Part shown: one piece after another, positions 1 to 64,000 of the stretch
Layout: each line of letters starts with the position of its first letter
Position numbering within the stretch: the first letter of the stretch is position 1
DNA from: Victivallis lenta
GTDB lineage: Bacteria; Verrucomicrobiota; Lentisphaeria; Victivallales; Victivallaceae
NCBI RefSeq assembly: GCF_009695545.1
Contig: NZ_VUNS01000002.1
Span: 248,001-312,000 of the forward strand
Length of the DNA: 64,000 nucleotides
Direction: 5' to 3'
Program-made: the position numbers and the translations under genes
The notes under the pieces: model-generated
Databases searched by the model: none
Seen by the model: the letters and a program-made list of their open reading frames with translations, nothing else
Told to the model about the DNA's origin: nothing

Positions 1-2
1 TC

Positions 3-53
3 AACGACGAAATCGAAATTTACGAAATCGAGCTCAAGAAAGCGACTCTCTGA
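3..53 (+). CDS. infB: C-terminal end of a gene, probably translation initiation factor IF-2 (partial)
   Basis: Only the last 16 codons and the stop lie in the window. The peptide ends in acidic, beta-strand-like residues (NDEIEIYEIELKKATL), which resembles the end of IF-2. The stop is two bases before the rbfA start, and infB-rbfA-nrnA-truB is a common bacterial order. The name rests mainly on that order, since the visible fragment is too short to identify alone. IF-2 would deliver initiator tRNA to the 30S subunit. Confidence 0.5.
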   Translation, partial: NDEIEIYEIELKKATL

Positions 54-55
54 AT

Positions 56-427
56 ATGGCGGAAAAAGTAGACCGTTTAACCCGGGTCAACGCGCTGCTG
101 AAGCGCGAGTTGGCCGAGGCGATCGAACGGGATCTCGTGATCCCGTCCGGCATGCTCGTATCGGTGACGGAGGTCAACGTCAGCGTAGACCTCCGCAACG
201 CGACCGTTTATGTCAGCATCTTCGGCGGGAAAGCCTCCGACCGGCAGGCGGTCATGCACGGGCTGGCCGAGGAACGGCTGAACCTGCAGTCCCGTCTCGG
301 GCGCACGCTCGCTTTCAAGCATACGCCGGTGCTGGACTTCCGGCTCGACACTCGCACGGAAAAGGGCGACCGGGTGCTGGAGCTGCTCCAGCAGGCCGAA
401 AGGGAGGAATCCGGGCGCGATGAGTGA
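56..427 (+). CDS. rbfA: 30S ribosome-binding factor RbfA
   Basis: This 123-residue protein has the RbfA pattern. It opens with the helix DRLTRVNALLKRELAEAI, has a central KH-type beta-alpha-beta core (VSVTEVNVSVDLRNATVYVSI begins near residue 35), and ends in the typical TPVLDFRLD segment followed by an acidic tail. RbfA binds 16S rRNA and helps late maturation of the 30S subunit. Length is normal. The ATG is two bases after the previous stop and the 3' end overlaps the next gene by 8 bp, so all four genes of the block are probably co-translated. Confidence 0.93.
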   Translation: MAEKVDRLTRVNALLKRELAEAIERDLVIPSGMLVSVTEVNVSVDLRNATVYVSIFGGKASDRQAVMHGLAEERLNLQSRLGRTLAFKHTPVLDFRLDTRTEKGDRVLELLQQAEREESGRDE

Positions 428-1436
428 AACGATCTCCCTCCCCGAAGCGGCGAAACTGCTGCAGGAAAAAGAGCGGATCCTGATTCTGACGCATGAACGC
501 CCCGACGGCGACGCATTCGGGTCCGCGCTCGGGATGCAGGAGTTCCTGCGCGACTGCTGCGGCAAGCGGGCCGAGGCGTATCTCCCCGCTCCCCCCGCGT
601 CGCGCTACGCGGAGCTGATCGGTTCCTGCAAGCAGACGCTGACGCCGGAGGAGCTCGGCAATTACGACCTGATCCTGCTGCTCGACTGCGCGAACCGGGA
701 GAGGATCGCCTGCGGTCCCGCAATCGGGAGCGCCTCGCTGCCGGGGCTGGAAACGCCGCCGATGCTGAATGTCGACCACCATGTCGGCAACAATGTCGGC
801 GCGCGCTGGAACCTCGTGATTCCGGACGCGGCGGCGGCGAGCCAGATCGCGGCCGAAATCGCGCTCGAATTTCCGTGCCGCATCCAGCCCCGCCCGGCCA
901 CGCTCTGGCTGCTCGGAATCCTGACCGACACCGGTGCCTTCCGTTTCTCGAACACGCTCGGGCGCACGCTCCGGGTGGCGGCCGAGCTGCTCGACTGCGG
1001 CGCCGATCTCGAAGGAGTGGTCAACGCGGCCTACTATTCGAAGCCGCTCCGCCAGCAGCGGTTCGAGGTCGAGCTGCTCGAAACGCAGGAGCGGGTCGCG
1101 CTGGACGGCCGGTACATCTACGCCTATATTCCGGACGAACTGTTCCGGAAGTACGACTTCGACATGCGCGACGGCGAAGGGCTGATCGAACTCCTGCGCG
1201 AGGTGGCCGGAACGAAGATCGTCGCACTCTTCTACCGGAAGGGCGACAGCTTCAAGGTTTCGCTCCGCAGCAAGGACCAGCGTTATCCGGTCGGTCCGCT
1301 GGCGCGCGCCCTCGGGGGCGGCGGCCACGACATGGCGGCCGGCATCACGCTCACCGGGATGAATCACGAAGAGGTAGAAGCGCTGCTGCTCGAAAAGGCG
1401 GCCGCGCTGCTGGACCAGGATGCAAAACAGGATTAG
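420..1436 (+). CDS. nrnA: DHH-family phosphoesterase, NrnA-like oligoribonuclease / pAp phosphatase
   Basis: This 338-residue protein has both halves of a DHH/DHHA1 enzyme. The metal-binding motif HERPDGDAFGSALG lies near residues 25-38, the DHH motif (NVDHHVGN) near residue 120, and the C-terminal substrate motif GGGGHDMAAG near residue 298. The family degrades nanoRNAs and dephosphorylates 3'-phosphoadenosine 5'-phosphate in the cytoplasm. It overlaps rbfA by 8 bp and truB follows 6 bp later, the classical position for this gene. Whether it prefers nanoRNA or pAp cannot be read from sequence. Confidence 0.9.
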   Translation: MSETISLPEAAKLLQEKERILILTHERPDGDAFGSALGMQEFLRDCCGKRAEAYLPAPPASRYAELIGSCKQTLTPEELGNYDLILLLDCANRERIACGPAIGSASLPGLETPPMLNVDHHVGNNVGARWNLVIPDAAAASQIAAEIALEFPCRIQPRPATLWLLGILTDTGAFRFSNTLGRTLRVAAELLDCGADLEGVVNAAYYSKPLRQQRFEVELLETQERVALDGRYIYAYIPDELFRKYDFDMRDGEGLIELLREVAGTKIVALFYRKGDSFKVSLRSKDQRYPVGPLARALGGGGHDMAAGITLTGMNHEEVEALLLEKAAALLDQDAKQD

Positions 1437-1442
1437 GAATTC

Positions 1443-2204
1443 ATGCGATACAACCCTTCCAAACACCGGTTGCCGCCGTTTCACACCAGCGGAGTGCTGC
1501 TGGTCGACAAGCCGTTGGAGTGGACCAGCTTCGATGTGGTGAACTTCGTGCGCTCCCGCTTCAATATCCCGAAAGTCGGCCATTGCGGGACGCTCGACCC
1601 GGCCGCGAGCGGGCTGCTCGTGCTCGTGCTCGGCAAGTTCACGCAGCTCTCCTCGAAATTCAGCGGGGAGGACAAGGTCTACGAGGCGAAGCTCCAGCTC
1701 GGGCTGGAAACCGACTCCGGCGACCTGGATGGCGAAGTGATTTCCACGCGCGACTGGTCCGCCGTGACGCCGGAGCTGCTGCGTGAGACGCTGGCCGGTT
1801 TCGTCGGCGAGCAGCTCCAGACGCCGCCGATGGTTTCGGCCGTCAAGAAGGACGGAAAAAAGCTCTATGAGCTGGCCCGCCAGGGAGTCGAAGTCGAGCG
1901 CGAGGCGAAGCCGATCACGATTTTCTCGATCGACGTCACGAAGCTTGAACTGCCGTTCTGCGAATTCACCATGCGCTGTTCGAAAGGGACCTACGTCCGT
2001 ACGCTCTGCTCCGATCTCGGCAGAAAGCTCGGCTGCGGCGGGACGCTGGCCGGACTGCGCCGCACGGTGAGCGGGCAGTTCGGCATCGGAGACGCGATCA
2101 CCGTCGATCAGCTGAAGGAGTTCGAACAGGCTGACCTTGAAATCCATGTCCGCAAATTTCTTTTTGAACGCCTCTCCAAAATCGCGGGGGTGAACCATGG
2201 CTGA
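1443..2204 (+). CDS. truB: tRNA pseudouridine(55) synthase TruB
   Basis: This 253-residue protein makes pseudouridine 55 in the T-loop of tRNAs. It carries the family opening GVLLVDKPLEWTSFDVV and the catalytic motif GHCGTLDPAASGLL, with the nucleophilic Asp near residue 50. The later KGTYVRTLCSDLG and RRTVSGQF motifs are also present. It is shorter than the roughly 310-residue E. coli enzyme and appears to lack most of a C-terminal PUA-like domain, which is normal for many bacterial TruB proteins. It overlaps the next gene by 8 bp. Confidence 0.95.
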   Translation: MRYNPSKHRLPPFHTSGVLLVDKPLEWTSFDVVNFVRSRFNIPKVGHCGTLDPAASGLLVLVLGKFTQLSSKFSGEDKVYEAKLQLGLETDSGDLDGEVISTRDWSAVTPELLRETLAGFVGEQLQTPPMVSAVKKDGKKLYELARQGVEVEREAKPITIFSIDVTKLELPFCEFTMRCSKGTYVRTLCSDLGRKLGCGGTLAGLRRTVSGQFGIGDAITVDQLKEFEQADLEIHVRKFLFERLSKIAGVNHG

Positions 2205-3666
2205 ATCCGACTTTACGATCGGCGACATCGAATCGGCGATCGACAGCTGCCTGCGGCGGAATTCCGATGTTCCGGTCACTGCCGGAACGGTCATCAGACA
2301 GCTCGGCGGGCGGAAAACCAAAGCCCTGGCCGACCGGATCGACCGGACGCTGACCGGAGACGACCGTTTCTTCGACGACGGCAAAGGGAATTTCACCTCC
2401 CGCGCCGCGTTTTTCCGCAATTACGAATTTGTCCTGACGCCGGACGAGTGGGAGATTCAGGAGGGCATCCTGTTCCCCGGCCACCGCTTCGCGGCCTATG
2501 TGAGTCCCGCCGTGTTCCCGTCCGAAACCAAGCTCTGCGGCCCGGACGGCAAGCCGTTTGCCGCAAAGCAGATCAACGTGCCGGTCTCGCAGGTGTTCCA
2601 TTACCACCTCCTGCTCGGTTCGGAGCAGCTGTTCGACTTTTTCACGGCCGAGTCCGCCGCGAACGCGAATCTTTCGCGCCGGCCGCAGCCGACCGACCTT
2701 GTGACATTGAACGTTTTCGACCTGGCGGATTTCTACCGCAAACACAAATTCACCGCCGGGGATGCGCTTCTCTGCCGGGTGGACGACTGGTGCGACGGCC
2801 GGGTGACGGCCGCCTTCCTGCCGGCCGACGACCGGAAGGAATCCGACCTGAAGAAATGGATCGCGGCATACGAAAAGGCGCTGGACCCCGTATTCGACCG
2901 TTTCGAATCGTATCCGGAAATTCCGGAGCAGCTCGCCTATGCCTGCTTCACCGGTGCGGGGGAACTGCCGGAGGCCGGAAAGTCGGCCTCGCTCGACGAA
3001 TTCGTCCGCCGGACCAATCAGGTCGAGATCAATTTCGATTCGGACCACACCGTTCTGGCGAAGCGGCAGGCCGAGCCGGACGACTATCCGGTCGAGCTGC
3101 CGGAGGGCGTCCTGCTTTCGCGCGGCGAAACCGGTGAAATCGGCTCCCTGCTGCGTGAGATCGGTTCCCCGCTGACGCCGATCGAGGTGGACAGCTATAT
3201 TCTCGACTGCTGCTATGCGCGCGAACTCGATTTCGAGGAGTTCTTCGCGCGGGCTTTCGGCCGGGAGAAGCTGAAGTTCGTCGACGAGGGACAGCAGGCC
3301 GTCTTTTACAACTACGTCGAAGAGCGCTTCGAAGAGCTGACCGAAACCTACAACCGGGTGGACGACGAACCGAAAGCTCCGCTGCGTTCGACGATCCTCG
3401 AACTCGTAGACGACCGCCTCGCCTTCTTCGACTTCCTCAGTTCGATCGACAAATCCGCCTCGGAACTGTCGCAGGATGACCTGAAGGAACTCGCGGCGCT
3501 CTCGATGCAGCTCGATGAAGTTCTGAAACTGCTGAACGATCCGGGCTACACGCCGGACGCCGGCGACCTCGACCGCCTGGCCGAAACCGTCGAGCTGCGC
3601 ACCGACGAGCAGGAAGCTCTCATTGCGCGGTTGACCGACCGGTTCGAAAGCGGTCCGAACCAATAA
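2197..3666 (+). CDS. Conserved-looking hypothetical protein, translationally coupled to truB
   Basis: This 489-residue acidic cytosolic protein has no signal peptide or membrane segment, and I do not recognise its family. Residues 1-75 look like a compact helical domain (DIESAIDSCLRRNSDV then TVIRQLGG) that could be winged-helix. The middle is mixed alpha/beta with many aromatic residues. The last 120 residues are strongly helical and acidic. The start overlaps truB by 8 bp, so expression is tied to the translation/ribosome block. Codon use matches its neighbours and there is no sign of recent transfer. A role with RNA or translation is only suggested by position. Confidence 0.75.
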   Translation: MAESDFTIGDIESAIDSCLRRNSDVPVTAGTVIRQLGGRKTKALADRIDRTLTGDDRFFDDGKGNFTSRAAFFRNYEFVLTPDEWEIQEGILFPGHRFAAYVSPAVFPSETKLCGPDGKPFAAKQINVPVSQVFHYHLLLGSEQLFDFFTAESAANANLSRRPQPTDLVTLNVFDLADFYRKHKFTAGDALLCRVDDWCDGRVTAAFLPADDRKESDLKKWIAAYEKALDPVFDRFESYPEIPEQLAYACFTGAGELPEAGKSASLDEFVRRTNQVEINFDSDHTVLAKRQAEPDDYPVELPEGVLLSRGETGEIGSLLREIGSPLTPIEVDSYILDCCYARELDFEEFFARAFGREKLKFVDEGQQAVFYNYVEERFEELTETYNRVDDEPKAPLRSTILELVDDRLAFFDFLSSIDKSASELSQDDLKELAALSMQLDEVLKLLNDPGYTPDAGDLDRLAETVELRTDEQEALIARLTDRFESGPNQ

Positions 3667-3692
3667 GCAACAACCTCAGGAGAGAGATCAAT

Positions 3693-5273
3693 ATGAGTCA
3701 AAGGATGCTGGCAAGCGGCAACGAAGCGATTGCGATGGCCGCGTTCGACTGCGGCGTGCATCTCGGGGTGGGCTACCCCGGGACCCCGTCGTCGGAAATT
3801 CTCGAAAACTTCAGCGCGATCGGCGGCAGCGCCGAATGGGCGCCGAACGAAAAGTGCGCGCTTGAAGTCGGAATCGGCGTCGCGTTCGCGAACGGCCGCT
3901 CCCTGGTCACCATGAAGCATGTCGGCGTCAACGTGGCGGCCGACCCGCTGTTCACGATCGCCTATTCCGGAACTCCCGGCGGCCTCGTGCTGGTCAGCGC
4001 CGACGATCCCGGCATGGCCTCGAGCCAGAATGAGCAGGATAACCGCCGCTATGCGGTCGCCGCCGGTGTGCCGATGTTCGAACCGGCCGACTCGCAGGAG
4101 TGCTACGACTTCCTGATCCGCGCCTTTGAAATCTCCGAACAGTTCCGCCGTCCGGTGCTGTTCCGGGTCACCACGCGGGTCTGCCATTCCAAGTGCATCC
4201 TGACCCGCCGCGGCGGAGTCGAGCCGCGCGCGACGCATTTCGACAAGGACCCGAAAAGCAATGTCATGATCCCGGCCTACGCCCGGATCGCGCACCGCAA
4301 ACTGCGCGCGTCTCTGCATGAGCTTGAGGCGCTGAACGAAAAAGGCGAATTCACGAAGGAGATCCGGAAGTCGGACGAGCTCGGTATCATCACCTCCGGC
4401 ATCAGCTTCCAGCATGTCCGCGACGCGGCGCCCGAAGCTTCGGTGCTGAAGATCGGCTTCACCTATCCGCTGCCGATGCAGACCATCCGCCGTTTCGCGG
4501 AATCGGTCAGGCGCTGCGTCGTCGTCGAAGAGGGCGACCCGATGCTCGAGGACGCGATCAGGGCCGCCGGAATTCCGGTCGAGGGCAAGGCCGAGATGTT
4601 CCGGTTCGGGGAGCTCAATGTGAACCGCGTCCGCAAACTGCTCGCCAACGACCTCACGCCGGAGGCGCAGCCGCCGGCCGGCAAGCCGCCGCAGCTCTGC
4701 GTCGGCTGTCCGCACCGCAAGGCGTATGAACTGCTGCGTGACCTGAACTGCATCGTCTCCGGCGATATCGGCTGCTACACGCTCGGCGTGCTGCCGCCGT
4801 TTGAAGCGGTCGACACCTGCGTCTGCATGGGCGCGTCGATCACGGTCGGGCTCGGGCTGCGCAAGGCGCTGCCCGAGGCCGAAGCGCGCCGCGTGGTCAG
4901 CGTGATCGGCGATTCGACTTTCATGCACACCGGCGTCAACGGCATCGTCGAGATGGTCTACAACCGCCCGGCGACCGGGCACGTGGTCCTGATCCTCGAC
5001 AACAGCACAACCGCGATGACCGGGCTTCAGGAGCATCCCGGCACCGGCCGGAAACTCGACCATACCCCCTGCCCGACACCGGTCTCGATCGAAGAGACGG
5101 TCAAGGGAATCGGCGTCGACAACGTCGACGTGATCGACGCGGTGCTCGACGGCAGGGGATTCGAGGAACTGCTGAAGAAGCGGCTCGCCTCGAACGACAC
5201 GAGCGTCATCATCTGCCGCCGCCCGTGCATCCTGGCCGCGGTGAAGATCAAGTCCTACGGGGAGAAAAACTGA
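3693..5273 (+). CDS. iorA: Indolepyruvate ferredoxin oxidoreductase alpha subunit, lacking the C-terminal ferredoxin domain
   Basis: This 526-residue subunit oxidatively decarboxylates aryl-2-oxoacids (indolepyruvate, phenylpyruvate) to aryl-CoA and reduced ferredoxin. The N-terminal pyrimidine-binding half contains GVGYPGTPSSEILENF, and CVGCPHRKAYELLRDL lies near residue 340. The TPP-binding half contains VIGDSTFMHTGVNGIVE and LDNSTTAMTG near residues 405-450. Typical IorA continues for about 80 residues into a two-[4Fe-4S] ferredoxin domain. This one stops just after the RRPCILA segment, before any CxxCxxC repeat. A ribosome-binding site (caggagagag) precedes the ATG and iorB starts one base after the stop. 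Confidence 0.92.
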   Translation: MSQRMLASGNEAIAMAAFDCGVHLGVGYPGTPSSEILENFSAIGGSAEWAPNEKCALEVGIGVAFANGRSLVTMKHVGVNVAADPLFTIAYSGTPGGLVLVSADDPGMASSQNEQDNRRYAVAAGVPMFEPADSQECYDFLIRAFEISEQFRRPVLFRVTTRVCHSKCILTRRGGVEPRATHFDKDPKSNVMIPAYARIAHRKLRASLHELEALNEKGEFTKEIRKSDELGIITSGISFQHVRDAAPEASVLKIGFTYPLPMQTIRRFAESVRRCVVVEEGDPMLEDAIRAAGIPVEGKAEMFRFGELNVNRVRKLLANDLTPEAQPPAGKPPQLCVGCPHRKAYELLRDLNCIVSGDIGCYTLGVLPPFEAVDTCVCMGASITVGLGLRKALPEAEARRVVSVIGDSTFMHTGVNGIVEMVYNRPATGHVVLILDNSTTAMTGLQEHPGTGRKLDHTPCPTPVSIEETVKGIGVDNVDVIDAVLDGRGFEELLKKRLASNDTSVIICRRPCILAAVKIKSYGEKN

Positions 5274-5274
5274 T

Positions 5275-5748
5275 ATGGCGAAAACAACGAATATCACCGT
5301 CTCCGGCCTCGGCGGCCAGGGGGTGCTGAAGGTGACCGACATCCTTGCGGAGGTCCTGTTCCGCGCGGGTTACGACGTCAAGAAGAGCGAAGTCCACGGC
5401 ATGAGCCAGCGCGGCGGCTCGGTTTCGAGCGAAGTCCGTTACGGCGAAGAGGTTGCCAGCCCGATGGTGCCGGAAGGCGAAAGCGATTTCCTCATCGTGC
5501 TCGAACCGACCCAGATCGAGGTGAATCTGCACAAGCTCAAAGCGGGCGGCGTGCTCATCACGACCGACGACGTGCCGACGGACAGGCTCAAGACGCCGAA
5601 AGCGCTGAATACGATGATGCTCGGCGCGCTTTCGGCGAAAATGCCCGATATCGGCGAGGAACTGTTTCTCGAGGTGCTGAAAGCGTTCCTGCCGGAGAAG
5701 CTGCATGAACTCAACATCGAAATGTTCCGGCTCGGCCGGCAGGGATAA
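5275..5748 (+). CDS. iorB: Indolepyruvate ferredoxin oxidoreductase beta subunit (gamma-type domain)
   Basis: This 157-residue partner of IorA has the pyruvate-ferredoxin oxidoreductase gamma-type fold. It opens with the glycine-rich segment VSGLGGQGVLKVTDILAEV and has the family motif SEVHGMSQRGGSVSSEVRYG near residues 38-58. It is shorter than the usual 190-200 residues, ending soon after the helix following the central sheet. It begins directly after the iorA stop, so the two subunits should be made in equal amounts. Confidence 0.9.
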   Translation: MAKTTNITVSGLGGQGVLKVTDILAEVLFRAGYDVKKSEVHGMSQRGGSVSSEVRYGEEVASPMVPEGESDFLIVLEPTQIEVNLHKLKAGGVLITTDDVPTDRLKTPKALNTMMLGALSAKMPDIGEELFLEVLKAFLPEKLHELNIEMFRLGRQG

Positions 5749-5766
5749 TCAACAGGGAGGTGCTCT

Positions 5767-6195
5767 ATGCCGATTCAACAGTTGTCATTGTTCGTGGAAA
5801 ATCGCCCCGGCAGCCTCAGCGCGGTCTGCAAGGTTTTGAAGGAGAACAATCTGTCGATCCGCACCCTGTCGCTGGCCGACACGCAGCAGTTCGGGATTCT
5901 CCGGCTGCTGCTGAAGGAGCACGAACAGGCCAAGGCGGCGCTCGAAAAAGCCGGCTTCATCGTCAAGGAAACCGAAGTCCTCGCGCTCGAAGTGCCGGAC
6001 TGTCCCGGCGGACTGGCGGATATTCTCGCCATTCTCGACAGGCACGAGCTGTCGGTCGAGTATATGTACGCCTTCACCTTCGGCATGGATGACAAGGCGG
6101 TCATCGTCTTCCGGTTCGAAAATCCGGCCCATGCGGTCGAGGAACTGAAGGATGAACCGATCAAACTCGTGAAAGCCTCGGAGCTGTTCCGGTAA
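5767..6195 (+). CDS. Tandem ACT-domain amino-acid-binding protein
   Basis: The 142 residues form two ACT domains. The first opens with LSLFVENRPGSLSAVCKVL and the second, near residue 72, with ALEVPDCPGGLADILAIL. ACT pairs bind amino acids at domain interfaces. Stand-alone double-ACT proteins are commonly found beside iorAB and paaK genes, where they are presumed to sense the aromatic amino acid. A ribosome-binding site (cagggaggtg) lies a few bases upstream. It has no catalytic domain, so its partner is unknown. Confidence 0.88.
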   Translation: MPIQQLSLFVENRPGSLSAVCKVLKENNLSIRTLSLADTQQFGILRLLLKEHEQAKAALEKAGFIVKETEVLALEVPDCPGGLADILAILDRHELSVEYMYAFTFGMDDKAVIVFRFENPAHAVEELKDEPIKLVKASELFR

Positions 6196-6218
6196 TTTTT
6201 TAAAGAAGAAGTTTCAAA

Positions 6219-7541
6219 ATGTCTGAGTTCGTAGTACCCAACCGGATTTATGATCCGGAGGCGGAGTGCATGCCGCGCGACGAGCGCCGGAAACTGCAGG
6301 CCGCCGGCCTTCGCCGCACCGTGGAGCAAGCCGGGAAGATCCCGTTTTACCGCAGCAGGTTCGAAGAGTTGAAGGTGACGCCGGAGTCGATTCAGTCTGT
6401 CGACGACCTCAAGCGCCTGCCGTTCACGACCAAGCAGGATTTGCGCAACGCGTATCCGTTCGGCTTCTTCGCGGTGCCGCGCGCCGAGCTGGCGCGGATT
6501 CACGCCTCGAGCGGAACCACCGGCAAGCCGACCTTCGTCGGCTACACCCGGCGCGACCTCGACCTCTGGTCGCGGCTCTGCGCGCGCTTCCTGGTGGCGG
6601 GCGGGCTGACGCCGGACCAGCTCGTGCAGGTGTCGTTCGGTTACGGACTCTTCACCGGCGGCTTCGGGCTGCATGCCGGAATCGAGCGCGTCGGCGCCGC
6701 TGTGCTGCCGGCCTCGAGCGGCAACACCCAGCGGCAGATCCTGCTGCTGGAGGACGCCGGCATCAACACGCTGATCTGCACGCCTTCCTACGCGCTGAAT
6801 CTCGCGGAGACCATCACCGCCATGGGCAAGAAGGGCAAGCTTGCGCTGCGCTACGCCCACCTCGGCGGCGAACCGTGGACCGAGGAGATGCGTGCGGGAA
6901 TCGAGGAAGAGCTCGGCATCCGGGCATTCAACAACTACGGGCTCTCCGAGATCATCGGCCCCGGCGTCTCCGGCGAGTGCGCGGCCCGCTGCGGCATGCA
7001 CATTCAGGAGGATCAGTTCATCGTCGAGTGCCTGGACCCCGAAACGCTCGAGCCGGTCGCCGAAGGCGAACAGGGCGAACTCGTCATCACGAGCCTCAAT
7101 AAGGAGGCGTGCCCGATCATCCGCTACCGCACCCGCGACCTTGCCCGGCTCGACCGCGGGAAATGCGCCTGCGGACGCACAACCATGCGCATGAGCCGCA
7201 TCCGCGGCCGTTCGGACGATATGATGATCATCCGCGGCGTCAACGTCTTCCCGACCCAGATCGAAGAGGCGCTGCTCCGGGTGGACGGCACCGCGCCGCA
7301 CTTCATGATCGAATTGTCGCGCCCCGGCAACCTCGACGAAGCGGCGATCAAGGTCGAGATCCGCCAGCAGGATTTTTCGGACAAGATGGAAGCGATGCAC
7401 AAGCTCCGCGACCGGATCGCCCGCGAGGTCTCCGCCATCACCGGGCTCCATTTCAACATCGAGCTTGTGGAGCCGAATACGCTGGAACGCTTCACCGGCA
7501 AGGCGAAGCGGGTGATCGACAACCGCAAACTCAACGACTGA
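6219..7541 (+). CDS. paaK: Phenylacetate--CoA ligase
   Basis: This 440-residue ANL-superfamily enzyme makes phenylacetyl-CoA from phenylacetate, ATP and CoA, or works in reverse. The AMP-binding P-loop HASSGTTGKPT is near residue 95. The adenylate motif YGLSEIIGPGV is near residue 241, and the hinge and C-terminal region RGRSDDMMIIRGVNVFPTQIEEAL is near 330-353. The CACGRT segment typical of PaaK is present. With IorAB upstream, the likely role is aryl-CoA to aryl-acid conversion with ATP gain during amino-acid fermentation, since no paaABCDE epoxidase genes are visible. Confidence 0.92.
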   Translation: MSEFVVPNRIYDPEAECMPRDERRKLQAAGLRRTVEQAGKIPFYRSRFEELKVTPESIQSVDDLKRLPFTTKQDLRNAYPFGFFAVPRAELARIHASSGTTGKPTFVGYTRRDLDLWSRLCARFLVAGGLTPDQLVQVSFGYGLFTGGFGLHAGIERVGAAVLPASSGNTQRQILLLEDAGINTLICTPSYALNLAETITAMGKKGKLALRYAHLGGEPWTEEMRAGIEEELGIRAFNNYGLSEIIGPGVSGECAARCGMHIQEDQFIVECLDPETLEPVAEGEQGELVITSLNKEACPIIRYRTRDLARLDRGKCACGRTTMRMSRIRGRSDDMMIIRGVNVFPTQIEEALLRVDGTAPHFMIELSRPGNLDEAAIKVEIRQQDFSDKMEAMHKLRDRIAREVSAITGLHFNIELVEPNTLERFTGKAKRVIDNRKLND

Positions 7542-7549
7542 GGCGAAGC

Positions 7550-8359
7550 ATGAAACTCCCGACATGGTGGAAACGCTGTTTTCCGGCCCTTCTGTCGGCG
7601 GCCGGCATGTTTGTGCTCGCCGGCTGCGTCTCCGCTCCCCATACCGGGCGGACGCAGCTCATGTTCTACAATGAAAGCGACGACATCGCCTCCGGCGAAG
7701 AGGCGTGGCAGCAGGTCAGGGCGCAGGAAAAGGTCTCTTCGAATGCGGTCTATACCGCCGCGCTGAACCGGGTCGGCCAGAACATCGCCGCCGCCGCAAA
7801 CAAGCCGGCCTACGAGTGGGAATTCGTCGTATTCGACTCCGACGAGGCGAACGCGTTCGCCCTCCCCGGCGGCAAGGTCGCGGTCTACTCGAGCCTGTTC
7901 CAGCTCTTCGACAACGACGCTGAGCTCGCAACCGTAGTCGGCCACGAAGTCGCTCACGCGCTCGCGCGGCACGGCATGGAACGCAGCAGCCAGTCGACCA
8001 TGCAGGCCTGCGGAGGCGTCTTGGTCGAACTCCTGCTCGGACAGGACTGGGCGCCCGCCTACCAGACCACCAGCACGCTGCTCGCCATGCTGCCGTACAG
8101 CCGCACACAGGAGCTTGAAGCCGATTACCTCGGACTGATCCTGATGGCGCAGTCCGGCTACGATCCGCAGGCCGCGATCACCTTCTGGGACAAATTCCGC
8201 AAGCTCAGCCAGGTCGGCGTGGTCGGCGAATTCCTCTCGACCCACCCGGACGGCGACAACCGTCTTGAAAAACTGAAGAAAGCGCTGCCGGAGGCACAGG
8301 CCGAGTACCGCAGATCAAAGCAGCTCGGCACCGGCCAACGGTACACGCGGCAGAAGTAG
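7550..8359 (+). CDS. M48-family zinc metalloprotease lipoprotein
   Basis: The 269-residue protein begins at the ATG at 7550, which gives a clean lipoprotein signal (LAGC, Cys 26). The same frame is open further upstream, but that part overlaps paaK. The catalytic zinc motif HEVAHALARHG lies near residue 131 and the third zinc ligand in ELEADYLGLILM near residue 188. This matches periplasmic LoiP/Oma1-like M48 peptidases that degrade misfolded or stress-damaged envelope proteins. It follows paaK by eight bases but its function is unrelated. No TPR repeats follow the peptidase domain. Confidence 0.9.
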   Translation: MKLPTWWKRCFPALLSAAGMFVLAGCVSAPHTGRTQLMFYNESDDIASGEEAWQQVRAQEKVSSNAVYTAALNRVGQNIAAAANKPAYEWEFVVFDSDEANAFALPGGKVAVYSSLFQLFDNDAELATVVGHEVAHALARHGMERSSQSTMQACGGVLVELLLGQDWAPAYQTTSTLLAMLPYSRTQELEADYLGLILMAQSGYDPQAAITFWDKFRKLSQVGVVGEFLSTHPDGDNRLEKLKKALPEAQAEYRRSKQLGTGQRYTRQK

Positions 8360-8407
8360 ATCCGCCCGCCGCCTCCGCCGCCGGTTCGGGATTCCAGCCG
8401 CAAAAAA

Positions 8408-8444
8408 GCCGGACTCCCCTCCCCTTCAAGGAGTTCCGTCCGGC
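8408..8444. terminator. Bidirectional hairpin terminator between convergent genes
   Basis: The stem GCCGGAC/GTCCGGC closes a hairpin with a further short inner pairing. On the minus strand it is followed by six T residues, so it should stop RNA polymerase coming from the methyltransferase side. On the plus strand the T-tract is weaker (gattttccctgttttt). Confidence 0.6.
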
Positions 8445-8494
8445 GGTGATTTTCCCTGTTTTTCAGCTGGGAAAGCCCAAGATATTGTCCATCA

Positions 8495-8582
8495 GGTTGT
8501 TAATAACTTCACAGTTGTTTGAGGGGGGGTGTCAGGCCGCCGAAAGCAGTTATCAACAGAAAACGTCAAGTTATTAACAACC
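8495..8582. repeat. 15-bp perfect inverted repeat with three TTATYAACA 9-mers
   Basis: GGTTGTTAATAACTT (8495-8509) recurs inverted as AAGTTATTAACAACC (8568-8582) with a 58-bp spacer. Within and between the arms are three copies of TTATYAACA, at 8499-8507 (minus), 8550-8558 (plus) and 8571-8579 (plus). Each is one or two mismatches from the DnaA box TTATCCACA. The element sits in the gap between two convergent genes, so it is not an obvious promoter operator. Its role is unknown. Confidence 0.6.
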
Positions 8583-8587
8583 GGCTG

Positions 8588-9163
8588 TTACTTTCTGCAA
8601 CGGTAGACGAAAGCGGGCGGAATGTTTTTCCAGACGACGGGGCTGATTTCGACTTCGCGGAACACTTCACCGAGCAGGCGGCGAAAGCGCTGGCCGTTCG
8701 GAAACATCAATCCCTGCAGATAGGCGAATGTCGTAAAATAGCCGCCCGGCGCGATATGCTCGGCCACAGCATCGAGAATATTCCGCTGCAGCCGGGAGGA
8801 AAAATTCGCCCAGGGCAGCCCGGAGATCACGGCATCCGGATTCGGCAGGGAGTGCCGGGCGAGAATCTCCCCGATCCCGGCGGCGCTGTCATTGCAGACC
8901 GTAACCTCGGGAAACGCCTTGCGCAAATGTTCGCAGAGAGTCTGATCCAATTCAATGGCAATCAATTTTGCATTCGGCGACATGCACCGGACGATTTCGC
9001 GGGTGATCACGCCGGTCCCGGGGCCAAGCTCAACAATCACATCGGCCGTGTCGACACCGATTTCGGAGACCATCGTGCTGCACAACGCGCGGGACGAAGG
9101 ACACAACGCTCCGACCTGGACCGGGTTGCGCAAAAAGCGTCGGAATAGAACATTCTTGCTCAT
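8588..9163 (-). CDS. SAM-dependent methyltransferase, phospholipid N-methyltransferase-like
   Basis: The 191-residue protein has a Rossmann methyltransferase fold. The SAM-binding motif I (VIVELGPGTGVITREIV) and an acidic post-I motif (LIAIELDQ) are clear, with SGLPWANF as the motif IV equivalent. The opening FRRFLRNPVQVGALCPSSRAL is typical of proteins annotated as phospholipid or phosphatidylethanolamine N-methyltransferase-like. I chose the ATG at 9163 because an AGAGG lies ten bases upstream; an ATG at 9172 is too close to it. Neighbouring ArnT-like genes fit a membrane-lipid role, but the substrate is not provable here. Confidence 0.75.
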   Translation of the reverse strand: MSKNVLFRRFLRNPVQVGALCPSSRALCSTMVSEIGVDTADVIVELGPGTGVITREIVRCMSPNAKLIAIELDQTLCEHLRKAFPEVTVCNDSAAGIGEILARHSLPNPDAVISGLPWANFSSRLQRNILDAVAEHIAPGGYFTTFAYLQGLMFPNGQRFRRLLGEVFREVEISPVVWKNIPPAFVYRCRK

Positions 9164-9178
9164 CACTACCATACCTCT

Positions 9179-10861
9179 TTATAACGCCCGGCCGCTCCCG
9201 GCAGCCGGAAAACAGATTGCCTGAACATCATTGACAAAGGCGGAACGGCTTTCCGCCTCCACCGGGAATTTCCGCTTCCTGTCGCCGCGGGCGATGAATA
9301 CGACGTCGGGACGGTCCGGATTCAACAGCAGGGCAGCCAGCTCCGCCTTGCTCATGCGGACCGGAACCTCGCCCGCCTGTTTGGCCCGGGCGATTCCGTA
9401 TGAGAGTTCTCCTTCCGACTCATACAGCCGGGCGTCCGGCCGGTGATACACCCACGCCACGGCATGAATCATGCTCGGATGCGTGATGAAAACCGCGGTA
9501 GCAGGATCGAAGCCGAGCTTTTCCGGAAACGAGCGGAGCGCCGACGCCGGCGCCTTGCTCTCCAGCAGCTCCGCCGGTATCGCCCAGCCGCCGACCAGAA
9601 CGATCAGGCCGATCCCGGCGAAGAACAGGTAAAAACGGGTCCGCCAGACATAACGCCGGCTGAACAGCAGAAGGCCGCCGGAGAGCAGCCCGCAGATCCC
9701 GAGCAGTCCGACGACGATCCGCCGCGACGAAAACTGCGGAATCAGGTCGCCGAACGCAATCACCAGCACCCCGAGCCCCGCCACCAGCAGCAGCCCCCCC
9801 CAGACGGACATGACGACGCTGAACGCGCGGTGCGTCCCTCCGGTGCGGAAATAAGCCGCGATGCCGCCGGCACCGAGCACTGCCAGAAACGGGAAGCACG
9901 GCAGGATGTAAGTCGGCAGCTTGCCGCTCGAAATCGAGAAAAACAGAAACGGCAGAACCACCGCGCAGAGGCAAAACCGGTTGAGCGGACTCCGGAAAAA
10001 CGTCTTCCGCTCCCCGCGAATGCCAGGAATCGCCGCGGAAAGCAGGAGGCCGGCCGGAAAGATGCCGCCGACCAGAAACGGAATCAGGAACCAGAACGGC
10101 TCCGGATGCTGTTCGCCGCTGTCCGAAAAGAAGCGCTGCAGATGCTCGACCACCACAAAATAACGCCAGTAGTCTCCATCGGCGCGATGCACCGCCAGCG
10201 CCCACGGCGCAATGACCGCGAGCGCCACGGCAAGCGGAATCCACGGCAGGATCAGAAACTCCTTCCAGCGCCGTTCCCAAAGCAGGAAACCGGTCACGGC
10301 GAGCGCCGGAACCACGAAGGCGAGAAATCCTTTGGTCAGGAATGCAAAGGCGGCAAAGAAGCCGCAGATCACAAGCAGCGCCGCCTTCCGCCGCGTGAAG
10401 CGCGGCTCCACCGCCGCCAGGAATGCCGTGCACGACACGCCGGTGACGAAGCCGGTCAACTGGCTGTCCAGCACGGCAAAAGTGCCGATGCCGTATGCCA
10501 TCCCGAACGTCAGATACAGCATGGCCGCCAGTGCGGCTATCTTCTCGTCATGCAGAGTCTGCTGAATCAGCAGCGCGGCGAGCAGCGCGGCGAGCCCAGC
10601 CCCGAGCGCAGCCGGGAGACGCAGCGCAAAAGCATTCTCGCCGAACACTTTGAAGCAGCCTGCCGTCATCCAGTAGCCCATGACCGGCTTTTCAAAATAG
10701 CGCATATTGACCAGATGCGGCGTCACGTAGTCGCCGCGGTCGATCATCTCGCGCGGAATCTCCGCATAACGGAACTCGTCGGGGGTGACCATCGGCCGGC
10801 CGGCCAGCGGCAGCAGATAGGCGACAATGAAAAACACGCCAACCAGAGCGTAGTACTTCAT
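9179..10861 (-). CDS. ArnT-like glycosyltransferase family 39 membrane protein
   Basis: This 560-residue inner-membrane enzyme opens with one hydrophobic helix. The first periplasmic loop follows (PMVTPDEFRYAEIPREM, near residues 24-40), with the acidic pair that GT39/GT83 enzymes use to bind the lipid-linked sugar donor. About eleven to thirteen hydrophobic segments follow, then a soluble C-terminal domain. ArnT transfers aminoarabinose from undecaprenyl phosphate to lipid A, and related enzymes use other sugars. It overlaps the preceding homologous gene by 4 bp (ATGA). Confidence 0.85.
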   Translation of the reverse strand: MKYYALVGVFFIVAYLLPLAGRPMVTPDEFRYAEIPREMIDRGDYVTPHLVNMRYFEKPVMGYWMTAGCFKVFGENAFALRLPAALGAGLAALLAALLIQQTLHDEKIAALAAMLYLTFGMAYGIGTFAVLDSQLTGFVTGVSCTAFLAAVEPRFTRRKAALLVICGFFAAFAFLTKGFLAFVVPALAVTGFLLWERRWKEFLILPWIPLAVALAVIAPWALAVHRADGDYWRYFVVVEHLQRFFSDSGEQHPEPFWFLIPFLVGGIFPAGLLLSAAIPGIRGERKTFFRSPLNRFCLCAVVLPFLFFSISSGKLPTYILPCFPFLAVLGAGGIAAYFRTGGTHRAFSVVMSVWGGLLLVAGLGVLVIAFGDLIPQFSSRRIVVGLLGICGLLSGGLLLFSRRYVWRTRFYLFFAGIGLIVLVGGWAIPAELLESKAPASALRSFPEKLGFDPATAVFITHPSMIHAVAWVYHRPDARLYESEGELSYGIARAKQAGEVPVRMSKAELAALLLNPDRPDVVFIARGDRKRKFPVEAESRSAFVNDVQAICFPAAGSGRAL

Positions 10862-12555
10862 GGATGTTTCTCTCCTTTCGGTCGGTAATGAACCAGAAAT
10901 AAATCACCGGAACGGCGGTAGGATTTCTCCGGCGAAGCAGGCATTTCGCGCGCCCGCTTTTCAGAGCCGGTCACAACGAGAATCGGCCGTTCTGTCTTCC
11001 GGACCAGCTCCGCCAGAGCGTCCTTCGTATAAAATCTCCCCTCCCCTTCCGGGCGGTCGAGACCGTAAGCGAGTTCCCCCTTCTTGTAGTAGACGCCGAT
11101 ATCGGAGCGGCGGAATGTCCACGCCGCGACGACCGCCATGCGGTCGTCGGCCAGAATCAGCGTGTCGGGGGTCAGGAATTTCCCGGCATTGCGGGCGAGG
11201 AAATCGACCGGAGCGATCTCCCGCACCAGGTGGTGCGGAATGGAGACCGGGTAAGCCAGCGCCGCAAAACCGACCGCAACGCAGACGCAGGTGAACTTAT
11301 ATACGGGCTCGCGCGCCTCCTTCGCCATCCAGATCCAGAGCAGAAACACCATGAGCGCGATGACCGGCAGAAAGAAATTCTCCCCGCGCCAGAAGAGCAG
11401 ATAATGCTGCGGAATTTTACCCGGCACAAACAGATTGAACGCCTGCACCGCAAACAGCACCACCAGCGCCGGCAGCAGGCAGCGGAACAGAATCCGCAGC
11501 GCCCAGTCCGCCTCGCGGAACGTTTTGCCGGTTTCCGCATAGCGGACGAGCCCCCAGGCGATCAGCACGGCGTAAGCCGGAAAACAGGGCAGCACGTAAG
11601 TGGCCAGCTTGCCGCTCGACACCGAGAAAAAGAGCAGCCAGACACCGCCCATGCAGGCCGCATAGCGCAGCAGCGGATTCCGGAAAGCCTCTCTCGCCCG
11701 GCCGCGATAGCCGAGCCAGATCGCCGGAACGAAAAGCAGCCAGGGCAGCAGCCCGCCGATCACGACCGGCAGGAAAAACCAGAACGGCTGACTGCGGTCG
11801 TCATTCGCGCCGCGGCCCGAAAAGAAACGCTGAAAGTGTTCGACTCCCAGAAACTGAGGCCAGAAATCCGGGTCGGCCCGGTGCACCATGATTGACCACG
11901 GCGCCAGCACGAGCAGCGCCGCTGCGAGCGGAATCCACGGCAGAAACAAGATCCGCTTCCACTCCTTCTGCCAGATCAGGAACGGCACCACGGCAAGGAC
12001 AGGCAGCACAAAGCCGAGCAATCCCTTGGTCAGAAAGGCCAATCCCGTCCCGACGCCGGCAAGCGCCAGATACCCGGCCAGCTTCCAGCGGGACTTCTCC
12101 GTCCAGGCGAAATAGAACATGCTCATGGTCAAAGTAACGAAAAAGCTGAACTGGGCGTCGAGGACGCCGTAGGTGCCGACCGCGAAAACAAGGCCGGAAA
12201 GCAGAAAGACGACTGCCGCAACCCGGCCGATTTTCTCCTCATCCGCCCGGCGGCAGAGCAGCCAGAGCAGCCCGGCGGAGAGCAGCGTCCCGAGCGCGCC
12301 CATGAAGCGGACGGCCCCCGGCACCTCCCCGAAACATTTCATTGCCGCGGCATTCAGCCAGTAGCCCATGACCGGCTTTTCAAAATACGGCAGTCCGTTC
12401 AGAGTCGGAACGATGAAGTCACCGCTTGCGATCATTTCACGCGGAATTTCCGCATAACGCGTCTCATCGGGGATAAAAAAAGGCCTCTGCCAGATCGAGC
12501 CCAGATAAAGCAGCACGAAGCACGCGATCACCAGAAGCGGATAATATTTTTTCAT
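10858..12555 (-). CDS. ArnT-like glycosyltransferase family 39 membrane protein (paralogue)
   Basis: The 565-residue protein is clearly paralogous to its downstream neighbour, with shared RYAEIPREMI, YFEKPVMGYW and SSGKLATYVLPCFP motifs. It is a polytopic membrane glycosyltransferase acting on the periplasmic face. The ATG at 12555 starts directly with a membrane segment (MKKYYPLLVIACFVLL). A TTG further upstream would add 14 polar residues. Two adjacent copies suggest two sugars or two acceptor sites on lipid A or another glycolipid. No arnABCDEF genes lie nearby, so the donor-making pathway must be elsewhere. Confidence 0.85.
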   Translation of the reverse strand: MKKYYPLLVIACFVLLYLGSIWQRPFFIPDETRYAEIPREMIASGDFIVPTLNGLPYFEKPVMGYWLNAAAMKCFGEVPGAVRFMGALGTLLSAGLLWLLCRRADEEKIGRVAAVVFLLSGLVFAVGTYGVLDAQFSFFVTLTMSMFYFAWTEKSRWKLAGYLALAGVGTGLAFLTKGLLGFVLPVLAVVPFLIWQKEWKRILFLPWIPLAAALLVLAPWSIMVHRADPDFWPQFLGVEHFQRFFSGRGANDDRSQPFWFFLPVVIGGLLPWLLFVPAIWLGYRGRAREAFRNPLLRYAACMGGVWLLFFSVSSGKLATYVLPCFPAYAVLIAWGLVRYAETGKTFREADWALRILFRCLLPALVVLFAVQAFNLFVPGKIPQHYLLFWRGENFFLPVIALMVFLLWIWMAKEAREPVYKFTCVCVAVGFAALAYPVSIPHHLVREIAPVDFLARNAGKFLTPDTLILADDRMAVVAAWTFRRSDIGVYYKKGELAYGLDRPEGEGRFYTKDALAELVRKTERPILVVTGSEKRAREMPASPEKSYRRSGDLFLVHYRPKGEKHP

Positions 12556-12636
12556 AACCTGAGCCGGTCTCCCCGGCAATGTATTCCCCTTTGTCAAACC
12601 CAGTCATTCAGGCGCGTCCCCCGGAACAGGCGAAAA

Positions 12637-12713
12637 TGGTCGGGGTGGAGGGGATCGAACCCTCGACTTTCTGCTCCCAAAGCAGACGCGCTAAGCCACT
12701 GCGCTACACCCCG
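12637..12713 (-). tRNA. tRNA-Pro (anticodon UGG), CCA encoded
   Basis: The minus strand folds as a cloverleaf. The acceptor stem is CGGGGTG/CACCCCG. The anticodon stem TCTGC/GCAGA encloses loop TTTGGGA with anticodon TGG, and the T-arm is GAGGG-TTCGATC-CCCTC. The discriminator is A, and CCA is encoded at 12637-12639. It reads CCA and, with wobble, other proline codons. Confidence 0.95.
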
Positions 12714-12732
12714 GCGACCTGATTCATTCCAT

Positions 12733-12761
12733 AAAATACTACCGGAAAGCCCATTAGTCAA
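12733..12761 (-). promoter_or_regulatory. Predicted sigma-70 promoter of tRNA-Pro
   Basis: On the minus strand TTGACT is followed after 17 bases by TATTTT. The tRNA 5' end is about 20 bases downstream of the -10 box, which fits a stand-alone tRNA transcript. Confidence 0.5.
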
Positions 12762-12990
12762 AGGATTCATGCGAGATTAACCGTATTTTTCATCCGGAAA
12801 GCGCGTTCCATTCCCCGCCCCGGACGATTTTCCGGAAAACATCGCAGAAGCGCTTCGTTTCCCCGCGGCAATTCACTTCGTGCCAATGCTGCCGGTACGA
12901 AATCAGGAAAACAGCGCAACTGCCGGAGTGTTTCCGACAGGTCCGCGTCCGCACGCAAGTGCAACCCGAATTCGATGGAGAAAAGACCGT

Positions 12991-13746
12991 TCAGGAGCTT
13001 CGCGGGAAATGCAGCGGGCGCAAAGTCAGCTCCAGAACCGGGTGGAGCCAGGAAATCCGGGCGGGAATCTCCTGCCGTTTCCAGACGATATCCGGTTCGG
13101 AGTTCTTCCACAGCGGACGGAACCTGACCAGTTCGCCCTCCGGCCGGTATTCGCGCAGAAGAAAGCTTCCATCCCGCAAAGCGATCAGATTCAGTGAGTT
13201 CGGCTCCGGATACCGTCCGCTTTCGAGCAGGATGATGCTGCCGGCCGTCAGGCCGATCTTCTCCTGTTCGGCCCCCACCCGGAGCGCGCAAAGACCGGTT
13301 CCGGACAGAGCCTCCGTTCTCCGTTCCGACGAACTCCGCAGCAGATAGTCGACCAGCGGCTCCAGAAGCGGTTCATACCCGGACAGCAGCCCCAGCTCCG
13401 CCAGCGGAACCTCGCACATCCGCTTCCGTTCGGGAACCGGAGAGCGGGATACCCGGTATGTGCCGCGTTCCTCCTCTCCGGCCGGCTCGGCGGAAGCGGT
13501 CCGGGAGATCAGCCGGGCGTTGAAAAGCTCCGTGTAAAATTCACAGCGCGTCTCTTCGTCAAACCGCAGAAACTGCGCGATCTTCTCCAGCTGTCCCGGA
13601 TTCAGAAGAAAGCTCCCCTTCTTCATCAGAGACACTGCCGCCTGTGAAATCTCCAGCACCCGCGCAAGTTCCCCCTGCTTCTTCGCCTGCAGTCGCAACT
13701 GCCGTTCAATGGCGGACCAGCCGTTCACATGAGCAACCATTTTCAT
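12991..13746 (-). CDS. XRE-type helix-turn-helix regulator with S24/LexA-like C-terminal domain
   Basis: The 251-residue protein has an N-terminal helix-turn-helix (KQGELARVLEISQAAVSLMKKG, about residues 25-45). Its C-terminal domain resembles the S24/LexA peptidase-like fold of phage repressors (GSIILLESGRYPEPNSL then a short core ending VRFRPL). I do not see a confident Ser-Lys self-cleavage pair, so cleavage is not claimed. The start at 13746 is preceded by a strong GGGGGAGAAGAGGAAG, though an ATG six bases on would also fit. It is divergent from the Cys-HTH gene across a very AT-rich 190-bp gap, which suggests it represses that promoter. The 277 bp downstream to the tRNA hold no gene I can support. 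Confidence 0.75.
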   Translation of the reverse strand: MKMVAHVNGWSAIERQLRLQAKKQGELARVLEISQAAVSLMKKGSFLLNPGQLEKIAQFLRFDEETRCEFYTELFNARLISRTASAEPAGEEERGTYRVSRSPVPERKRMCEVPLAELGLLSGYEPLLEPLVDYLLRSSSERRTEALSGTGLCALRVGAEQEKIGLTAGSIILLESGRYPEPNSLNLIALRDGSFLLREYRPEGELVRFRPLWKNSEPDIVWKRQEIPARISWLHPVLELTLRPLHFPRSS

Positions 13747-13942
13747 CTTCCTCTTCTCCCCCGGTTCAGACATCACTTCAGAACGCAAATTCGTTTCCTG
13801 CATGAAAAAAATCGGACCTGCGGCGATCCTCCCGGCAATATCCGCGACCCGCCGCAACAGCATCAGGCCTAAATATACACCAATATTAATGTATTTTTCA
13901 CTTAATTCCTATTTTTCTTCCTTTTTTTTTCATCAAAAACAA

Positions 13943-13971
13943 TTGACATTAAGTATCAAGTTACATATATT
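13943..13971 (+). promoter_or_regulatory. Strong predicted sigma-70 promoter for the Cys-HTH gene
   Basis: A perfect -35 TTGACA (13943-13948), a 17-bp spacer and a near-consensus -10 TATATT (13966-13971) lie in the AT-rich divergent gap 13864-14053. The gene start is about 75 bases downstream, which leaves room for an operator bound by the divergent XRE repressor. Confidence 0.7.
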
Positions 13972-14053
13972 TAAGCATTATCTGAAACAATTTTAAAATA
14001 AACTGATTCCGTGCCGTCTGCACGCCGCGGAGTCACAGGAAGGAGAGAGCCTG

Positions 14054-14677
14054 ATGAAATGTTACGGAGTCCTGTACGGGAAACAGGCGGAGTGCCCGAG
14101 CTGCCGGCTCAGGCGGCACTGCAGCAAAGCCGGAGATCCGCCGCTTCTGGCGCAAAATGCCCTGCCGGATGAATTGAACGACCTCGTGCTCGCCAAATAC
14201 CGGCGGCCGACCGGCAACCGGTTCAGCCGGGCCGAACAGGACCGGAGATACACCCGCGCCGACCTGCTGGAGGTCATCACCTTCATGGCGGCGCTCGATA
14301 TCCGCTCGCTCGACCTCATTACCCGGAAACTCGAAAATCCGGACCTCAATTTAAGCGACCTGGCCGAACGCCGCGGCGTCACCCGCCAGGCGATGCACAA
14401 ACTGGTCAAACAACGGCTGGCGCGGATTCCCGAACTGGCCGCCGTCCTGACCTATCGCAAACATAAAAACAAAACCGTCACCCAAAGCACAACATTCATG
14501 GAGGAAGTATGCCGGATTCGCAGACAAACACAAGAGAGTCGATTGAAAAGACCAAAGCTCGCCTCGAACTGCTTGAGGAAATTGAGATCCTCGAGACCGA
14601 GTTTGCTCTCATCACCAATGAGTATACTCAAAGGCGCCGTCATCTGGAGAGCCGACTCTCCGCCATCGACACCGTAG
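14054..14677 (+). CDS. Cys-cluster / helix-turn-helix protein of unknown family
   Basis: The 207-codon frame starts after a good ribosome-binding site (aggaaggagagag). Residues 1-23 carry Cys 3, 14, 17 and 23, a C-X10-C-X2-C-X5-C pattern suited to zinc or an iron-sulfur cluster. Residues 95-120 form a helix-turn-helix (LNLSDLAERRGVTRQAMHKLVKQ, shown here as two stretches: LNLSDLAERRG and VTRQAMHKLVKQ). After about residue 150 the composition becomes Arg/Ser/Pro-rich and overlaps another gene read in a different frame. That tail may be non-native, from a lost stop or frame change. I infer a DNA-binding, possibly redox- or metal-responsive regulator. Confidence 0.65.
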   Translation: MKCYGVLYGKQAECPSCRLRRHCSKAGDPPLLAQNALPDELNDLVLAKYRRPTGNRFSRAEQDRRYTRADLLEVITFMAALDIRSLDLITRKLENPDLNLSDLAERRGVTRQAMHKLVKQRLARIPELAAVLTYRKHKNKTVTQSTTFMEEVCRIRRQTQESRLKRPKLASNCLRKLRSSRPSLLSSPMSILKGAVIWRADSPPSTP

Positions 14678-14682
14678 CCTGA
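14509..14682 (+). CDS. Small acidic coiled-coil protein (57 aa) nested in the 3' end of the previous gene
   Basis: The ORF encodes 57 residues beginning MPDSQTNTRESIEK, followed by a long amphipathic helix (ARLELLEEIEILETEF and QRRRHLESRLSAID) that looks like a coiled coil. GGAGGAAG lies just upstream at ideal spacing, and its own frame has a stop 45 bases upstream, so it is an independent ORF. Its protein-like composition contrasts with the overlapping frame, so it is probably the real product of this stretch. It may be a partner of the upstream HTH protein. No family is recognised. Confidence 0.6.
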   Translation: MPDSQTNTRESIEKTKARLELLEEIEILETEFALITNEYTQRRRHLESRLSAIDTVA

Positions 14683-14689
14683 CGCTCCG

Positions 14690-14723
14690 GAGGAACGGAG
14701 AGGAGCCCCCTCTTCCGTTCCTC
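14690..14723. terminator. Bidirectional hairpin terminator
   Basis: GAGGAACGGAGAGG pairs with CCTCTTCCGTTCCTC with one bulged base across a short loop. It lies between the small coiled-coil gene and the convergent PEGA gene and overlaps the latter's stop codon. Confidence 0.55.
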
Positions 14724-16038
14724 AATCGTTATCGAGCCGCTTGATCGAAGCGAGATCGTCCCGGCGGACCTCGTACTTGATGCCGGGCTCCGGCCCGAAA
14801 AAGATCGTGCTGTCGTTCTCTTCGAACAGGGCGCCGGTTTCGATCCGGCCGTCCCTGTAACGGATTTCACAGTTGACGAGCCATACATCGATTGTCTTCG
14901 GGCGGGTCAGCTTGCCCTTTTCCACCTCGATCTCGATCGACCGCGACTGCGGGCGCGAACGAGGATGCGAAACGGTCACCGTATGCTTCCCGGGCTTCAG
15001 GCCGCTGACCCGGATCGGCTTCGTGGCCGCGGCGGAGTCTCCGTTCGCCGCCGTCACCCCGATATCCCGGCCGTCGAGCTGCACCGTGACTCCGGCCGGG
15101 CGGACGTCGAGCTCAAGCTCCCCGGTGCTCGAGAGCAGCACGAGCTTGATCTCATCCTTGTAGCCGGCCGTGATCTCGACCTTGCGCGTCACCGGGTCGA
15201 AACCGTCCTTCTCCGCACGCACCTCGTAAATTGCGGCGGGCAGATCGGTCAGGACGCACGGCGTCACCCCGCGTTTCCGGTTGTTGATGAAGACTTCGGC
15301 GCCTTCCGGAACGCTCGTGATCGAGATGCCGCCGGGCAGCGGAGTAAGCGCATACTCCATCTTGAAATCCTCCCCGCGGCTCAGGGAAACCGTCTGCTCG
15401 AGCGGCGAAAAACCGGCCGCCTCGAAACGAAGCCGGTACTTTCCCTCCGTCAGCTCCCCCTTGTACGGCGTGACCCCGACGGTGCGCCCGTCGATCGCGA
15501 TCCGCGCCTTCGGCGGCTTGCTGAGAAATTCGACCTTGACCATATTCGCATCGAGGTCGATCATGATCTGCTTCGGGCGGGCGTTGTCCACGGCCCACTT
15601 CACTTCGCGCTCGCTGTAACCCGGCATGCGCAGCTGCCCGACGTACTCTTTGCCGGGCAGCACCTTTTCGAGCACGATCGGCGTCGCGCCGAGAACGCGG
15701 CCGTCCACAATCAGCTGCGCGCCGACCGGCTTCGTGGTGATCAGCACCGAGGCGGTCTCGCGTTCGAGCCGGACCGGCATCGCGCGTTTCTCCGCCTGTC
15801 TGAGCACCACCGTCTCCCACCTGCGTTCGTAGCCCGGCGCGTGGAACTTGAACAGATAAGTACCCGCATTCAGCTTCAGGGTGACCGGCGCGCGGCCGAC
15901 CGGGACATCGCCGACGGTGATTTCCATTCCTTCCGGGCCGGTCACCGAAACAACCGCCTTCTCCGGCGCCTTCGAGCACCCGGCCGCAACCAGCAGCGCC
16001 GTCAAAACGCCGAAAATGAAATAACCCGCTCGTTTCAT
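14722..16038 (-). CDS. PEGA-repeat lipoprotein
   Basis: The 438-residue protein has a lipoprotein signal (LLVAAGC, Cys 21) and a chain of about four to five PEGA domains of some 70 residues each. These are recognised by repeats of the type PVGAQLIVDGRVLGATP, PPKARIAIDGRTVGVTP and VPEGAEVFINNRKRGVTP. PEGA domains are beta-sandwich surface modules. The C-terminal 60 residues (WLVNCEIRYRDGRIETGAL) differ from the repeats. It ends the Tad-like operon and overlaps the FHA gene by 4 bp, so it is probably the outer-membrane or periplasmic component of that machine. Confidence 0.85.
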   Translation of the reverse strand: MKRAGYFIFGVLTALLVAAGCSKAPEKAVVSVTGPEGMEITVGDVPVGRAPVTLKLNAGTYLFKFHAPGYERRWETVVLRQAEKRAMPVRLERETASVLITTKPVGAQLIVDGRVLGATPIVLEKVLPGKEYVGQLRMPGYSEREVKWAVDNARPKQIMIDLDANMVKVEFLSKPPKARIAIDGRTVGVTPYKGELTEGKYRLRFEAAGFSPLEQTVSLSRGEDFKMEYALTPLPGGISITSVPEGAEVFINNRKRGVTPCVLTDLPAAIYEVRAEKDGFDPVTRKVEITAGYKDEIKLVLLSSTGELELDVRPAGVTVQLDGRDIGVTAANGDSAAATKPIRVSGLKPGKHTVTVSHPRSRPQSRSIEIEVEKGKLTRPKTIDVWLVNCEIRYRDGRIETGALFEENDSTIFFGPEPGIKYEVRRDDLASIKRLDND

Positions 16039-17453
16039 CGTTTGCGCCCCCTTAAAAAAGCATCCAGCTTGAACAACCGTTCCCTGGCGGCATAATATTC
16101 CGGCGACTCCTCATCGGCCAGTTCCATGATCTGCAGGAATACCAGCCGCATGCCGTCGAAATCCTCCAACTGGCCGAGCCGGACGCGCTCCATCTCAAGA
16201 TTGTCGAGCTTGCGCGCCCGCAGCGACTCCGCTTCCTCCAGCCGCTTGCGCGCCCGGTTCCACAGCGAGGGCCGCGGCGAAAACTGCTCGAGCGCCCCGA
16301 CCACCACGCGGTAGCGGCGGACCGCGTCGCGCAGATAGCTGTTCTTGGCTTCGCGGTTCGCGTAAAAATCCTCGGCGCGCGTGAAATTCGATTCGGCCAG
16401 CCGCATAAGCTCTTCGGGCGAAAGCGAGATGGTCTGAATCCCGTAGGTCTCGGCCAGGTCGCTCACCAGCGTTTCCACCAGCCCGAAGCTGGTCGGCGTG
16501 TAACCGCCGGTGTAGGAGAGCTCCTTGACCCGGGTGCCGTCCGCAATCATGACCCGGCGCTTCCGGGTCGCGTCCTCCCCCGGGGAGGAGACCGGCGGAA
16601 TTTCGTTCCAGATGCCGGAGGCGCCGACCCGGTCCCGCAGCAGCTCCACCGCTTCGTTCGAAATCTTTTCCGTCCGGCTCACGTGCCGGCGCGACTTGAC
16701 GTCGTCGACCGTAAAAGCGAGCCGGTCGTTCTCCAGCAACAGGGAAAAGCGGAAAACATTGTCCCGCGACACCACGCTCCGTTCAAAAAACAGCGAGAAG
16801 GGTCCGGCCGCAGCGGCAGCCTTCTCCGGCTTCCTGCCGGGCTGCCCGGGTTTCATCAGCAGCATGGCGGCGCTGATGCCGATCACAGCGATGCAGACGA
16901 CCAACACATAGAAGAAATGACTGGAGAAACGGCGCTTCCGTCCGGAAGGCGGCGCCGTCTCCGGTTCCTTCGCCGCCTTTTTCCGGCCGTTCGGGTCGAA
17001 AAGCGTTCCGGCTCCGGCCGTGAACAGCGCGGTCAGGTCCTCGACCTTCGCTTCACTCTTCGGCGCAGCCGGCGGCTCCTCCGGCAGTCTGGAGGTCGCC
17101 CGGGCGGACGGCCCGGGCTGCTCCGCGTCGAGCAGATTGAAAACCAGCGGCGGCGCCGTCTCGCCGAGGCCGCTCACCTGGATTTTCTGATCGCCGAACT
17201 CGACGGAATCCCCTTCGACAAGCTCCTTTTCGCCGGCGATCTTCACGCCGTTCACCTTTATGCCGTTCGTGCTGCCGAGATCGCGGACCAACCAGGAGCC
17301 GGATGCGGCGCGCTGAATCACGCCGTGGTAACGGGAGACGCCGGCAGCGGGAACCCGCAGCACATTGTCCTCCTCCCGGCCGACCGTGATCTCCGGCAGC
17401 GCAAATTCAATCTCCTCGCCGCACCTCGGGCCGTTGTCAAAACTGATTTTCAT
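16035..17453 (-). CDS. FHA-domain protein with single membrane segment
   Basis: This 472-residue protein has an N-terminal FHA domain (VGREEDNVLRVPAAGVSRYH and LGSTNGIKVNGVKI, residues 20-75) for phosphothreonine recognition. A low-complexity linker leads to a transmembrane helix near residues 176-200 (FFYVLVVCIAVIGISAAMLL). The largely extracytoplasmic C-terminal part ends in helical, TPR-like sequence (SLWNRARKRLEEAESL). The topology puts FHA in the cytoplasm and the rest in the periplasm, so it can link a phosphorylation signal to the secretion apparatus. Four-base overlaps tie it to both neighbours. Confidence 0.85.
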   Translation of the reverse strand: MKISFDNGPRCGEEIEFALPEITVGREEDNVLRVPAAGVSRYHGVIQRAASGSWLVRDLGSTNGIKVNGVKIAGEKELVEGDSVEFGDQKIQVSGLGETAPPLVFNLLDAEQPGPSARATSRLPEEPPAAPKSEAKVEDLTALFTAGAGTLFDPNGRKKAAKEPETAPPSGRKRRFSSHFFYVLVVCIAVIGISAAMLLMKPGQPGRKPEKAAAAAGPFSLFFERSVVSRDNVFRFSLLLENDRLAFTVDDVKSRRHVSRTEKISNEAVELLRDRVGASGIWNEIPPVSSPGEDATRKRRVMIADGTRVKELSYTGGYTPTSFGLVETLVSDLAETYGIQTISLSPEELMRLAESNFTRAEDFYANREAKNSYLRDAVRRYRVVVGALEQFSPRPSLWNRARKRLEEAESLRARKLDNLEMERVRLGQLEDFDGMRLVFLQIMELADEESPEYYAARERLFKLDAFLRGRKR

Positions 17454-17893
17454 TCTTCTCCCCCGCCTGCTTTTCGCGGCACGATGCTTGCGTTACCCGC
17501 ATTAAGAATAGCACTTTTACGTAATTTTTCAATCATTTCCGGCGACAATGTGGAGTTTAAATTCAAATGGTGTCCGACCTCGGTTCCGCTCTCCGCGATC
17601 CTCCCCGCCGGCAGTTCGATGACCGTGACCGCCCGGCGGCACGAAACCGGCAGCCGCCACGGCTTCAGCCCGGCGCAGAGCCCGGCCACCTCCGCATCGG
17701 CGTCGAGAAACACAACATCGATCGGAATCGACATCCACATCGTATGAATGGCGTTGCAGCGCGGAAAGATCATCGCGTCGATCCCCTCCGGCTCGAAACG
17801 GCGGCCGATCATGCCGCGGAGCCGGTCGCGCCAGGCCAGCGCCCACACCGGGCGGCGGGCGACGTAATGCAGCGAATCAAGATTGAAAATCAT
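17450..17893 (-). CDS. DUF192-family protein
   Basis: The 147-residue protein carries the DUF192 core, with MIFPRCNAIHTMWMSIPIDV near residues 41-60 followed by a strand-rich segment ending in VIELPAGRI. Unlike many family members it has no signal peptide. Function is unknown, but DUF192 genes are often found in Tad-type loci, as here between tadC and the FHA gene. About 45 C-terminal residues extend past the domain. It overlaps the FHA gene by 4 bp. Confidence 0.8.
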   Translation of the reverse strand: MIFNLDSLHYVARRPVWALAWRDRLRGMIGRRFEPEGIDAMIFPRCNAIHTMWMSIPIDVVFLDADAEVAGLCAGLKPWRLPVSCRRAVTVIELPAGRIAESGTEVGHHLNLNSTLSPEMIEKLRKSAILNAGNASIVPRKAGGGEE

Positions 17894-17902
17894 AGCGGAA
17901 CC

Positions 17903-18781
17903 CTATCGGAAAAACGCGGCGGCCCGCAGCGCGAGCGGCCCCACCAGCACCAGAAACACAGCCGGGAGAATCAGAAGAATGATCGGAATGATGATTTTGA
18001 CCGATGCCTCGTTCGCGAGCTTCTCGGCGAGCATGAACCGCTTGTTCCGCTGCATGTCGCTCTGAATGTGGAGGATCTGCGCAATCGAAACTCCGAGCTC
18101 TTCCGCCTGGATGATCGCGTTGATCGCGGCGGTCAGGTCGGCCTGCCTGACCCGCAGCGTCAGCGCCCGCAGCGCGTCGGTCCGCTTCCGGCCGAGCTGG
18201 ATCTCCTGGAAGGTCCGCAGCAGCTCTTCGCCGAGCGGATCGACCTTGCGGCGGGCGAGGATGTCGCGCAGCGCCGACAGGAGGTCGCGCCCGGATTCGA
18301 CCGACAGCGTCAGCAGATCGAGAACGTTCGGCAGCGCCTTCATGATCGACAGCTGCCGCTTCCGGATCGTCGAAGAAATCCACACGCCCGGATAGACCGC
18401 GAACAGGAGCGCGAGCGCCAGGCAGATCAGAATCTGCCCCGCAGCCATCCCGAGAACGATCAGCAGCAGCGACACGATCAGGAAAACCAGCCGGAGCGCG
18501 ATGTAATCGACGGGCGTGAACGCATCCCCGAGCCCGGCCATCCAGAGCTTCGGGGCCGCCATGTCGCGCCAGACCGCGAAGGCGTTTCCGGACGCGGCCG
18601 GGCGGGTCACCGAAATGAACGGCAGCAGCAGCCGGACGAACAGCGGCAGCCGCTGCGGCAGATTTTCATGCTTTTCAGCCAGCTCAAGCTCCGAGAGCAC
18701 CCGGCCGAGGTAGAGTACGCCGAATCCGGCCGCCAGGGCAGCCGAAAGCGCGGTCAGAAGCTGGATCAGATTACCGTACAC
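17903..18781 (-). CDS. tadC: Tad/type II secretion F-family inner-membrane protein, TadC-like
   Basis: The 292-residue protein has an N-terminal membrane segment, a mid-protein pair near residues 85-125 and a C-terminal segment (IIIPIILLILPAVFLVLVGP). Between them is the T2SF/GspF cytoplasmic domain, with the typical SVESGRDLLSALRDI and AEELGVSIAQILHIQS patterns. The start is a GTG with GAGGCGG upstream. With TadB it forms the inner-membrane platform on which the CpaF ATPase acts to assemble or extrude pilins. Confidence 0.85.
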   Translation of the reverse strand: MYGNLIQLLTALSAALAAGFGVLYLGRVLSELELAEKHENLPQRLPLFVRLLLPFISVTRPAASGNAFAVWRDMAAPKLWMAGLGDAFTPVDYIALRLVFLIVSLLLIVLGMAAGQILICLALALLFAVYPGVWISSTIRKRQLSIMKALPNVLDLLTLSVESGRDLLSALRDILARRKVDPLGEELLRTFQEIQLGRKRTDALRALTLRVRQADLTAAINAIIQAEELGVSIAQILHIQSDMQRNKRFMLAEKLANEASVKIIIPIILLILPAVFLVLVGPLALRAAAFFR

Positions 18782-18790
18782 GTTTCCGCC

Positions 18791-19675
18791 TCATACTTCA
18801 ATGGTCGTGATTTTGCGGATCCACAGGAATCCGAGCAAGTCGAGGATCACCACGAGAATAACCGCCATGACCCCGGCAAAGCTGTGCAGGAATTCCCCCA
18901 TCAGCTCCGGACTCACGCGCGTCATCATATACAGCAGGAAAAACGGCATGGCCGCAATGATGATCGCCTGCAGCCGGCCGACGGCGGTCAGCGCCCGCAC
19001 CTTGTTCGCAATCTTGACCCGTTCGCGGATCAGCGCCGCCACGCGCTCGAGCGTGCCGGTCAGTTCGCCGCCGGTCTGACGCGCGGTCAGCACGGCGGTG
19101 GCCACGAGCTCGAAGTCGTCCGACCCGAGCCGGCTGTTCATGTTCTCAAGCGCCTGCTCGAGCGGTACGCCGAGACGGATTTCCTGCGTCAGAAGCCGGA
19201 ATTCGACCGATACCGGATGGATATTCTGCCCGGCGACCTCATCGAGCGCCTGGTTGATGCTGAAACCGGCTTTCAATGAACTCGATATGATGCCGAGCGC
19301 CTCTTCGAGCTGGATATTGAATTTCCGGAGCCGCCGCTTCTTCAAATAACGCAGAATGATGCGCGGAACCATGAAGAGCACCGCCCCGACGCCGAACGCG
19401 ACCAGCGCCCCCCACTTCCACGAAAACGACTCCACCTGGGTCGAAAGCAGAATCGCCGTGGCGATGACGCCCGCCGTCGCCAGCCCGAGACTGATGTCGA
19501 GCACCCGGCCCGCCGGCATCTGGATCAGGACGTCGTCCAGTTCGGTCCCGGCCTCTTCGAGAAAACGCTCGCGGTAACGCCCGGCGACGTAGATGCCGAA
19601 CTCGATCAGCACCAGCGTGGCGAAAAACACGCTGCAAAACGCAAACAGACTCGGCCAGAAAGAGTTGTTCAGCAT
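18791..19675 (-). CDS. tadB: Tad/type II secretion F-family inner-membrane protein, TadB-like
   Basis: This 294-residue protein starts at ATG 19675, one base before the end of cpaF, and opens with a membrane segment (FWPSLFAFCSVFFATLVLIE). It contains the T2SF domain (EEALGIISSSLKAGFSINQA, TARQTGGELTGTLERVA) and ends with two hydrophobic helices. It pairs with the following TadC as the inner-membrane assembly platform. A longer in-frame reading upstream would overlap cpaF and lacks a membrane signal. Confidence 0.87.
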   Translation of the reverse strand: MLNNSFWPSLFAFCSVFFATLVLIEFGIYVAGRYRERFLEEAGTELDDVLIQMPAGRVLDISLGLATAGVIATAILLSTQVESFSWKWGALVAFGVGAVLFMVPRIILRYLKKRRLRKFNIQLEEALGIISSSLKAGFSINQALDEVAGQNIHPVSVEFRLLTQEIRLGVPLEQALENMNSRLGSDDFELVATAVLTARQTGGELTGTLERVAALIRERVKIANKVRALTAVGRLQAIIIAAMPFFLLYMMTRVSPELMGEFLHSFAGVMAVILVVILDLLGFLWIRKITTIEV

Positions 19676-19676
19676 T

Positions 19677-21422
19677 TCACGACTCCTCCCGCTTTTTCGG
19701 ATTGAACATGCCGATGTCGCAGGCGATCTTGGCCCGTTCGATCTCGTCGAGGAAGGTAGGCAGCCCTCCGGTCGGTTCGTAAACGCCGACGATCCGATTC
19801 TCTTCATCCCATCCGGTCTGCCGGAAAACGAAGAGGTCCTGCATCGTGATCACGTCGCCCTCCATCTTTGTGATCTCGCTGACGCTGACCAGTTTGCGGC
19901 TCCCGTCGCGCTCCCGGTTGATCTGCACGACGATCTGGATCGCCGAAGCGACCTGTTCGCGGATCGCCCGCAGCGGCAGGTCGAAGCCGGCCATCAGCAC
20001 GAGGGTCTCGAGGCGGGCGAGCGCGTCGCGCGCGCTGTTCGCATGGATCGTGGTCAAGCTCCCGTCGTGGCCGGTATTCATGGCCTGAAGCATATCCAGA
20101 GCCTCGCCGCCGCGGCACTCGCCGACGACGATCCGGTCGGGGCGCATGCGCAGCGCGTTGCGGACCAGGTCGCGGATCGTGACCGCCCCCTTGCCCTCCA
20201 CGTTCGGCGGACGGGATTCAAGCCGGACCAGATGCTCCTGATGGAGCTGGAGTTCGGCCGCGTCCTCAATGGTGACGATGCGTTCGCTGTTCGGCAGAAA
20301 CGAGCTCAGAACGTTCAGCAGCGTCGTCTTGCCGGAGCCGGTGCCGCCTGAAATCAGGATGTTTTTCCGCACCGCCACGCAGATCGCGAGAAAGCGGATG
20401 ATCTCGGGCGAAACCGAGCCGAAACGCACGAGATCCTCGGCCTGCAGCGGCTTGCGCGAGAATTTACGGATCGTGATGGTCGGCCCGACCAGCGACAGCG
20501 GCGGAATGATCGCATTCACGCGGCTGCCGTCCGGCAGCCGGGCGTCCACCATCGGGGAACTCTCGTCGATGCGCCGCCCGAGCGGGGAGACGATGCGCTC
20601 GATCGCCGAAAGCACCTGGCTGCTGCCAGCAAATGCCGTATCGGTCCGGTAAAGGATGCCGTTCTTTTCGACGAACACCTGATCCGGGCCGTTGACCATG
20701 ATTTCGGTGAGGTCGTCGCGCTCGATGAGCGCTTCGAGCGGGCCGAGTCCGACCGCCTCCTGAAACAGCTCCTTTTCAACCAGCGGCAGGTCGATCTCCG
20801 GCGGCAGCGGAATGGTCAGCTGCGAAAGAATCTCCCGGATCATGCTCCGGGCCTGCCGCGCGAGGTCTTCGCCGCTGACGCCGGAGACGGCGAGCTTCTT
20901 CAGGTTCAGCCGCTTCAGGAGCTCGCGGTGCGCCTGCTTCTTGATCTCCTGCACAATCGGGCGCAGCTTCTCAGGAATGCCGGAGACGCGGAGCACCGGA
21001 ATCTCCTGTCTGGCCGGAGTCAGGCCGTCCAGCCGGAGCTTCGGCTCTTCCGGCCGCAACGCCGCCGTACCGGGACGCGCGGCCGGGACCGGCGGAACTG
21101 CGGCGCCCTGCTTCACCGGCTCCGCCTGCGGCCTCACCCGCAGCACGGCCTTGCCGATTCTGATCTTCGTACCGAACGGAATATCATACGGCTGATTCGG
21201 AAACAGCGTGCTGCCGTCCTCCATCCCGGTTCCGTTCCGGCTGCCGAGGTCCATGACGAGAAGCCGGTTGTCGCGCACGATGAGCTGGGCGTGACGGCTC
21301 GATATCTCCGGCCGTTTCAGGCGGATGTGGCACTCCGCGCCGGAACCGACCAGGTAAGCGCCGGGCGGAAGCTGGGCCGCGGCGGCGGGTACGCCGGGCT
21401 GCAGGATCTCGAGTTCAAGCAT
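19677..21422 (-). CDS. cpaF: CpaF/TadA-type secretion ATPase with N-terminal FHA domain
   Basis: The 581-residue protein fuses two modules. Residues 1-95 are an FHA domain ([34 protein letters not shown]). Residues from about 190 on are the CpaF hexameric ATPase, with Walker [14 protein letters not shown] near 357-369, the acidic [11 protein letters not shown] box, and the Walker B/His boxes [12 protein letters not shown] and [16 protein letters not shown]. It powers pilin assembly or disassembly from the cytoplasm. The FHA fusion is not present in classical Caulobacter CpaF and implies control by threonine phosphorylation. Confidence 0.92.
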
Positions 21423-21443
21423 CGTTTCGCCTCCTCTTCCCGC

Positions 21444-22235
21444 CTATTTGTACGACCGGCGTTCCTGACGCTTCTGGTTGTACTTCGGAATCTCCTGCTC
21501 GAGCAGCTTGAAGTTCACGCTGCGCGATTCGATGTTGCGCTCGATGCGTTCATCCTCGAAGTTGCGGAGCGACAGCGTCAGTTTCCCTTTCTGGGAGGCG
21601 AACACGATCATTTCGACCTCTTCCGGGTAAAGCAGCAGCGTGACCGTGCCGTAGGTCCGGTTGCCGGTCGGGTCGAGGGAAGCGGCTCCCCAGCGGTTGC
21701 CGACCGCCAAAACCTTCACGTCCTGCAGGATGGTCAGGGTCACCGTGTCGAGCGAGCTGTCGCCGCGCACGTCCGGGAAGCGGAACGTGCCGATCACGTC
21801 GACATTGTCGTTCGGCTGAATCAGGTTGTTGACCGACGAAACCGAGTCGACCGGAATCGAGACCGCGCGGTAATCCTGCCGGATCACGCCGGAGAACCCC
21901 TGCCGCTGCGAAATCGGCTTGAGGTCGGTGCTCTGGAGCGTCTGCCCCGCCCGCATCGACACTTCGAGACGGCGGCCGACGACGCGTGAGGCTTCCGTCC
22001 ACGGAATGTCGCGGCTCATGCCGCCTTCCCCGGGACGGCGCTGGGCCTCATAGCGGGCCAGGTCCTCCTGCCGCAGTTCCTCGCCTTCGGCCTTGTCGCG
22101 GGTCAGCCGGATCAGCATGACGGTCTCCGACGTGCCGCGGATGCTGCGCCGCTCGGCCTCCAGCTGCTGATAGGTGAGGACAAACGCGATGACGCCGAAC
22201 AGCACCGCCCCGAGCAACAACATTTTATGCCGCAT
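21444..22235 (-). CDS. cpaB: Flp pilus assembly protein CpaB (SAF domain)
   Basis: The 263-residue protein has one N-terminal membrane anchor (KMLLLGAVLFGVIAFVLTY) and a periplasmic SAF/CpaB domain. Key motifs are RRLEVSMRAGQTLQSTDL and RAVSIPVDSVSSVNNLIQPN followed by DNVDVIGTF. CpaB is a periplasmic partner of the Tad secretin. It is the first gene of this operon, and no secretin (cpaC), cpaE or Flp pilin gene is in the window. A promoter is likely in the AT-rich 22236-22334 gap (tgtatataag on the minus strand), but the -35 is poor. Confidence 0.88.
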   Translation of the reverse strand: MRHKMLLLGAVLFGVIAFVLTYQQLEAERRSIRGTSETVMLIRLTRDKAEGEELRQEDLARYEAQRRPGEGGMSRDIPWTEASRVVGRRLEVSMRAGQTLQSTDLKPISQRQGFSGVIRQDYRAVSIPVDSVSSVNNLIQPNDNVDVIGTFRFPDVRGDSSLDTVTLTILQDVKVLAVGNRWGAASLDPTGNRTYGTVTLLLYPEEVEMIVFASQKGKLTLSLRNFEDERIERNIESRSVNFKLLEQEIPKYNQKRQERRSYK

Positions 22236-22334
22236 AACCGCTCCCGTATGAGTATGGATCGAATCTTCCGCTTATATACAAGGGAATATATACGCGCGAA
22301 AAGCAAATGTCCAGTCGCGGAGCGAGAGTTTTCA

Positions 22335-23195
22335 TCAGTTTGCCATACCGGCGAACCGGCGGACATCGCCGGCCTCCTCCGGCAGATGGAGGCAGCGGCG
22401 GCACTTCCCGGCCGGCCCCACCACCAGAAACCGTTCTTCGACCGAACATGGAGCGGGCCGATAATCTTCCGGCACCCCCGGCGGCCTGATGCAGGCTGCA
22501 TCGCTGCGGCAGGAGCAGAAAAGCTCCCCCGCGAACCGCAGCGGAACCGGGCATTTGCGGGAGAAGCGCCGCACCTCCTCCCCGAGTCGGACCGCCTCCC
22601 GGCAGGTCAGCAGCAGCTCCGGATGGAACCGCCCTCGCCCTTCGGCCAGAAAGGGGCCGATCTGCACCGTCGCCGCGCCGGAGAGGACGGCGAGCGAAAT
22701 CAACTGCTTCCACTCCCGCAGCGCCGGACGGGTCACCACAATGCCGACGCCGAACGGCACGCCGCGGTTCCGGCAGAGGTCGAAGAGGTCGATCAGGCCG
22801 TCAACGCTCCAGGTCGAGCCGGTCAGCGCGCGGTAGCAGCGGATTCCGGGCAGGCTGAACGCGAAGTCGCCGCGCGTCCCCCGCAGCCGTTCGACCAGTT
22901 CGCGCGTAACGAGGCTTCCGTTCGTATAGAGCGTGAAGTGCGGCCGTTCCGGGTGCGCGGCCAGAAAATCGATCAGTTTCGTCACCCCCTCCTTCAACAG
23001 AAGTTCGCCTCCGGAGAGCGTGAAACGGCGGACGCCGCGCCGGATCAGCAACTCCGCGACTTCGATCCATTCCGGAATCGACAGCTCGCGGCCGTACAGC
23101 GACGGCTCCTCCAGCCACGGCGCGTAGCAGAACAGGCAGGAGTGATTGCAGTTGAACGTAAGTTCGAGGATCGCGGAATCCGGAATGCCGCTCAT
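22335..23195 (-). CDS. Radical SAM protein with SPASM-like Cys-rich C-terminus, next to a small lipoprotein
   Basis: The 286-residue enzyme has the radical SAM cluster motif CNHSCLFC (Cys 16, 20, 23) and GGE-type SAM contact FTLSGGELLL near residue 70. Its Cys-rich C-terminus (FCSCRSDAAC, PCSVEERF, GKCRRCLH) could bind auxiliary Fe-S clusters as in SPASM proteins. The start at ATG 23195 has GGGAAG upstream and lies four bases after the stop of a 69-residue lipoprotein gene. That tight pairing suggests the lipoprotein or a peptide is the substrate. The chemistry cannot be assigned. Confidence 0.82.
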   Translation of the reverse strand: MSGIPDSAILELTFNCNHSCLFCYAPWLEEPSLYGRELSIPEWIEVAELLIRRGVRRFTLSGGELLLKEGVTKLIDFLAAHPERPHFTLYTNGSLVTRELVERLRGTRGDFAFSLPGIRCYRALTGSTWSVDGLIDLFDLCRNRGVPFGVGIVVTRPALREWKQLISLAVLSGAATVQIGPFLAEGRGRFHPELLLTCREAVRLGEEVRRFSRKCPVPLRFAGELFCSCRSDAACIRPPGVPEDYRPAPCSVEERFLVVGPAGKCRRCLHLPEEAGDVRRFAGMAN

Positions 23196-23199
23196 CGCA

Positions 23200-23409
23200 T
23201 CACTTCCCGGTTTCCTCCCCGGCGGCCGGCAGCGGCGCGGGCTTCCCCAATATGGTCGGGACCGCGGCCTCCGGCGCCGGCGCAATATCGCCGGCAAGCG
23301 CCTGCCGTTCCCCGTCGCCGCCGGAACAGCCGCCCGTGCCGAACAAAGCCAGAACCAGCGACAGCGGAACCGAACAGCGCACCAGCAGTTTCAACAGGAA
23401 TTTCCGCAT
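23200..23409 (-). CDS. Small lipoprotein (69 aa), possible radical SAM substrate
   Basis: The peptide has a basic, hydrophobic signal and a lipobox ending GTGGC (Cys 28), leaving a 42-residue mature part (CSGGDGERQALAGDIAPAPE then AAVPTILGKPAPLPAA). It is Ala/Pro/Gly-rich with no further Cys. A strong GGGAGGTG lies just upstream of the ATG, and an upstream TTGCAT-16-TATTGT could be its promoter (23444-23471). It is co-transcribed with the radical SAM gene, whose ribosome-binding site lies at its 3' end. This resembles precursor-plus-maturase organisation, but a plain envelope lipoprotein is also possible. Confidence 0.65.
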   Translation of the reverse strand: MRKFLLKLLVRCSVPLSLVLALFGTGGCSGGDGERQALAGDIAPAPEAAVPTILGKPAPLPAAGEETGK

Positions 23410-23512
23410 AAGCACCTCCCGGAATATTTTGATGACTGACAACACAATATCACCGGAACAGCCGAATGCAACCGGAAAACGTAAAAAGATCGTAAAACGG
23501 TTCTCCGGTCCG

Positions 23513-24175
23513 TTACGCCGGGTCGGCCGTGATGGCCATCAGCGCCGCTTCGACCTTTTCGCGGTAGAGCTCCAGCCCGTCCTCGTCAAGATCGGGCGGA
23601 ATCATGACCATGTCGCCGAGAATCAGCGTGAGGGTAGAGAACGGCTTCGGAATCTGGAACCCGTCCCAGCTCCGGACCGACCAGCAGCGCGAGGCGTTGA
23701 CCGAGATCGGGATGACGCCGGTGCCGGTGACCGACGCAAGGGAGATCGGGCCGGTCTTCATGACATAGCGCGGACCGCGCGGACCGTCCGGCGTAAAACT
23801 CACGTTGTACCCCTCTCTGACCGCCTTGATCCCGGCCCGGTACGCATTCGCCCCCTTCTTCGAGGAGGAGCCGCGCAGACTCTTGAGTCCGAGAATCGAA
23901 ATGAAGTCCGCAATATACTGCCCGTCACGCGAGGCGCTGACCACCGCAACGGTCCGTTTCCGCGCTCCGGCCGGAAACAGCACGGCGAAGAACATGAGCC
24001 GGTTGTGCCAGGTGACCGACACGGCGCCCTTCGCATTTTCGATATAGCCGTTCGGGTCCACCACCCGGATCCGGAAGCAGGTGCGCACATAGAGCTGCAT
24101 CAGCCGGGCCGGCAGCCAGTAGATCCAGGTCGGCAGCTTCTTGACGCTGCGGAATTTCTGCTTGAAATAACCCAT
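23513..24175 (-). CDS. Lysophospholipid acyltransferase-family protein (DUF374)
   Basis: The 220-residue protein shows the DUF374 signature: VSVTWHNRLMFFAVL for the HX4D-type region, ASRDGQYIADFISILG and VSFTPDGPRGPRYVMKTG. An N-terminal hydrophobic stretch anchors it in the inner membrane. Family members are thought to transfer acyl chains to lipid A or phospholipid precursors. The ATG at 24175 overlaps the nth stop by one base (TGATG), which fixes this start. A 17-codon longer reading would lie within nth. Confidence 0.85.
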   Translation of the reverse strand: MGYFKQKFRSVKKLPTWIYWLPARLMQLYVRTCFRIRVVDPNGYIENAKGAVSVTWHNRLMFFAVLFPAGARKRTVAVVSASRDGQYIADFISILGLKSLRGSSSKKGANAYRAGIKAVREGYNVSFTPDGPRGPRYVMKTGPISLASVTGTGVIPISVNASRCWSVRSWDGFQIPKPFSTLTLILGDMVMIPPDLDEDGLELYREKVEAALMAITADPA

Positions 24176-24810
24176 CAGTGTTCCTTGAAATAGCGGCAGC
24201 GGTCGGTCAGCGGGCAGCGGTCGCACTCGGGCCTGTTCCCGGCGTGACAGACGCGGCGGCCGTGCACGATGATCAGATGCGAAAAATTGGTCCAGAGCTC
24301 AGGCGGCGTCCCTGCATTGACTTCGGCCTCGATCTTGACCGGGTCCGGCGTCGAAACATAGCCGATCCGGTTCAGCACCCGGATCACATGCGTGTCGGCC
24401 GGAAACCCAGGAATGCCGAACGCATTGCCGAGCACGACGTTCGCGCTCTTGCGGCCGATGCCGGGCAGCCGGGTCAGTTCGTCCATGGTCCGCGGCACCT
24501 CGCCGCCGAACTCGTCAAGCAGCATTTTCGCGGTCTTCGAAAGGTTTTCGCTCTTGTTGCGGTAGAGTCCGCACGCCTTGATGATCTCCGCGATCTCCGA
24601 AACCTCGAGCGCCGCCATCGCAGCCGGATCGGGCGCGACCCGGAACAACTCCTTCGTAATCTCGTTGACCCGGTCGTCGCGGCACTGCGCCGACAGCATG
24701 ACCGAACAGAGCAGCCGGAACGGCGTCACATGGTCGAGCGGACAGCAGAGATCACCGTACAGCGCATACAGATCGTCATAAAGCTTCTTCCATTGGGCTT
24801 TCGTCGCCAT
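24175..24810 (-). CDS. nth: Endonuclease III
   Basis: This 211-residue DNA glycosylase/AP lyase removes oxidised pyrimidines. It has the helix-hairpin-helix LPGIGRKSANVVLG, the catalytic Lys in that motif, and the catalytic Asp in FPADTHVIRVLNRIG (near residues 118-140). The C-terminal [4Fe-4S] ligands are in CHAGNRPECDRCPLTDRC. Length and motif order are standard. It overlaps hisH (TAATG) at its start and the acyltransferase at its end. Confidence 0.95.
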   Translation of the reverse strand: MATKAQWKKLYDDLYALYGDLCCPLDHVTPFRLLCSVMLSAQCRDDRVNEITKELFRVAPDPAAMAALEVSEIAEIIKACGLYRNKSENLSKTAKMLLDEFGGEVPRTMDELTRLPGIGRKSANVVLGNAFGIPGFPADTHVIRVLNRIGYVSTPDPVKIEAEVNAGTPPELWTNFSHLIIVHGRRVCHAGNRPECDRCPLTDRCRYFKEH

Positions 24811-25427
24811 TACTTCACCTCCCCCGCCAACCGCAGGAAATTGGCCAGCAGCCGCAACCCGCAGCGCTGGCTTTTTTCGGGATGGAACTGCGCCGCAAAG
24901 CAGCGCCCGCTTCCGATGCAGGCCGAAAACGGCACGATATATTCACTCGCCGCCGCCGTGAACGCGGCATTCACCGGCACATAGTAGGAGTGGACGAAAT
25001 AGAAACAGCTCCCCTCCGGCATTCCGGCTCCGAGCGGGGAGTCCGGCCGGAACGACACCGAATTCCAGCCCATGTGCGGGACCTTCTCCCTCCCGGCCGG
25101 GAAACGCACGACGGCGCCCGGAAAAATGCCGAGTCCCGCCGCTCCGGGCGCCTCCTCGCTCGACTCGAGCAGCATCTGCATGCCGAGGCAGACGCCGAAG
25201 AAATAGCCGCCCCGCGCCAGGAATTCCGGAATCGCCCGGTCGAAGCCGCGCCGTTTCAGATTCTCCATTCCGTCGCCGAAGTTGCCGACGCCGGGGAGAA
25301 TGCAGCAGCCGAACTTCGCCAGCCCGGCGCCGGACTCGACCACCTCGACCCCGGCGCCGACGAACTCGAGCGCCTTCCGCACCGAGCCGAGGTTGCCCAT
25401 ATTGTAATCGAGAAGCGCAACGGCCAT
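24810..25427 (-). CDS. hisH: Imidazole glycerol phosphate synthase glutaminase subunit
   Basis: The 205-residue class I glutamine amidotransferase delivers ammonia to HisF in histidine synthesis. It shows ILPGVGNFGDGM, the nucleophile elbow GVCLGMQMLLE (Cys near residue 79), and the catalytic His/Glu in AQFHPEKSQ near residue 185. A ribosome-binding site (gaagggaag) precedes the ATG. HisF, HisA and the other his genes are not in this window, so the gene is detached from the rest of its pathway and leads a mixed operon with nth and an acyltransferase. Confidence 0.92.
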   Translation of the reverse strand: MAVALLDYNMGNLGSVRKALEFVGAGVEVVESGAGLAKFGCCILPGVGNFGDGMENLKRRGFDRAIPEFLARGGYFFGVCLGMQMLLESSEEAPGAAGLGIFPGAVVRFPAGREKVPHMGWNSVSFRPDSPLGAGMPEGSCFYFVHSYYVPVNAAFTAAASEYIVPFSACIGSGRCFAAQFHPEKSQRCGLRLLANFLRLAGEVK

Positions 25428-25541
25428 GAATCTTCCCTTCCTGCAATCGATTTGATGAAGCGATAATATAGCACGGGAGCGCCGTTTTTTCCATAACCCC
25501 GGCCAAATTCTCCATTTTTCCGAAAATATTCCGTTCCGCTC

Positions 25542-25570
25542 TTGACATTTTCAATAAAATCGATCATAAT
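25542..25570 (+). promoter_or_regulatory. Predicted sigma-70 promoter for the prepilin/GH99 unit
   Basis: A perfect TTGACA is followed after 17 bp by CATAAT, one mismatch from consensus. It lies in the 342-bp gap 25428-25769 between hisH and the prepilin gene, which holds no supported protein gene. The 5' untranslated region would be about 195 bases. Confidence 0.65.
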
Positions 25571-25584
25571 ATTGACAACAAAAT

Positions 25585-25596
25585 TGGATTAATCCA
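25585..25596. promoter_or_regulatory. 12-bp perfect palindrome, candidate operator
   Basis: TGGATTAATCCA lies about 15 bp downstream of the predicted -10, at or just after the transcription start. That is where a repressor would block initiation. The likeliest binder is the GntR/LacI-type regulator encoded by the second gene of the unit. A perfect 12-bp palindrome in AT-rich DNA can also arise by chance. Confidence 0.4.
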
Positions 25597-25769
25597 TTTA
25601 CTGAAAAATCAAATTGATCTGAATTTGGCGGTTCACACCGGATGAAGGAGAAACAGTATGTCGCACCGGGCAGATGCAGCACGACGATTATCGCGTACAA
25701 GTATGGAATAGGCACAGCCATTCGGACCTCTGATCGCACGGAAACTTCAAAGAAAGGAAAAATCCCCAA

Positions 25770-26555
25770 ATGAAACGCATGCGCAATCATCGTAACATAT
25801 TGCATATTAAAAGATTCCGATTCACATTGATTGAACTTCTGGTCGTTATTGCGATCATCGCGATTCTCGCCTCCATGCTGCTGCCGGCACTCAACAAGGC
25901 GCGCGACCGCGCCAAGACGGCGAACTGCGCCAGCAACCTCAAGCAGATCGGCATCGGAGACGCCCAGTACGGACAGGACTACGAGGGGTGGCTCTACGGG
26001 CCGCGCCTCAAAGCCGCCCCGCAGACGGCGGTTTCCGGCACCCTGAACACGAATTTCTGGACGATCAGCATGGCGAATCTCGGTTATATCCAGAACTACA
26101 ACACGACCCGCAAACAGGTCAACTGGATCGCGGCATGCCCGGCAACTCATCCGTACGGAAAATTCGAACATGAGATCATGGGTTATGCCAAACGCGGCAT
26201 CCACACATCGGACAAAGTCAATGTGAACCAGGACGGTTACTGGAAGGCGTCGGGCAACTCCTTCCGCCCGGTCGCACCTCCGGGAAGCTCCTATACGGAT
26301 AAAAATGAAGAGCTGCTTTCGCACCTGTCGCCTTCGATGTTCGTCACGACCTTCGACAATTTTCAGGACAACGGCGCGCGCATGACCCAGGTCGTCTATG
26401 CGACGTTCGAAAGCCTGAGCCTCTCCCACAGCGGCAAAGCCAACGTCCTCTTCCACGACGGTCATGTCGAGGCTACCCGGAGCGCCTGCAGCAGAACCTT
26501 CTCGGCCTGCGTCGACCCCGTCAGTCAAACCAAGCGGCTCTGGGTCGGCCCCTAG
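25770..26555 (+). CDS. Prepilin-type cleavage/methylation protein with H-X9-DG motif
   Basis: The 261-residue protein has a basic leader followed by a type IV prepilin-like helix ([20 protein letters not shown]). It also has [20 protein letters not shown], the usual continuation in Lentisphaerota and Planctomycetota paralogues. Near the C-terminus [12 protein letters not shown] fits the H-X9-DG motif exactly. The residue before the FTLIE helix is Arg, not the usual Gly. Such proteins are exported pseudopilin-like products, present in very many copies in these phyla, and their function is unknown. AAGGAAAAA precedes the ATG. It heads the regulator/GH99 unit. Confidence 0.88.
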
Positions 26556-26580
26556 AACCGGCAGCAAGGAACACTTTATC

Positions 26581-27699
26581 ATGATTGCAACACCGGTTTC
26601 CCCCCGCAGCCAGGTCAAGGAGGCGCTGCTTGAGAGTATCCGCCGTCAGGATGTCGGCACCCGCCTCGCGCCGGAGCGCCGGCTGGCCGAAGAATTCGGC
26701 GTCAGCCGCTCGACCATGACCAAGGTGCTCGAAGAACTCGTCAAGGAAGGCTACCTCTCCCGCCGGATCGGCAGCGGAACCTTCATCATGCCGCGCGACA
26801 GCGAAATCGCCTCGACCCGGCTTCCGGTCCGGGCGCGCGGCGAACTCCTCATCGCCTCGCCCGACTTCTTCTCGTACTCTCTGTGGGAACGGCTGCACAC
26901 CCTGGAAATCGGGGCGATGCGCGAAAATCTGCAGGTGGTCAATATGAAAATCCACCCGGAATCGGATTTCGACTCACTCTTCGAACTGGCCGACAACTGC
27001 CGGAATCTGCTCGGCATCATCGTGAACGCCGGACTGCCGACGCCCAAATCCGCGCTGAAGCGGCTCGACGAAACCGGAGTGCCGGTCGTCATCATCGGAG
27101 AGCTCGACAACATCAAGCTCTACCGGAACATCCGCACGGTCAGCAGCAATCACTTTCAATCCGGCTACCTGAAGATGAAGACCCTGCTGCAGGCGGGACA
27201 CACCCGGATCGGCTTCATTCCGAACGACCCGCCGTCGATCGCCCAGCAGGAGTGCATCCGCGGCATGAAGGAGGCTGTGCGGGAGTACCGGTTCCGCTGG
27301 CGCGACCTCGTGCTGCCGGACAGCTCGATCGAGTTCTGGCAGGACCCGATGAAAAACGGCTGCGTCCAGGCCCGCGAAGTGCTGAAGCGCGCCCCGGACG
27401 TGACCGGGCTCGTGGTGGACACGATCCCCGGCGCGATCGGGGCGCTGCGCGCGGTGCTCGAGAGCGGCCGCAGCTGTCCCGGCGACGTCAGCATCATCAC
27501 GGCCCAGAGCTATGCCGGGATCGAGGAGTACACCTACCCGAGCCTGTCGACCGTGATCGCCTCCAACGAAAAAATCTGCCGGACCGCGCTGGAAATCATC
27601 CTGCAGCCGAAACGCACTCTGTCACGCGAGTTCATCATCGACATGGAATTCATCGCCCGGGAGAGCATCCGGGACCTGAACGCGGAGAGACAGCCGTGA
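26581..27699 (+). CDS. GntR-family regulator with LacI-type ligand-binding domain
   Basis: The 372-residue protein begins at ATG 26581 (a longer frame upstream overlaps the prepilin gene). Residues 10-75 are a GntR winged helix (APERRLAEEFGVSRSTMTKV, EELVKEGYLSRRIGSGTFI). From about residue 90 a periplasmic-binding-protein-like domain follows (LLGIIVNAGLPTPKSALKRL, AGHTRIGFIPNDPPS, CPGDVSIITAQSYAGIEEYT). This architecture senses a sugar and usually represses neighbouring glycoside hydrolase genes. Its stop overlaps the next start (GTGA), so it is co-translated with the GH99-like pair. Confidence 0.9.
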   Translation: MIATPVSPRSQVKEALLESIRRQDVGTRLAPERRLAEEFGVSRSTMTKVLEELVKEGYLSRRIGSGTFIMPRDSEIASTRLPVRARGELLIASPDFFSYSLWERLHTLEIGAMRENLQVVNMKIHPESDFDSLFELADNCRNLLGIIVNAGLPTPKSALKRLDETGVPVVIIGELDNIKLYRNIRTVSSNHFQSGYLKMKTLLQAGHTRIGFIPNDPPSIAQQECIRGMKEAVREYRFRWRDLVLPDSSIEFWQDPMKNGCVQAREVLKRAPDVTGLVVDTIPGAIGALRAVLESGRSCPGDVSIITAQSYAGIEEYTYPSLSTVIASNEKICRTALEIILQPKRTLSREFIIDMEFIARESIRDLNAERQP

Positions 27700-29654
27700 A
27701 ACGAACCCTCCTGACCCTTGCGGCGGCAGCGGCCGCCTTCCCGCTCTTTGCGGCGCCCGGCGACGAACATCTCCGGCAGTATGCCGAAAGCGTTCCCGGA
27801 GACGCCGCCGTCGAAGCGGCCTCGAAACTCAACGTGAAAGTCCCGGTCTTCGCGCGGGAGTGGCATATCTGGACCGGCGTGCCTTACGGCGACCGGCCGA
27901 CCGTTCCGCGCTGGACGCACTGGAACGGGGAGAAGAAGTTCGGCCGATACGATCCGGCAACCACGATCGAACAGCTCCGTCCCGGCAGTTCCTGGCGGCG
28001 AAACCTGAACTGCGCCGGCTATCCCCTGCCGGGCCCCTACGACCCCGGCCGCCCCGGCATCATCCGCTGGCAGCTCGAAACCGCGCGCAATGCCGGAATC
28101 GAATGCATGTATCTGCACCTCTGGCCGTCGCTCTGGGACGACGGCGCCGACCTGACGCCGCAGCCGCTTTTCGAGCGCGCGCTCGATATCGCGGCCGAAC
28201 TCGGCTACCCCATAGCGATCCACGACGAGATCGCCTTCCGGCGGCCGAACATCACCAAGGCGCAGCTCTTCGAAAACAGCGTCCGCCGGACAGCCCTTCT
28301 CGTCAGGCGTTACGGAAAGCATCCGGGCTGGTACAAAACGGACGGCCTGCCGGTCTACTACTTCCAGAACTGGAACGGCTGGATCAAACCGCCCGAGCTC
28401 GAACGCTATTTCGCGGAGGTCGAAAAGCAGGCCGGTCCGGTCTACTGGGTCTACGAGGGCCCCGACAGCGAAGCGGCCTTCCGGATCCCGCAGATCAGGG
28501 CGGTCCTGTCGCACAACAACAGCTGGTTCCTCCATACGCCGCCGCACGGCGCCGGGCCGCACCCGTGGGAGAAGCTCGACGCTTCGATGGAGCGCGCCGT
28601 GAAGCTCGCCCGCAAACACGGCAAGAAGTTCGGCATGATGGTCTATACGCGCTTCAACAACAACTTCGACCGCGGCAATCCGGGGCGCGGGCGGATTCCG
28701 GCCGAGAACGGCATGTTCTTCGTAGATTCGGTCAGGCGGACGATGAAATTCAAGCCGGATTTCTACATCTTCACCCAATGGAACGATTTCGAGGAGAGCG
28801 CCTTCATCGAACCGGGCTGGGACTTCGACGGTTTCAACGGCGATCCGTACCGCTACTGCCGGATCGTCGCGGCGATGCAGGGCAAAACCTTCCGCCCCGC
28901 CCCGCTGCCGCCCCGCGCGGAGGTCGATCCGTATATCCGCCATAAGCTCTACGGCGACACCGCGCCGGGCGATCTCGGACCGGTCTTTGCACGGGTGCGC
29001 CCGCAGAACGGAACGCTCCCCCTGCCGTGGGCGGAGGACGGCCCCGTTCCGGCCGTTCTGAGAGTGGTTCAGGACAATCTCGCCCGCTGGACGCCCGGCG
29101 ACGCAGAATACCGGGGGCAGAAGCTCCGCCTCGCAAATTGGAGCGCGCCGGATGCGGACGGAACCATCGAGGGCGGCCGGGAACTCCGGTTCTACGCGCC
29201 CGGCCTTGCGAATCGCACCGCAACCCCGCGCTGGATCGGCATCCGCCATTCGGTTCCGGCCGGTACGAAGCTGACCGTCAACTACCGTTCCGTCCATGAA
29301 AATTACCGGATCGATTCACGCTGGGAACGCCGTTCCCTCAACCTCGACTCCGGCGTCACGCTGCCGATGGCGGACGGCTCGGTCTTCAGCTGGGTCCCGG
29401 CGTGGGGGGACCGATTCTGCGGGGAAGAGGGCGACCTTCTGATCCGGCTCTCCGGCAAAAAGGGGAAAAGCCGCATTCACGAGGTCATCATCTGGTCGCC
29501 GGAGATGGAGGAGCATTCCGCCGCCCCCTCCGGCGCAATCCCCGTTCCGGCCGGCATTGACCCGGCCCGGCCGTTCGTGGCGGCAGCCTACGACGAAGCC
29601 GGCAACCCGGGCATTCCGCATCTGTTCGCACCAACCCAGGAGGAATCCGAATGA
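27696..29654 (+). CDS. Secreted GH99-like / WbsX-type glycosidase (1)
   Basis: The 652-residue protein starts at a GTG overlapping the regulator stop, with GGAGAG upstream. It has a clear Sec signal (LLTLAAAAAAFPLFAAPG). Residues 45-430 form a TIM-barrel related to GH71/GH99/WbsX domains. Supporting motifs are YDPGRPGIIRWQLETARNAG, HPGWYKTDGLPVYYFQNWNG and FTQWNDFEESAFIEPGWDF, the last matching the WNEW-E-EP signature. The C-terminal 200 residues are beta-rich and may bind carbohydrate. GH99 enzymes are endo-alpha-mannan/mannosidases, but this branch is divergent and the substrate is not known. Confidence 0.78.
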   Translation: MKRTLLTLAAAAAAFPLFAAPGDEHLRQYAESVPGDAAVEAASKLNVKVPVFAREWHIWTGVPYGDRPTVPRWTHWNGEKKFGRYDPATTIEQLRPGSSWRRNLNCAGYPLPGPYDPGRPGIIRWQLETARNAGIECMYLHLWPSLWDDGADLTPQPLFERALDIAAELGYPIAIHDEIAFRRPNITKAQLFENSVRRTALLVRRYGKHPGWYKTDGLPVYYFQNWNGWIKPPELERYFAEVEKQAGPVYWVYEGPDSEAAFRIPQIRAVLSHNNSWFLHTPPHGAGPHPWEKLDASMERAVKLARKHGKKFGMMVYTRFNNNFDRGNPGRGRIPAENGMFFVDSVRRTMKFKPDFYIFTQWNDFEESAFIEPGWDFDGFNGDPYRYCRIVAAMQGKTFRPAPLPPRAEVDPYIRHKLYGDTAPGDLGPVFARVRPQNGTLPLPWAEDGPVPAVLRVVQDNLARWTPGDAEYRGQKLRLANWSAPDADGTIEGGRELRFYAPGLANRTATPRWIGIRHSVPAGTKLTVNYRSVHENYRIDSRWERRSLNLDSGVTLPMADGSVFSWVPAWGDRFCGEEGDLLIRLSGKKGKSRIHEVIIWSPEMEEHSAAPSGAIPVPAGIDPARPFVAAAYDEAGNPGIPHLFAPTQEESE

Positions 29655-32224
29655 ACCTGTTTGCCAGACTCGCCGCGGTCGCCTGCTCGGCCTCCGCACT
29701 CTTGTTCACCGCCGCAGCAGCCGGACCCGAACTCGGGCCGGAAAGCTTCGGCATCCTGAAAGACAAACCGACCTACATCCAGGAGTGGCATATCTGGTGG
29801 GGGTTTCCGTACCCGGATTCCCGGCGGCCTTTCTCCCATATGGATTCGACCCTGACCGCCTCCGGCGAACCCTGGCGGCTGGACTGGAACCGCAACGGCT
29901 ATCCGCTGGTCGGGCTCTACGATTCGGCCAATCCCGACATCATCCGCTGGCAGATCCGCTGCATGAAAGCGGCCGGGCTGGACTCGGTCGCGGTCATGAT
30001 CCATCCCGACAACGGCAAAGGAATCGAATTCATCCAGGAAGCCCCCGAGGATATGATCCGGACCATTCTCGACATCGCCGCGGAAGAGAAATTCCCGGTC
30101 TTTTTCATGGATGAAGTCGCATTCCGCAAAGGTTCGGTATCGCAGAACCCCGAAATCATGGCGCAGAGAATCATCCGTTTCCTGAAAAAATATGCGTCGA
30201 GTCCCGGTTTTTACCGCGTGGACGGCAAACCGGTCTATTATTTCCAGACCTACGGCTGGAGCGTGAAGCCTGAAGAGCTCGAGGCGATGTTCCGGAAGGT
30301 CGAAACCGCCGCCGGACCGGTCCACTGGATGATCTTCGGCGCAGTCAACCGCTTCGGGAAGATCCCGCAGCTGGCCTGGATGGTCGACGGCGCCAGCCAT
30401 CACCGCCGCAGCAAGGAGACCCGCGCCTGGCAGCTGAACGAGCAGGCCCCCGCCCATATCTTCTCCGCCGGGCACAAACTCGGCAAAAAGATCACCGACA
30501 TGCAGTATCCGAAATTCGACGGCACCAGCCAGCCGTGGCGGCAGACCGGCGTCGCCCAGTACGGGCTCGGCGGACGCACGCTCGAAACCACGATCCTGAA
30601 TTCGCTCCGGAGCAATCCGGACTTCATCATGCTGTCGAGCTGGAACGACTGGGAGGAAGGCGCAAACTTCGAACCCGGCTGGGACTTCGACGGCTTTTCC
30701 GGCGATCCGTACCTCTACTGCCGCGTCATCGCCCATCTGCGCGGCCGGGAATTCGTTCCGCCGCCGCTCCCGCCGAAGGAGGCGGTCCACCCGACCATCC
30801 GGGAGAAACTCGGCTACGGCGACGGCGCCGGGCCGCTGGTCGAGAAAATCGAACGCTCCCACAACCGCGGCGGTGCGCTTGCGGTGACCGTCCGCGACAC
30901 CGCCTCCGAAGTCGCCGCGCTCGAAGCGGTCTGGAACGGCGATCTCTACTATCTCGCACCGCAGTCCGCCGGGGGCAGACCGCAGGGCGCTCTCGTTCCC
31001 CGGAGCGAGCTGCCGAAGAGCGAGCTTCAGCAGAACCTCTTCGGCTACACGCCGGGCCGCGCGGTACCGCTCCCGGGCGGAGAAATCGCATTCACCGTGC
31101 CGGAGCCCGAAAAACTGCCGGAAACCTTCGCGGTCGGCACGGCAACCGTGTTCGATCCGGAGAATCCGATGCAGAAGGTGACGGTCCGCATGGCCAACCG
31201 GACACCGGTTCTCCTGCGCGAACCGACCGGGGGAAAACAGGCCGACTGCACGCTCTCCTTCACTCCGTATCCGCGCGACAGTCAGTTTCCGGCCGCACTC
31301 TGGAACGGCTGGCGCACGGCGGTTGCCGTCAATCCGCGCCCGGTCGACCTCGCGTCGAAGCCGCTCACGCTCAACGCCGACGGCGCGAAGCTCGGGCTCA
31401 TCTCGATTCTCGGCGAACCGCGCGAAGAACGCACCGTCACCGGCGGAGTCCCGTTCGACGCAGAGGGGAAAATCAAGACTTTTTATCTGACGCTCCCGGA
31501 CGAGATTCTCGGCACGCCCGGCGCGCACTTCGTCTGGCTCCGCGCCCGCGACGCAGCCGGAAACTGGGGGAGTCCGGTCCTCTACGCCGTGCCGAATTAC
31601 GAATTCTTCGACCGGGGCGGCGCGAATGCCGTGCAGGAGCCCGAACTCGAAGTTCCGGGCGCGCTGCTCGCCGACAACTGCTCCCGCCCCGAGCTCTGGA
31701 AACCGCTCTCCGGCGGAAAGCCGGCGGTCAAGCCGTATGTCCGCAAGGAGACTTCGAGCCGCTTTGAACTCGGCAACACGCTGGTCTGCCGCGAACTGCC
31801 CCGGCCGGCCGGAGACGGCTTCCGGCTGACCTTCGACGCGATTCACAAGAACGCGCAGCGCTATCTCGTCGTCGCCCTGACCGACGCCGAAGGCAAACGC
31901 GGCTACGGCGTGGGCTGGGATTCGTCCCGCCCCGACATCGCGGAGGGAACCGGATTCGTGCATATCCTGAAGCTGGAAGGAGAGAAACCGCTCGACTGGA
32001 ACATCGGCGGAAAACGGCTCGCCAATACGGCGTCGGGACACCCCGCGCTCTCCGGGGAGCCGGCCCGGTTTGAATTCACGCTCCGCGGCGGCGTCCTCAC
32101 GCTGAAAATAGACGGCAAAGTCGTCGCCTCCGCCAAAGACGACAGCTTCCGGAGCTTCAGCCGTCTCTACCTGCGCGGCAACCAGAGCCAGCTGATCGAC
32201 AACATCGTCCTCACCGAACTCTGA
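29651..32224 (+). CDS. Secreted GH99-like / WbsX-type glycosidase (2) with C-terminal beta-sandwich
   Basis: This 857-residue paralogue of the previous gene overlaps it by 4 bp (ATGA), with AGGAGGAAT upstream. It has a signal peptide (FARLAAVACSASALLFTAAA) and the same barrel (YIQEWHIWWGFPYPDS, LSSWNDWEEGANFEPGWDF). Compared with its neighbour it has an extra beta-rich middle region and a C-terminal LamG/DUF1080-like sandwich ending KIDGKVVASAKDD and LIDNIVLTEL. The pair probably attacks the same polysaccharide with different modes of binding. Catalytic residues are not assigned. Confidence 0.78.
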   Translation: MNLFARLAAVACSASALLFTAAAAGPELGPESFGILKDKPTYIQEWHIWWGFPYPDSRRPFSHMDSTLTASGEPWRLDWNRNGYPLVGLYDSANPDIIRWQIRCMKAAGLDSVAVMIHPDNGKGIEFIQEAPEDMIRTILDIAAEEKFPVFFMDEVAFRKGSVSQNPEIMAQRIIRFLKKYASSPGFYRVDGKPVYYFQTYGWSVKPEELEAMFRKVETAAGPVHWMIFGAVNRFGKIPQLAWMVDGASHHRRSKETRAWQLNEQAPAHIFSAGHKLGKKITDMQYPKFDGTSQPWRQTGVAQYGLGGRTLETTILNSLRSNPDFIMLSSWNDWEEGANFEPGWDFDGFSGDPYLYCRVIAHLRGREFVPPPLPPKEAVHPTIREKLGYGDGAGPLVEKIERSHNRGGALAVTVRDTASEVAALEAVWNGDLYYLAPQSAGGRPQGALVPRSELPKSELQQNLFGYTPGRAVPLPGGEIAFTVPEPEKLPETFAVGTATVFDPENPMQKVTVRMANRTPVLLREPTGGKQADCTLSFTPYPRDSQFPAALWNGWRTAVAVNPRPVDLASKPLTLNADGAKLGLISILGEPREERTVTGGVPFDAEGKIKTFYLTLPDEILGTPGAHFVWLRARDAAGNWGSPVLYAVPNYEFFDRGGANAVQEPELEVPGALLADNCSRPELWKPLSGGKPAVKPYVRKETSSRFELGNTLVCRELPRPAGDGFRLTFDAIHKNAQRYLVVALTDAEGKRGYGVGWDSSRPDIAEGTGFVHILKLEGEKPLDWNIGGKRLANTASGHPALSGEPARFEFTLRGGVLTLKIDGKVVASAKDDSFRSFSRLYLRGNQSQLIDNIVLTEL

Positions 32225-32247
32225 CCGTCCGTGCGGCGACCCGGCGC

Positions 32248-33075
32248 TCAGTCGAGCGCAAAGAGCGCCCGGGTCAGGACGGCGAACTGGTCGACGGCAA
32301 GCTTGTCGGGACGGATCTCGGGCGGAAGGTTCACTGCCGCGAGCGCGGCGGCCGCCTTCTCCTTCCCGTAATTCTGCCCGAGCACCTTGCCCATCTGTTT
32401 GCGGCGCTGCGCAAAGACGGTTTTGACCACGCCGGGCAGCAGCCGGCAGAGCTCCGGCTTTTCGGCATAGCGGTCGTGCCGGCGGAACGAGACGATGGCG
32501 GAATCGACCTCCGGCGGCGGAAAAAACACCTCCGGCGGCACGATCTTTTCGAGCTTCACATCATACCGCAACTGGGTCCGCACCGACAGCGCGCCGTAAT
32601 TTTTAGTACCGGGCACGGCGCTCAGCCGCTCGCCCATCTCGCGCTGAAGCATGAAGAACATCGACTCCGGCGGATTCGGCAGATCGAGCATCCGGGCGAT
32701 GAAGATCGTACTGATCGAATACGGCAGATTCGCGATCGCGCGGAACGGCCGGTTTTCGAGCAGTTCGACGTAATCGACCCGGCAGGCGTCGGCCTCGGTC
32801 AGGTGAAAGTTCCCTTTTTCGATATGCGTGCGCAGATACTCCGCGATGCGGTGGTCGAACTCGACCGCATAAACCTCGGCTCCGGCCTTGAGCAGCCGGG
32901 AAGTCAATGCTCCGAAGCCGGGGCCGACCTCGAGGATCCGCTCTCCCTTTCCCGGAGCGCTCAGCCGCACGATGTAATCGAGCAGATTCCCGTCGAGCAG
33001 AAAGTTCTGTCCGAGGCCGCGCCCCGGACGCATGCCGATCGACTCCAGCGCCGCCGTCAGCTGCTGCTTGTTCAT
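32248..33075 (-). CDS. rsmA: 16S rRNA dimethyladenosine transferase RsmA (KsgA)
   Basis: This 275-residue enzyme dimethylates A1518 and A1519 of 16S rRNA. It has the family motifs PGRGLGQNFLLD, the SAM-binding ILEVGPGFGALTSRLLKAG, and the catalytic NLPYSIST near residue 115. The C-terminal helical domain ends LAVDQFAVLTRALFALD. The ATG at 33075 is preceded by the stop of the zinc-ribbon gene (TGATATG), while a longer reading gives only a low-complexity Ala run that overlaps that gene. It is convergent with the GH99 operon, 23 bp away. Confidence 0.93.
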   Translation of the reverse strand: MNKQQLTAALESIGMRPGRGLGQNFLLDGNLLDYIVRLSAPGKGERILEVGPGFGALTSRLLKAGAEVYAVEFDHRIAEYLRTHIEKGNFHLTEADACRVDYVELLENRPFRAIANLPYSISTIFIARMLDLPNPPESMFFMLQREMGERLSAVPGTKNYGALSVRTQLRYDVKLEKIVPPEVFFPPPEVDSAIVSFRRHDRYAEKPELCRLLPGVVKTVFAQRRKQMGKVLGQNYGKEKAAAALAAVNLPPEIRPDKLAVDQFAVLTRALFALD

Positions 33076-33076
33076 A

Positions 33077-33304
33077 TCAGTGACCGCCGCAGCCGCAGCT
33101 GCCGCCGCATTTATGGGCCGACGGGCAGACATCACGGTTCGCGCACGAACGCGGTCCCTTGTTCAGCACCGCCGCAAACCGGCTCGGCAGCTTCTCGAGA
33201 TCGGCGGAACCGCACTTCGGGCACTCGGCCTCGGAGTCGAAACGGGGGACGAGCAGCTCGCACTCAATCCCGCACGCCTTGCATTTATAATTGAAAATCG
33301 GCAT
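33077..33304 (-). CDS. FmdB-type zinc-ribbon protein
   Basis: The 75-residue protein has the FmdB/regulatory zinc-ribbon motif: MPIFNYKCKACGIECELLV followed by CPKCGSADLEKLPSRF. A His/Cys/Gly-rich tail (CGGSCGCGGH) could bind further metal. The ATG has AAAGGA upstream, and rsmA follows one base after the stop. The family is often annotated as a putative regulatory protein, but its function is not established. Confidence 0.85.
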   Translation of the reverse strand: MPIFNYKCKACGIECELLVPRFDSEAECPKCGSADLEKLPSRFAAVLNKGPRSCANRDVCPSAHKCGGSCGCGGH

Positions 33305-33404
33305 AAAACAATCCTTTCGCTCGATTCATCTCATCCGGTTAATTTACACTGCTCCCCGCCATTTTTCCAGCCGGAGCCTTTCACTTTTTCCAAATGCGGG
33401 CAAT

Positions 33405-34076
33405 TCAATGAAGGAAGCGCCCGGTGTCGAGAAAGGCGAGGATCTGGCGGCGCGTCTCCGGCAGGAACATGATGAAAACATGGCGCGCGTGCACGACAAC
33501 GTGGTCCGCGATGCCGTCGAGCTTCGTCGATTCGATCGACACCTTGCCGTCGTCGTCGCCGGCAACAACGCCGATTTCAAAGCCGCGCGGCACCGGCAGG
33601 GTCCGGCAGACCGCGCCTTCCCGGTTCGACAGCTCCGCAAGCGGACGCACCATGAGCTTCGAAGGAGGAAAACGGCGCGAAACGTCTTCCGCCATTTGAG
33701 AACCGTGGTGCGGCGGGGCAAGCATGACCACGCGGCCGATCTTCGCCGCCTCCGGCGTGCCGGACAATCCGCACAAGGCGACGCGGGTCAGGAGCCCGCC
33801 CATGCTGTGAGTCACGATTCCGACCCGTTCTTCGGGCAGGCTCCGCAGGAATTCCGTGAATTTCCGCCCATGCTCCACGATCCCGCTGCGGGTGGTTTTA
33901 TAGTCGTAGATATAGACCGGGTAACCGCGGCCGTTCAGGAACTTCGCCAGGCTCCGCATGACGATGCCGCGGTGCAGCAGCCCGTGCACGAGCACGAGCG
34001 CCGGCTGCTCCGGGTTCCCCGGCAGATGCTCGAACCGGCGGCCGCCGACCGCGTATGTCGCAAGCGTGAGCAGCAT
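33405..34076 (-). CDS. Alpha/beta-hydrolase, lipase-like
   Basis: The 223-residue protein has an alpha/beta-hydrolase fold. LVLVHGLLHRG forms the oxyanion strand and THSMGGLLTRVAL the nucleophile elbow (Ser near residue 93). A His in HHGSQMAEDV and a C-terminal DHVVVHARHVF complete a plausible triad. It has no signal peptide. The start at 34076 lies two bases after the binding-protein gene, so it is the last gene of the sugar ABC operon. Its substrate is unknown, and esters or acylated sugars are possible from context. Confidence 0.82.
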   Translation of the reverse strand: MLLTLATYAVGGRRFEHLPGNPEQPALVLVHGLLHRGIVMRSLAKFLNGRGYPVYIYDYKTTRSGIVEHGRKFTEFLRSLPEERVGIVTHSMGGLLTRVALCGLSGTPEAAKIGRVVMLAPPHHGSQMAEDVSRRFPPSKLMVRPLAELSNREGAVCRTLPVPRGFEIGVVAGDDDGKVSIESTKLDGIADHVVVHARHVFIMFLPETRRQILAFLDTGRFLH

Positions 34077-34077
34077 G

Positions 34078-35031
34078 TCAGTAGATCGAATCCGGGAAAT
34101 AGAACGCCTGCGCATTTTCCGGCGTCACGACTTCGGACGGCATCACGATCTTCGTCTCCTTCGCCTTGCCGCCGTTCTTCAGTCCGTCGATCGCGGCTTC
34201 GATGCCGACTTCGATCATCTTCGGCGGATAAGTGACGGTCATCTGCACGATCGGGTCGCGGTCGAGCACGCGCTTGACGATCAGTTTCGCGCCTCCGCCG
34301 CCGAGCATGAGCTTCACATCCCGGCGCTTCGACTCTTCGAGCGCCTTCAGGGCGCCGACCAGGACGTCGTCGTCGCCGACCCAGACCGCATCGATCTTCG
34401 GATACTTCTGCAGGTAGTTCTCCATGAGCTTCAACCCCTTCTCGGTATCCCAGTAGGCCGACTGCGACTCAAGGATTTTAATGCCGGGGTGCTTCGCGAT
34501 CTCAGCCTTGAACGCCTCGACGCGGTCGGTGTTGACCACGCACGGAATCCCCTCCATGACGAGGATGTCGCCCTCGCCGCCGAGCGCCTTCACGAGCGCC
34601 TGCGCGGCGGTGCGGCCGAAGCCGGCGTTGTCTCCCGCGACGTAGACATCCTGAATCGGCTTGTCGAGTCCGCGGTCGACCGTCACGAGGAACGCCCCCT
34701 GCTTCTTCGCAGCTTCGCAGACGCTGGTCAGCGGCCCCGGCTCCTGCGGCAGCACGACGACCGCCCTGACCCCCTGCACAAGCAGGTTCTCGATCTTGTT
34801 GACCTGCTCGGCCGCATCGCGCGCGGTCGAGATGATGATCTCGTAATCCGGATTCGCCGCTTCGAGCTTCTGCTTCGCCGCTTCGGCGCTGTAGATCACG
34901 CCGCCGGTCCAGCCGTGGTCGGCGGCCGGAATCGACACGCCGATCTTCGTCTTCTTCGCCTTCGCGTCTCCGCACGAAACCACCGCGAACGCCAGCAGCG
35001 CCGCCCCGAACAAAGTAAAAATTTTTTTCAT
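34078..35031 (-). CDS. Sugar ABC transporter substrate-binding lipoprotein (RbsB-like)
   Basis: The 317-residue protein is a periplasmic-binding-protein-type sugar receptor. It has a lipoprotein signal (LLAFAVVSC, Cys 20), then KIGVSIPAADHGWTGGVIYS, NLLVQGVRAVVVLPQEPGPL and DNAGFGRTAAQALVKAL. It belongs with the RbsC-like permease and RbsA-like ATPase directly upstream. Its start codon overlaps the stop of an upstream micro-ORF (ATGA), and its first codons form the end of a 122-bp tandem repeat. The ligand cannot be predicted; pentose, galactose or related sugars are typical. Confidence 0.92.
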   Translation of the reverse strand: MKKIFTLFGAALLAFAVVSCGDAKAKKTKIGVSIPAADHGWTGGVIYSAEAAKQKLEAANPDYEIIISTARDAAEQVNKIENLLVQGVRAVVVLPQEPGPLTSVCEAAKKQGAFLVTVDRGLDKPIQDVYVAGDNAGFGRTAAQALVKALGGEGDILVMEGIPCVVNTDRVEAFKAEIAKHPGIKILESQSAYWDTEKGLKLMENYLQKYPKIDAVWVGDDDVLVGALKALEESKRRDVKLMLGGGGAKLIVKRVLDRDPIVQMTVTYPPKMIEVGIEAAIDGLKNGGKAKETKIVMPSEVVTPENAQAFYFPDSIY

Positions 35032-35153
35032 CGACCCATCCTTCCGTATTGGATAAACATGACGATCACATTCCGGAACGCCCCGCAGCATTCCAGAAGA
35101 AAATACGCCAGAACTTTTATTATTTTCGATGGTAAAGTAAAAAGTTTTTTCAT
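35028..35153 (-). CDS. Micro-ORF 2 in the tandem repeat (41 aa)
   Basis: This is a near-identical 41-codon copy of micro-ORF 1, differing by a couple of residues near its end. Its TGA at 35028-35030 overlaps the ATG of the binding-protein gene (ATGA). Because 122 is not a multiple of three, each copy shifts frame, and the 4-bp overlap restores initiation. This gives a relay of three coupled starts. Confidence 0.4.
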   Translation of the reverse strand: MKKLFTLPSKIIKVLAYFLLECCGAFRNVIVMFIQYGRMGR

Positions 35154-35275
35154 CGCCCCATCCTTCCGTATTGGATAAATATGACGATCATATTCCGGAA
35201 CGCCCCGCAGCATTCCAGAAGAAAATACGCCAGAACTTTTATTATTTTCGATGGTAAAGTAAAAAGTTTTTTCAT
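35150..35275 (-). CDS. Micro-ORF 1 in the tandem repeat (41 aa)
   Basis: This 41-codon ORF begins MKKLFTLPSKIIKVLAYFLL, so it starts as the binding protein does and then crosses the duplication joint. It has a good GGAAGGATGGGG upstream. Its TGA overlaps the ATG of the next copy (ATGA). It is likely translated because its start region matches that of the real gene. It may simply pass ribosomes on to the next start. No homologue is claimed for the product. Confidence 0.4.
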   Translation of the reverse strand: MKKLFTLPSKIIKVLAYFLLECCGAFRNMIVIFIQYGRMGR

Positions 35276-35363
35276 CGCCCCATCCTTCCGTATTGGATAA
35301 ATATGACGATCATATTCCGGAACGCCCCGCAGCATTCCAGAAAAAAATACGCCGGACCTTTCA

Positions 35364-36314
35364 TTATTTCCGGCGGTACTGAATCAGCACAGCGATAATG
35401 ATGACCAGCCCCTTGACCGCCCCCTGCAGGTTGACCGAAATCCCCCACATGTCGAGCACGTTCGAAACGATTCCGAGCAGCAGAACGCCGGCCAGCGTCC
35501 CCGGCACCGTCGCCTTGCCGCCGGTCATGGCGGTTCCGCCGATGATGACCGCCGCGATCGCGTCGAGCTCGTACGAGAGCCCGGCGCCGGAACTGCTGAT
35601 CGAATTCAGCCGGCCGCCGAGCAGAAACGCGCTCAGCCCCGCCAGGCCGCCGACCAGCACATAGGTCCAGAACTTGACCACGCCGGTCCGGATCGCCGAA
35701 TAGCAGGCGACCCGCTCGTTCGAACCGACCGCGCAGACGTGCCGTCCGAAGCGGGTCAGCCGCAGCACGACGGCCAGAACCGCGGTGAGGCCGAAAAGGA
35801 CCAGCGTCGCAAGCGGCAGCCCGGCCGCCTTCGCCGAAACCAGCGGCTGGTAAAGAGAATTCGAAGTCGGCACCAGCCCCGCATTCGCAAAATAGAGCGC
35901 GAGCGAACGAAAGATCGACATCGTGCCGAGCGTAACGATGAACGGCTGGACCCGCGCCGCGCCGACCAGCACCCCGTTCAGCATGCCGCCCGCGACGCCG
36001 ACGCCGAGCGCCGCGCCGAATCCGGCAGCCAGCTGAACCGCCTCGGAGCCGCCCGCCGAATTCATTGCGAAGAGCGACACGACTCCGGCCAGCGCGAAGA
36101 GCGACCCGACCGCGAGGTCGATGCCGCCCGCCGCGATCACGAAGGTCATGCCGAGCGCGATGATCCCGCTGTACGACACCTGCCGGGTGATGTTGATGAG
36201 ATTCTGCGGCGAACGGAAATATTCGTTCGAAGCCGAAGCGACCGCGAGAAATGCGAACAGCGCAATCCAGACTCCGCCCGAATCCAGCAGATTCCTCCAG
36301 TTGATCTTCTTCAT
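35364..36314 (-). CDS. Sugar ABC transporter permease (RbsC-like)
   Basis: This 316-residue inner-membrane protein of the BPD_transp_2 family has eight to ten hydrophobic helices. It carries the characteristic GMTFVIAAGGIDLAVGSLFA near residues 56-75, and AVIIGGTAMTGGKATVPGTL with LLLGIVSNVLDMWGIS in the second half. It forms the sugar channel with the upstream ATPase. Its start overlaps the ATPase stop by 4 bp. Its 3' end is the origin of the 122-bp tandem repeat. Confidence 0.93.
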   Translation of the reverse strand: MKKINWRNLLDSGGVWIALFAFLAVASASNEYFRSPQNLINITRQVSYSGIIALGMTFVIAAGGIDLAVGSLFALAGVVSLFAMNSAGGSEAVQLAAGFGAALGVGVAGGMLNGVLVGAARVQPFIVTLGTMSIFRSLALYFANAGLVPTSNSLYQPLVSAKAAGLPLATLVLFGLTAVLAVVLRLTRFGRHVCAVGSNERVACYSAIRTGVVKFWTYVLVGGLAGLSAFLLGGRLNSISSSGAGLSYELDAIAAVIIGGTAMTGGKATVPGTLAGVLLLGIVSNVLDMWGISVNLQGAVKGLVIIIAVLIQYRRK

Positions 36315-37756
36315 CGCCGTTCCACCCCGATTGCCAGATACATCAGTTCCTCCTGCGTGAGTTCTTCACCCGAGCGGAATCCGGCGACGGCGCCGGCGCG
36401 CATGACCATAACCCGGCCGCACATGCCGAGGATCTCCTCCATGTCCGACGAGATCAGCAGGCAGGCGACGCCTCCGTTCGCAAGATTCCGGATAAATTCG
36501 TAAATATCCCGCCGCGCCGCGATATCCACTCCGCGGGTCGGTTCGTCGAAAATAAAAATTTCCGGCCGCGTATCAAGCCCCTTCGCCATCGCGACCTTCT
36601 GCTGGTTCCCGCCGGAGAGTTCGCAAAGCAGTGCATCGGGCCGGGCCGGCTTGATGCGGAACTCCTTCACATACGCCTCGGCCGCCCGCCGGATCTCCGC
36701 CGGGCGCAGCAGCCCGCGGCAGTAGCGCGCGAGCGAAACAAGCGTGATATTCTCCCCGATCGTGAAGCCGGGGAGGATGCCGGAGCCCTGCCGGTCCTCC
36801 GGCAGATACGAAAGCCCGGCCGCGACCGCCTCCGCGGGACGCCGGAAACGGACGGCTCTGCCGTTCACCTTCACCGTGCCGCCGTCGATGCGTCTCAGCG
36901 CCATCAGCGCTTCGGCCATTTCGGTGCGGCCGGCCCCGGCCAGCCCGGCAACGCCGAGGATCTCCCCGTGCCGCAAGACAAAGCTCACATCCCGCACGGC
37001 CCGGCCGCTCGACAGGTGTTCGACCTCGAGAGCGGGCGTTCCGGGCGGATTCGACGGCGAGTCCGGAAACATGCGGGAGAGCTCGCGCCCGACCATCCGC
37101 CGCGCCATCTCTGGCGGATCGAGCTCCGAAGCCGGAGAAACGCTGACGAGCGTACCGTCCCGCAGCACGGCGATCTCGTCGCAGATCTCCTTCACCTCGG
37201 CCAGCTTGTGGGAGATGTAGATGATCGAGCCGCCGGAAGCTTTGAATTCGCGCATGATCGCAAACAGCCGCTGCGTCTCCTCCGCGTTCAGGATCGTGGT
37301 CGGTTCATCCATCAGCAGCAGCCGGTAACTTTCATCGAGCGCCTTGGCGAACTCGACCATCTGTTTGCCGGAGGGCGGCAGTTCCGCGACCGGCGTATCG
37401 GGATCGATATCGGCATGAAGCCGTGCGAGACGCCGCGCGGCCTCCCGGCGCATTGCGGCGCGGTCGAGCAGCCCGAAACGACTCCTCTCCCGGCCGAGAA
37501 AAATATTTTCGGTCACGGTCAGGTGTTCGACGAGGTTGAACTCCTGCGGAATCCAGCCGACCGAGACACCGGGTTCGAGCTCAATCCGGCCGGAGGTCGG
37601 TTTGACGACTCCGGTCAGACATTTCGTAAAGGTCGACTTTCCGGCGCCGTTTTCACCGATCAGGCCGAGGATGCGGCCGGCCTCCAGCGTGAGCGACACG
37701 CCGTCGAGCGCCTTCTCGGCATCGTAACATTTGGTCAGATTTTCAACCCTGAGCAC
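36311..37756 (-). CDS. Sugar ABC transporter ATP-binding protein (RbsA/MglA-like, two domains)
   Basis: The 481-residue protein has two ABC ATPase domains. The first has LIGENGAGKSTFTKCLTG as Walker A and LLLMDEPTTIL as Walker B. The second has VAGLAGAGRTEMAEALMAL as a degenerate Walker A, LSGGNQQKVAMAKGL as signature and IFDEPTRGVDIAA as Walker B. This matches carbohydrate-uptake CUT2 ATPases. It starts at GTG with GGGAGAG upstream and is the first gene of the operon. Confidence 0.93.
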   Translation of the reverse strand: MLRVENLTKCYDAEKALDGVSLTLEAGRILGLIGENGAGKSTFTKCLTGVVKPTSGRIELEPGVSVGWIPQEFNLVEHLTVTENIFLGRERSRFGLLDRAAMRREAARRLARLHADIDPDTPVAELPPSGKQMVEFAKALDESYRLLLMDEPTTILNAEETQRLFAIMREFKASGGSIIYISHKLAEVKEICDEIAVLRDGTLVSVSPASELDPPEMARRMVGRELSRMFPDSPSNPPGTPALEVEHLSSGRAVRDVSFVLRHGEILGVAGLAGAGRTEMAEALMALRRIDGGTVKVNGRAVRFRRPAEAVAAGLSYLPEDRQGSGILPGFTIGENITLVSLARYCRGLLRPAEIRRAAEAYVKEFRIKPARPDALLCELSGGNQQKVAMAKGLDTRPEIFIFDEPTRGVDIAARRDIYEFIRNLANGGVACLLISSDMEEILGMCGRVMVMRAGAVAGFRSGEELTQEELMYLAIGVERR

Positions 37757-37785
37757 CGGTTTCTCTCCCTGATTGTCAATCGGAT

Positions 37786-37814
37786 AATATAAAACCCGCG
37801 GACCGTTTTTGCAA
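37786..37814 (-). promoter_or_regulatory. Predicted promoter of the sugar ABC operon
   Basis: On the minus strand TTGCAA is followed by 17 bp and TATATT. The start codon lies about 30 bases after the -10. The spacer is made of the left arm of the terminator hairpin of the upstream operon, so the two signals overlap physically. Confidence 0.5.
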
Positions 37815-37830
37815 ATCGGCCCGCGGGTTT
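37792..37830 (-). terminator. Terminator after the nagB-ROK genes
   Basis: AAACCCGCGG and CCGCGGGTTT form a 10-bp perfect stem with further pairing inside. On the minus strand it is followed by TTTTATATTAT. It lies 60 bases after the ROK gene stop. Confidence 0.65.
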
Positions 37831-37891
37831 CCGGCGCTCTTTCCCGGAAAGGACAGCCCTGCGGCGGTTCTCCAGATACGCGCCCTCCGGA

Positions 37892-39280
37892 CTAGAGTTC
37901 CGGCAGCGTGGCGGCGATGACCGCCTGGCCGTGCCGCTTGAACGCCTCGTCCGGAATATGGAATTCGACCTTCAGCTCCGGGAACTCCCCGGCCAGCACT
38001 TCACGCGCTTTGTCGAGGATGATCGAGCCGCCCCTGCCGGACGAAACGCGCCCGAGAAGGAGCAGATTCTCCAGCGGATAGAACATCGCATAATGGGCGA
38101 CCGCATACCCGAGATAGCAGCCGACGGTCCGATAGACCTTCGCGGCGCGTTCGTCGCCGGACTCCATCGCTTTCTGGACCAGCTTGAGCTGCTCCGGCAG
38201 CGGCGTCCCGGCCGGAAATTCGAACCCGGCCTTTCCGGCGACCCGCCCGACCGCCTGCTGCGACAGATAGAGCGCGCCGACGCCGGCGTCGCCGGACCAC
38301 TCATCGACCGGAGCTCCGGTTTCACGATAGTCGACCGGAGCGAACGCAAGCTCATTCAGGTGATCGGTCAGCGTCCCCTCCGGGGTCACGAAACCGACCG
38401 CCTCGCTGGTCCCCATGGCCAGCCCGAGCAGGGCATTTCTGCCGATGCTGACCGCGCCCGCCAGGGCGGTCACCTCGCCGTCATTCAGCACGACGAACGG
38501 CACACCCGGAAACTGCTTCGCAATCTCGAGAAAAATTGGCCGCACCCGCGATTCGAACTGTTCCTCGGGGATGCCGCGGAACAGCGACGCGATGCGCGGC
38601 TGGTTGTCGACATAGACGCCCGCCGCGCTGCCGCCGATCGAATCGATGCGCGGCAGTCTGGCCGCCGCCCGCTTCAGCGAATCGACGATCCCTTCGATGT
38701 GATAATTGATGTCGCCCTGAAAATACGGGTCCCAGACGACCTCCTCGCTGTGGACGGTTTCGCCGTCGATGACCGCCGCGCATTTGCGGTCCGAACCGCC
38801 GAGGTCGAAACCGATCCGGCAGCCGTCGAAATGGCCGCCGAGCCTGAGCCCGATCTCCTTCGCTTCCGGCGCGGCTTCATACGCGCAGCCGACGACGGTG
38901 AACGGATGATCGTAGATTTTTTTGCCGATCACGGCATAATCGAACTTCCGTTCGCCGCCGGCGGAGTAGATCTTCGCCAGCTCGGGGACCAGTTCCGGAG
39001 CTCCGGCGACCGTCAGCTTCCATCCGCCGCGCGCCCAGAGCAGGAACTTGACGATCCGTTCGACGTAACGCAGATTCAGCGCCCGGTTCTCCGGCGTATC
39101 GGCCAGGATCACCGTATCGAAGCGCGACACGCAGCCGTTGGCCCGTTCCACGCAGAGCGCCAGTTTGCGGCGGCCGGCATCGGCTGCGGCAAGCTTTCCG
39201 TACTCCCGGTTCCAGAGCGCCGCCGGCACAAACTCCGGATCGAGCTCCGGCACACATTTCATCGTAATCTGAATCGCCAT
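37892..39280 (-). CDS. ROK-family protein with long N-terminal extension
   Basis: The 462-residue protein has the ROK core from about residue 145. IGFDLGGSDRKCAAVIDGE is the phosphate-binding DxGG motif, and VVLNDGEVTALAGAVSIGRN plus LGLAMGTSEAVGFVTPEG form the sugar/Asp catalytic region. The usual zinc-binding GCxGCxE cluster of ROK repressors and kinases is not visible. The first 140 residues lack any ROK signature and resemble nothing I know. It has no DNA-binding domain. Lying next to nagB, it may phosphorylate a sugar such as N-acetylglucosamine, but that is inference. Confidence 0.75.
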   Translation of the reverse strand: MAIQITMKCVPELDPEFVPAALWNREYGKLAAADAGRRKLALCVERANGCVSRFDTVILADTPENRALNLRYVERIVKFLLWARGGWKLTVAGAPELVPELAKIYSAGGERKFDYAVIGKKIYDHPFTVVGCAYEAAPEAKEIGLRLGGHFDGCRIGFDLGGSDRKCAAVIDGETVHSEEVVWDPYFQGDINYHIEGIVDSLKRAAARLPRIDSIGGSAAGVYVDNQPRIASLFRGIPEEQFESRVRPIFLEIAKQFPGVPFVVLNDGEVTALAGAVSIGRNALLGLAMGTSEAVGFVTPEGTLTDHLNELAFAPVDYRETGAPVDEWSGDAGVGALYLSQQAVGRVAGKAGFEFPAGTPLPEQLKLVQKAMESGDERAAKVYRTVGCYLGYAVAHYAMFYPLENLLLLGRVSSGRGGSIILDKAREVLAGEFPELKVEFHIPDEAFKRHGQAVIAATLPEL

Positions 39281-39308
39281 CGTTCCCCCTTTCCGACCGG
39301 ATAAGTTC

Positions 39309-40094
39309 CTACCGGTACGGCTCCCATTTCGGTTCGTTATCGAAAACCCACTTGTAGTACTCGGTCTGCGTCAGCTCCGCCGCCGCCGCCTCGTCGAGAA
39401 TCACCACCGTGTTCGGATGCAGTTGAATCGCGCTGCCCGTGACCATCGAAGTGACCGGACCCTCAATCGCCTTCGCGGCAATGCCGGCCTTTTTCGCCCC
39501 CGTGATCAGCATGACGATGCGCTCCGCATCGAGAATCGTGCCGACGCCCATCGTGAAGGCGCGCTTCGGCATCGACTCCGGCGGGTTGAAATAGACGGAG
39601 TTCTGCGCGTAGGTCGCCGGAGTCAGCGCCTTCGCCCGGGTGCGGCTGCCGAGCGACGAGATCGGCTCGTTGAAACCGATGTGCCCGTCGTTGCCGATGC
39701 CGAGCAGCTGAAGATCGATGCCGCCCGCATCCTCGATCGCTTCCTCATAGCGGAGCCCCTCGGCGATTTCATCCCCGGCGAGCCCGTCCGGCAGATTCGT
39801 GTTCCGCATATCGATGTTGATCTTGCTGAACAGATGCTTGTTCATATAGTAGCGGTACGAATTCGGGTCCTCCGGCGGCAGCCCGATGTATTCGTCGAGA
39901 TTGAAGGTGTGCACGCGCGAGAAATCGACGCGGCCCGCCTTGTTCATTTCGGCGAGGTCGGCGTAGACCGCCTCCATCGTCGCACCGGTCGCGAGCCCGA
40001 GCTTGAAAAACGGTTTCTGCCGGATCGCGTCGGCGATCAGTTCGGCAGTGAGTCTGACGGCCTCTTCCGTAGTGGGACGGATAATGACTTCCAT
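39309..40094 (-). CDS. nagB: Glucosamine-6-phosphate deaminase
   Basis: This 261-residue enzyme converts glucosamine 6-phosphate to fructose 6-phosphate and ammonia. It shows LGLATGATMEAVYADL, the active-site FNLDEYIGLPPEDPNSYRYY (Asp near residue 67), GIGNDGHIGFNEP (near 135) and ITGAKKAGIAAKAIEG. Length and order are standard. It opposes GlmS, encoded at 51254-53089. The region before the start (40095-40204) contains a TATAAC box but no convincing -35. Confidence 0.95.
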   Translation of the reverse strand: MEVIIRPTTEEAVRLTAELIADAIRQKPFFKLGLATGATMEAVYADLAEMNKAGRVDFSRVHTFNLDEYIGLPPEDPNSYRYYMNKHLFSKINIDMRNTNLPDGLAGDEIAEGLRYEEAIEDAGGIDLQLLGIGNDGHIGFNEPISSLGSRTRAKALTPATYAQNSVYFNPPESMPKRAFTMGVGTILDAERIVMLITGAKKAGIAAKAIEGPVTSMVTGSAIQLHPNTVVILDEAAAAELTQTEYYKWVFDNEPKWEPYR

Positions 40095-40204
40095 GACGAA
40101 ACCTTTCGTTAAAATGGTTTACCTGTTATAAAAATACACCGGAACCCTGCTTTTTCGAATGGATGTTTGAGGGGATTTTATGGATTTTTCGGCAAAGTTG
40201 CGAA

Positions 40205-40696
40205 CTATGCCTGTTTCGGCGCGTTGTTCCAGCGCCGGTACGGGTTCCGGCTCAGCGCGCCGTTGCTGTAACGGCGGTCTGCGGAGACCTCCGGGCCGAG
40301 CCACGGGGGGACGGAGAACGAAGCCTCCTCGCCGTCCAGTTCGATCTCGGCAGTGAAGAGCCCCTCGTTCTCGCCGAAATATTCGTCGACCTCCCAGACG
40401 AACCCGCCGTACGGCACGAGGTAGCGGACCTTCTCGACCACGCGGCCGCCGCAGAATTCGCGGAGCATCGCTTCGGCGTCCGCAACCGGAATTTCGTATT
40501 CGAATTCGCTGCGGGAGATGTTCCTGACCGGCCCCTTCACGGTCAGGAACGCCTTCTCGCCGGCGATCCTGACCCGCACCGTCGGAGACGGCGGCAGAAG
40601 CTCGAAATACCCCTGCACCATGCGCACGGCCGACTCTGCCCCGGAACGCCATGCCTCCGAAGCGAGCAGAAACTTGCGTTCGATTTCGACCGCCAT
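40205..40696 (-). CDS. CYTH-domain protein (inorganic triphosphatase / class IV cyclase-like)
   Basis: The 163-residue protein has the CYTH tunnel-fold signature ExExK as VEIERKFLL at the N-terminus. Further charged strands follow (VRVRIAGEKAFLTVKG, VEKVRYLVPYGGFVWEVDEY). Single-domain members often hydrolyse inorganic triphosphate, and others are class IV adenylate cyclases. The short length favours a triphosphatase of the YgiF/TTM type. Its ATG overlaps the galM stop (TAATG). Confidence 0.88.
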   Translation of the reverse strand: MAVEIERKFLLASEAWRSGAESAVRMVQGYFELLPPSPTVRVRIAGEKAFLTVKGPVRNISRSEFEYEIPVADAEAMLREFCGGRVVEKVRYLVPYGGFVWEVDEYFGENEGLFTAEIELDGEEASFSVPPWLGPEVSADRRYSNGALSRNPYRRWNNAPKQA

Positions 40697-41730
40697 TATT
40701 CCGCGATCCCGAACTGGTAAACCGTGGTCTGCTTGTAAGGGCGGCCCGGTTCAAGGCGCGCGCTCGGGAACTCCGAATGGTGGACGGCGTCCGGCCAGAG
40801 CTGGGTCTCGAGGCAGAAGGCCCCGAACTGCGGGTAGCCGCCGCCGTTCTTGCCGACCGCGGTCCCGTCGAGAAAATAGCCCATGTAGAACTGGATTCCG
40901 GGAGCGGAGGTCGACACGCGCACCTCAATCCCGGTCGTGTCGGAGCTGACCACCGCAACATCGCGCTTCATGACCCCGTCGACGTCGCCGAGCACGAAGT
41001 TGTCGTCAAAGCCGCACGGCAGGTCCGCGAAGATCTGCCGGAAGCTTTTGCCGGCATTCAGATCGTAGGGCGTCCCGGCCACCGGGGGACAGCTGCCGGT
41101 CGGAGCGAGAAACTCGTCCACTTCGGTCCGGCGGTCCGCCCGGAGCTGGACCCGGTGGTCCAGGCAGTTTCCGGCGGATTCCCCGCTCAAATTGAAATAG
41201 GCGTGATTCGTCATGCTGACCACCGTGGGCCGGTCCGACGTCGCGGTGTAATCCAGAATCAGTTCGTTCGCCTCGGTCACCATGTAGACCAGCGTCGCCT
41301 CGACTTCACCCGGAAAACCGGCGTCGCCGTCCGGGCTCGTAAGCCGCAGCGCCAGCATCGTATTGTCGATCACGTCGGCCTTCCAGAGCCGCCGCCCCCA
41401 GCAGTCGCCGCCGTGCAGCGTATTTTTTCCGTTGCTGTCGTTCAGCGCAAGTTCGTACTCTTTGCCGTCAAGCGTGAAGCGGCCGCCGGCGATGCGGTTT
41501 GCGACCCGGCCGATCACGGCGCCGAAGAACGGCCCGTTTTCGATATAATCGGCCGGATTGCCGAAGCCGAGCAGGACATCGGTCATGCGGCCATCCCGGT
41601 CCGGCGCCCAGATGCTGACCACCGCGCCGCCGAAATCGGTAATGTCCGCGCCGAAACCCGAGCTGTTGCGGAGCCGGTACAGTTTTGCGGTCCGGCCGTC
41701 CGGCGTCTTGAAAAAATCCTTCACTACCAT
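40696..41730 (-). CDS. galM: Aldose 1-epimerase (galactose mutarotase)
   Basis: The 344-residue enzyme interconverts alpha and beta anomers of aldoses. The catalytic His is in TNHAYFNLSGE (near residue 174). Substrate residues are in the N-terminal GAVVSIWAPDRDGRM and FFGAVIGRVANRIAGGRF, and the catalytic Glu is near the C-terminus in FGAFCLETQLWPDAVHH. Length is normal and no signal peptide is present. It overlaps the rnhC gene by 7 bp. Confidence 0.95.
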   Translation of the reverse strand: MVVKDFFKTPDGRTAKLYRLRNSSGFGADITDFGGAVVSIWAPDRDGRMTDVLLGFGNPADYIENGPFFGAVIGRVANRIAGGRFTLDGKEYELALNDSNGKNTLHGGDCWGRRLWKADVIDNTMLALRLTSPDGDAGFPGEVEATLVYMVTEANELILDYTATSDRPTVVSMTNHAYFNLSGESAGNCLDHRVQLRADRRTEVDEFLAPTGSCPPVAGTPYDLNAGKSFRQIFADLPCGFDDNFVLGDVDGVMKRDVAVVSSDTTGIEVRVSTSAPGIQFYMGYFLDGTAVGKNGGGYPQFGAFCLETQLWPDAVHHSEFPSARLEPGRPYKQTTVYQFGIAE

Positions 41731-42668
41731 GATTCGCCTCCTTCGACCGGCGTGCCGGTCAATTCGTTCCAGGTTTTAAAATGTGTCTTCGCACAGCGCT
41801 CGAAGACGGATGCGCCGAACCGTTCCATCAGGCTCCGGCCGGCCGCCTTGACCTGCGGCCCGGCGCCGCGCGGCAGTTCGATTCCGAACTCGGCCTCCAG
41901 CTTCGCCATGCCGCGCAGGAACTGCTCGCGCGAAAGGATGCTCGCAGCCGCCACGGCGACGTCGCTCTCGGCCTTGGTCCGCTGGTCGAGCCGGATCTCC
42001 CGGCCCCGCGTCAGAAGCGCGCGCCGGATCAGCCGTTCGTCCGCAAATTTATCCGACAGCATGCGCGGACAGGCCGGCACTTTTTCGAGCAGGTTTTCAA
42101 TGACCCGCGCATGTCCCCAGGCCAGCAGCCGGTTCAGGTTGCCGAATTTGGCGTAAAGCCGGTTGTAGGATTCGGGACCGATCACCACCGCCGTCCAGCC
42201 GTTCCCGGCGATCTCCCGGATCCCGGCCGATAGCTCCATGATCTTCTTCGAACTTTTGATCAGCTTCGAATCGCAGCAGCCGATCGCGCGAAGCTTCGGG
42301 CCGGTAACCTCGTCGGCATAGACGCCGGCGATGCAGAGCGGCCCGAAGAAATCTCCCTTGCCGCTTTCGTCGACCCCGCCGTGCGGATCGACCGCCTCTT
42401 CCGCCGGCTCCTCCTCATACCCGAACGTGAACGTATGCAGAATCTCCGGCTCGAGCAGAAAGGTCACGAAATCCTCCGTGCCGCCGCCCTGCACGGTCAG
42501 CTTGCCGGAGTTGTAGGCCACGACGTTCGTCTTTTCCAGCTCCGCCTTCCAGCGCGCGTACGGCTGCTCCGAGAACTTCCAGCCGCGTCCGTCGAGCAGG
42601 AGCCGGAGCTGCTCCGCCTGCTCCTCCGTCACGGTGCAGACATAGCTGGTCACTTTTTTCTCCGCCAT
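41724..42668 (-). CDS. rnhC: Ribonuclease HIII
   Basis: This 314-residue nuclease removes RNA from RNA-DNA hybrids. Residues 1-90 are the TBP-like substrate-binding domain typical of RNase HIII (YARWKAELEKTNVVAYNSGK). The RNase H core starts with DESGKGDFFGPLCIAGVYAD near residue 100, whose Asp and Glu are catalytic. The later KAESDVAVAAASILSREQFL supplies the remaining acidic ligands. It overlaps recR (TAATG). Confidence 0.93.
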   Translation of the reverse strand: MAEKKVTSYVCTVTEEQAEQLRLLLDGRGWKFSEQPYARWKAELEKTNVVAYNSGKLTVQGGGTEDFVTFLLEPEILHTFTFGYEEEPAEEAVDPHGGVDESGKGDFFGPLCIAGVYADEVTGPKLRAIGCCDSKLIKSSKKIMELSAGIREIAGNGWTAVVIGPESYNRLYAKFGNLNRLLAWGHARVIENLLEKVPACPRMLSDKFADERLIRRALLTRGREIRLDQRTKAESDVAVAAASILSREQFLRGMAKLEAEFGIELPRGAGPQVKAAGRSLMERFGASVFERCAKTHFKTWNELTGTPVEGGESW

Positions 42669-43273
42669 TACTTCACCTCGGTGCGGCCGGTGAGCGCCGC
42701 GGTGATCGTCGCGCCGTCGGCATATGAGAGGTTCGCCCCGGCCGGAAGCCCCAGCGCGGGCTGCGTCACCCGGACCGGCGCGCCCTTCAGCAGCTCGGCG
42801 ATATAGATCGCGGTCGCCCGCCCCTCCACATCGCTGCTCAAAGCCAGGATCACCTCGCGCACCTCGCCGGAACGGGCGCGTTCAAGCAGCTTCGGCAGAT
42901 TCAGCCCGGCCCCGTTCTCCGCATCCATCGGAGAAATGCGGCCGCCGAGCACATGATACCTGCCCCGGAAGTTCCCGCTCGATTCGATCGCGAACATCTG
43001 CGCCATCGTCTCAACGACGCAGACGGTGCCGCCGTCCCGGTCCGGGCGGCCGCAGACCATGCAGAGCTCCCCCGCGTCGGCCAGCGCGCCGCAGACCGGA
43101 CAGCTGCCGACTGTCTCGGGCAGCGTGCCGAGCAGCCGGCCGAGAAATTCGAGTTTCTCCGGCTCCCACTCCAGAAGCGACAGCGCGAGGCGTTCGGCCC
43201 CGCGCCGGCCGATGCCGGGGAGCTGCTTCAAAGCCGCGATCAGGGCTTCCACCGCTTCCGGATAGTGCATCAT
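42668..43273 (-). CDS. recR: Recombination protein RecR
   Basis: This 201-residue protein of the RecFOR pathway has the helix-hairpin-helix LKQLPGIGRRGAERLALSLL, the zinc-binding CPVCGALADAGELCMVC near residues 58-74, and the Toprim domain (TVCVVETMAQMFAIESSG, RYHVLGGRISPMDAENGAG). Length is standard. It follows ybaB by 13 bp, the classical ybaB-recR pair. Confidence 0.96.
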   Translation of the reverse strand: MMHYPEAVEALIAALKQLPGIGRRGAERLALSLLEWEPEKLEFLGRLLGTLPETVGSCPVCGALADAGELCMVCGRPDRDGGTVCVVETMAQMFAIESSGNFRGRYHVLGGRISPMDAENGAGLNLPKLLERARSGEVREVILALSSDVEGRATAIYIAELLKGAPVRVTQPALGLPAGANLSYADGATITAALTGRTEVK

Positions 43274-43286
43274 CCGCGCCGAATCC

Positions 43287-43619
43287 TCAGAAAATACCCG
43301 GCATGTCGACGCCGAGGCCGCCGGTGACTTCGTTCATCTTCTCCTGCGCCGTGGCCTTTGCTGCCGCCAGCGCCGAATTGGCCGCCACCAGAATCTGTTC
43401 CTCCAGAAGCGCCCGGTCCTTCAGCGCCTCGTCGGTCAGGCTGATCTCCTTGATCCGGAAGTCGCCGGTCACAGTCACCCGGACCTGGCACCCGGGACTC
43501 GACGCCGAAAACTCCATGGTCGGCATCTCCTCCTTGAACTTCTTGAGATTGGCCTGAATATCTTTCGCCTTAGACATCATTTTAGCGAGTTCGCCCAGAT
43601 TTCCGAACATATTGCTCAT
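43287..43619 (-). CDS. ybaB: YbaB/EbfC-family nucleoid-associated protein
   Basis: The 110-residue protein has the family pattern: an N-terminal helix (NLGELAKMMSKAKDIQANLK) and a short sheet with VRVTVTGDFRIKEISLTDEAL. A second helix follows (ILVAANSALAAAKATAQEKM) and the tail ends in GLGVDMPGIF. It binds DNA as a dimer and is typically paired with recR. It is the first gene of the recR-rnhC-galM run, just after the secDF terminator. Confidence 0.93.
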   Translation of the reverse strand: MSNMFGNLGELAKMMSKAKDIQANLKKFKEEMPTMEFSASSPGCQVRVTVTGDFRIKEISLTDEALKDRALLEEQILVAANSALAAAKATAQEKMNEVTGGLGVDMPGIF

Positions 43620-43648
43620 CCTTGCATTGCCCTGTTTGTTGTCAGCTG

Positions 43649-43684
43649 AAAAAAAAGCCGGCTTGCAACTGATTCAAGCCGGCT
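43649..43684 (-). terminator. Rho-independent terminator of yajC-secDF
   Basis: AGCCGGCTTG and CAAGCCGGCT form a perfect 10-bp stem with a nine-base loop. On the minus strand it is followed by an eight-T tract, 23 bases after the secDF stop. Confidence 0.9.
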
Positions 43685-43706
43685 CCGGAATTCCGCATCA
43701 CCGGAA

Positions 43707-46367
43707 TTATTTGCTCTCACCGGCCTTCTTCGGCTCGGGATTTCTGACCGATTTCACGTTGTTGTTCGTCGAAACCGGCTCCTTCGCGTGCCAGAGCGAC
43801 ACGAGCTGCGGAGAGATGTAGATCGACGAATAGGTGCCGATGACGATGCCGAGCATCATGATCAGCACGAAATCGTTGATCGCAATGCCGCCGCCGAGAA
43901 ACAGCACGAACACCACGATAAAGGTAGTGAAACTGGTCAGAATCGTCCGGTTCAACGTCTGGTTGACCGACAGATTCACATTTTCGTCGAACGTCCCGCA
44001 GACGCCGAGACGCGCATTTTCGCGGATGCGGTCGAAGATGACCACCGTGTCGTTGATCGAATAACCGATGACGGTCAGCAGCGCGGCAACCACCGTCAGC
44101 GACACGGTCCGGCCGGTCGCCAGGAAGATGCCGAGCGCGATGATCACATCGTGCGCCAGCGCGAGAATGCTCGACAGCGCGAACGTGAATTCGTAACGCA
44201 GCGAAATGTAGACGCCGATGCCGATGATCGAAAGCCCGATCGCAATCAGCGCCGCCTTCGTGAATTCATCTCCGATGAGTCCGCCCACGCTCGACTCGAG
44301 GCCGCCCGAAAGCTGCGCCTTCGGAAACTCCTTGTTGAGCAGGTTCATCAGCACGTCCTTCGGGCTCGCGGTCGTATCGACCGACTCTTTGGTCAGATCG
44401 CCGCGGACCAGGATTTCGAGCTTGCGGTCATCGGTCGTGGACATCGCGTTGTATTTGTAGGTGACCGTCGCCTCATACCCGGCCGCCTGCAGCGCCTTTT
44501 CGATCTCGCCCTGCGGAATCTGCTCCGCATAGTTGAACGAAACCACCGTGCCGCCGGTGAAGTCGATGCCGAGCATGCTCCTGTTGTGGATGCGCACGCC
44601 GACCAGCACCAGCGACGCGACGATCAGGAACCCGGAAATCGCAAACACCTTGCCGCGCATGGCCCGGAAGTTGAAATGCGCGTTCTTGAAGAACTGCATC
44701 ATGGTCAGCTTCTGCAGGTGGAAGTAGCGGAACAGGTAGTCGAAGATCAGCCGCGTCACGAACAGCGCCGTGAAGAGGCTCGACAGAATGCCGATCGACA
44801 GCGTCACGGCGAACCCCTTGATCGCACCGGTGCCGACGTACATCAGGATGATCGCGGTAATCAGCGTCGTCACGTTCGCGTCGAACACGGCCGAAAACGC
44901 CCGGCTGTACCCGAGGTCGACCGAAGTGCGGAGATTCTTGCCGCCGGCCATCTCCTCCCGGATACGCTCGAACACCAGGACGTTCGCATCGACCGCCATG
45001 CCGATGGTCAGGATGATGCCGGCGATGCCCGGCAGCGTCAGCGTCGCGTTGAACGCCGCCATCGCGCCGAGCACGAGAACGATGTTGAGCCCCAGCGCGC
45101 AGACCGCGATCACACCCGCCAGGCGGTAATAGATGCACATGAACGCCGCGACGAAAAGCAGCGAGAAGACGCCGACCCAGATGCCGTTGGCCACGTTGGC
45201 CGCACCGAGTTTCGGATCCGTGTCGAACACCGCGTCGATCTTGATCTGGAACGGGAAGCTGCCCGAAACGAGCGCATCGGCGATGCTCTTGATCTCCTCG
45301 TCCGAGAAACGGCCCGAAATCGTCGCCTGGCCGCCGGTGATCGCGTCCTTGATCACCGGAGCGCAGTAGAGATGGTCGTCAAGCACGATCGCCATCTGGC
45401 GGCCGACGTTCGCGCGGGTCACCTCGGCGAACTGCGCCGCGCCGCGCGCATTGAAGGAGAGCGCGATCATGCGCTGCCCGAACTGATCCTTGTTCGGATA
45501 GGCGCTGACCACATCCTTGCCGGTCATGGCCGGGCGCTTCTCGACGACATAGTAGGTCACCAGCGGCTCCTGGCCGGCCCGGAATTCGCTGGTCTTCATG
45601 AGTTCGTAACCGAAGGGCGGCACGAAACTCTTCTCCTTGTCGGCCGTCATGCCGGCAACCAGTTCGAGGTTCTGCGGGTGAACCATGCGGAAATTCAGCT
45701 TCGCGCTCATTTTGATCAGGTTCATCAGCTTGACTTTTTCGTCCTTGGCCACCACCGGCGCCCGCAGCGCGACATACGAATCCCCCGACGGAGCGATTTC
45801 CGCCTCGAAGATCTTCTGCCCCTCGAGCCGCTTGCGGAGCGTCTCGATCGCGATATCGCGATAACGGTCGAAGTTGCGCCTGATATCGGCCTCGATATCC
45901 TTGCGGCTGCGGTTCTTCCCGTCATCGCCGCCCTTCTCGAGCTCCTTCAGGAACCCTTCGTCGGGAACCAGCTGCAGGATGAATTCGACACCGCCGTTGA
46001 GGTCGAGCCCGAGACGGATCGAACTCGAAGCGTGCTTCCGGATGACGCTCATCACGTCGCGGTTGTCCTGCAGATCATTGCCCCTGACCATTTTGGTCAG
46101 GTCGACGCCCTTGTCGTCGGCCGCCTTCAGCAGCGCCTGCGACTGATAGAGGTTCGGGTCCTCGGCACGCAGTTTTTCGGCGTCCGCCACGAGCGCATCG
46201 GCCTCCTCCTGCACCTTCCTCGCCTCTTCCGGCGAAGCCGGCTTCACGAGCAGCCCGAGGAAGGTCACGTAGTAATCGCGTTCAAACAACGGATGAATCG
46301 CGGAAGCGAACACGGCCACCACCACGAGGGTGATGAGTGTGCGCAAAATCAACGGTCTCTTGTCCAT
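43707..46367 (-). CDS. secDF: Fused protein translocase subunit SecD/SecF
   Basis: The 886-residue protein joins SecD (residues 1 to about 545) and SecF (about 560 to 886). SecD starts with one membrane helix, has the LGLDLNGGVEFILQLVP motif near residue 115, a long periplasmic domain and five C-terminal helices (GMAVDANVLVFERIREE). SecF has GIDFTGGTVVSFNYAEQI and GYSINDTVVIFDRIRENARL. The proton-driven complex pulls proteins through SecYEG on the periplasmic side. It follows yajC by 24 bp. Confidence 0.96.
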   Translation of the reverse strand: MDKRPLILRTLITLVVVAVFASAIHPLFERDYYVTFLGLLVKPASPEEARKVQEEADALVADAEKLRAEDPNLYQSQALLKAADDKGVDLTKMVRGNDLQDNRDVMSVIRKHASSSIRLGLDLNGGVEFILQLVPDEGFLKELEKGGDDGKNRSRKDIEADIRRNFDRYRDIAIETLRKRLEGQKIFEAEIAPSGDSYVALRAPVVAKDEKVKLMNLIKMSAKLNFRMVHPQNLELVAGMTADKEKSFVPPFGYELMKTSEFRAGQEPLVTYYVVEKRPAMTGKDVVSAYPNKDQFGQRMIALSFNARGAAQFAEVTRANVGRQMAIVLDDHLYCAPVIKDAITGGQATISGRFSDEEIKSIADALVSGSFPFQIKIDAVFDTDPKLGAANVANGIWVGVFSLLFVAAFMCIYYRLAGVIAVCALGLNIVLVLGAMAAFNATLTLPGIAGIILTIGMAVDANVLVFERIREEMAGGKNLRTSVDLGYSRAFSAVFDANVTTLITAIILMYVGTGAIKGFAVTLSIGILSSLFTALFVTRLIFDYLFRYFHLQKLTMMQFFKNAHFNFRAMRGKVFAISGFLIVASLVLVGVRIHNRSMLGIDFTGGTVVSFNYAEQIPQGEIEKALQAAGYEATVTYKYNAMSTTDDRKLEILVRGDLTKESVDTTASPKDVLMNLLNKEFPKAQLSGGLESSVGGLIGDEFTKAALIAIGLSIIGIGVYISLRYEFTFALSSILALAHDVIIALGIFLATGRTVSLTVVAALLTVIGYSINDTVVIFDRIRENARLGVCGTFDENVNLSVNQTLNRTILTSFTTFIVVFVLFLGGGIAINDFVLIMMLGIVIGTYSSIYISPQLVSLWHAKEPVSTNNNVKSVRNPEPKKAGESK

Positions 46368-46391
46368 TCCAGTCCTGCCGTTCCGTAACGT

Positions 46392-46844
46392 TTATTTCTT
46401 TTCGGCCGGAGCAGCCGTCCCGATGACCTCGGCAACACCGCTCTTCAGCGCTTCGACCACCACTTTGTCGGCGATCTCGACCATGTAGGTCTTGTCTTTC
46501 ACTTCGGTGACCGTGCCGTAGATGCCGTTGTTCAGCATGACCCGCGTCCCCTTGACGATGGTGTCGAGCATCTGCTGGCGCTTCTGCTGCTGCTTCTTCT
46601 GCGAACGGAACGTGAAGAAGAACATCACGCCGAGCACCACCAGCATGAGGATGATCGGATTTGCGAAGAACGGAACCTGCTGCGGCGGCTGTTCCTGCCC
46701 CGCGGCGGCCGCAGGATCGACCGCAACCGTTTCAGTCGCCTTCACCGCGTTCGAAACCGCCGCATTGCCTGCCTGGGCCGGAGCTCCCGGACCGATCGAA
46801 ACTGTTTTCGGGGCAGCGTCCGCCAGAATGAAATTCAAACTCAT
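46392..46844 (-). CDS. yajC: Preprotein translocase subunit YajC
   Basis: The 150-residue protein has one membrane helix (FFANPIILMLVVLGVMFFFT) near residues 60-80 and a YajC tail (KKQQQKRQQMLDTIVKGTRV, NNGIYGTVTEVKDKTYMVEI). An Ala/Pro-rich N-terminal extension of about 55 residues precedes the helix, longer than in E. coli. A ribosome-binding site (aaggagaag) precedes the ATG. Upstream of secDF, this is the standard order. Confidence 0.93.
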   Translation of the reverse strand: MSLNFILADAAPKTVSIGPGAPAQAGNAAVSNAVKATETVAVDPAAAAGQEQPPQQVPFFANPIILMLVVLGVMFFFTFRSQKKQQQKRQQMLDTIVKGTRVMLNNGIYGTVTEVKDKTYMVEIADKVVVEALKSGVAEVIGTAAPAEKK

Positions 46845-46880
46845 GTCTTCTCCTTAAACGTATGGTTGTTGCGTGACTGC

Positions 46881-46909
46881 GTTATGGAACTAATATGACA
46901 TCTTTTCAA
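46881..46909 (-). promoter_or_regulatory. Predicted promoter of yajC-secDF
   Basis: On the minus strand TTGAAA is followed after 17 bp by CATAAC, 37 bases before the yajC start. The -35 overlaps the stop of the upstream gene. Confidence 0.4.
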
Positions 46910-47985
46910 CGTTCTTTCAAGCCCGCCGCCTGAAAATGCGCCTGAATTTGTTCGATCGGCTCCCCATCCGGCGCCAGATGAAGCATTTCGCACCGGCCGG
47001 AACCGTTCGCCGGCAGTTCCCGGCTAAACGGAACCGCGAGCCGGTACCCCCCGAAGGTGCGGGCGATCGATACATGCTGCCGAAACGCGGAAGCGAACGC
47101 CTCCGGCTCCTCCGGCCAGCGCAAAAAAAGAATGGAAATCTCCAGATTTCTCCGCCGGAGCTCCCGGATCACGAACAGATGCTCCGCCGGGCACGTCGGC
47201 TCCGGACCGCCGTCCAGCGCGATGCCGAGCCCGAAAGCGCCGCGTTTTCCGAACGGCAGGGCGCGGACCTTCGCGGCAAAGTCGGCGAGCGTTCCGAACC
47301 GGGCGACGCACGCCCCGGCGGTCTCGGAATTGAAGAAAAACGCCTGCCGGTCCTCCGTGATGAAATGCTTTCCGGCATAATCGGCCGCGGCCGAAAGAGC
47401 GGCCGGGGCCGGGGAAGGAGACAGCGTAATGAACGTCGCCCCGCCGGCCAGCGCCGCCTCACAGGCGGAGACCGTCCCGGCGCGGCCGCCGTCCACGGCG
47501 TACCCGCTCCGGCAGTCGCAGGAAAAAATCTCGAACACGGCCCGGACGGCAGCCGTCCCATCTCCCGAAAGCACCGGAAACACGCCATTGCGGGCAAAAA
47601 GGCCGATCCGCTCCGCCGCTTCGCCGTCAAGCCGGACTCCGGCCGAAAGAGCGCACGCGGGGGGAGCCGAGGGAGCACACCAGGGGAAATGACGCCGGAG
47701 CGCGGCAGCATTGGCCGCGGAATGCCCGCAGCGCAACAGAACGCCGCCGTCCGCCAGCGCCGTCTGCTCCCCTTCGAAACCGTCAGGCAGACGCCTCCGG
47801 CTGTCGGCGACGACCAGCAGGAGCGGAACGCCGTCTTCGGAACCGGCCAGGACCGCGCTGCGCCCGAGCAGATGGAGCGAAGCGGGACGGGGCGAGAAGC
47901 CGCCGTGTTTCTCCGGCAGCAGCGGCCTGATCTCCGCCTCACTTTTTCCAAGCAAAGCGAGGATATTTTGCGCGAACTCCGTCAT
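46906..47985 (-). CDS. Hypothetical protein, 359 aa, family not recognised
   Basis: This cytosolic protein has no signal or membrane segment. It is alanine-rich and looks alpha/beta, with repeated strand-turn patterns of a barrel type (GGATFITLSPSPAPAALSAA, GLGIALDGGPEPTCPAEHL). ARTFGGYRLAVPFSRELPAN near residue 315 weakly recalls the end of tagaturonate-epimerase-like barrels, but other signatures of that family are absent and I do not assign it. GGGAG precedes the ATG. It is divergent from rhaM and may belong to sugar metabolism. Confidence 0.65.
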   Translation of the reverse strand: MTEFAQNILALLGKSEAEIRPLLPEKHGGFSPRPASLHLLGRSAVLAGSEDGVPLLLVVADSRRRLPDGFEGEQTALADGGVLLRCGHSAANAAALRRHFPWCAPSAPPACALSAGVRLDGEAAERIGLFARNGVFPVLSGDGTAAVRAVFEIFSCDCRSGYAVDGGRAGTVSACEAALAGGATFITLSPSPAPAALSAAADYAGKHFITEDRQAFFFNSETAGACVARFGTLADFAAKVRALPFGKRGAFGLGIALDGGPEPTCPAEHLFVIRELRRRNLEISILFLRWPEEPEAFASAFRQHVSIARTFGGYRLAVPFSRELPANGSGRCEMLHLAPDGEPIEQIQAHFQAAGLKER

Positions 47986-48017
47986 CGTCTCCCGTCATGG
48001 ATTGAACAAAACAGTTT

Positions 48018-48045
48018 AATATATCACAAACAACCTGATATTCAA
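48018..48045 (-). promoter_or_regulatory. Predicted promoter of the 46906-47985 gene
   Basis: On the minus strand TTGAAT, a 16-bp spacer and TATATT lie in the AT-rich divergent gap 47986-48110, 33 bases before the start codon. Confidence 0.45.
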
Positions 48046-48110
48046 GGACAAGGCACTTGAATTTTCCAAAACGGCATGCCAGATTAATGAGAGTCAATCA
48101 GGAGGACACC

Positions 48111-48425
48111 ATGTTACGCGACGCATTCAGAATGAAACTGAAACCCGGCTGCATCGAGGAGTACCGCAAACGCCACGACCGGATCTGGCCCGAGCTGGTC
48201 AAAGCCCACTCCGACTGCGGCATTTGCGACTATTCGATCTATCTCGACGAGGAGACGCTCACGCTCTTCGCCTTCCGCCGCCTCACCGAAAAGAACACCG
48301 CCGACCGCATGGGCGAACTCGACATCGTCAAAAAGTGGTGGGAATACAACCGCGACCTCATGGAGGTCAACCCGGACAACTCCCCCGTCTTTACCCCGCT
48401 TGTCGAAGTGTTCCACATGGATTGA
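48111..48425 (+). CDS. rhaM: L-rhamnose mutarotase
   Basis: The 104-residue protein matches RhaM, with FRMKLKPGCIEEYRKRHDRIWPELV at the start (shown as FRMKLKPGCIEEYRKRH then DRIWPELV) and catalytic-type residues in the KKWWEYNRDLMEVNPDNSP segment near the end. It interconverts L-rhamnose anomers. The ATG at 48111 has CAGGAGGACACC upstream, so a longer upstream reading is not needed. No other rha genes are adjacent. Confidence 0.92.
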   Translation: MLRDAFRMKLKPGCIEEYRKRHDRIWPELVKAHSDCGICDYSIYLDEETLTLFAFRRLTEKNTADRMGELDIVKKWWEYNRDLMEVNPDNSPVFTPLVEVFHMD

Positions 48426-48441
48426 ATCCGAATACGGAAAA

Positions 48442-48468
48442 CCGGGCGGAAATCCATATCCCGCCCGG
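48442..48468. terminator. Hairpin terminator between rhaM and thiC
   Basis: CCGGGCGG pairs with CCGCCCGG across an 11-base loop in the 56-bp gap between the two convergent genes. No clear T-tract follows on either strand. Confidence 0.5.
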
Positions 48469-48481
48469 CGCCTCCTCTCCC

Positions 48482-49780
48482 CTACAGCCCCCTGCTGATG
48501 CGGATCGAGCAGAAGTTCGGCCCGCACATCGTGCAGAACTGCTCGTCGCCGTGGCCGTGGTCCGGCGGCAGGTCGCGTTCCGCCAGCGCTTCGGCGCGCA
48601 GCTCCCGCGCTTTCTCCGGATCGAGCGCGCACTCGAACTGCTTCTCCCAGTCGAACTCGGCGCGGGCGCGGCTGATCGCGTCATCGCGGTCGCGGGCGCC
48701 GGGCTTGCCGAGCGCCACATCGGCGGCATGGGCAGCGATCTTGTAGGCGACCACCCCGTCGCGCACATCGCGGGCGTTCGGCAGCCCGAGATGCTCCTTC
48801 GGCGTCACATAGCAGAGCATAGCCGCGCCCGAATAAGCCGCCATCGTCGCGCCGATCGCGCTCGTGATATGGTCGTAACCCGGCGCGCAGTCGATCACCA
48901 CCGGACCGAGCACGTAAAACGGCGCGTCGCCGCAGCGCTCGCGCTCGCGGGTCATATTCATCTCGACCTCGTTGAACGGGATATGGCCGGGCCCTTCCAC
49001 CATGGCCTGCACATCGGCGGCGCGGCAGCGGCTCACGAGTTCGCCGAGCACGTCGAGCTCGGCGAACTGCGCTTCGTCGCTCGCATCCGCGAGGCAGCCG
49101 GGGCGCATGCCGTCGCCGAGCGACAGCGTCACGTCATAGCGGCGGCAGATCTCCAGAATTTTGTCGAACGCCGTGTAAAACGGATTTTCGCGGTCGAACT
49201 TGTTCATCCAGGCCGCGAGGATCGAGCCGCCGCGGCTGACGATGCGCAGCAGCCGCTTCTTCGCCGCCGGAACCTGCGCCCTGAGCAGCCCGGCGTGGAT
49301 GGTCATGTAATCGACCCCCTGCTCCGCCTGCTCCTGCATGACCTGCAGAATCAGCTCTTCGGTCAGGTTGTCCACCGTGCCGCAGCGCGCGAGAACTTCG
49401 TAGAGCGGCACCGTGCCGACCGGAATCGGACTGTGCTCGATGATCGAGCGCCGGATCTCGTTGATGTTGCCGCCGGTGCTCAGGTCCATGACCGTGTCGG
49501 CGCCGTATCTGACCGAATAATTGAGCTTCTCGAGCTCCTGGCGCGGACAGCTCGCCACGGCGGAGTTGCCGATATTCGCATTGATCTTGGTTTTCAGAAT
49601 CCGCCCGATGCCGATCGGCTCGAGGTTTCTGTGGTTGATGTTCGCCGGAATCACGATCGTACCGGCCGCAACCCCCGCGCGGATCGTCTCCGCCGGGAGC
49701 TTTTCAAGCTCGGCCACACGCTGCATGGCCGCGGTAATGATGCCGGCTTTCGCCTGTGCCGGCTGCGTCATGATCTTCAT
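48482..49780 (-). CDS. thiC: Phosphomethylpyrimidine synthase ThiC
   Basis: This 432-residue radical SAM enzyme converts aminoimidazole ribotide to the HMP-phosphate precursor of thiamine. It has the family stretches [40 protein letters not shown] and [17 protein letters not shown]. The C-terminal cluster motif [10 protein letters not shown] has the CX2CX4C spacing. The start at 49780 has AAGGAG upstream; an open frame of 43 more codons upstream is not protein-like. Confidence 0.96.
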
Positions 49781-49957
49781 TCGTACTCCTTTGTTCCCCG
49801 AAAAGTTGCTTTTTCTTCGGCCACGGGCCTCAGGTCTTTCGGGCACTGCGCCCAAAAGCTCCGGGTTCTTTTCGGGGGCCCCGCTCTCTGAAGAGACCGT
49901 GCCCCGCACTGCGTGTCGGGCGGCTCCGCCGTACTCTCTCCTCCGAGAAAGGCATTG
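49781..49957 (-). promoter_or_regulatory. GC-rich structured leader before thiC
   Basis: The gap between waaA and thiC contains several short hairpins: GGGC/GCCC at 49841-49853, GGCGG/CCGCC at 49919-49930 and an AAAAG/CTTTT stem between them. thiC leaders are usually TPP riboswitches. Here I find only an isolated ACCTGA match and no CUGAGA or UAAU/CCAGCG core in the right order. So it is either a diverged regulator or an unrelated palindromic element. Confidence 0.4.
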
Positions 49958-51253
49958 TTAATGTTTCGATGGATTCTCCAACAAATTTTCGAGCGCCGCG
50001 ATGGTCCGGTCGGCCGCGCCGGCATGGCGGCGGATCACCTGCCCGGCCCGTTTACCGAGCTCCACGCGCATCTTCTCGTCGGTCAGCAGCTTCCGCAGCT
50101 GTTCGTAAAGTTCGCCGTCGCCGGTGACGGTCGCCACTGCGTTCTCCTGCAGCAGCACCTTCAGGATAAAACGGAAATTCCGCAGCACGTGACCGGTCAC
50201 GATCGGCTTCGACAGCAGCGCCGGCTCGATGAGGTTATGCCCCTCGTCATGCCCGGCCAGGCTCTTGCCCATGATGACCAGGTCGGCGCCGTTCATGAGC
50301 TTCAGCATCTCGCCGGTCGTATCGGCCAGAAGCACATCCGCCGGTTCGGCAGCCTCCCCGCCGGAACTCCGCCGCGAAAAACGAACCCCGAGGCGCTTCA
50401 GCATCTCGACGATATCGGCGGCCCGCTCGACGTGACGCGGAACCAGCACCAGCTTCAGATTCGGAATCTCCTTCCGGAGCCGGAGATAGGTTTCCGTCAC
50501 GAGCTCCTCCTCGCCCGGATGGGTCGAGGCGGCCAGCAGGACCAGATGCTTCCCGGGGCCGAAGCAGGCGGAATAGCCCGCGTCCGGCAGTTCGCCCGGC
50601 GCCTTCTGGTCGAACTTCAGATTGCCGGAGACAACGACGTTCGCTTCGGGCGAAACCGACAGATAACGCTCCGCATCCGCCTCGGTCTGCACCGAAATCA
50701 AATTGAACATCTTCAGCAGCGGGCCGAAAAAACAACGGATTTTCCGGTAGCCCTTGACCGAGTGGTCCGACATCCGGCCGTTCACCAGCGTGACCGGAAT
50801 GCCGCGCTTCCGCGTTTCCGCCACCAGGTTCGGCCAGATTTCGGTTTCGAAAATCACCAGCATCGACGGCTTCAGCACCGAAAGAGCCCGCCGGACCATC
50901 CAGAGGAAATCGATCGGGCAGAAAATCACCGCCGTATTCGCCGGCGCCTGATTCCGCACGAGCTCCTGACCGGTCGTGGTCGTGGTCGATAAAATGAACT
51001 TCCGCTCCGGATGCTTCGCCTGCCAGGCGCGCAGCAGCGACAGCGCCACCACCGCCTCGCCGACGCTGACCGCGTGAACCCAGACCGCGCCGTGAAACGC
51101 CTCAAGCTCCTTCACCCGCTCCGGGGTGAAACAGCCGAAACGCTCCATGAACGTGTTTTTCCAGCCCGGCCGGTGCCGGTATTTCAGGTAAAGCCCCGGC
51201 ACGTAAAAGAGAAAGCCGACCGGCATGAACAGATTGTAGATCAAGCGAAACAT
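49958..51253 (-). CDS. waaA: 3-deoxy-D-manno-octulosonic acid (Kdo) transferase
   Basis: This 431-residue GT30 enzyme adds Kdo to lipid A precursor. It has an N-terminal membrane anchor, the catalytic region VWVHAVSVGEAVVALSLLRA with the essential Glu near residue 61, and FILSTTTTTGQELVRNQAP. The C-terminal half includes VVSGNLKFDQKAPGELPD and GGDE-like nucleotide-sugar contacts. It confirms a Gram-negative outer membrane. glmS ends directly upstream, with stop and start almost touching. Confidence 0.93.
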   Translation of the reverse strand: MFRLIYNLFMPVGFLFYVPGLYLKYRHRPGWKNTFMERFGCFTPERVKELEAFHGAVWVHAVSVGEAVVALSLLRAWQAKHPERKFILSTTTTTGQELVRNQAPANTAVIFCPIDFLWMVRRALSVLKPSMLVIFETEIWPNLVAETRKRGIPVTLVNGRMSDHSVKGYRKIRCFFGPLLKMFNLISVQTEADAERYLSVSPEANVVVSGNLKFDQKAPGELPDAGYSACFGPGKHLVLLAASTHPGEEELVTETYLRLRKEIPNLKLVLVPRHVERAADIVEMLKRLGVRFSRRSSGGEAAEPADVLLADTTGEMLKLMNGADLVIMGKSLAGHDEGHNLIEPALLSKPIVTGHVLRNFRFILKVLLQENAVATVTGDGELYEQLRKLLTDEKMRVELGKRAGQVIRRHAGAADRTIAALENLLENPSKH

Positions 51254-53089
51254 TTATTCCACCGTGACGCTCTTCGCGAGGTTGCGCGGCTGGTCGATTT
51301 CACAACCGCGCTCCACCGCGATGTAGTAGGCAAACAGCTGAAGCGCCACCGTCGTCGGGAGGGGAGCGATGAAACGCGAACAATGCGGAATGAAAATCAC
51401 ATCGTCGGTCAGGTTCTCGACCTCGCGGTCGCCGGCCGTCGCCACGGCGACCACCGGAGCGCGCCGCGCGCGGCACTCCTGAATGTTCCCGAGAATCTTG
51501 TCGCGCCCCGGAATGTCATTGGCCAGCGCCAGCACCGGGTGGCGTTCGTCCAGCAGCGAAATCGGGCCGTGCTTCAGCTCGGCGGCATGATACCCTTCGG
51601 CATGGACGTAGCTGATCTCCTTGAGCTTCAGGGCCCCTTCAAGCGCGGTCGGGTAGAGGCAGCCGCGGCCGATATAGAAGAAATCGTCGAACCCGGCGTA
51701 ACGCTTCGCGATCGCACGGATCTCCTCCGCCTGGGCCAGCACGCTGCGGATCAGCTCCGGCGTCTGCTCGATCTCGCGCACCAGCTCGCACCCTTCGCTG
51801 CGGCTCAGCCGCCGGTTGCGCCCGAGCAGCAGCGCCATCAGCAGAAGCACGGCGACCTGACTCGAAAACGCCTTCGTCGACGCGACGCTGATCTCCGGCC
51901 CCGCATGCAGATAGACGCCGCGCCCGGCCTCGCGGGCGATGGTCGAACCGACCACGTTGCAGAGCGCCGAAATATAGGCCCCCTTGCCGACCGCCTCGCG
52001 GACCGCCGCGATCGTGTCGGCGGTTTCGCCGGACTGGCTGATCGGAATCACGAGCGTATTCGGCTCGATGATCGGGTTGCGGTAACGGAACTCCGCCGCC
52101 TGCTCGACCGAAGTCGAAATTCCGGCGATGTCCTCAAAGTAATACTCCGCCACCATGCCGGCGTGCATGCTGCTGCCGCAGGCCGCGATGACGATGCGCG
52201 AAATCTGCGCCAGTTCGCACGGCGAAAACCCCAGGCCGTTCAGGATGGCCGTGCCCATCTCGTAGTTGATCCGTCCGCGGATCGCATTTTCGATGGTCTC
52301 GGGCTGCTCGAAGATCTCCTTGAGCATGAAGTGCGGATAGTTGCCCTTTTCGGCCGCCGCCGCATCCCAGTCGATATTCGCGACCTCCCGCTCGACGGGG
52401 ACATTCGAGATATCGCGCAGATCGACGCTTTCGGGCGAAATCGCCGCGATGTCGCCGTCATTCAGGTAAATGACCTGCCGCGTGTGGGTCAGGAGCGCCG
52501 CGATGTCGCTCGCAATCAGGTTTTCGCCGCTGCCGAGCCCGATGACCAGCGGGCTGCCCTTGCGGGCGGCGACGATGAGTCCCGGGTGGTGCACCGAAAC
52601 GACCGCGAGACCGTAGGTGCCGGAGACCTGCCGCAGCGCGGCGGCCGTCGCGGCCAGCAGATCGCCGTTGTACGCGTCGGCGATCAGGTGGACGATCACT
52701 TCGGAGTCGGTCTGCGAACGGAAGCGGTACCCCTTCTTCTCCAGATGGCTCCGCAGCTCATGATGGTTTTCGACGATGCCGTTGTGGACGATCGCGAACT
52801 CCCGCTTCCCGTCGCAGTGAGGATGCGCGTTGACCGTCGACGGCACCCCGTGCGTGGCCCAGCGCGTATGCGCAATGCCGCAGCCGGTAAACTCCCGGAG
52901 CCCGGACTCGGCCTGAAGCGCCGCCTCGAGCCGCGCCACCTTGCCGACCTCCTTGAGCTCCGCCATCATCCCGGCCCCGGCCAGCGCCATGCCGGACGAA
53001 TCATAACCGCGATATTCCAGACGTTTCAGACCATCCAGGAGGATCGGCGGAACGGCGCGGGCGCCGGTATATCCGATAATTCCACACAT
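51254..53089 (-). CDS. glmS: Glutamine--fructose-6-phosphate aminotransferase
   Basis: The 611-residue enzyme makes glucosamine 6-phosphate for peptidoglycan and LPS. It begins with the catalytic Cys of the glutaminase domain (MCGIIGYTG) and has the HTRWATHGVPSTVNAHPH motif. Two SIS isomerase domains follow (PISQSGETADTIAAVREAVG and YIGRGCLYPTALEGALKLKE). It ends with the conserved DQPRNLAKSVTVE. No glmS ribozyme is visible upstream, where the previous gene is only ten bases away. Confidence 0.97.
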   Translation of the reverse strand: MCGIIGYTGARAVPPILLDGLKRLEYRGYDSSGMALAGAGMMAELKEVGKVARLEAALQAESGLREFTGCGIAHTRWATHGVPSTVNAHPHCDGKREFAIVHNGIVENHHELRSHLEKKGYRFRSQTDSEVIVHLIADAYNGDLLAATAAALRQVSGTYGLAVVSVHHPGLIVAARKGSPLVIGLGSGENLIASDIAALLTHTRQVIYLNDGDIAAISPESVDLRDISNVPVEREVANIDWDAAAAEKGNYPHFMLKEIFEQPETIENAIRGRINYEMGTAILNGLGFSPCELAQISRIVIAACGSSMHAGMVAEYYFEDIAGISTSVEQAAEFRYRNPIIEPNTLVIPISQSGETADTIAAVREAVGKGAYISALCNVVGSTIAREAGRGVYLHAGPEISVASTKAFSSQVAVLLLMALLLGRNRRLSRSEGCELVREIEQTPELIRSVLAQAEEIRAIAKRYAGFDDFFYIGRGCLYPTALEGALKLKEISYVHAEGYHAAELKHGPISLLDERHPVLALANDIPGRDKILGNIQECRARRAPVVAVATAGDREVENLTDDVIFIPHCSRFIAPLPTTVALQLFAYYIAVERGCEIDQPRNLAKSVTVE

Positions 53090-53098
53090 AAGACGTTT

Positions 53099-53530
53099 CT
53101 ACTCCATTTCCTGCGAAAAGTGAGTTGCAATATATTCGGCCGCCTCTTCCAGCGAACCGAGAATCTTGGTGCAGTAGCGGACCATCCACGGACTGCACTC
53201 CCGGTATTCATAGGGAGAAAACGCCACCACGAACTTGCCGAGCACGTGCGAAGCGTAAAAAACCTCCATGCTCGTTCCGATGCTCGGACGGCTGTAATTG
53301 ACCAGAATAATATCCGCGTTGCGGACGTCGAGCAAATCGAATTCGACGATCTCGTTCGCGCTGTCCACTTCACGGTCGACGAATTTGCGCCGCATCGGGT
53401 CGAGCAGCCGGTAGCGGCCCGCCAGGAGGCTCTTCGCGCACTCGCGCCACTCCCGCGCCGCCCCCGCATGCTCATCCATGATCGGGCCCGACAGATAGAT
53501 CGTTTTCAGGTTGTTTTCCCTTTTATCCAT
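53099..53530 (-). CDS. Nucleoside 2-deoxyribosyltransferase-like protein
   Basis: The 143-residue protein has the NDT-like fold: TIYLSGPIMDEHAGAAREWR at the N-terminus, IVEFDLLDVRNADIILVNYS in the middle, and SIGTSMEVFYASHVLGKFVV with the putative catalytic Glu in GTSMEV. Such proteins cleave or transfer deoxynucleosides or related N-glycosides. I chose ATG 53530; a TTG one codon earlier is possible. It lies between ptsI and glmS. Confidence 0.78.
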   Translation of the reverse strand: MDKRENNLKTIYLSGPIMDEHAGAAREWRECAKSLLAGRYRLLDPMRRKFVDREVDSANEIVEFDLLDVRNADIILVNYSRPSIGTSMEVFYASHVLGKFVVAFSPYEYRECSPWMVRYCTKILGSLEEAAEYIATHFSQEME

Positions 53531-53545
53531 CAAATAACAGCTTCT

Positions 53546-55318
53546 TCAGATATTGACGATTTCAGGCGCGCGCAGATGAATCAGCGCCTCGGAAATGGCC
53601 AGCGCGTCGGTCGCATTCGTGCAGGCCAGCGCGGCCTGCGCGGTCTCCTGCATCTCGAACATCGACATGCTGCGGATCACCCGGCGCACCACCGCGATCG
53701 ACGACGGCGCCATGCTGAGCTCATGTACGCCGATCCCGGCCAGCAGCGGAACCATATATGCGTCGGCGGCGGCCTGCCCGCAGACGCTGACCCAGATATT
53801 GTGCCGGTTCGCCGCCTCGACGCAGTTGCGGATCAGCCCCAGGATCGCGGGGTGGGACGGCCGGTACAGATAGGCCACCCGCTCATTGCCGCGGTCGATC
53901 GCCATCGTGTACTGGACAAGGTCGTTGGTCCCGATGCTGAAAAAGTCGACCATCGGGGCGAACTTGTCCGCCATCAGCGCCGCGGCGGGCGTTTCGATCA
54001 TGATGCCGAGCGGCAGGTGCGACATATATTCGAGCTTCTCGTTCTCAAGCTGCTGCTGGAGCTGCCCGATGATCGAACGGACCTCGATCACCTCGCGGAT
54101 GCTGCTCACCATCGGCAGCATGACCCGCAGATTCCCGAAAACCCCGGCCCGCAGCAGCGCACGCAGCTGGGTCTCGAGAATATCGCGCCGTTCGTGCAGA
54201 CAGAGCCGGATTCCGCGCAGCCCCAGGAACGGATTCTGCTCGTTCGCCCGGTAGATGTTCGTATTGAATTTGTCGCCGCCGACGTCGAGCGTGCGCACGA
54301 TCAGGGGCGCGTTGTCGCACTCGACCAGCAGCTTCTTGTAAACCTCGAACTGCTCTTCCTCATCCGGCAGGGTCTGCCGGTTCATATACAGATATTCGGT
54401 GCGGAAAAGGCCGATTCCGCTGGCGCCGCACCGCTTGACCTCGCCGACCTTGTCGGGAGAATCGAGGTTCGCGGCCAGCTGAACGATGAAGCCGTCGGTC
54501 GTCTCCGGCCGCAGCTCGCTTTCGCTCTCGAGCCGGCTCCAGAGCTGGCCGGCCTCGGCTTTTTTCAGGCGGTACGCCTCTTCGGTGCGGGCATCCGGAT
54601 TGATCAGGAGCTTGCCGCTGTAACCGTCGATGATGAGCTTGTCGTCCGCCGTAAGCTGTTCGGGCAGTTCGGGCGGAATCCCGACCACGGCCGGGAGCCG
54701 CATCGACCGGGCCAGAATCGCGGTATGGCTGGTCGCACTGCCGGTTTCGACCGCGAAGCCGAGCACCTTTTCGACGTCGAGCTGGGCGGTTTCGGAGGGC
54801 GACAGATTGTGTGCGACGATGATACGGCGGTCGTCGAGGTCGATCTCGTGACCGTGCACATGGATATTCGTCAGGTTCGACAGAATGCGGGCCGAAACGT
54901 CGCGGATGTCCGCGGCGCGCTCGCGCAGGTATTCGTCCGCCATCCCGGCAAAAACGTTTGCAAAATGTTCGCTGGCAAGATAGAGCGCGTATTCGGCAAC
55001 ATAGTGTTTCTCCCGGATTCCCTTCTCCGCCTCGGCGATCATGGTACGGTCGTCGACGATCATGATATGCGCGTCGAAAATCTCCGCTTCCTGGGCCTTC
55101 AGCTTGTTGCGGACCTCCTGCCGGAGCTCGACCAGCTGGGTCCGGGTCAGCGCGAGGGCGGCCGAAAGGCGCGAGAGCTCCGCCGGGATTTCATCTTCGG
55201 TGATCCGGTGCGGCTCGGGCTCGCGGTATCGGGTCTGGCCGGTCACGCGCATCGTTCGCCCGATGGCGATGCCGGGAGAAACGGCGAGCGCCTGAATCGT
55301 CTGTGTCGGAAGCGCCAT
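53546..55318 (-). CDS. ptsI: Phosphoenolpyruvate-protein phosphotransferase (PTS enzyme I)
   Basis: The 590-residue protein accepts phosphate from PEP and passes it to HPr. The phosphorylatable His is in GSATSHTAILARSMRLPAVV (near residue 193). The PEP-binding part has FRTEYLYMNRQTLPDEEEQF and IGTNDLVQYTMAIDRGNERV, with the C-terminal CGQAAADAYMVPLLAGIGV, where the usual active-site Cys is kept. It follows ptsH by nine bases. No EIIA/B/C genes are nearby. Confidence 0.96.
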   Translation of the reverse strand: MALPTQTIQALAVSPGIAIGRTMRVTGQTRYREPEPHRITEDEIPAELSRLSAALALTRTQLVELRQEVRNKLKAQEAEIFDAHIMIVDDRTMIAEAEKGIREKHYVAEYALYLASEHFANVFAGMADEYLRERAADIRDVSARILSNLTNIHVHGHEIDLDDRRIIVAHNLSPSETAQLDVEKVLGFAVETGSATSHTAILARSMRLPAVVGIPPELPEQLTADDKLIIDGYSGKLLINPDARTEEAYRLKKAEAGQLWSRLESESELRPETTDGFIVQLAANLDSPDKVGEVKRCGASGIGLFRTEYLYMNRQTLPDEEEQFEVYKKLLVECDNAPLIVRTLDVGGDKFNTNIYRANEQNPFLGLRGIRLCLHERRDILETQLRALLRAGVFGNLRVMLPMVSSIREVIEVRSIIGQLQQQLENEKLEYMSHLPLGIMIETPAAALMADKFAPMVDFFSIGTNDLVQYTMAIDRGNERVAYLYRPSHPAILGLIRNCVEAANRHNIWVSVCGQAAADAYMVPLLAGIGVHELSMAPSSIAVVRRVIRSMSMFEMQETAQAALACTNATDALAISEALIHLRAPEIVNI

Positions 55319-55327
55319 GGGAACCTC

Positions 55328-55627
55328 CTACTCTTCCCCGAACTTCGAAGTGAAGAAATCGACCGCGGCGCGGAACGCCTCCTCCGCCTGCGGGCCGGAG
55401 ACGCGCAGCAGCAGCCTCGTGCCCCGCCCGGCCGCCAGCATCAGCAGTGAAAGCACGCTGCGGCAGTCGGCGACCTCGCCGCCGTCATCGAGTTTCTCCA
55501 CACTCATGGACGCATCGTAGCCGGAGGCGATCCTGACCAGCTGCGCCGCGGGGCGCGCATGCAGCCCCATGGCGTTATCCACCGTGATCTCCTGCTCGAA
55601 AACGTTCTTTTCGCCCATGAATGTCAT
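55328..55627 (-). CDS. ptsH: Phosphocarrier protein HPr
   Basis: The 99-residue protein has the active-site motif MGLHARPAAQLVRIA (His 23 from the chosen start). A regulatory-type serine sits in DCRSVLSLLMLAAGRG (Ser 57), at the site where HPr kinase acts in many bacteria. ATG 55627 is chosen because GGAG lies five bases upstream; ATG 55618 has no such site. It is the first gene of the ptsHI-glmS-waaA run. Confidence 0.92.
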   Translation of the reverse strand: MTFMGEKNVFEQEITVDNAMGLHARPAAQLVRIASGYDASMSVEKLDDGGEVADCRSVLSLLMLAAGRGTRLLLRVSGPQAEEAFRAAVDFFTSKFGEE

Positions 55628-55675
55628 CCAGCTCCATCGTGGTTGTTGTTTCCGCTCCATGCCTCACGGGTGATT

Positions 55676-55704
55676 AATATATACCGTTTTCACGGATAAA
55701 GCAA
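55676..55704 (-). promoter_or_regulatory. Predicted promoter of ptsH-ptsI operon
   Basis: TTGCTT, a 17-bp spacer and TATATT on the minus strand lie about 50 bases before the ptsH start, in the gap it shares with metY. Confidence 0.6.
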
Positions 55705-55715
55705 CCGCGTCCGGC

Positions 55716-55744
55716 TTGTAAAATACGGATTTCAACGCTATATT
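55716..55744 (+). promoter_or_regulatory. Predicted promoter of metY
   Basis: TTGTAA, a 17-bp spacer and TATATT on the plus strand lie 56 bases before the metY start. No SAM riboswitch or other conserved leader is visible between them. Confidence 0.6.
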
Positions 55745-55799
55745 CAACACACAATCCTCAAAAACCATCTGCATCGGCAATAGAAGGAAACACCGCATC

Positions 55800-57077
55800 A
55801 TGAATCAGAACTGGCATATTGAAACACAGGCGGTCCAGGCCGGCTACCGGCCCGGCAACGGAGAACCGCGCACGCTGCCGCTCTACCAGAGCACGACCTA
55901 CAAATACGACGACGCCCAGAGCGTCGCCGACCTCTTCGACCTCAAGAGCGAAGGGTTCTTCTACACCCGGCTCGCAAATCCGACCGTCGACGCATTCGAG
56001 AAGAAGATGGCCGCGCTCGAGGGCGGCGTCGCCGCCGTTGCGGTCAGCGCGGGGCAGACCGCCTCGATGCTCGCCATACTGAACATCGCCCGGGCCGGAG
56101 ACCACATCGTCGCCGTCGCGAGCCTCTACGGCGGAACGGTCTCGCTGTTCACCAACACCTTCAGCAAGCTCGGAATCGAATTCACCTTCGTCCAGCCCGA
56201 CGCCGACTCGGAGACGGTCCGCAAGGCAATCCGCCCGAACACGAAAGCGATCTTCGCGGAGACGCTCGCGAATCCGGCCCTCATCGTGCTCGATATCGAG
56301 CGGTTCGCCGGCATCGCCCACGAAGCCGGGATTCCGCTCATCGTCGACAACACCTTTCCGACCGCCTATCTCTGCCGCCCGTTCGACTTCGGCGCGGACA
56401 TCGTGACCCACTCGACCAGCAAATACACCGACGGCCACGCCATGGCCATCGGCGGAATCGTCATCGAAAAGGGGAATTTCAACTGGAGCAACGGCAAGTT
56501 CCCGGACTTCACGGAGCCGGATCCGGCCTATCACGGGCTGGTCTATATGGAGAACTTCAAGGCCGCCCCGTTCTCGGTCAAGCTGCGGGTGCAGTTCATC
56601 CGCGACATGGGGGTCCCGATGGCGCCTTTCAACGCGCTGCTCGCCAACCTCGGGCTTGAAACGCTGCACATCCGCATGCAGCGCCACTGCGAAAATGCGA
56701 TGGCGATGGCGGAGTTCCTCGAGAATCACCCGAAGGTCAGCTGGGTCAACTATCCGGGCCTCAAATCGAGCAGCCAGTACGAACTGGCGAAAAAATACAT
56801 GCCGAAGGGCTGCTCCGGCGTGATCTGCTTCGGAGTGAAGGGCGGAAAGGCGGCCGGCGAACGGGTCATGAACTCCCTGAAGCTCGCGGCGATCGTCGTC
56901 CATGTGGCCGACGTCCGCACCTGCGTGCTGCATCCGGCCAGCATGACCCACCGCCAGCTCTCCGACGCCGAGCTCAAAGCCGCCGGCGTCTCCCCGGATA
57001 TGATCCGGCTTTCCGTCGGAATCGAAAACATCGACGATATCAAAGCCGACTTCGATCAGGCCCTCGCCAACGCCTGA
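55800..57077 (+). CDS. metY: O-acetylhomoserine aminocarboxypropyltransferase / sulfhydrylase
   Basis: This 425-residue PLP enzyme of the Cys/Met metabolism family makes homocysteine from O-acetylhomoserine and sulfide. It starts with the MetY-type IETQAVQAGYRP, has TRLANPTVDAFEKKMAALEG (near residue 60) and LIVDNTFPTAYLCRPFDFGA. The PLP-binding Lys is in THSTSKYTDGHAMAIGG near residue 206. The C-terminus VRTCVLHPASMTHRQLSD is also family-typical. GAAGGAAA lies upstream of the ATG. Confidence 0.94.
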   Translation: MNQNWHIETQAVQAGYRPGNGEPRTLPLYQSTTYKYDDAQSVADLFDLKSEGFFYTRLANPTVDAFEKKMAALEGGVAAVAVSAGQTASMLAILNIARAGDHIVAVASLYGGTVSLFTNTFSKLGIEFTFVQPDADSETVRKAIRPNTKAIFAETLANPALIVLDIERFAGIAHEAGIPLIVDNTFPTAYLCRPFDFGADIVTHSTSKYTDGHAMAIGGIVIEKGNFNWSNGKFPDFTEPDPAYHGLVYMENFKAAPFSVKLRVQFIRDMGVPMAPFNALLANLGLETLHIRMQRHCENAMAMAEFLENHPKVSWVNYPGLKSSSQYELAKKYMPKGCSGVICFGVKGGKAAGERVMNSLKLAAIVVHVADVRTCVLHPASMTHRQLSDAELKAAGVSPDMIRLSVGIENIDDIKADFDQALANA

Positions 57078-57086
57078 CCGGTCCGC

Positions 57087-57113
57087 GTCCCCTTCCGGGC
57101 CCCGGAGGGGGAC
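57087..57113. terminator. Hairpin terminator after metY
   Basis: GTCCCCTTCCGG and CCGGAGGGGGAC form a 12-bp stem with one wobble and a three-base loop, ten bases after the metY stop. A short GTTTCGT follows. It may serve the convergent ThuA gene too. Confidence 0.7.
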
Positions 57114-57152
57114 GTTTCGTCCCGCTCCGACTCCCGGGGCGCAAAAGCGCGG

Positions 57153-57803
57153 TCAGAGTGCGTGTGCCGCCCAGAGCAGTCCGCGCAGCGTCAGTTCGCG
57201 CGCTTCGGGGACATCGAAATCCGCCGCAACGTGTCCGAGCGAGCAGTAGAACACCCGGCCTTTTCCGTAGTGCCGCTTCCATGCCGCCGGCATGATCGTC
57301 CCGGCAATCCAGTCGGCGTGCCGGCCGTCGAAGCGCGTGACGGCGAGCACCTCATTGCCCGGGTCGGTGTGCATGTAATACTGCTCGGAATGCATCGCAA
57401 ACGTGCCGATTCCGGCTGTAATCGGATCATTCTTCACGACTTCGATCGTATAGTCGATCGCGTTGCCGGGGTGGGCGACCCACTGGCCGCCGACCATCCA
57501 CTGATACTCGGTCTCCTGCCGGAACGCGTCGCCCATGCCGCCGTGCCAGCCGCCGATGCCGACCCCGGAGCGGACCGCCTCAAGCAGCCCCCTGAGTTCC
57601 TCCTTCGCGATGGACGACATGGTCCACACCGGCACGATCAGGTCGAACGTCTTCATTTTCTCCGTATCCGCCAGGGGAGAGAGCGAATCGACGCGTTCGA
57701 CCGCGAATCCCTTCTCCGCCAGCAGCTTCGCAAACAAGGCGGAAGTCTGCTCCGGCTCATGGCCGCTCCAGCCGCCCCAGGTGATGAATGCTTTCCGGTT
57801 CAT
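57153..57803 (-). CDS. ThuA-domain protein
   Basis: The 216-residue protein has a ThuA-like flavodoxin/GATase-type fold: KAFITWGGWSGHEPEQTSAL at the start, GVGIGGWHGGMGDAFRQETE near residue 85, and YGKGRVFYCSLGHVAADFDV near the end. ThuA-type proteins take part in trehalose or other sugar use and are often paired with Gfo/Idh dehydrogenases. ATG 57803 is chosen because GGAGG is seven bases upstream. The gene overlaps the preceding dehydrogenase end. Confidence 0.88.
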   Translation of the reverse strand: MNRKAFITWGGWSGHEPEQTSALFAKLLAEKGFAVERVDSLSPLADTEKMKTFDLIVPVWTMSSIAKEELRGLLEAVRSGVGIGGWHGGMGDAFRQETEYQWMVGGQWVAHPGNAIDYTIEVVKNDPITAGIGTFAMHSEQYYMHTDPGNEVLAVTRFDGRHADWIAGTIMPAAWKRHYGKGRVFYCSLGHVAADFDVPEARELTLRGLLWAAHAL

Positions 57804-57805
57804 TT

Positions 57806-58915
57806 TCATGCCTCCAATTCAAGTTGACCGTGCCGGAGTCCGACCGGCAACGGCGCCGGGCGTTCGCAGGTCGATTGCACTTTGACGAATGCGCCAGTCC
57901 GCGCGGAATCACTGATGCCGCACATGACATCGAGAACGTGGAACGCAAGTTCTCCGCAGGCGCGGGCCGGAACGCCGCCTGAAAGCGAGCGGGCCAGATC
58001 CGCCGCCCCGATGCCGCGCATATTGTCGGTGTAGCCGTGCGTGAGCTTCAGTTTCGCCCACTCGGCCAGATGCGGCAGGAAAAGCCGGACCTCGCCGCCG
58101 AAGCAGTTCGGGTCCGGCACCGACAACGATCCCGCCGTGCCGTGCAGCTCGATGCAGGGCAGAGAGTGCTTCCAGACGTCGAAGCTCATCGCGAGATTCA
58201 CCAGTGCGCCCGACGCGAAGCGCAGCACGGCCGCGATATGCGTGTCGACCTCGACTTTGCAGCTTTTTTCGGTCGCGGCAGGGGCCGTGATTTCGCGTTC
58301 GTCGAAGGCGCGTCCGCCGAACGCCGCAACTTCGGCCACCGGGCCGAGCAGATTGACCAGCGCAGTCAGGTAATAGGGCCCCATGTCGAACAGCGGGCCG
58401 CCGCCGCGCCGGTAGTAGAAAGCCGGGTTCGGGTGCCAGCTCTCGTGGCCGTGACACTGCATGAATGCGGTTCCGGCGACCACCTTCCCGATCGCGCCCG
58501 CATCGACCAGCCGGCGGCAGGTCTGGTGCGCGCCGCCGAGAAACGTATCCGGAGCGCCGCCGGTCCGGAGTCCTTTCGAAGCGGCGAGCGCGAGCACTTC
58601 ACGTCCGGCCTCGCGGTCCAGGCCGAACGGCTTTTCGGTGTAAGCATGTTTGCCGGCCATCAGAATCCGCTTGTTGACGGCGGTGTGGAACTCCGGCGTG
58701 GTGAGGTTGATGACCAGCCTGATCTCAGGATCGTTCAGCAGCTCTTCGGTCGTCATCGCGCGGAAGCCGTACTGTTCCGCCTTCGCTTTGGCCCGCTCCA
58801 TCACCAGATCGCTCGCGGCCGCGAGCCGCACGTCCGGGAAAGACGGCAGCGACCGGAAATAGGCGTCGCTGATGTTCCCGCACCCGATCACCCCGATTGC
58901 AACGGCATTTTTCAT
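57806..58915 (-). CDS. Gfo/Idh/MocA-family oxidoreductase
   Basis: The 369-residue NAD(P)-dependent dehydrogenase has the N-terminal Rossmann motif IGVIGCGNISDAYFRSLPSF. The catalytic YTEKPFGLDREAGREVLALA (EKP motif near residue 96) and a C-terminal sheet domain with a GGGPLFDMGPYYLTALVNLL motif follow. These enzymes act on sugars, inositols or pseudoglycosides. Together with ThuA and the divergent AraC regulator it looks like a small sugar-degradation unit. Confidence 0.92.
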   Translation of the reverse strand: MKNAVAIGVIGCGNISDAYFRSLPSFPDVRLAAASDLVMERAKAKAEQYGFRAMTTEELLNDPEIRLVINLTTPEFHTAVNKRILMAGKHAYTEKPFGLDREAGREVLALAASKGLRTGGAPDTFLGGAHQTCRRLVDAGAIGKVVAGTAFMQCHGHESWHPNPAFYYRRGGGPLFDMGPYYLTALVNLLGPVAEVAAFGGRAFDEREITAPAATEKSCKVEVDTHIAAVLRFASGALVNLAMSFDVWKHSLPCIELHGTAGSLSVPDPNCFGGEVRLFLPHLAEWAKLKLTHGYTDNMRGIGAADLARSLSGGVPARACGELAFHVLDVMCGISDSARTGAFVKVQSTCERPAPLPVGLRHGQLELEA

Positions 58916-58929
58916 GAATCACCTCGATT

Positions 58930-58958
58930 TTGACTTGAATGGACGACGGATATAGTAT
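58930..58958 (+). promoter_or_regulatory. Predicted promoter of the AraC regulator
   Basis: TTGACT, a 17-bp spacer and TAGTAT lie 44 bases before the start. The -10 overlaps the -10 of the divergent promoter, so the two cannot fire together easily. Confidence 0.45.
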
Positions 58959-58982
58959 ACCTTACATCGTCCCGCAAACCAA
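58954..58982 (-). promoter_or_regulatory. Predicted promoter of the Gfo/Idh-ThuA operon
   Basis: On the minus strand TTGGTT is followed after 17 bp by TATACT, 38 bases before the start. The -35 is weak, as expected of an activator-dependent promoter. Confidence 0.4.
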
Positions 58983-59002
58983 TAGACAAAAAATTTATTA
59001 AA

Positions 59003-59827
59003 ATGGATTATTTATCCAGACACCTGGCCGGACTGCCGCGCCGGCTGAATGTGGCGCCGCAGCTCGATTCGATCGGCTTCATCCCGGAGAAGCGGGATAT
59101 CGTCGACCGGATTTTCCCGAGCTGGAACTTTTCGTTCGTCCTGGCGGGAGAAGGCTTCTACGAGCTCGGCGGAGTCCGGCACAAAGTCCGCGCGCCGGCG
59201 GTGCTGACCCAGTGGCCCGGTGAACCGATGCACTACGGGCCCGACTCCGCCTGGCGTGAAATCTTCCTGATCTACCCGGAAAATTGCGGGGAAAAGCTGC
59301 GGGAACTCGGGCTCATGCGGGAGAACCGGCCGTTCTGGCAGGTCGGCAATCCGCACCGACTCTTCGAACTGGCCGAGGAGTTCGAAACGCTCGCGGCCGA
59401 CGCGGAGCTCGAATCGAACACCGACCGGCTCGACTGCTGCGCGGTACGGCTCGTCCTCGAGAGTTTGCTGGAGAAGCAGCTGGGCGTACCGGGGCGGCTG
59501 GAGCCGGAGCTCCGGGCGCTGGCCGGGCAGATCCGGCGGAATCCGTCCCGGCCGTACGACTGGGACGAGGAGGCGGCGAAGCTCGGAATTTCCCGCACGA
59601 CGTTCCGGCGCTTTTTTCTGGCCTACCTCAATCTGCCGGCGGGGGAGTTCCTGCTGAACGCCCGGATCGACCGGGCGCGGCGGCTGCTGATCGAAACGAC
59701 GCTGCCGGTCGCGGAGATCGCCCGGCGGTGCGGATTCGCGGACCCGTTCTATTTTTCACGCCGGTTCCGGCTGGAAAACGGCGAGACGGCGAGCGCTTAT
59801 CGCGACCGCAACCGGGTCGGGGGATGA
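59003..59827 (+). CDS. AraC-family transcriptional regulator
   Basis: The 274-residue protein has an N-terminal cupin-like sensor region (WNFSFVLAGEGFYELGGVRH, LTQWPGEPMHYGPDS). Two C-terminal helix-turn-helix motifs follow (EEAAKLGISRTTFRRFFLAY and LPVAEIARRCGFADPFYFSR, from about residue 190). It is divergent from the Gfo/Idh-ThuA genes with overlapping promoters, so it is their likely activator. No good ribosome-binding site precedes the ATG. Confidence 0.9.
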   Translation: MDYLSRHLAGLPRRLNVAPQLDSIGFIPEKRDIVDRIFPSWNFSFVLAGEGFYELGGVRHKVRAPAVLTQWPGEPMHYGPDSAWREIFLIYPENCGEKLRELGLMRENRPFWQVGNPHRLFELAEEFETLAADAELESNTDRLDCCAVRLVLESLLEKQLGVPGRLEPELRALAGQIRRNPSRPYDWDEEAAKLGISRTTFRRFFLAYLNLPAGEFLLNARIDRARRLLIETTLPVAEIARRCGFADPFYFSRRFRLENGETASAYRDRNRVGG

Positions 59828-59971
59828 AAAACAGGCGCGCCGCCCTATCCGTCCCATAGATTACCCGCATTCAAACGTTGCCTGCGGCTCCGATTATTCA
59901 TCGTATTTTCCTGATACAACGCAATAAACCCTTTAGTCGCTCCGCAGCCTCCGGCCGCTTTCGCTCACACA

Positions 59972-60098
59972 GGGCAAAGCACCGCAACTTCGCTGCGGAT
60001 TTTTGCGCAGGGGCTTTGCCCGGGTCCGGCTTGAGGCGTCGCCTCAAACTCCACTCGGAGCTTATCCCTGAATAAGCTCTCAAGGAGTGCGCGTCCTT
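59972..60098. repeat. Hairpin-rich intergenic element (four consecutive palindromes)
   Basis: In the 330-bp convergent gap 59828-60157, which has no supported gene, four perfect stems follow one another. They are GGGCAAAGC/GCTTTGCCC (59972-60021, enclosing CCGCA/TGCGG), TTGAGGCG/CGCCTCAA (60031-60047, single-base loop), GAGCTTAT/ATAAGCTC (60058-60079) and AAGGA/TCCTT (60082-60098). Such density is beyond ordinary terminators and suggests a structured RNA or a REP-like mobile repeat. Confidence 0.55.
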
Positions 60099-60157
60099 AA
60101 GAATCCCGCCGGGGCCGGACAGCCCTGAACCCGGTCGCTTGCGCTCCCCTTGCGTTT

Positions 60158-61426
60158 TCAGTCGCCTGTTCCAACCCGGCAGACTTCCAGCAGCATCTCG
60201 CCCTCGGTCGGCGGCGTCACCGGGCGCATCCAGAGTTCATTCGAAACGTGTTTCTCCTCCTTCAGCAGCTCCGTTGTCACCGGGTCGAACCAGCGCAGGC
60301 AGTACTCCCCGGCCGGAAGCGACACGGCGAGCACCTTCCCCGCCGTCTCCGCCGCATAGGCAAGATAGCGCCCTCCCCCCAGAGACAGCGCCGCCGAACG
60401 GCACTCCGGCCGGAACATCTCGAACGCCGGGCGCGCCTTCGAAAAATCAAACCGCCCGAGAAAGGCCGCCAGCGCCGCAAGCTCGCGGTGAAAGCTCTTC
60501 CCGCCGCCGTGCGTGCATTGTTCGGAACACCGTTCGGTTCCGTCCGGAGCCTCGACCGTATAAGCCATGTCGAGATTGCTGTATCCCGCCGCACCGGCCA
60601 GGAGCGCCAGATACGCCTCCTCCCGGTACGGACGGTTCGCGGAACCGCAGAAACCGGTCTCGTCATCGACGATCGGACGCTGCCGGTGCCAGTTCGCCAG
60701 CACGCATTCGGGGCGCATGTAGTGGAAGTTCAGAACGTCCGCTCCCGGAACACCGTCGAACGCGCACGACAACGTATTGTCGACATTCCAGGCGACCGGT
60801 TTGCCCGGCGCACACTCCCGGATCAGCTCGGCCAGCTCCTGCTGGAACCGGAGCACCGGCTCCATGCGGCGGACCATCCAGTACGGCTCGTTGATGAGTT
60901 CGACGATCACATTGTCGAACGGCTCAAGCTCGGCCAGCACCAGACGCACATACCGCTTCTGCTCTTCGGTCAGCGCCTCGAAAAACTCCCGGCGGTCAAC
61001 CGCCGGGTCATGAAGCGGGGAATCCAGATAATTGCCCTCGTTGTAAAAGACGCAAAAGAGCGTGAGCTCGACCACGACCCCGGCCTCGTCGGCGGCGGTG
61101 AGGATCGCGCGCAGCCGTTCGACGTATTCCGGATGCAGCCGGGTCTTCTCCGGCCCGGCAAAGAGCGGGACCAGATTCTCCGCCCCCGGCGCCAGCGGAT
61201 TCGAATCGAAACTGAAGTCGCTCGCGCGCTCGAAATAGCTGCCGGCGAACAGCCGGGTCTGATTGAAGCCGTTCTTCCGAAGCTCCCGGAAATAACGGAC
61301 ATAATCGAACGCGCGGTTGACCAGCGCGCCGTAATGCTCGGCCGAACTGATCAGAAGCCGCAGCTCCCCGTTGATCGTGAAATAGTGCGGATTCTCATGC
61401 GAAATACCAACGACCGTCTTCGACAT
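60158..61426 (-). CDS. Clan GH-A (cellulase-like) glycoside hydrolase, no signal peptide
   Basis: The 422-residue protein looks like a TIM-barrel glycosidase. NVIVELINEPYWMVRRMEP (near residue 165) holds the acid/base Glu in the NEP motif, and QRPIVDDETGFCGSANRPY (near residue 248) holds the probable nucleophile Glu. About 90 C-terminal residues form a beta-rich tail (RYLAYAAETAGKVLAVSLPA). The ATG at 61426 has GGGGAG upstream. No signal peptide is present, so it acts in the cytoplasm, unlike the GH99-like pair. Substrate unknown. Confidence 0.75.
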   Translation of the reverse strand: MSKTVVGISHENPHYFTINGELRLLISSAEHYGALVNRAFDYVRYFRELRKNGFNQTRLFAGSYFERASDFSFDSNPLAPGAENLVPLFAGPEKTRLHPEYVERLRAILTAADEAGVVVELTLFCVFYNEGNYLDSPLHDPAVDRREFFEALTEEQKRYVRLVLAELEPFDNVIVELINEPYWMVRRMEPVLRFQQELAELIRECAPGKPVAWNVDNTLSCAFDGVPGADVLNFHYMRPECVLANWHRQRPIVDDETGFCGSANRPYREEAYLALLAGAAGYSNLDMAYTVEAPDGTERCSEQCTHGGGKSFHRELAALAAFLGRFDFSKARPAFEMFRPECRSAALSLGGGRYLAYAAETAGKVLAVSLPAGEYCLRWFDPVTTELLKEEKHVSNELWMRPVTPPTEGEMLLEVCRVGTGD

Positions 61427-61520
61427 CTCATCTCCCCGGAATTGAAAGCTCATCGACAAATAAACAAAATTACATTGTTGGGAAACATAGCATTCGTTCG
61501 GGAAAATTCAACTGTCCAAA

Positions 61521-62456
61521 TTACGGTTCCGCACGTTCCCGCCGCGCCGCCGCCGCGGAGACGAAAAGCGCAATGTCACCGGTCACGCGGGAATCCACCG
61601 GCGCGGGAACGAAATACTCCTGCGGCTTCGCCTTTCCGATCCCCTTCTGCATCAGGTGGTTCAAATTCCCGTAGAAACGAAATGAGGCCGACGGACTGCC
61701 GCCGAGCGCCTGTTTCCAGCCGCTGAAGTCCTCTTCCGTCACCTGGTAATCCCGGCCGCCCTGCAGAAACAGCATCGGCCTGCCGACGAGCTTTGCATCG
61801 TCGAGCGGCACGTATTCGCTGAACTCCCGCCAGTAGCCGGCCGGAACGGAACGCTTCATTTCGCCGAGTCCGGCCGCAATCTCGAAGTCGGCGGCCGGCG
61901 TGCCCCGCAGCCCGATCAGATAACGGAACTGCTCCTCCAGCACCGTCTTCATCGGCCGGGACGGAGCCGCCATAAAGATGTATCCGGCCGGAATTGCGGT
62001 CGCCGCGGCGATGCGCGGCAGCAGCATCCCGCCGAGGCTGTGGCCGAGAACGAAAATCCGGCCCGGATCGATCCGCTCCTGCTTCGCGGCGAACTCGACC
62101 GCCAGCACCGCATCGTCGATGACCTCTTCGTCCAGGGAATAGTCGTTCAGCTTTGCGACCCGGGCTCCGTGCGCCCGTGTGCGCTTGTCGTACCGGAGCG
62201 TTGCGACGCCGGCGCGCTCGAGATCGCGGGCGATATCGCGGAACGGCCGGTTCGGCCCGAGCGTCTCGTCGCGGTCCTGCGGCCCGGAGCCGTGGACCAG
62301 AACCACCAGCGGAAACGGTCCGTTCCCGCCGTCCGGAACGGTCAGCGTCCCCTTGAGCGGCCATTCGGCGCCGAACCCGATCTCCCGCTCCTCCCCCGCG
62401 CAGAGAAACGCGCAAAACAGAAACGCGGCGAACAGCAGAATGCCGGATAACTTCAT
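61521..62456 (-). CDS. Secreted alpha/beta-hydrolase (dienelactone hydrolase-type)
   Basis: The 311-residue protein has a signal peptide (GILLFAAFLFCAFLCAGEER). Its serine hydrolase core has LVVLVHGSGPQDRDETLGPN and VFVLGHSLGGMLLPRIAAA written in the genome as IFVLGHSLGGMLLPRIAAA, with Ser near residue 140. A catalytic His follows in NLNHLMQKGIG near the end. It resembles alpha/beta hydrolases of the YqiA/dienelactone group, and an esterase acting on periplasmic or external substrates is likely. Confidence 0.82.
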   Translation of the reverse strand: MKLSGILLFAAFLFCAFLCAGEEREIGFGAEWPLKGTLTVPDGGNGPFPLVVLVHGSGPQDRDETLGPNRPFRDIARDLERAGVATLRYDKRTRAHGARVAKLNDYSLDEEVIDDAVLAVEFAAKQERIDPGRIFVLGHSLGGMLLPRIAAATAIPAGYIFMAAPSRPMKTVLEEQFRYLIGLRGTPAADFEIAAGLGEMKRSVPAGYWREFSEYVPLDDAKLVGRPMLFLQGGRDYQVTEEDFSGWKQALGGSPSASFRFYGNLNHLMQKGIGKAKPQEYFVPAPVDSRVTGDIALFVSAAAARRERAEP

Positions 62457-62477
62457 CAGATCAATCCCCTTTCCCGT

Positions 62478-62506
62478 AAGATAGCACCGGAAAGCGGAAA
62501 GTACAA
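62478..62506 (-). promoter_or_regulatory. Predicted promoter of the secreted hydrolase gene
   Basis: On the minus strand TTGTAC, a 17-bp spacer and TATCTT lie 22 bases before the ATG. The rest of the 499-bp gap 62457-62955 holds no supported gene. Confidence 0.5.
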
Positions 62507-62887
62507 ACCGCCGTCCGCAGCTTCGGCGCGCTGTCTTTCTCCCCCGCTTCGATGAAATTCAGCTGTGCGTTCAGGTTTTGCAGTATACATACAATCCGAA
62601 GTACCTGCCGAGGCCGTTCCGGAGTACAAATCCGCTGCGGCAGGCAGGAAGAACGCGGTTCCGTGCGGCCGGTCCGGTACGCGACGGTTCCCACGGCGCC
62701 GGAACAGCCTCTCGCAGCGTACCGCCCGACAGACGGGCCCCAGGTACAGATCTGCTCTCATGCGCCGTTTCCCTCGCATAAAATGAGACGGGCGCCCGCC
62801 ACTGGAAACGGCTGATCTCCCCCCCATCATTCCGCCTTCCATTTGCGGCCGGCATACACCGGAATCCGCTTTTTTCCGGCATTCTGC

Positions 62888-62916
62888 TTGCACCGGAAGC
62901 AAATGCGGATTATATT
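62888..62916 (+). promoter_or_regulatory. Predicted promoter of the HdeD-like gene
   Basis: TTGCAC, a 17-bp spacer and TATATT lie 40 bases before the ATG on the plus strand. Confidence 0.6.
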
Positions 62917-62955
62917 TCAAGCAGCGGGAAACACACTTTGGGGAAGGAGACACTT

Positions 62956-63549
62956 ATGAAACCGCAACCTTATTTCTACTTTTCGACCAATCTGCTGGCC
63001 GGGCACTCGTGGAAATTCATGCTTGCGCAGGGAATCATTTCGATCCTGCTCGGCATTATTTTCGCGCTGAATTTCGGTTCCGCCCTGATCATCTTCGCCA
63101 TCCTGCTCGGCATCATGCTGCTGGGCTGCGGCGTGCAGGGATTCGCGCTGATGGCGCTGAACCGGAAATTCAAGATCGGCTATGCGCTCTACTCGCTCTT
63201 CTGGTTCATCGCCGGCCTGTTCCTGGTGATCGATCCGCTCATGGGAGCAAGTTTTCTCATGATCGTGCTCGGCATCTGGTTCGTCCTGCATGCGATCGAG
63301 CTGTTCACGGCGGCGCTGGCAGACAAACTCCACCCGGTCGGCTTCCGCTGGCTGGTCGCGCTCAACGGACTTGTGACGCTGGCGTTCGGAATCCTGATTG
63401 CGACGAGTTCGATCGCGGCGATCGGATTTTTCAACCTGCTGTTCGCGTTTTTCCTGATCTTCTACGGAGCGATCACGATCGGTGTGGCGATGAGATTCCG
63501 CAGAATCGGCAAGGCGGCGAAGGCGGAAACAGCGGAGGAAACGGAATAA
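62956..63549 (+). CDS. HdeD/DUF308-family membrane protein
   Basis: The 197-residue protein has six hydrophobic helices in three pairs, as in HdeD. The first is ISILLGIIFALNFGSALIIF and another is YALYSLFWFIAGLFLVIDPL, and a charged tail (KAAKAETAEETE) follows the last helix. HdeD-type proteins are inner-membrane and linked to acid or stress resistance in E. coli; here the role is not known. The start at 62956 has GGGAAGGAGACAC upstream. Confidence 0.88.
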   Translation: MKPQPYFYFSTNLLAGHSWKFMLAQGIISILLGIIFALNFGSALIIFAILLGIMLLGCGVQGFALMALNRKFKIGYALYSLFWFIAGLFLVIDPLMGASFLMIVLGIWFVLHAIELFTAALADKLHPVGFRWLVALNGLVTLAFGILIATSSIAAIGFFNLLFAFFLIFYGAITIGVAMRFRRIGKAAKAETAEETE

Positions 63550-63574
63550 CCATCCGGTAAAGCGGATGGGAATG

Positions 63575-63612
63575 AAAAGCGGGCCGGGGGGAAAACTCCG
63601 GCCTGCTTTTTT
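63575..63612 (+). terminator. Rho-independent terminator of the HdeD-like gene
   Basis: AAAAGCGGGCCGG and CCGGCCTGCTTTT form a 13-bp stem with one wobble, followed by T residues. A smaller hairpin CCATCCG/CGGATGG lies just before at 63550-63569. Confidence 0.85.
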
Positions 63613-63666
63613 CTGCGGAATATGAGTTTTCACGCAAAAAAGAAGGAGAGAGGGGAGGAAAAGGGG

Positions 63667-63695
63667 TTGACAAAGGGGGATTGATGCGTCATAAT
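63667..63695 (+). promoter_or_regulatory. Strong predicted sigma-70 promoter
   Basis: A perfect TTGACA is followed after 17 bp by CATAAT, 55 bases before the last gene. The same -10 and spacing occur at 25542-25570. Confidence 0.65.
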
Positions 63696-63750
63696 ATTAA
63701 TATGTACCACAAGAGTGTCGCTGCAGGCTTTCCGAGTAAGGATCTACCCG

Positions 63751-64000
63751 ATGACAAACCACGATTACACCCTTGAGCTGCTCGGAGAAAACCCGAAGTT
63801 CGAGCTCATTCTTCCCGTCGGCGAACAGATCGACCTCGAACTGATTCCCTGCGGCACGGCAGGCGGCCGTAAATCCGCCGATTGGCACCGGCTTATCGTC
63901 TCTGCGGCGGGGCAGTATTGTTTCCGTTTATCCTCCCGGCAGGGGGAAGTCACTTTTGAAATCCATTCCCCCGACGGCGGCAGTCTCGCCCGGACGACGG
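63751..64000 (+). CDS. Partial gene running off the window end, function unknown
   Basis: The visible 83 codons start MTNHDYTLELLGENPKFELI and look like soluble, beta-rich sequence (SAAGQYCFRLSSRQGEVTFE). GTAAGGATC lies upstream of the ATG and a strong promoter precedes it. No signal peptide or known domain is seen in this part. The frame is open to the window end, so the rest of the gene lies outside. Confidence 0.7.
   Translation, partial: MTNHDYTLELLGENPKFELILPVGEQIDLELIPCGTAGGRKSADWHRLIVSAAGQYCFRLSSRQGEVTFEIHSPDGGSLARTT

Follow-up and report, generated by a model that had tools for sequence, protein, structure and literature searches.

A predicted lipoprotein encoded ahead of a short radical SAM enzyme in Victivallis lenta: a candidate substrate-maturase pair

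In Bacteroidales, the TIGR04133/TIGR04134 system consists of a radical SAM enzyme beside a small lipoprotein. We presume that this is probably the system meant by the first-pass annotation of the DNA analyzed here, which referred to pairs of small lipoproteins and radical SAM enzymes in other phyla. In the TvgA/TvgB system, a radical SAM enzyme and a precursor with repeated TVGG motifs give rise to cyclopropylglycine (PMC9062424). The sactisynthase SkfB (6efn, PMC6231123) has an N-terminal RRE and forms a Cys thioether. Bufferins (PMC12452194) are MNIO-modified RiPPs whose precursors carry signal peptides.

The window analyzed here is a 64,000-nucleotide stretch of the Victivallis lenta genome (contig NZ_VUNS01000002.1, positions 248,001 to 312,000). 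On its minus strand, a gene for a predicted lipoprotein, the putative radical SAM substrate (23200..23409), is followed by a gene for a radical SAM enzyme of 286 aa (22335..23195), the latter recognized from its ORF, Pfam, alignment and a structure model. The lipoprotein gene starts with ATG at 23409, ends with a stop codon at 23200-23202 and encodes 69 aa; the Shine-Dalgarno sequence GGGAGG is located at 23415..23420 on the same strand. The enzyme ATG at 23195 lies four bases past the lipoprotein stop. The 3' end of the lipoprotein gene contains sequences that may act as ribosome-binding sites for the enzyme gene (23203..23219, minus strand), namely GGGAAG at 23203-23208 and GGGAGGAA at 23212-23219. 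The first-pass annotation had described a 69-residue lipoprotein with a 42-residue mature part rich in Ala, Pro and Gly, encoded four bases before the enzyme gene and containing the ribosome-binding site of the enzyme gene in its end; the ORF coordinates and the lipobox bear out the protein and the spacing, and the possible sites agree with the last point.

The leader or signal peptide comprises residues 1-27 (23329..23409, minus strand), with the lipobox GTGG before Cys28, as judged from the sequence, a PROSITE-type rule and alignment of the leader with relatives. The PROSITE pattern for bacterial lipoproteins fits at GTGG-C28, where lipidation is predicted, and the six residues ahead of Cys28 are uncharged. 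The mature part of 42 aa contains no Trp, Tyr, Phe or His, and its only Cys is the Cys28 predicted to be lipidated.

Profile searches (NCBIfam, Pfam) gave no family match for the window lipoprotein. In the sequence search, the only same-genus matches at E <0.01 were in the genomes G002 and G003, and both were located directly upstream of same-genus radical SAM homologues. The alignment of the mature parts from the window and G002 scored better than all 5000 shuffles. Given this adjacency and this alignment, the pairing exceeds chance. A de novo motif model placed two copies of a core motif in the mature part, ALAGDIAPAP (residues 37-46; 23272..23301, minus strand) and TILGKPAPLP (residues 52-61; 23227..23256, minus strand), and both rank among the best sites of the search. 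The first copy aligns with LAGDIAP of G002, and the spacing between the two copies is identical in the window and G002 peptides. The probability of two copies by chance in the window mature part was p ~0.003, and owing to the low-complexity Ala/Pro/Gly tail the motif matches are weak on the window alone.

Among the nine genomes of the genus, a full-length enzyme homologue was found in five (the window genome, G002, G003, G004 and G006), and G007 contained a C-terminal fragment only. A scan of genome contigs identified 78 loci encoding homologues of the enzyme, a family to which neither NCBIfam nor Pfam gives a name. The distribution is patchy: at E 1e-15, a homologue was present in 24 of the 387 genomes of the phylum-level sample. 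No relative was found on viral contigs and no match on plasmids. Decayed radical SAM remnants were observed in G007 (L071, G007:C1:43053) and G083 (L178, G083:C53:30922), which suggests repeated gain and loss of the enzyme gene. A tree built from 74 enzymes shows two groups, one of short enzymes (about 265-290 aa) from Lentisphaerota, Kiritimatiellota and Verrucomicrobiota and the other of full-SPASM enzymes of about 350 aa from Bacteroidota, Spirochaetota, Planctomycetota, Fibrobacterota, Bacillota and others. Judged by length and predicted domains, the window enzyme is of the short kind; it lies near the split between the two groups, and its exact place in the tree is not secure.

A small partner ORF was found upstream of the enzyme gene in 43 of the 45 short-enzyme loci, across several phyla; the median gap was 5 bp, and the partner stop often overlapped the enzyme start. 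At three of the 43 paired loci (L097, L100 and L102), gpsA was located between partner and enzyme. No clear partner was found at two of the 45 loci, G022 and G098. Enzyme homologues lacking the peptide gene, which the first-pass annotation would have counted against a peptide-modification system, are restricted to these two exceptions in the short group. It also named conservation of the mature part as a check, and here glycine-centred repeats and an NxxNE box were found far above shuffles, together with purifying selection, as detailed below.

The partner leaders have the common pattern MKLS...Q.AI....G.PL.GL, which occurs in exported and non-exported forms. Exported partners begin with MKLSKK...RQ.AI....G.PL.GL, while the partners of L097, L100 and L102 carry no signal peptide and start with MQLSEEEKQKQ.AI, which resembles the start of the exported partners. 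In most members, a recognition leader may therefore be fused with an export signal. The PROSITE-type lipobox rule was passed by 25 of the 43 partners, and 11 of the 43 contained a LysM-like (peptidoglycan-binding) segment. The repeated core has the rough consensus [hydrophobic]-[MALVR]-G-[DEK]-x-x-P. Across 28 non-redundant mature parts, Gly was the next residue after 28 of the 61 Met (8% expected; p 1.5e-15), [MALVRT]G[DEKSR] occurred 57 times versus 22.7 +- 4.3 in shuffles, and the NxxNE spacer box occurred 30 times versus 0.7. The partners of L101 and L107 contained four to five repeats. Under a strict pattern, an upstream ORF with two motif copies was present at 14 of the 45 family loci and at 0 of 25 other radical SAM loci in the same genomes. 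The dN/dS values, calculated for the genes of relatives, were 0.09-0.65 for the partner genes and 0.07-0.38 for the enzyme genes, indicating purifying selection on both; in most cases the partner evolves faster than its enzyme, the pattern expected of a substrate. The partner genes are thus located beside a maturase gene and encode a conserved leader and core, as do those of RiPP precursors in the broad sense. These results support the proposal of the first-pass annotation that the peptide is modified, and from them we infer the modification itself.

The two genes of the window occupy an approximate insert (22320..23510, no strand assigned) bounded by a DUF374 acyltransferase-like gene on one side and by the cpaB promoter on the other. 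The distance from the DUF374-like gene to cpaB is 1281 bp in the window with the pair, and 122-125 bp at the empty sites of the congeners G002, G003 and G008. Local BLAST matches to the empty sites end at about 23503-23520 and resume at 22244-22236. Most simply, the pair appears to have been gained as a two-gene unit. Membership of the Flp/Tad pilus operon was considered, with cpaB 99 bp downstream. A sigma70-like promoter, TGGACA-17-TATATT (22285..22313, minus strand), is located ahead of the cpaB (Flp pilus) operon and is visible in all three empty sites; because this promoter-like sequence intervenes, the pair is probably not part of the downstream operon, and congeners carry the pilus gene without the pair. 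In another species, G007 (L196, G007:C24:12500-16700), a P-type Ca2+ ATPase gene fills the same gap, which makes the acyltransferase-cpaB gap an insertion-prone spot.

The window enzyme contains CX3CX2C at C16/C20/C23 and matches PF04055 at 67.7 bits versus a cut-off of 29.5, which places it in the radical SAM superfamily. TIGR04085, the SPASM model, was outside the best 25 models for the window enzyme, and a full-SPASM relative matched it at 39.8 bits. The C-terminus of the window enzyme contains only C250-x12-GX4C and CxC, and the chain ends at 286 aa. A twitch-type (half SPASM) domain is recognized by a single auxiliary-cluster motif, C-x(9-15)-G-x4-C, enclosing a beta hairpin; in sequence and model, C250-x12-G263-x4-C268 surrounds strands 256-259 and 264-266. 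The description as a SPASM-like radical SAM enzyme in the first-pass annotation thus stands for the radical SAM part (CX3CX2C, PF04055), but in place of a full SPASM domain there is a half-SPASM/twitch tail. After the barrel follow C227xC229, C250 and GX4C268, and these four residues (C227, C229, C250 and C268) could hold one putative auxiliary cluster in the short group.

No NCBIfam model came near its cut-off for the window enzyme. TIGR04133 was rejected, as the window enzyme scored outside the best 25 models (the last of them at 18.7 bits) and the relative L127 reached 38.1 bits versus a cut-off of 425. An SkfB-type sactisynthase was rejected with TIGR04403 at 40.1 bits versus a cut-off of 300 and with the RRE absent, viperin (pVip) with NF038283 at 39.7 bits versus a cut-off of 180, and PqqE by the tested cut-offs.

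Residues C16, C20, C23, C250, C268 and H270 were kept in 63 of 63 aligned members, and C229 in 62 of 63. A Cys at position 25 (CxxxCxxCxC) was also present in 62 of the 63, and only the window enzyme has Ala at this position. In all, A25, A158, V153 and V252 of the window enzyme replace near-invariant C, N, T and A, respectively, and its branch length in the tree of 74 enzymes is 1.56. The window copy calls for caution, mainly because it lacks Cys25 and sits on a long branch, and it may have drifted in function. These replacements, the long branch and the enzyme remnants in G007 and G083 would fit an ancestral substrate-maturase pair in which the window enzyme has degenerated or altered its chemistry. 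However, the reading frame is open, the SAM-cluster and putative auxiliary Cys residues are all kept, the predicted fold is confident, and the lipoprotein retains two motif copies and good translation signals, so that we regard such degeneration or change as quite unlikely.

The AlphaFold model of the window enzyme had a pLDDT of 90.8. Its best structural match was SkfB (Z 26.4, 3.0 A over 255 residues), followed by SuiB (Z 25.6) and viperin structures (Z about 24), with EpeE further down at Z 17.1, and SkfB also came first in the sequence-profile comparison. The modelled fold most resembles RiPP maturases (SkfB, SuiB). The RRE is absent from the window enzyme, and in the model the chain begins directly at the radical SAM barrel. 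The viperin structures (Z 24.4) come close to SkfB, and pVip models match members of the family across the core alone, with E values of 1e-12 to 1e-18, as would be expected if the enzyme acted on a small molecule or nucleotide in a viperin-like or MoaA-like manner and the lipoprotein were a partner or unrelated neighbour, e.g., a membrane tether or sensor. We consider this quite unlikely, as the viperin model remains far below its cut-off, C250-x12-GX4C-x-H is invariant in the family and C229 nearly so, the partners keep their repeated motifs and mostly evolve in the manner of substrates, and the single insert holds the pair without metabolic genes.

The preferred reading, to which we assign a probability of roughly 0.72, is that an enzyme in the cytosol modifies the lipoprotein at its core repeats, that the lipoprotein is exported and anchored to the envelope, and that the two genes form a self-contained cassette. 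The leader of the lipoprotein precursor would double as the Sec/lipoprotein signal, and the radical SAM enzyme, translated right after the lipoprotein, would bind the precursor in the cytosol. The enzyme would then abstract hydrogen atoms at the glycine-centred repeats (ALAGDIAP and TILGKPAP in the window) and install one modification per repeat. Sec export would come next, followed by cleavage and lipidation at Cys28, and the product, a short Pro/Ala/Gly tail bearing the modifications, would stay attached to the cell envelope. We infer that the enzyme acts on the lipoprotein, with the repeats as its sites, that modification precedes export and that the product is anchored to the envelope; modification in the cytosol before Sec export is favoured because radical SAM chemistry depends on a reducing environment and an export signal is absent from the enzyme.

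The core motif fits no known modification. The mature peptide contains neither a free Cys nor any Trp, Tyr, Phe or His, so the sequence makes a carbon-centred reaction most likely, located at the motif glycine or next to it, such as epimerisation, desaturation, or a C-C bond linking aliphatic or charged side chains. Thioether, ether and cyclophane/aromatic links are unlikely in the window peptide, as the needed residues are absent, unless the lipidated Cys is involved. One specific version of the preferred reading, compatible with it, is a peptide epimerase making D-residues beside the motif glycine. The lack of a Cys or aromatic residue for a thioether or cyclophane and the presence of EpeE/YydG among the profile and fold matches point this way, but EpeE ranks behind the sactisynthases with a Z of only 17.1, and no hydrogen-donor Cys was recognized, with C25 missing in the window enzyme; on balance, this version is rather unlikely.

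The full-SPASM relatives were located behind membrane-anchored proteins of about 200 aa with a near-invariant GAMCY and four further Cys residues (L117, L126, L131, L135, L137, L139, L148, L149, L151, L167 and others), with three or four GAMCY proteins in tandem at L139 and L167. A GAMCY or MCY-type motif was present at nearly all of the 35 full-SPASM loci. Family-model searches gave no family name for this sister system, and the GAMCY partner had no significant match among solved structures. At the loci L150, L156, L158 and L165 of Treponema MAGs, the partner peptides of the enzyme relatives were 65-100 aa long, with the CxxC-type start KKCSxGHxxDSxxxECPxC and AMCYDMG. The genome of the window also contains other radical SAM genes (L002 on C4, L003 on C15 and L004 on C3), each after a peptide of about 46-54 aa that starts with YEKPEL/YAKPEL, and L002 and L003 follow repeat-rich, autotransporter-like genes.

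This work extends one suggestive gene pair to a family with about 75 loci and a substrate motif that can be tested. Gut and rumen bacteria, in which few radical SAM systems have been studied, contribute many of these loci, and the two-gene cassette with its 42-residue mature peptide is a compact and experimentally tractable system. If the preferred reading is true, radical SAM chemistry would decorate lasting surface lipoproteins, beyond secreted antibiotics or cofactors. Tentatively, and at somewhat less than even odds, the family may represent a new class of envelope-anchored RiPP-like lipoproteins in Lentisphaerota, Kiritimatiellota and relatives, with a leader fused to the export signal, an RRE-less twitch enzyme and a novel modification at [hydrophobic]-G-[DEK]-x-x-P, and with a sister branch acting on GAMCY proteins in many other phyla. 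No description of the enzyme-lipoprotein family was found in open papers, which is weak evidence given the thin coverage of subscription journals, and the claim of novelty for the family is made with moderate confidence.

As in the TIGR04133/TIGR04134 system, a radical SAM enzyme here adjoins a small lipoprotein. However, the scores of the enzymes fall well short of the TIGR04133 cut-off (425 bits, against 38 for the relative L127), which indicates a separate system; the short enzymes here are without half of SPASM, and their partners contain glycine-centred repeats and have no matching NCBIfam model. Like TvgA/TvgB, the present system has a short, repeated Gly-containing core for which Cys is not needed, but the motif differs, and Tvg is a five-gene cluster with a dioxygenase and peptidase/transporters (PMC9062424), whereas there are only two genes here and export would be by the signal peptide. 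SkfB has the closest solved fold and likewise a twitch-type C-terminus with a CxC motif, but the window system has neither an RRE nor a free core Cys. A signal peptide on a RiPP precursor is a feature shared with bufferins (PMC12452194), although the enzyme families differ (MNIO in bufferins, radical SAM here). By analogy with these systems, the window pair would work like a radical SAM RiPP system whose precursor is itself a lipoprotein.
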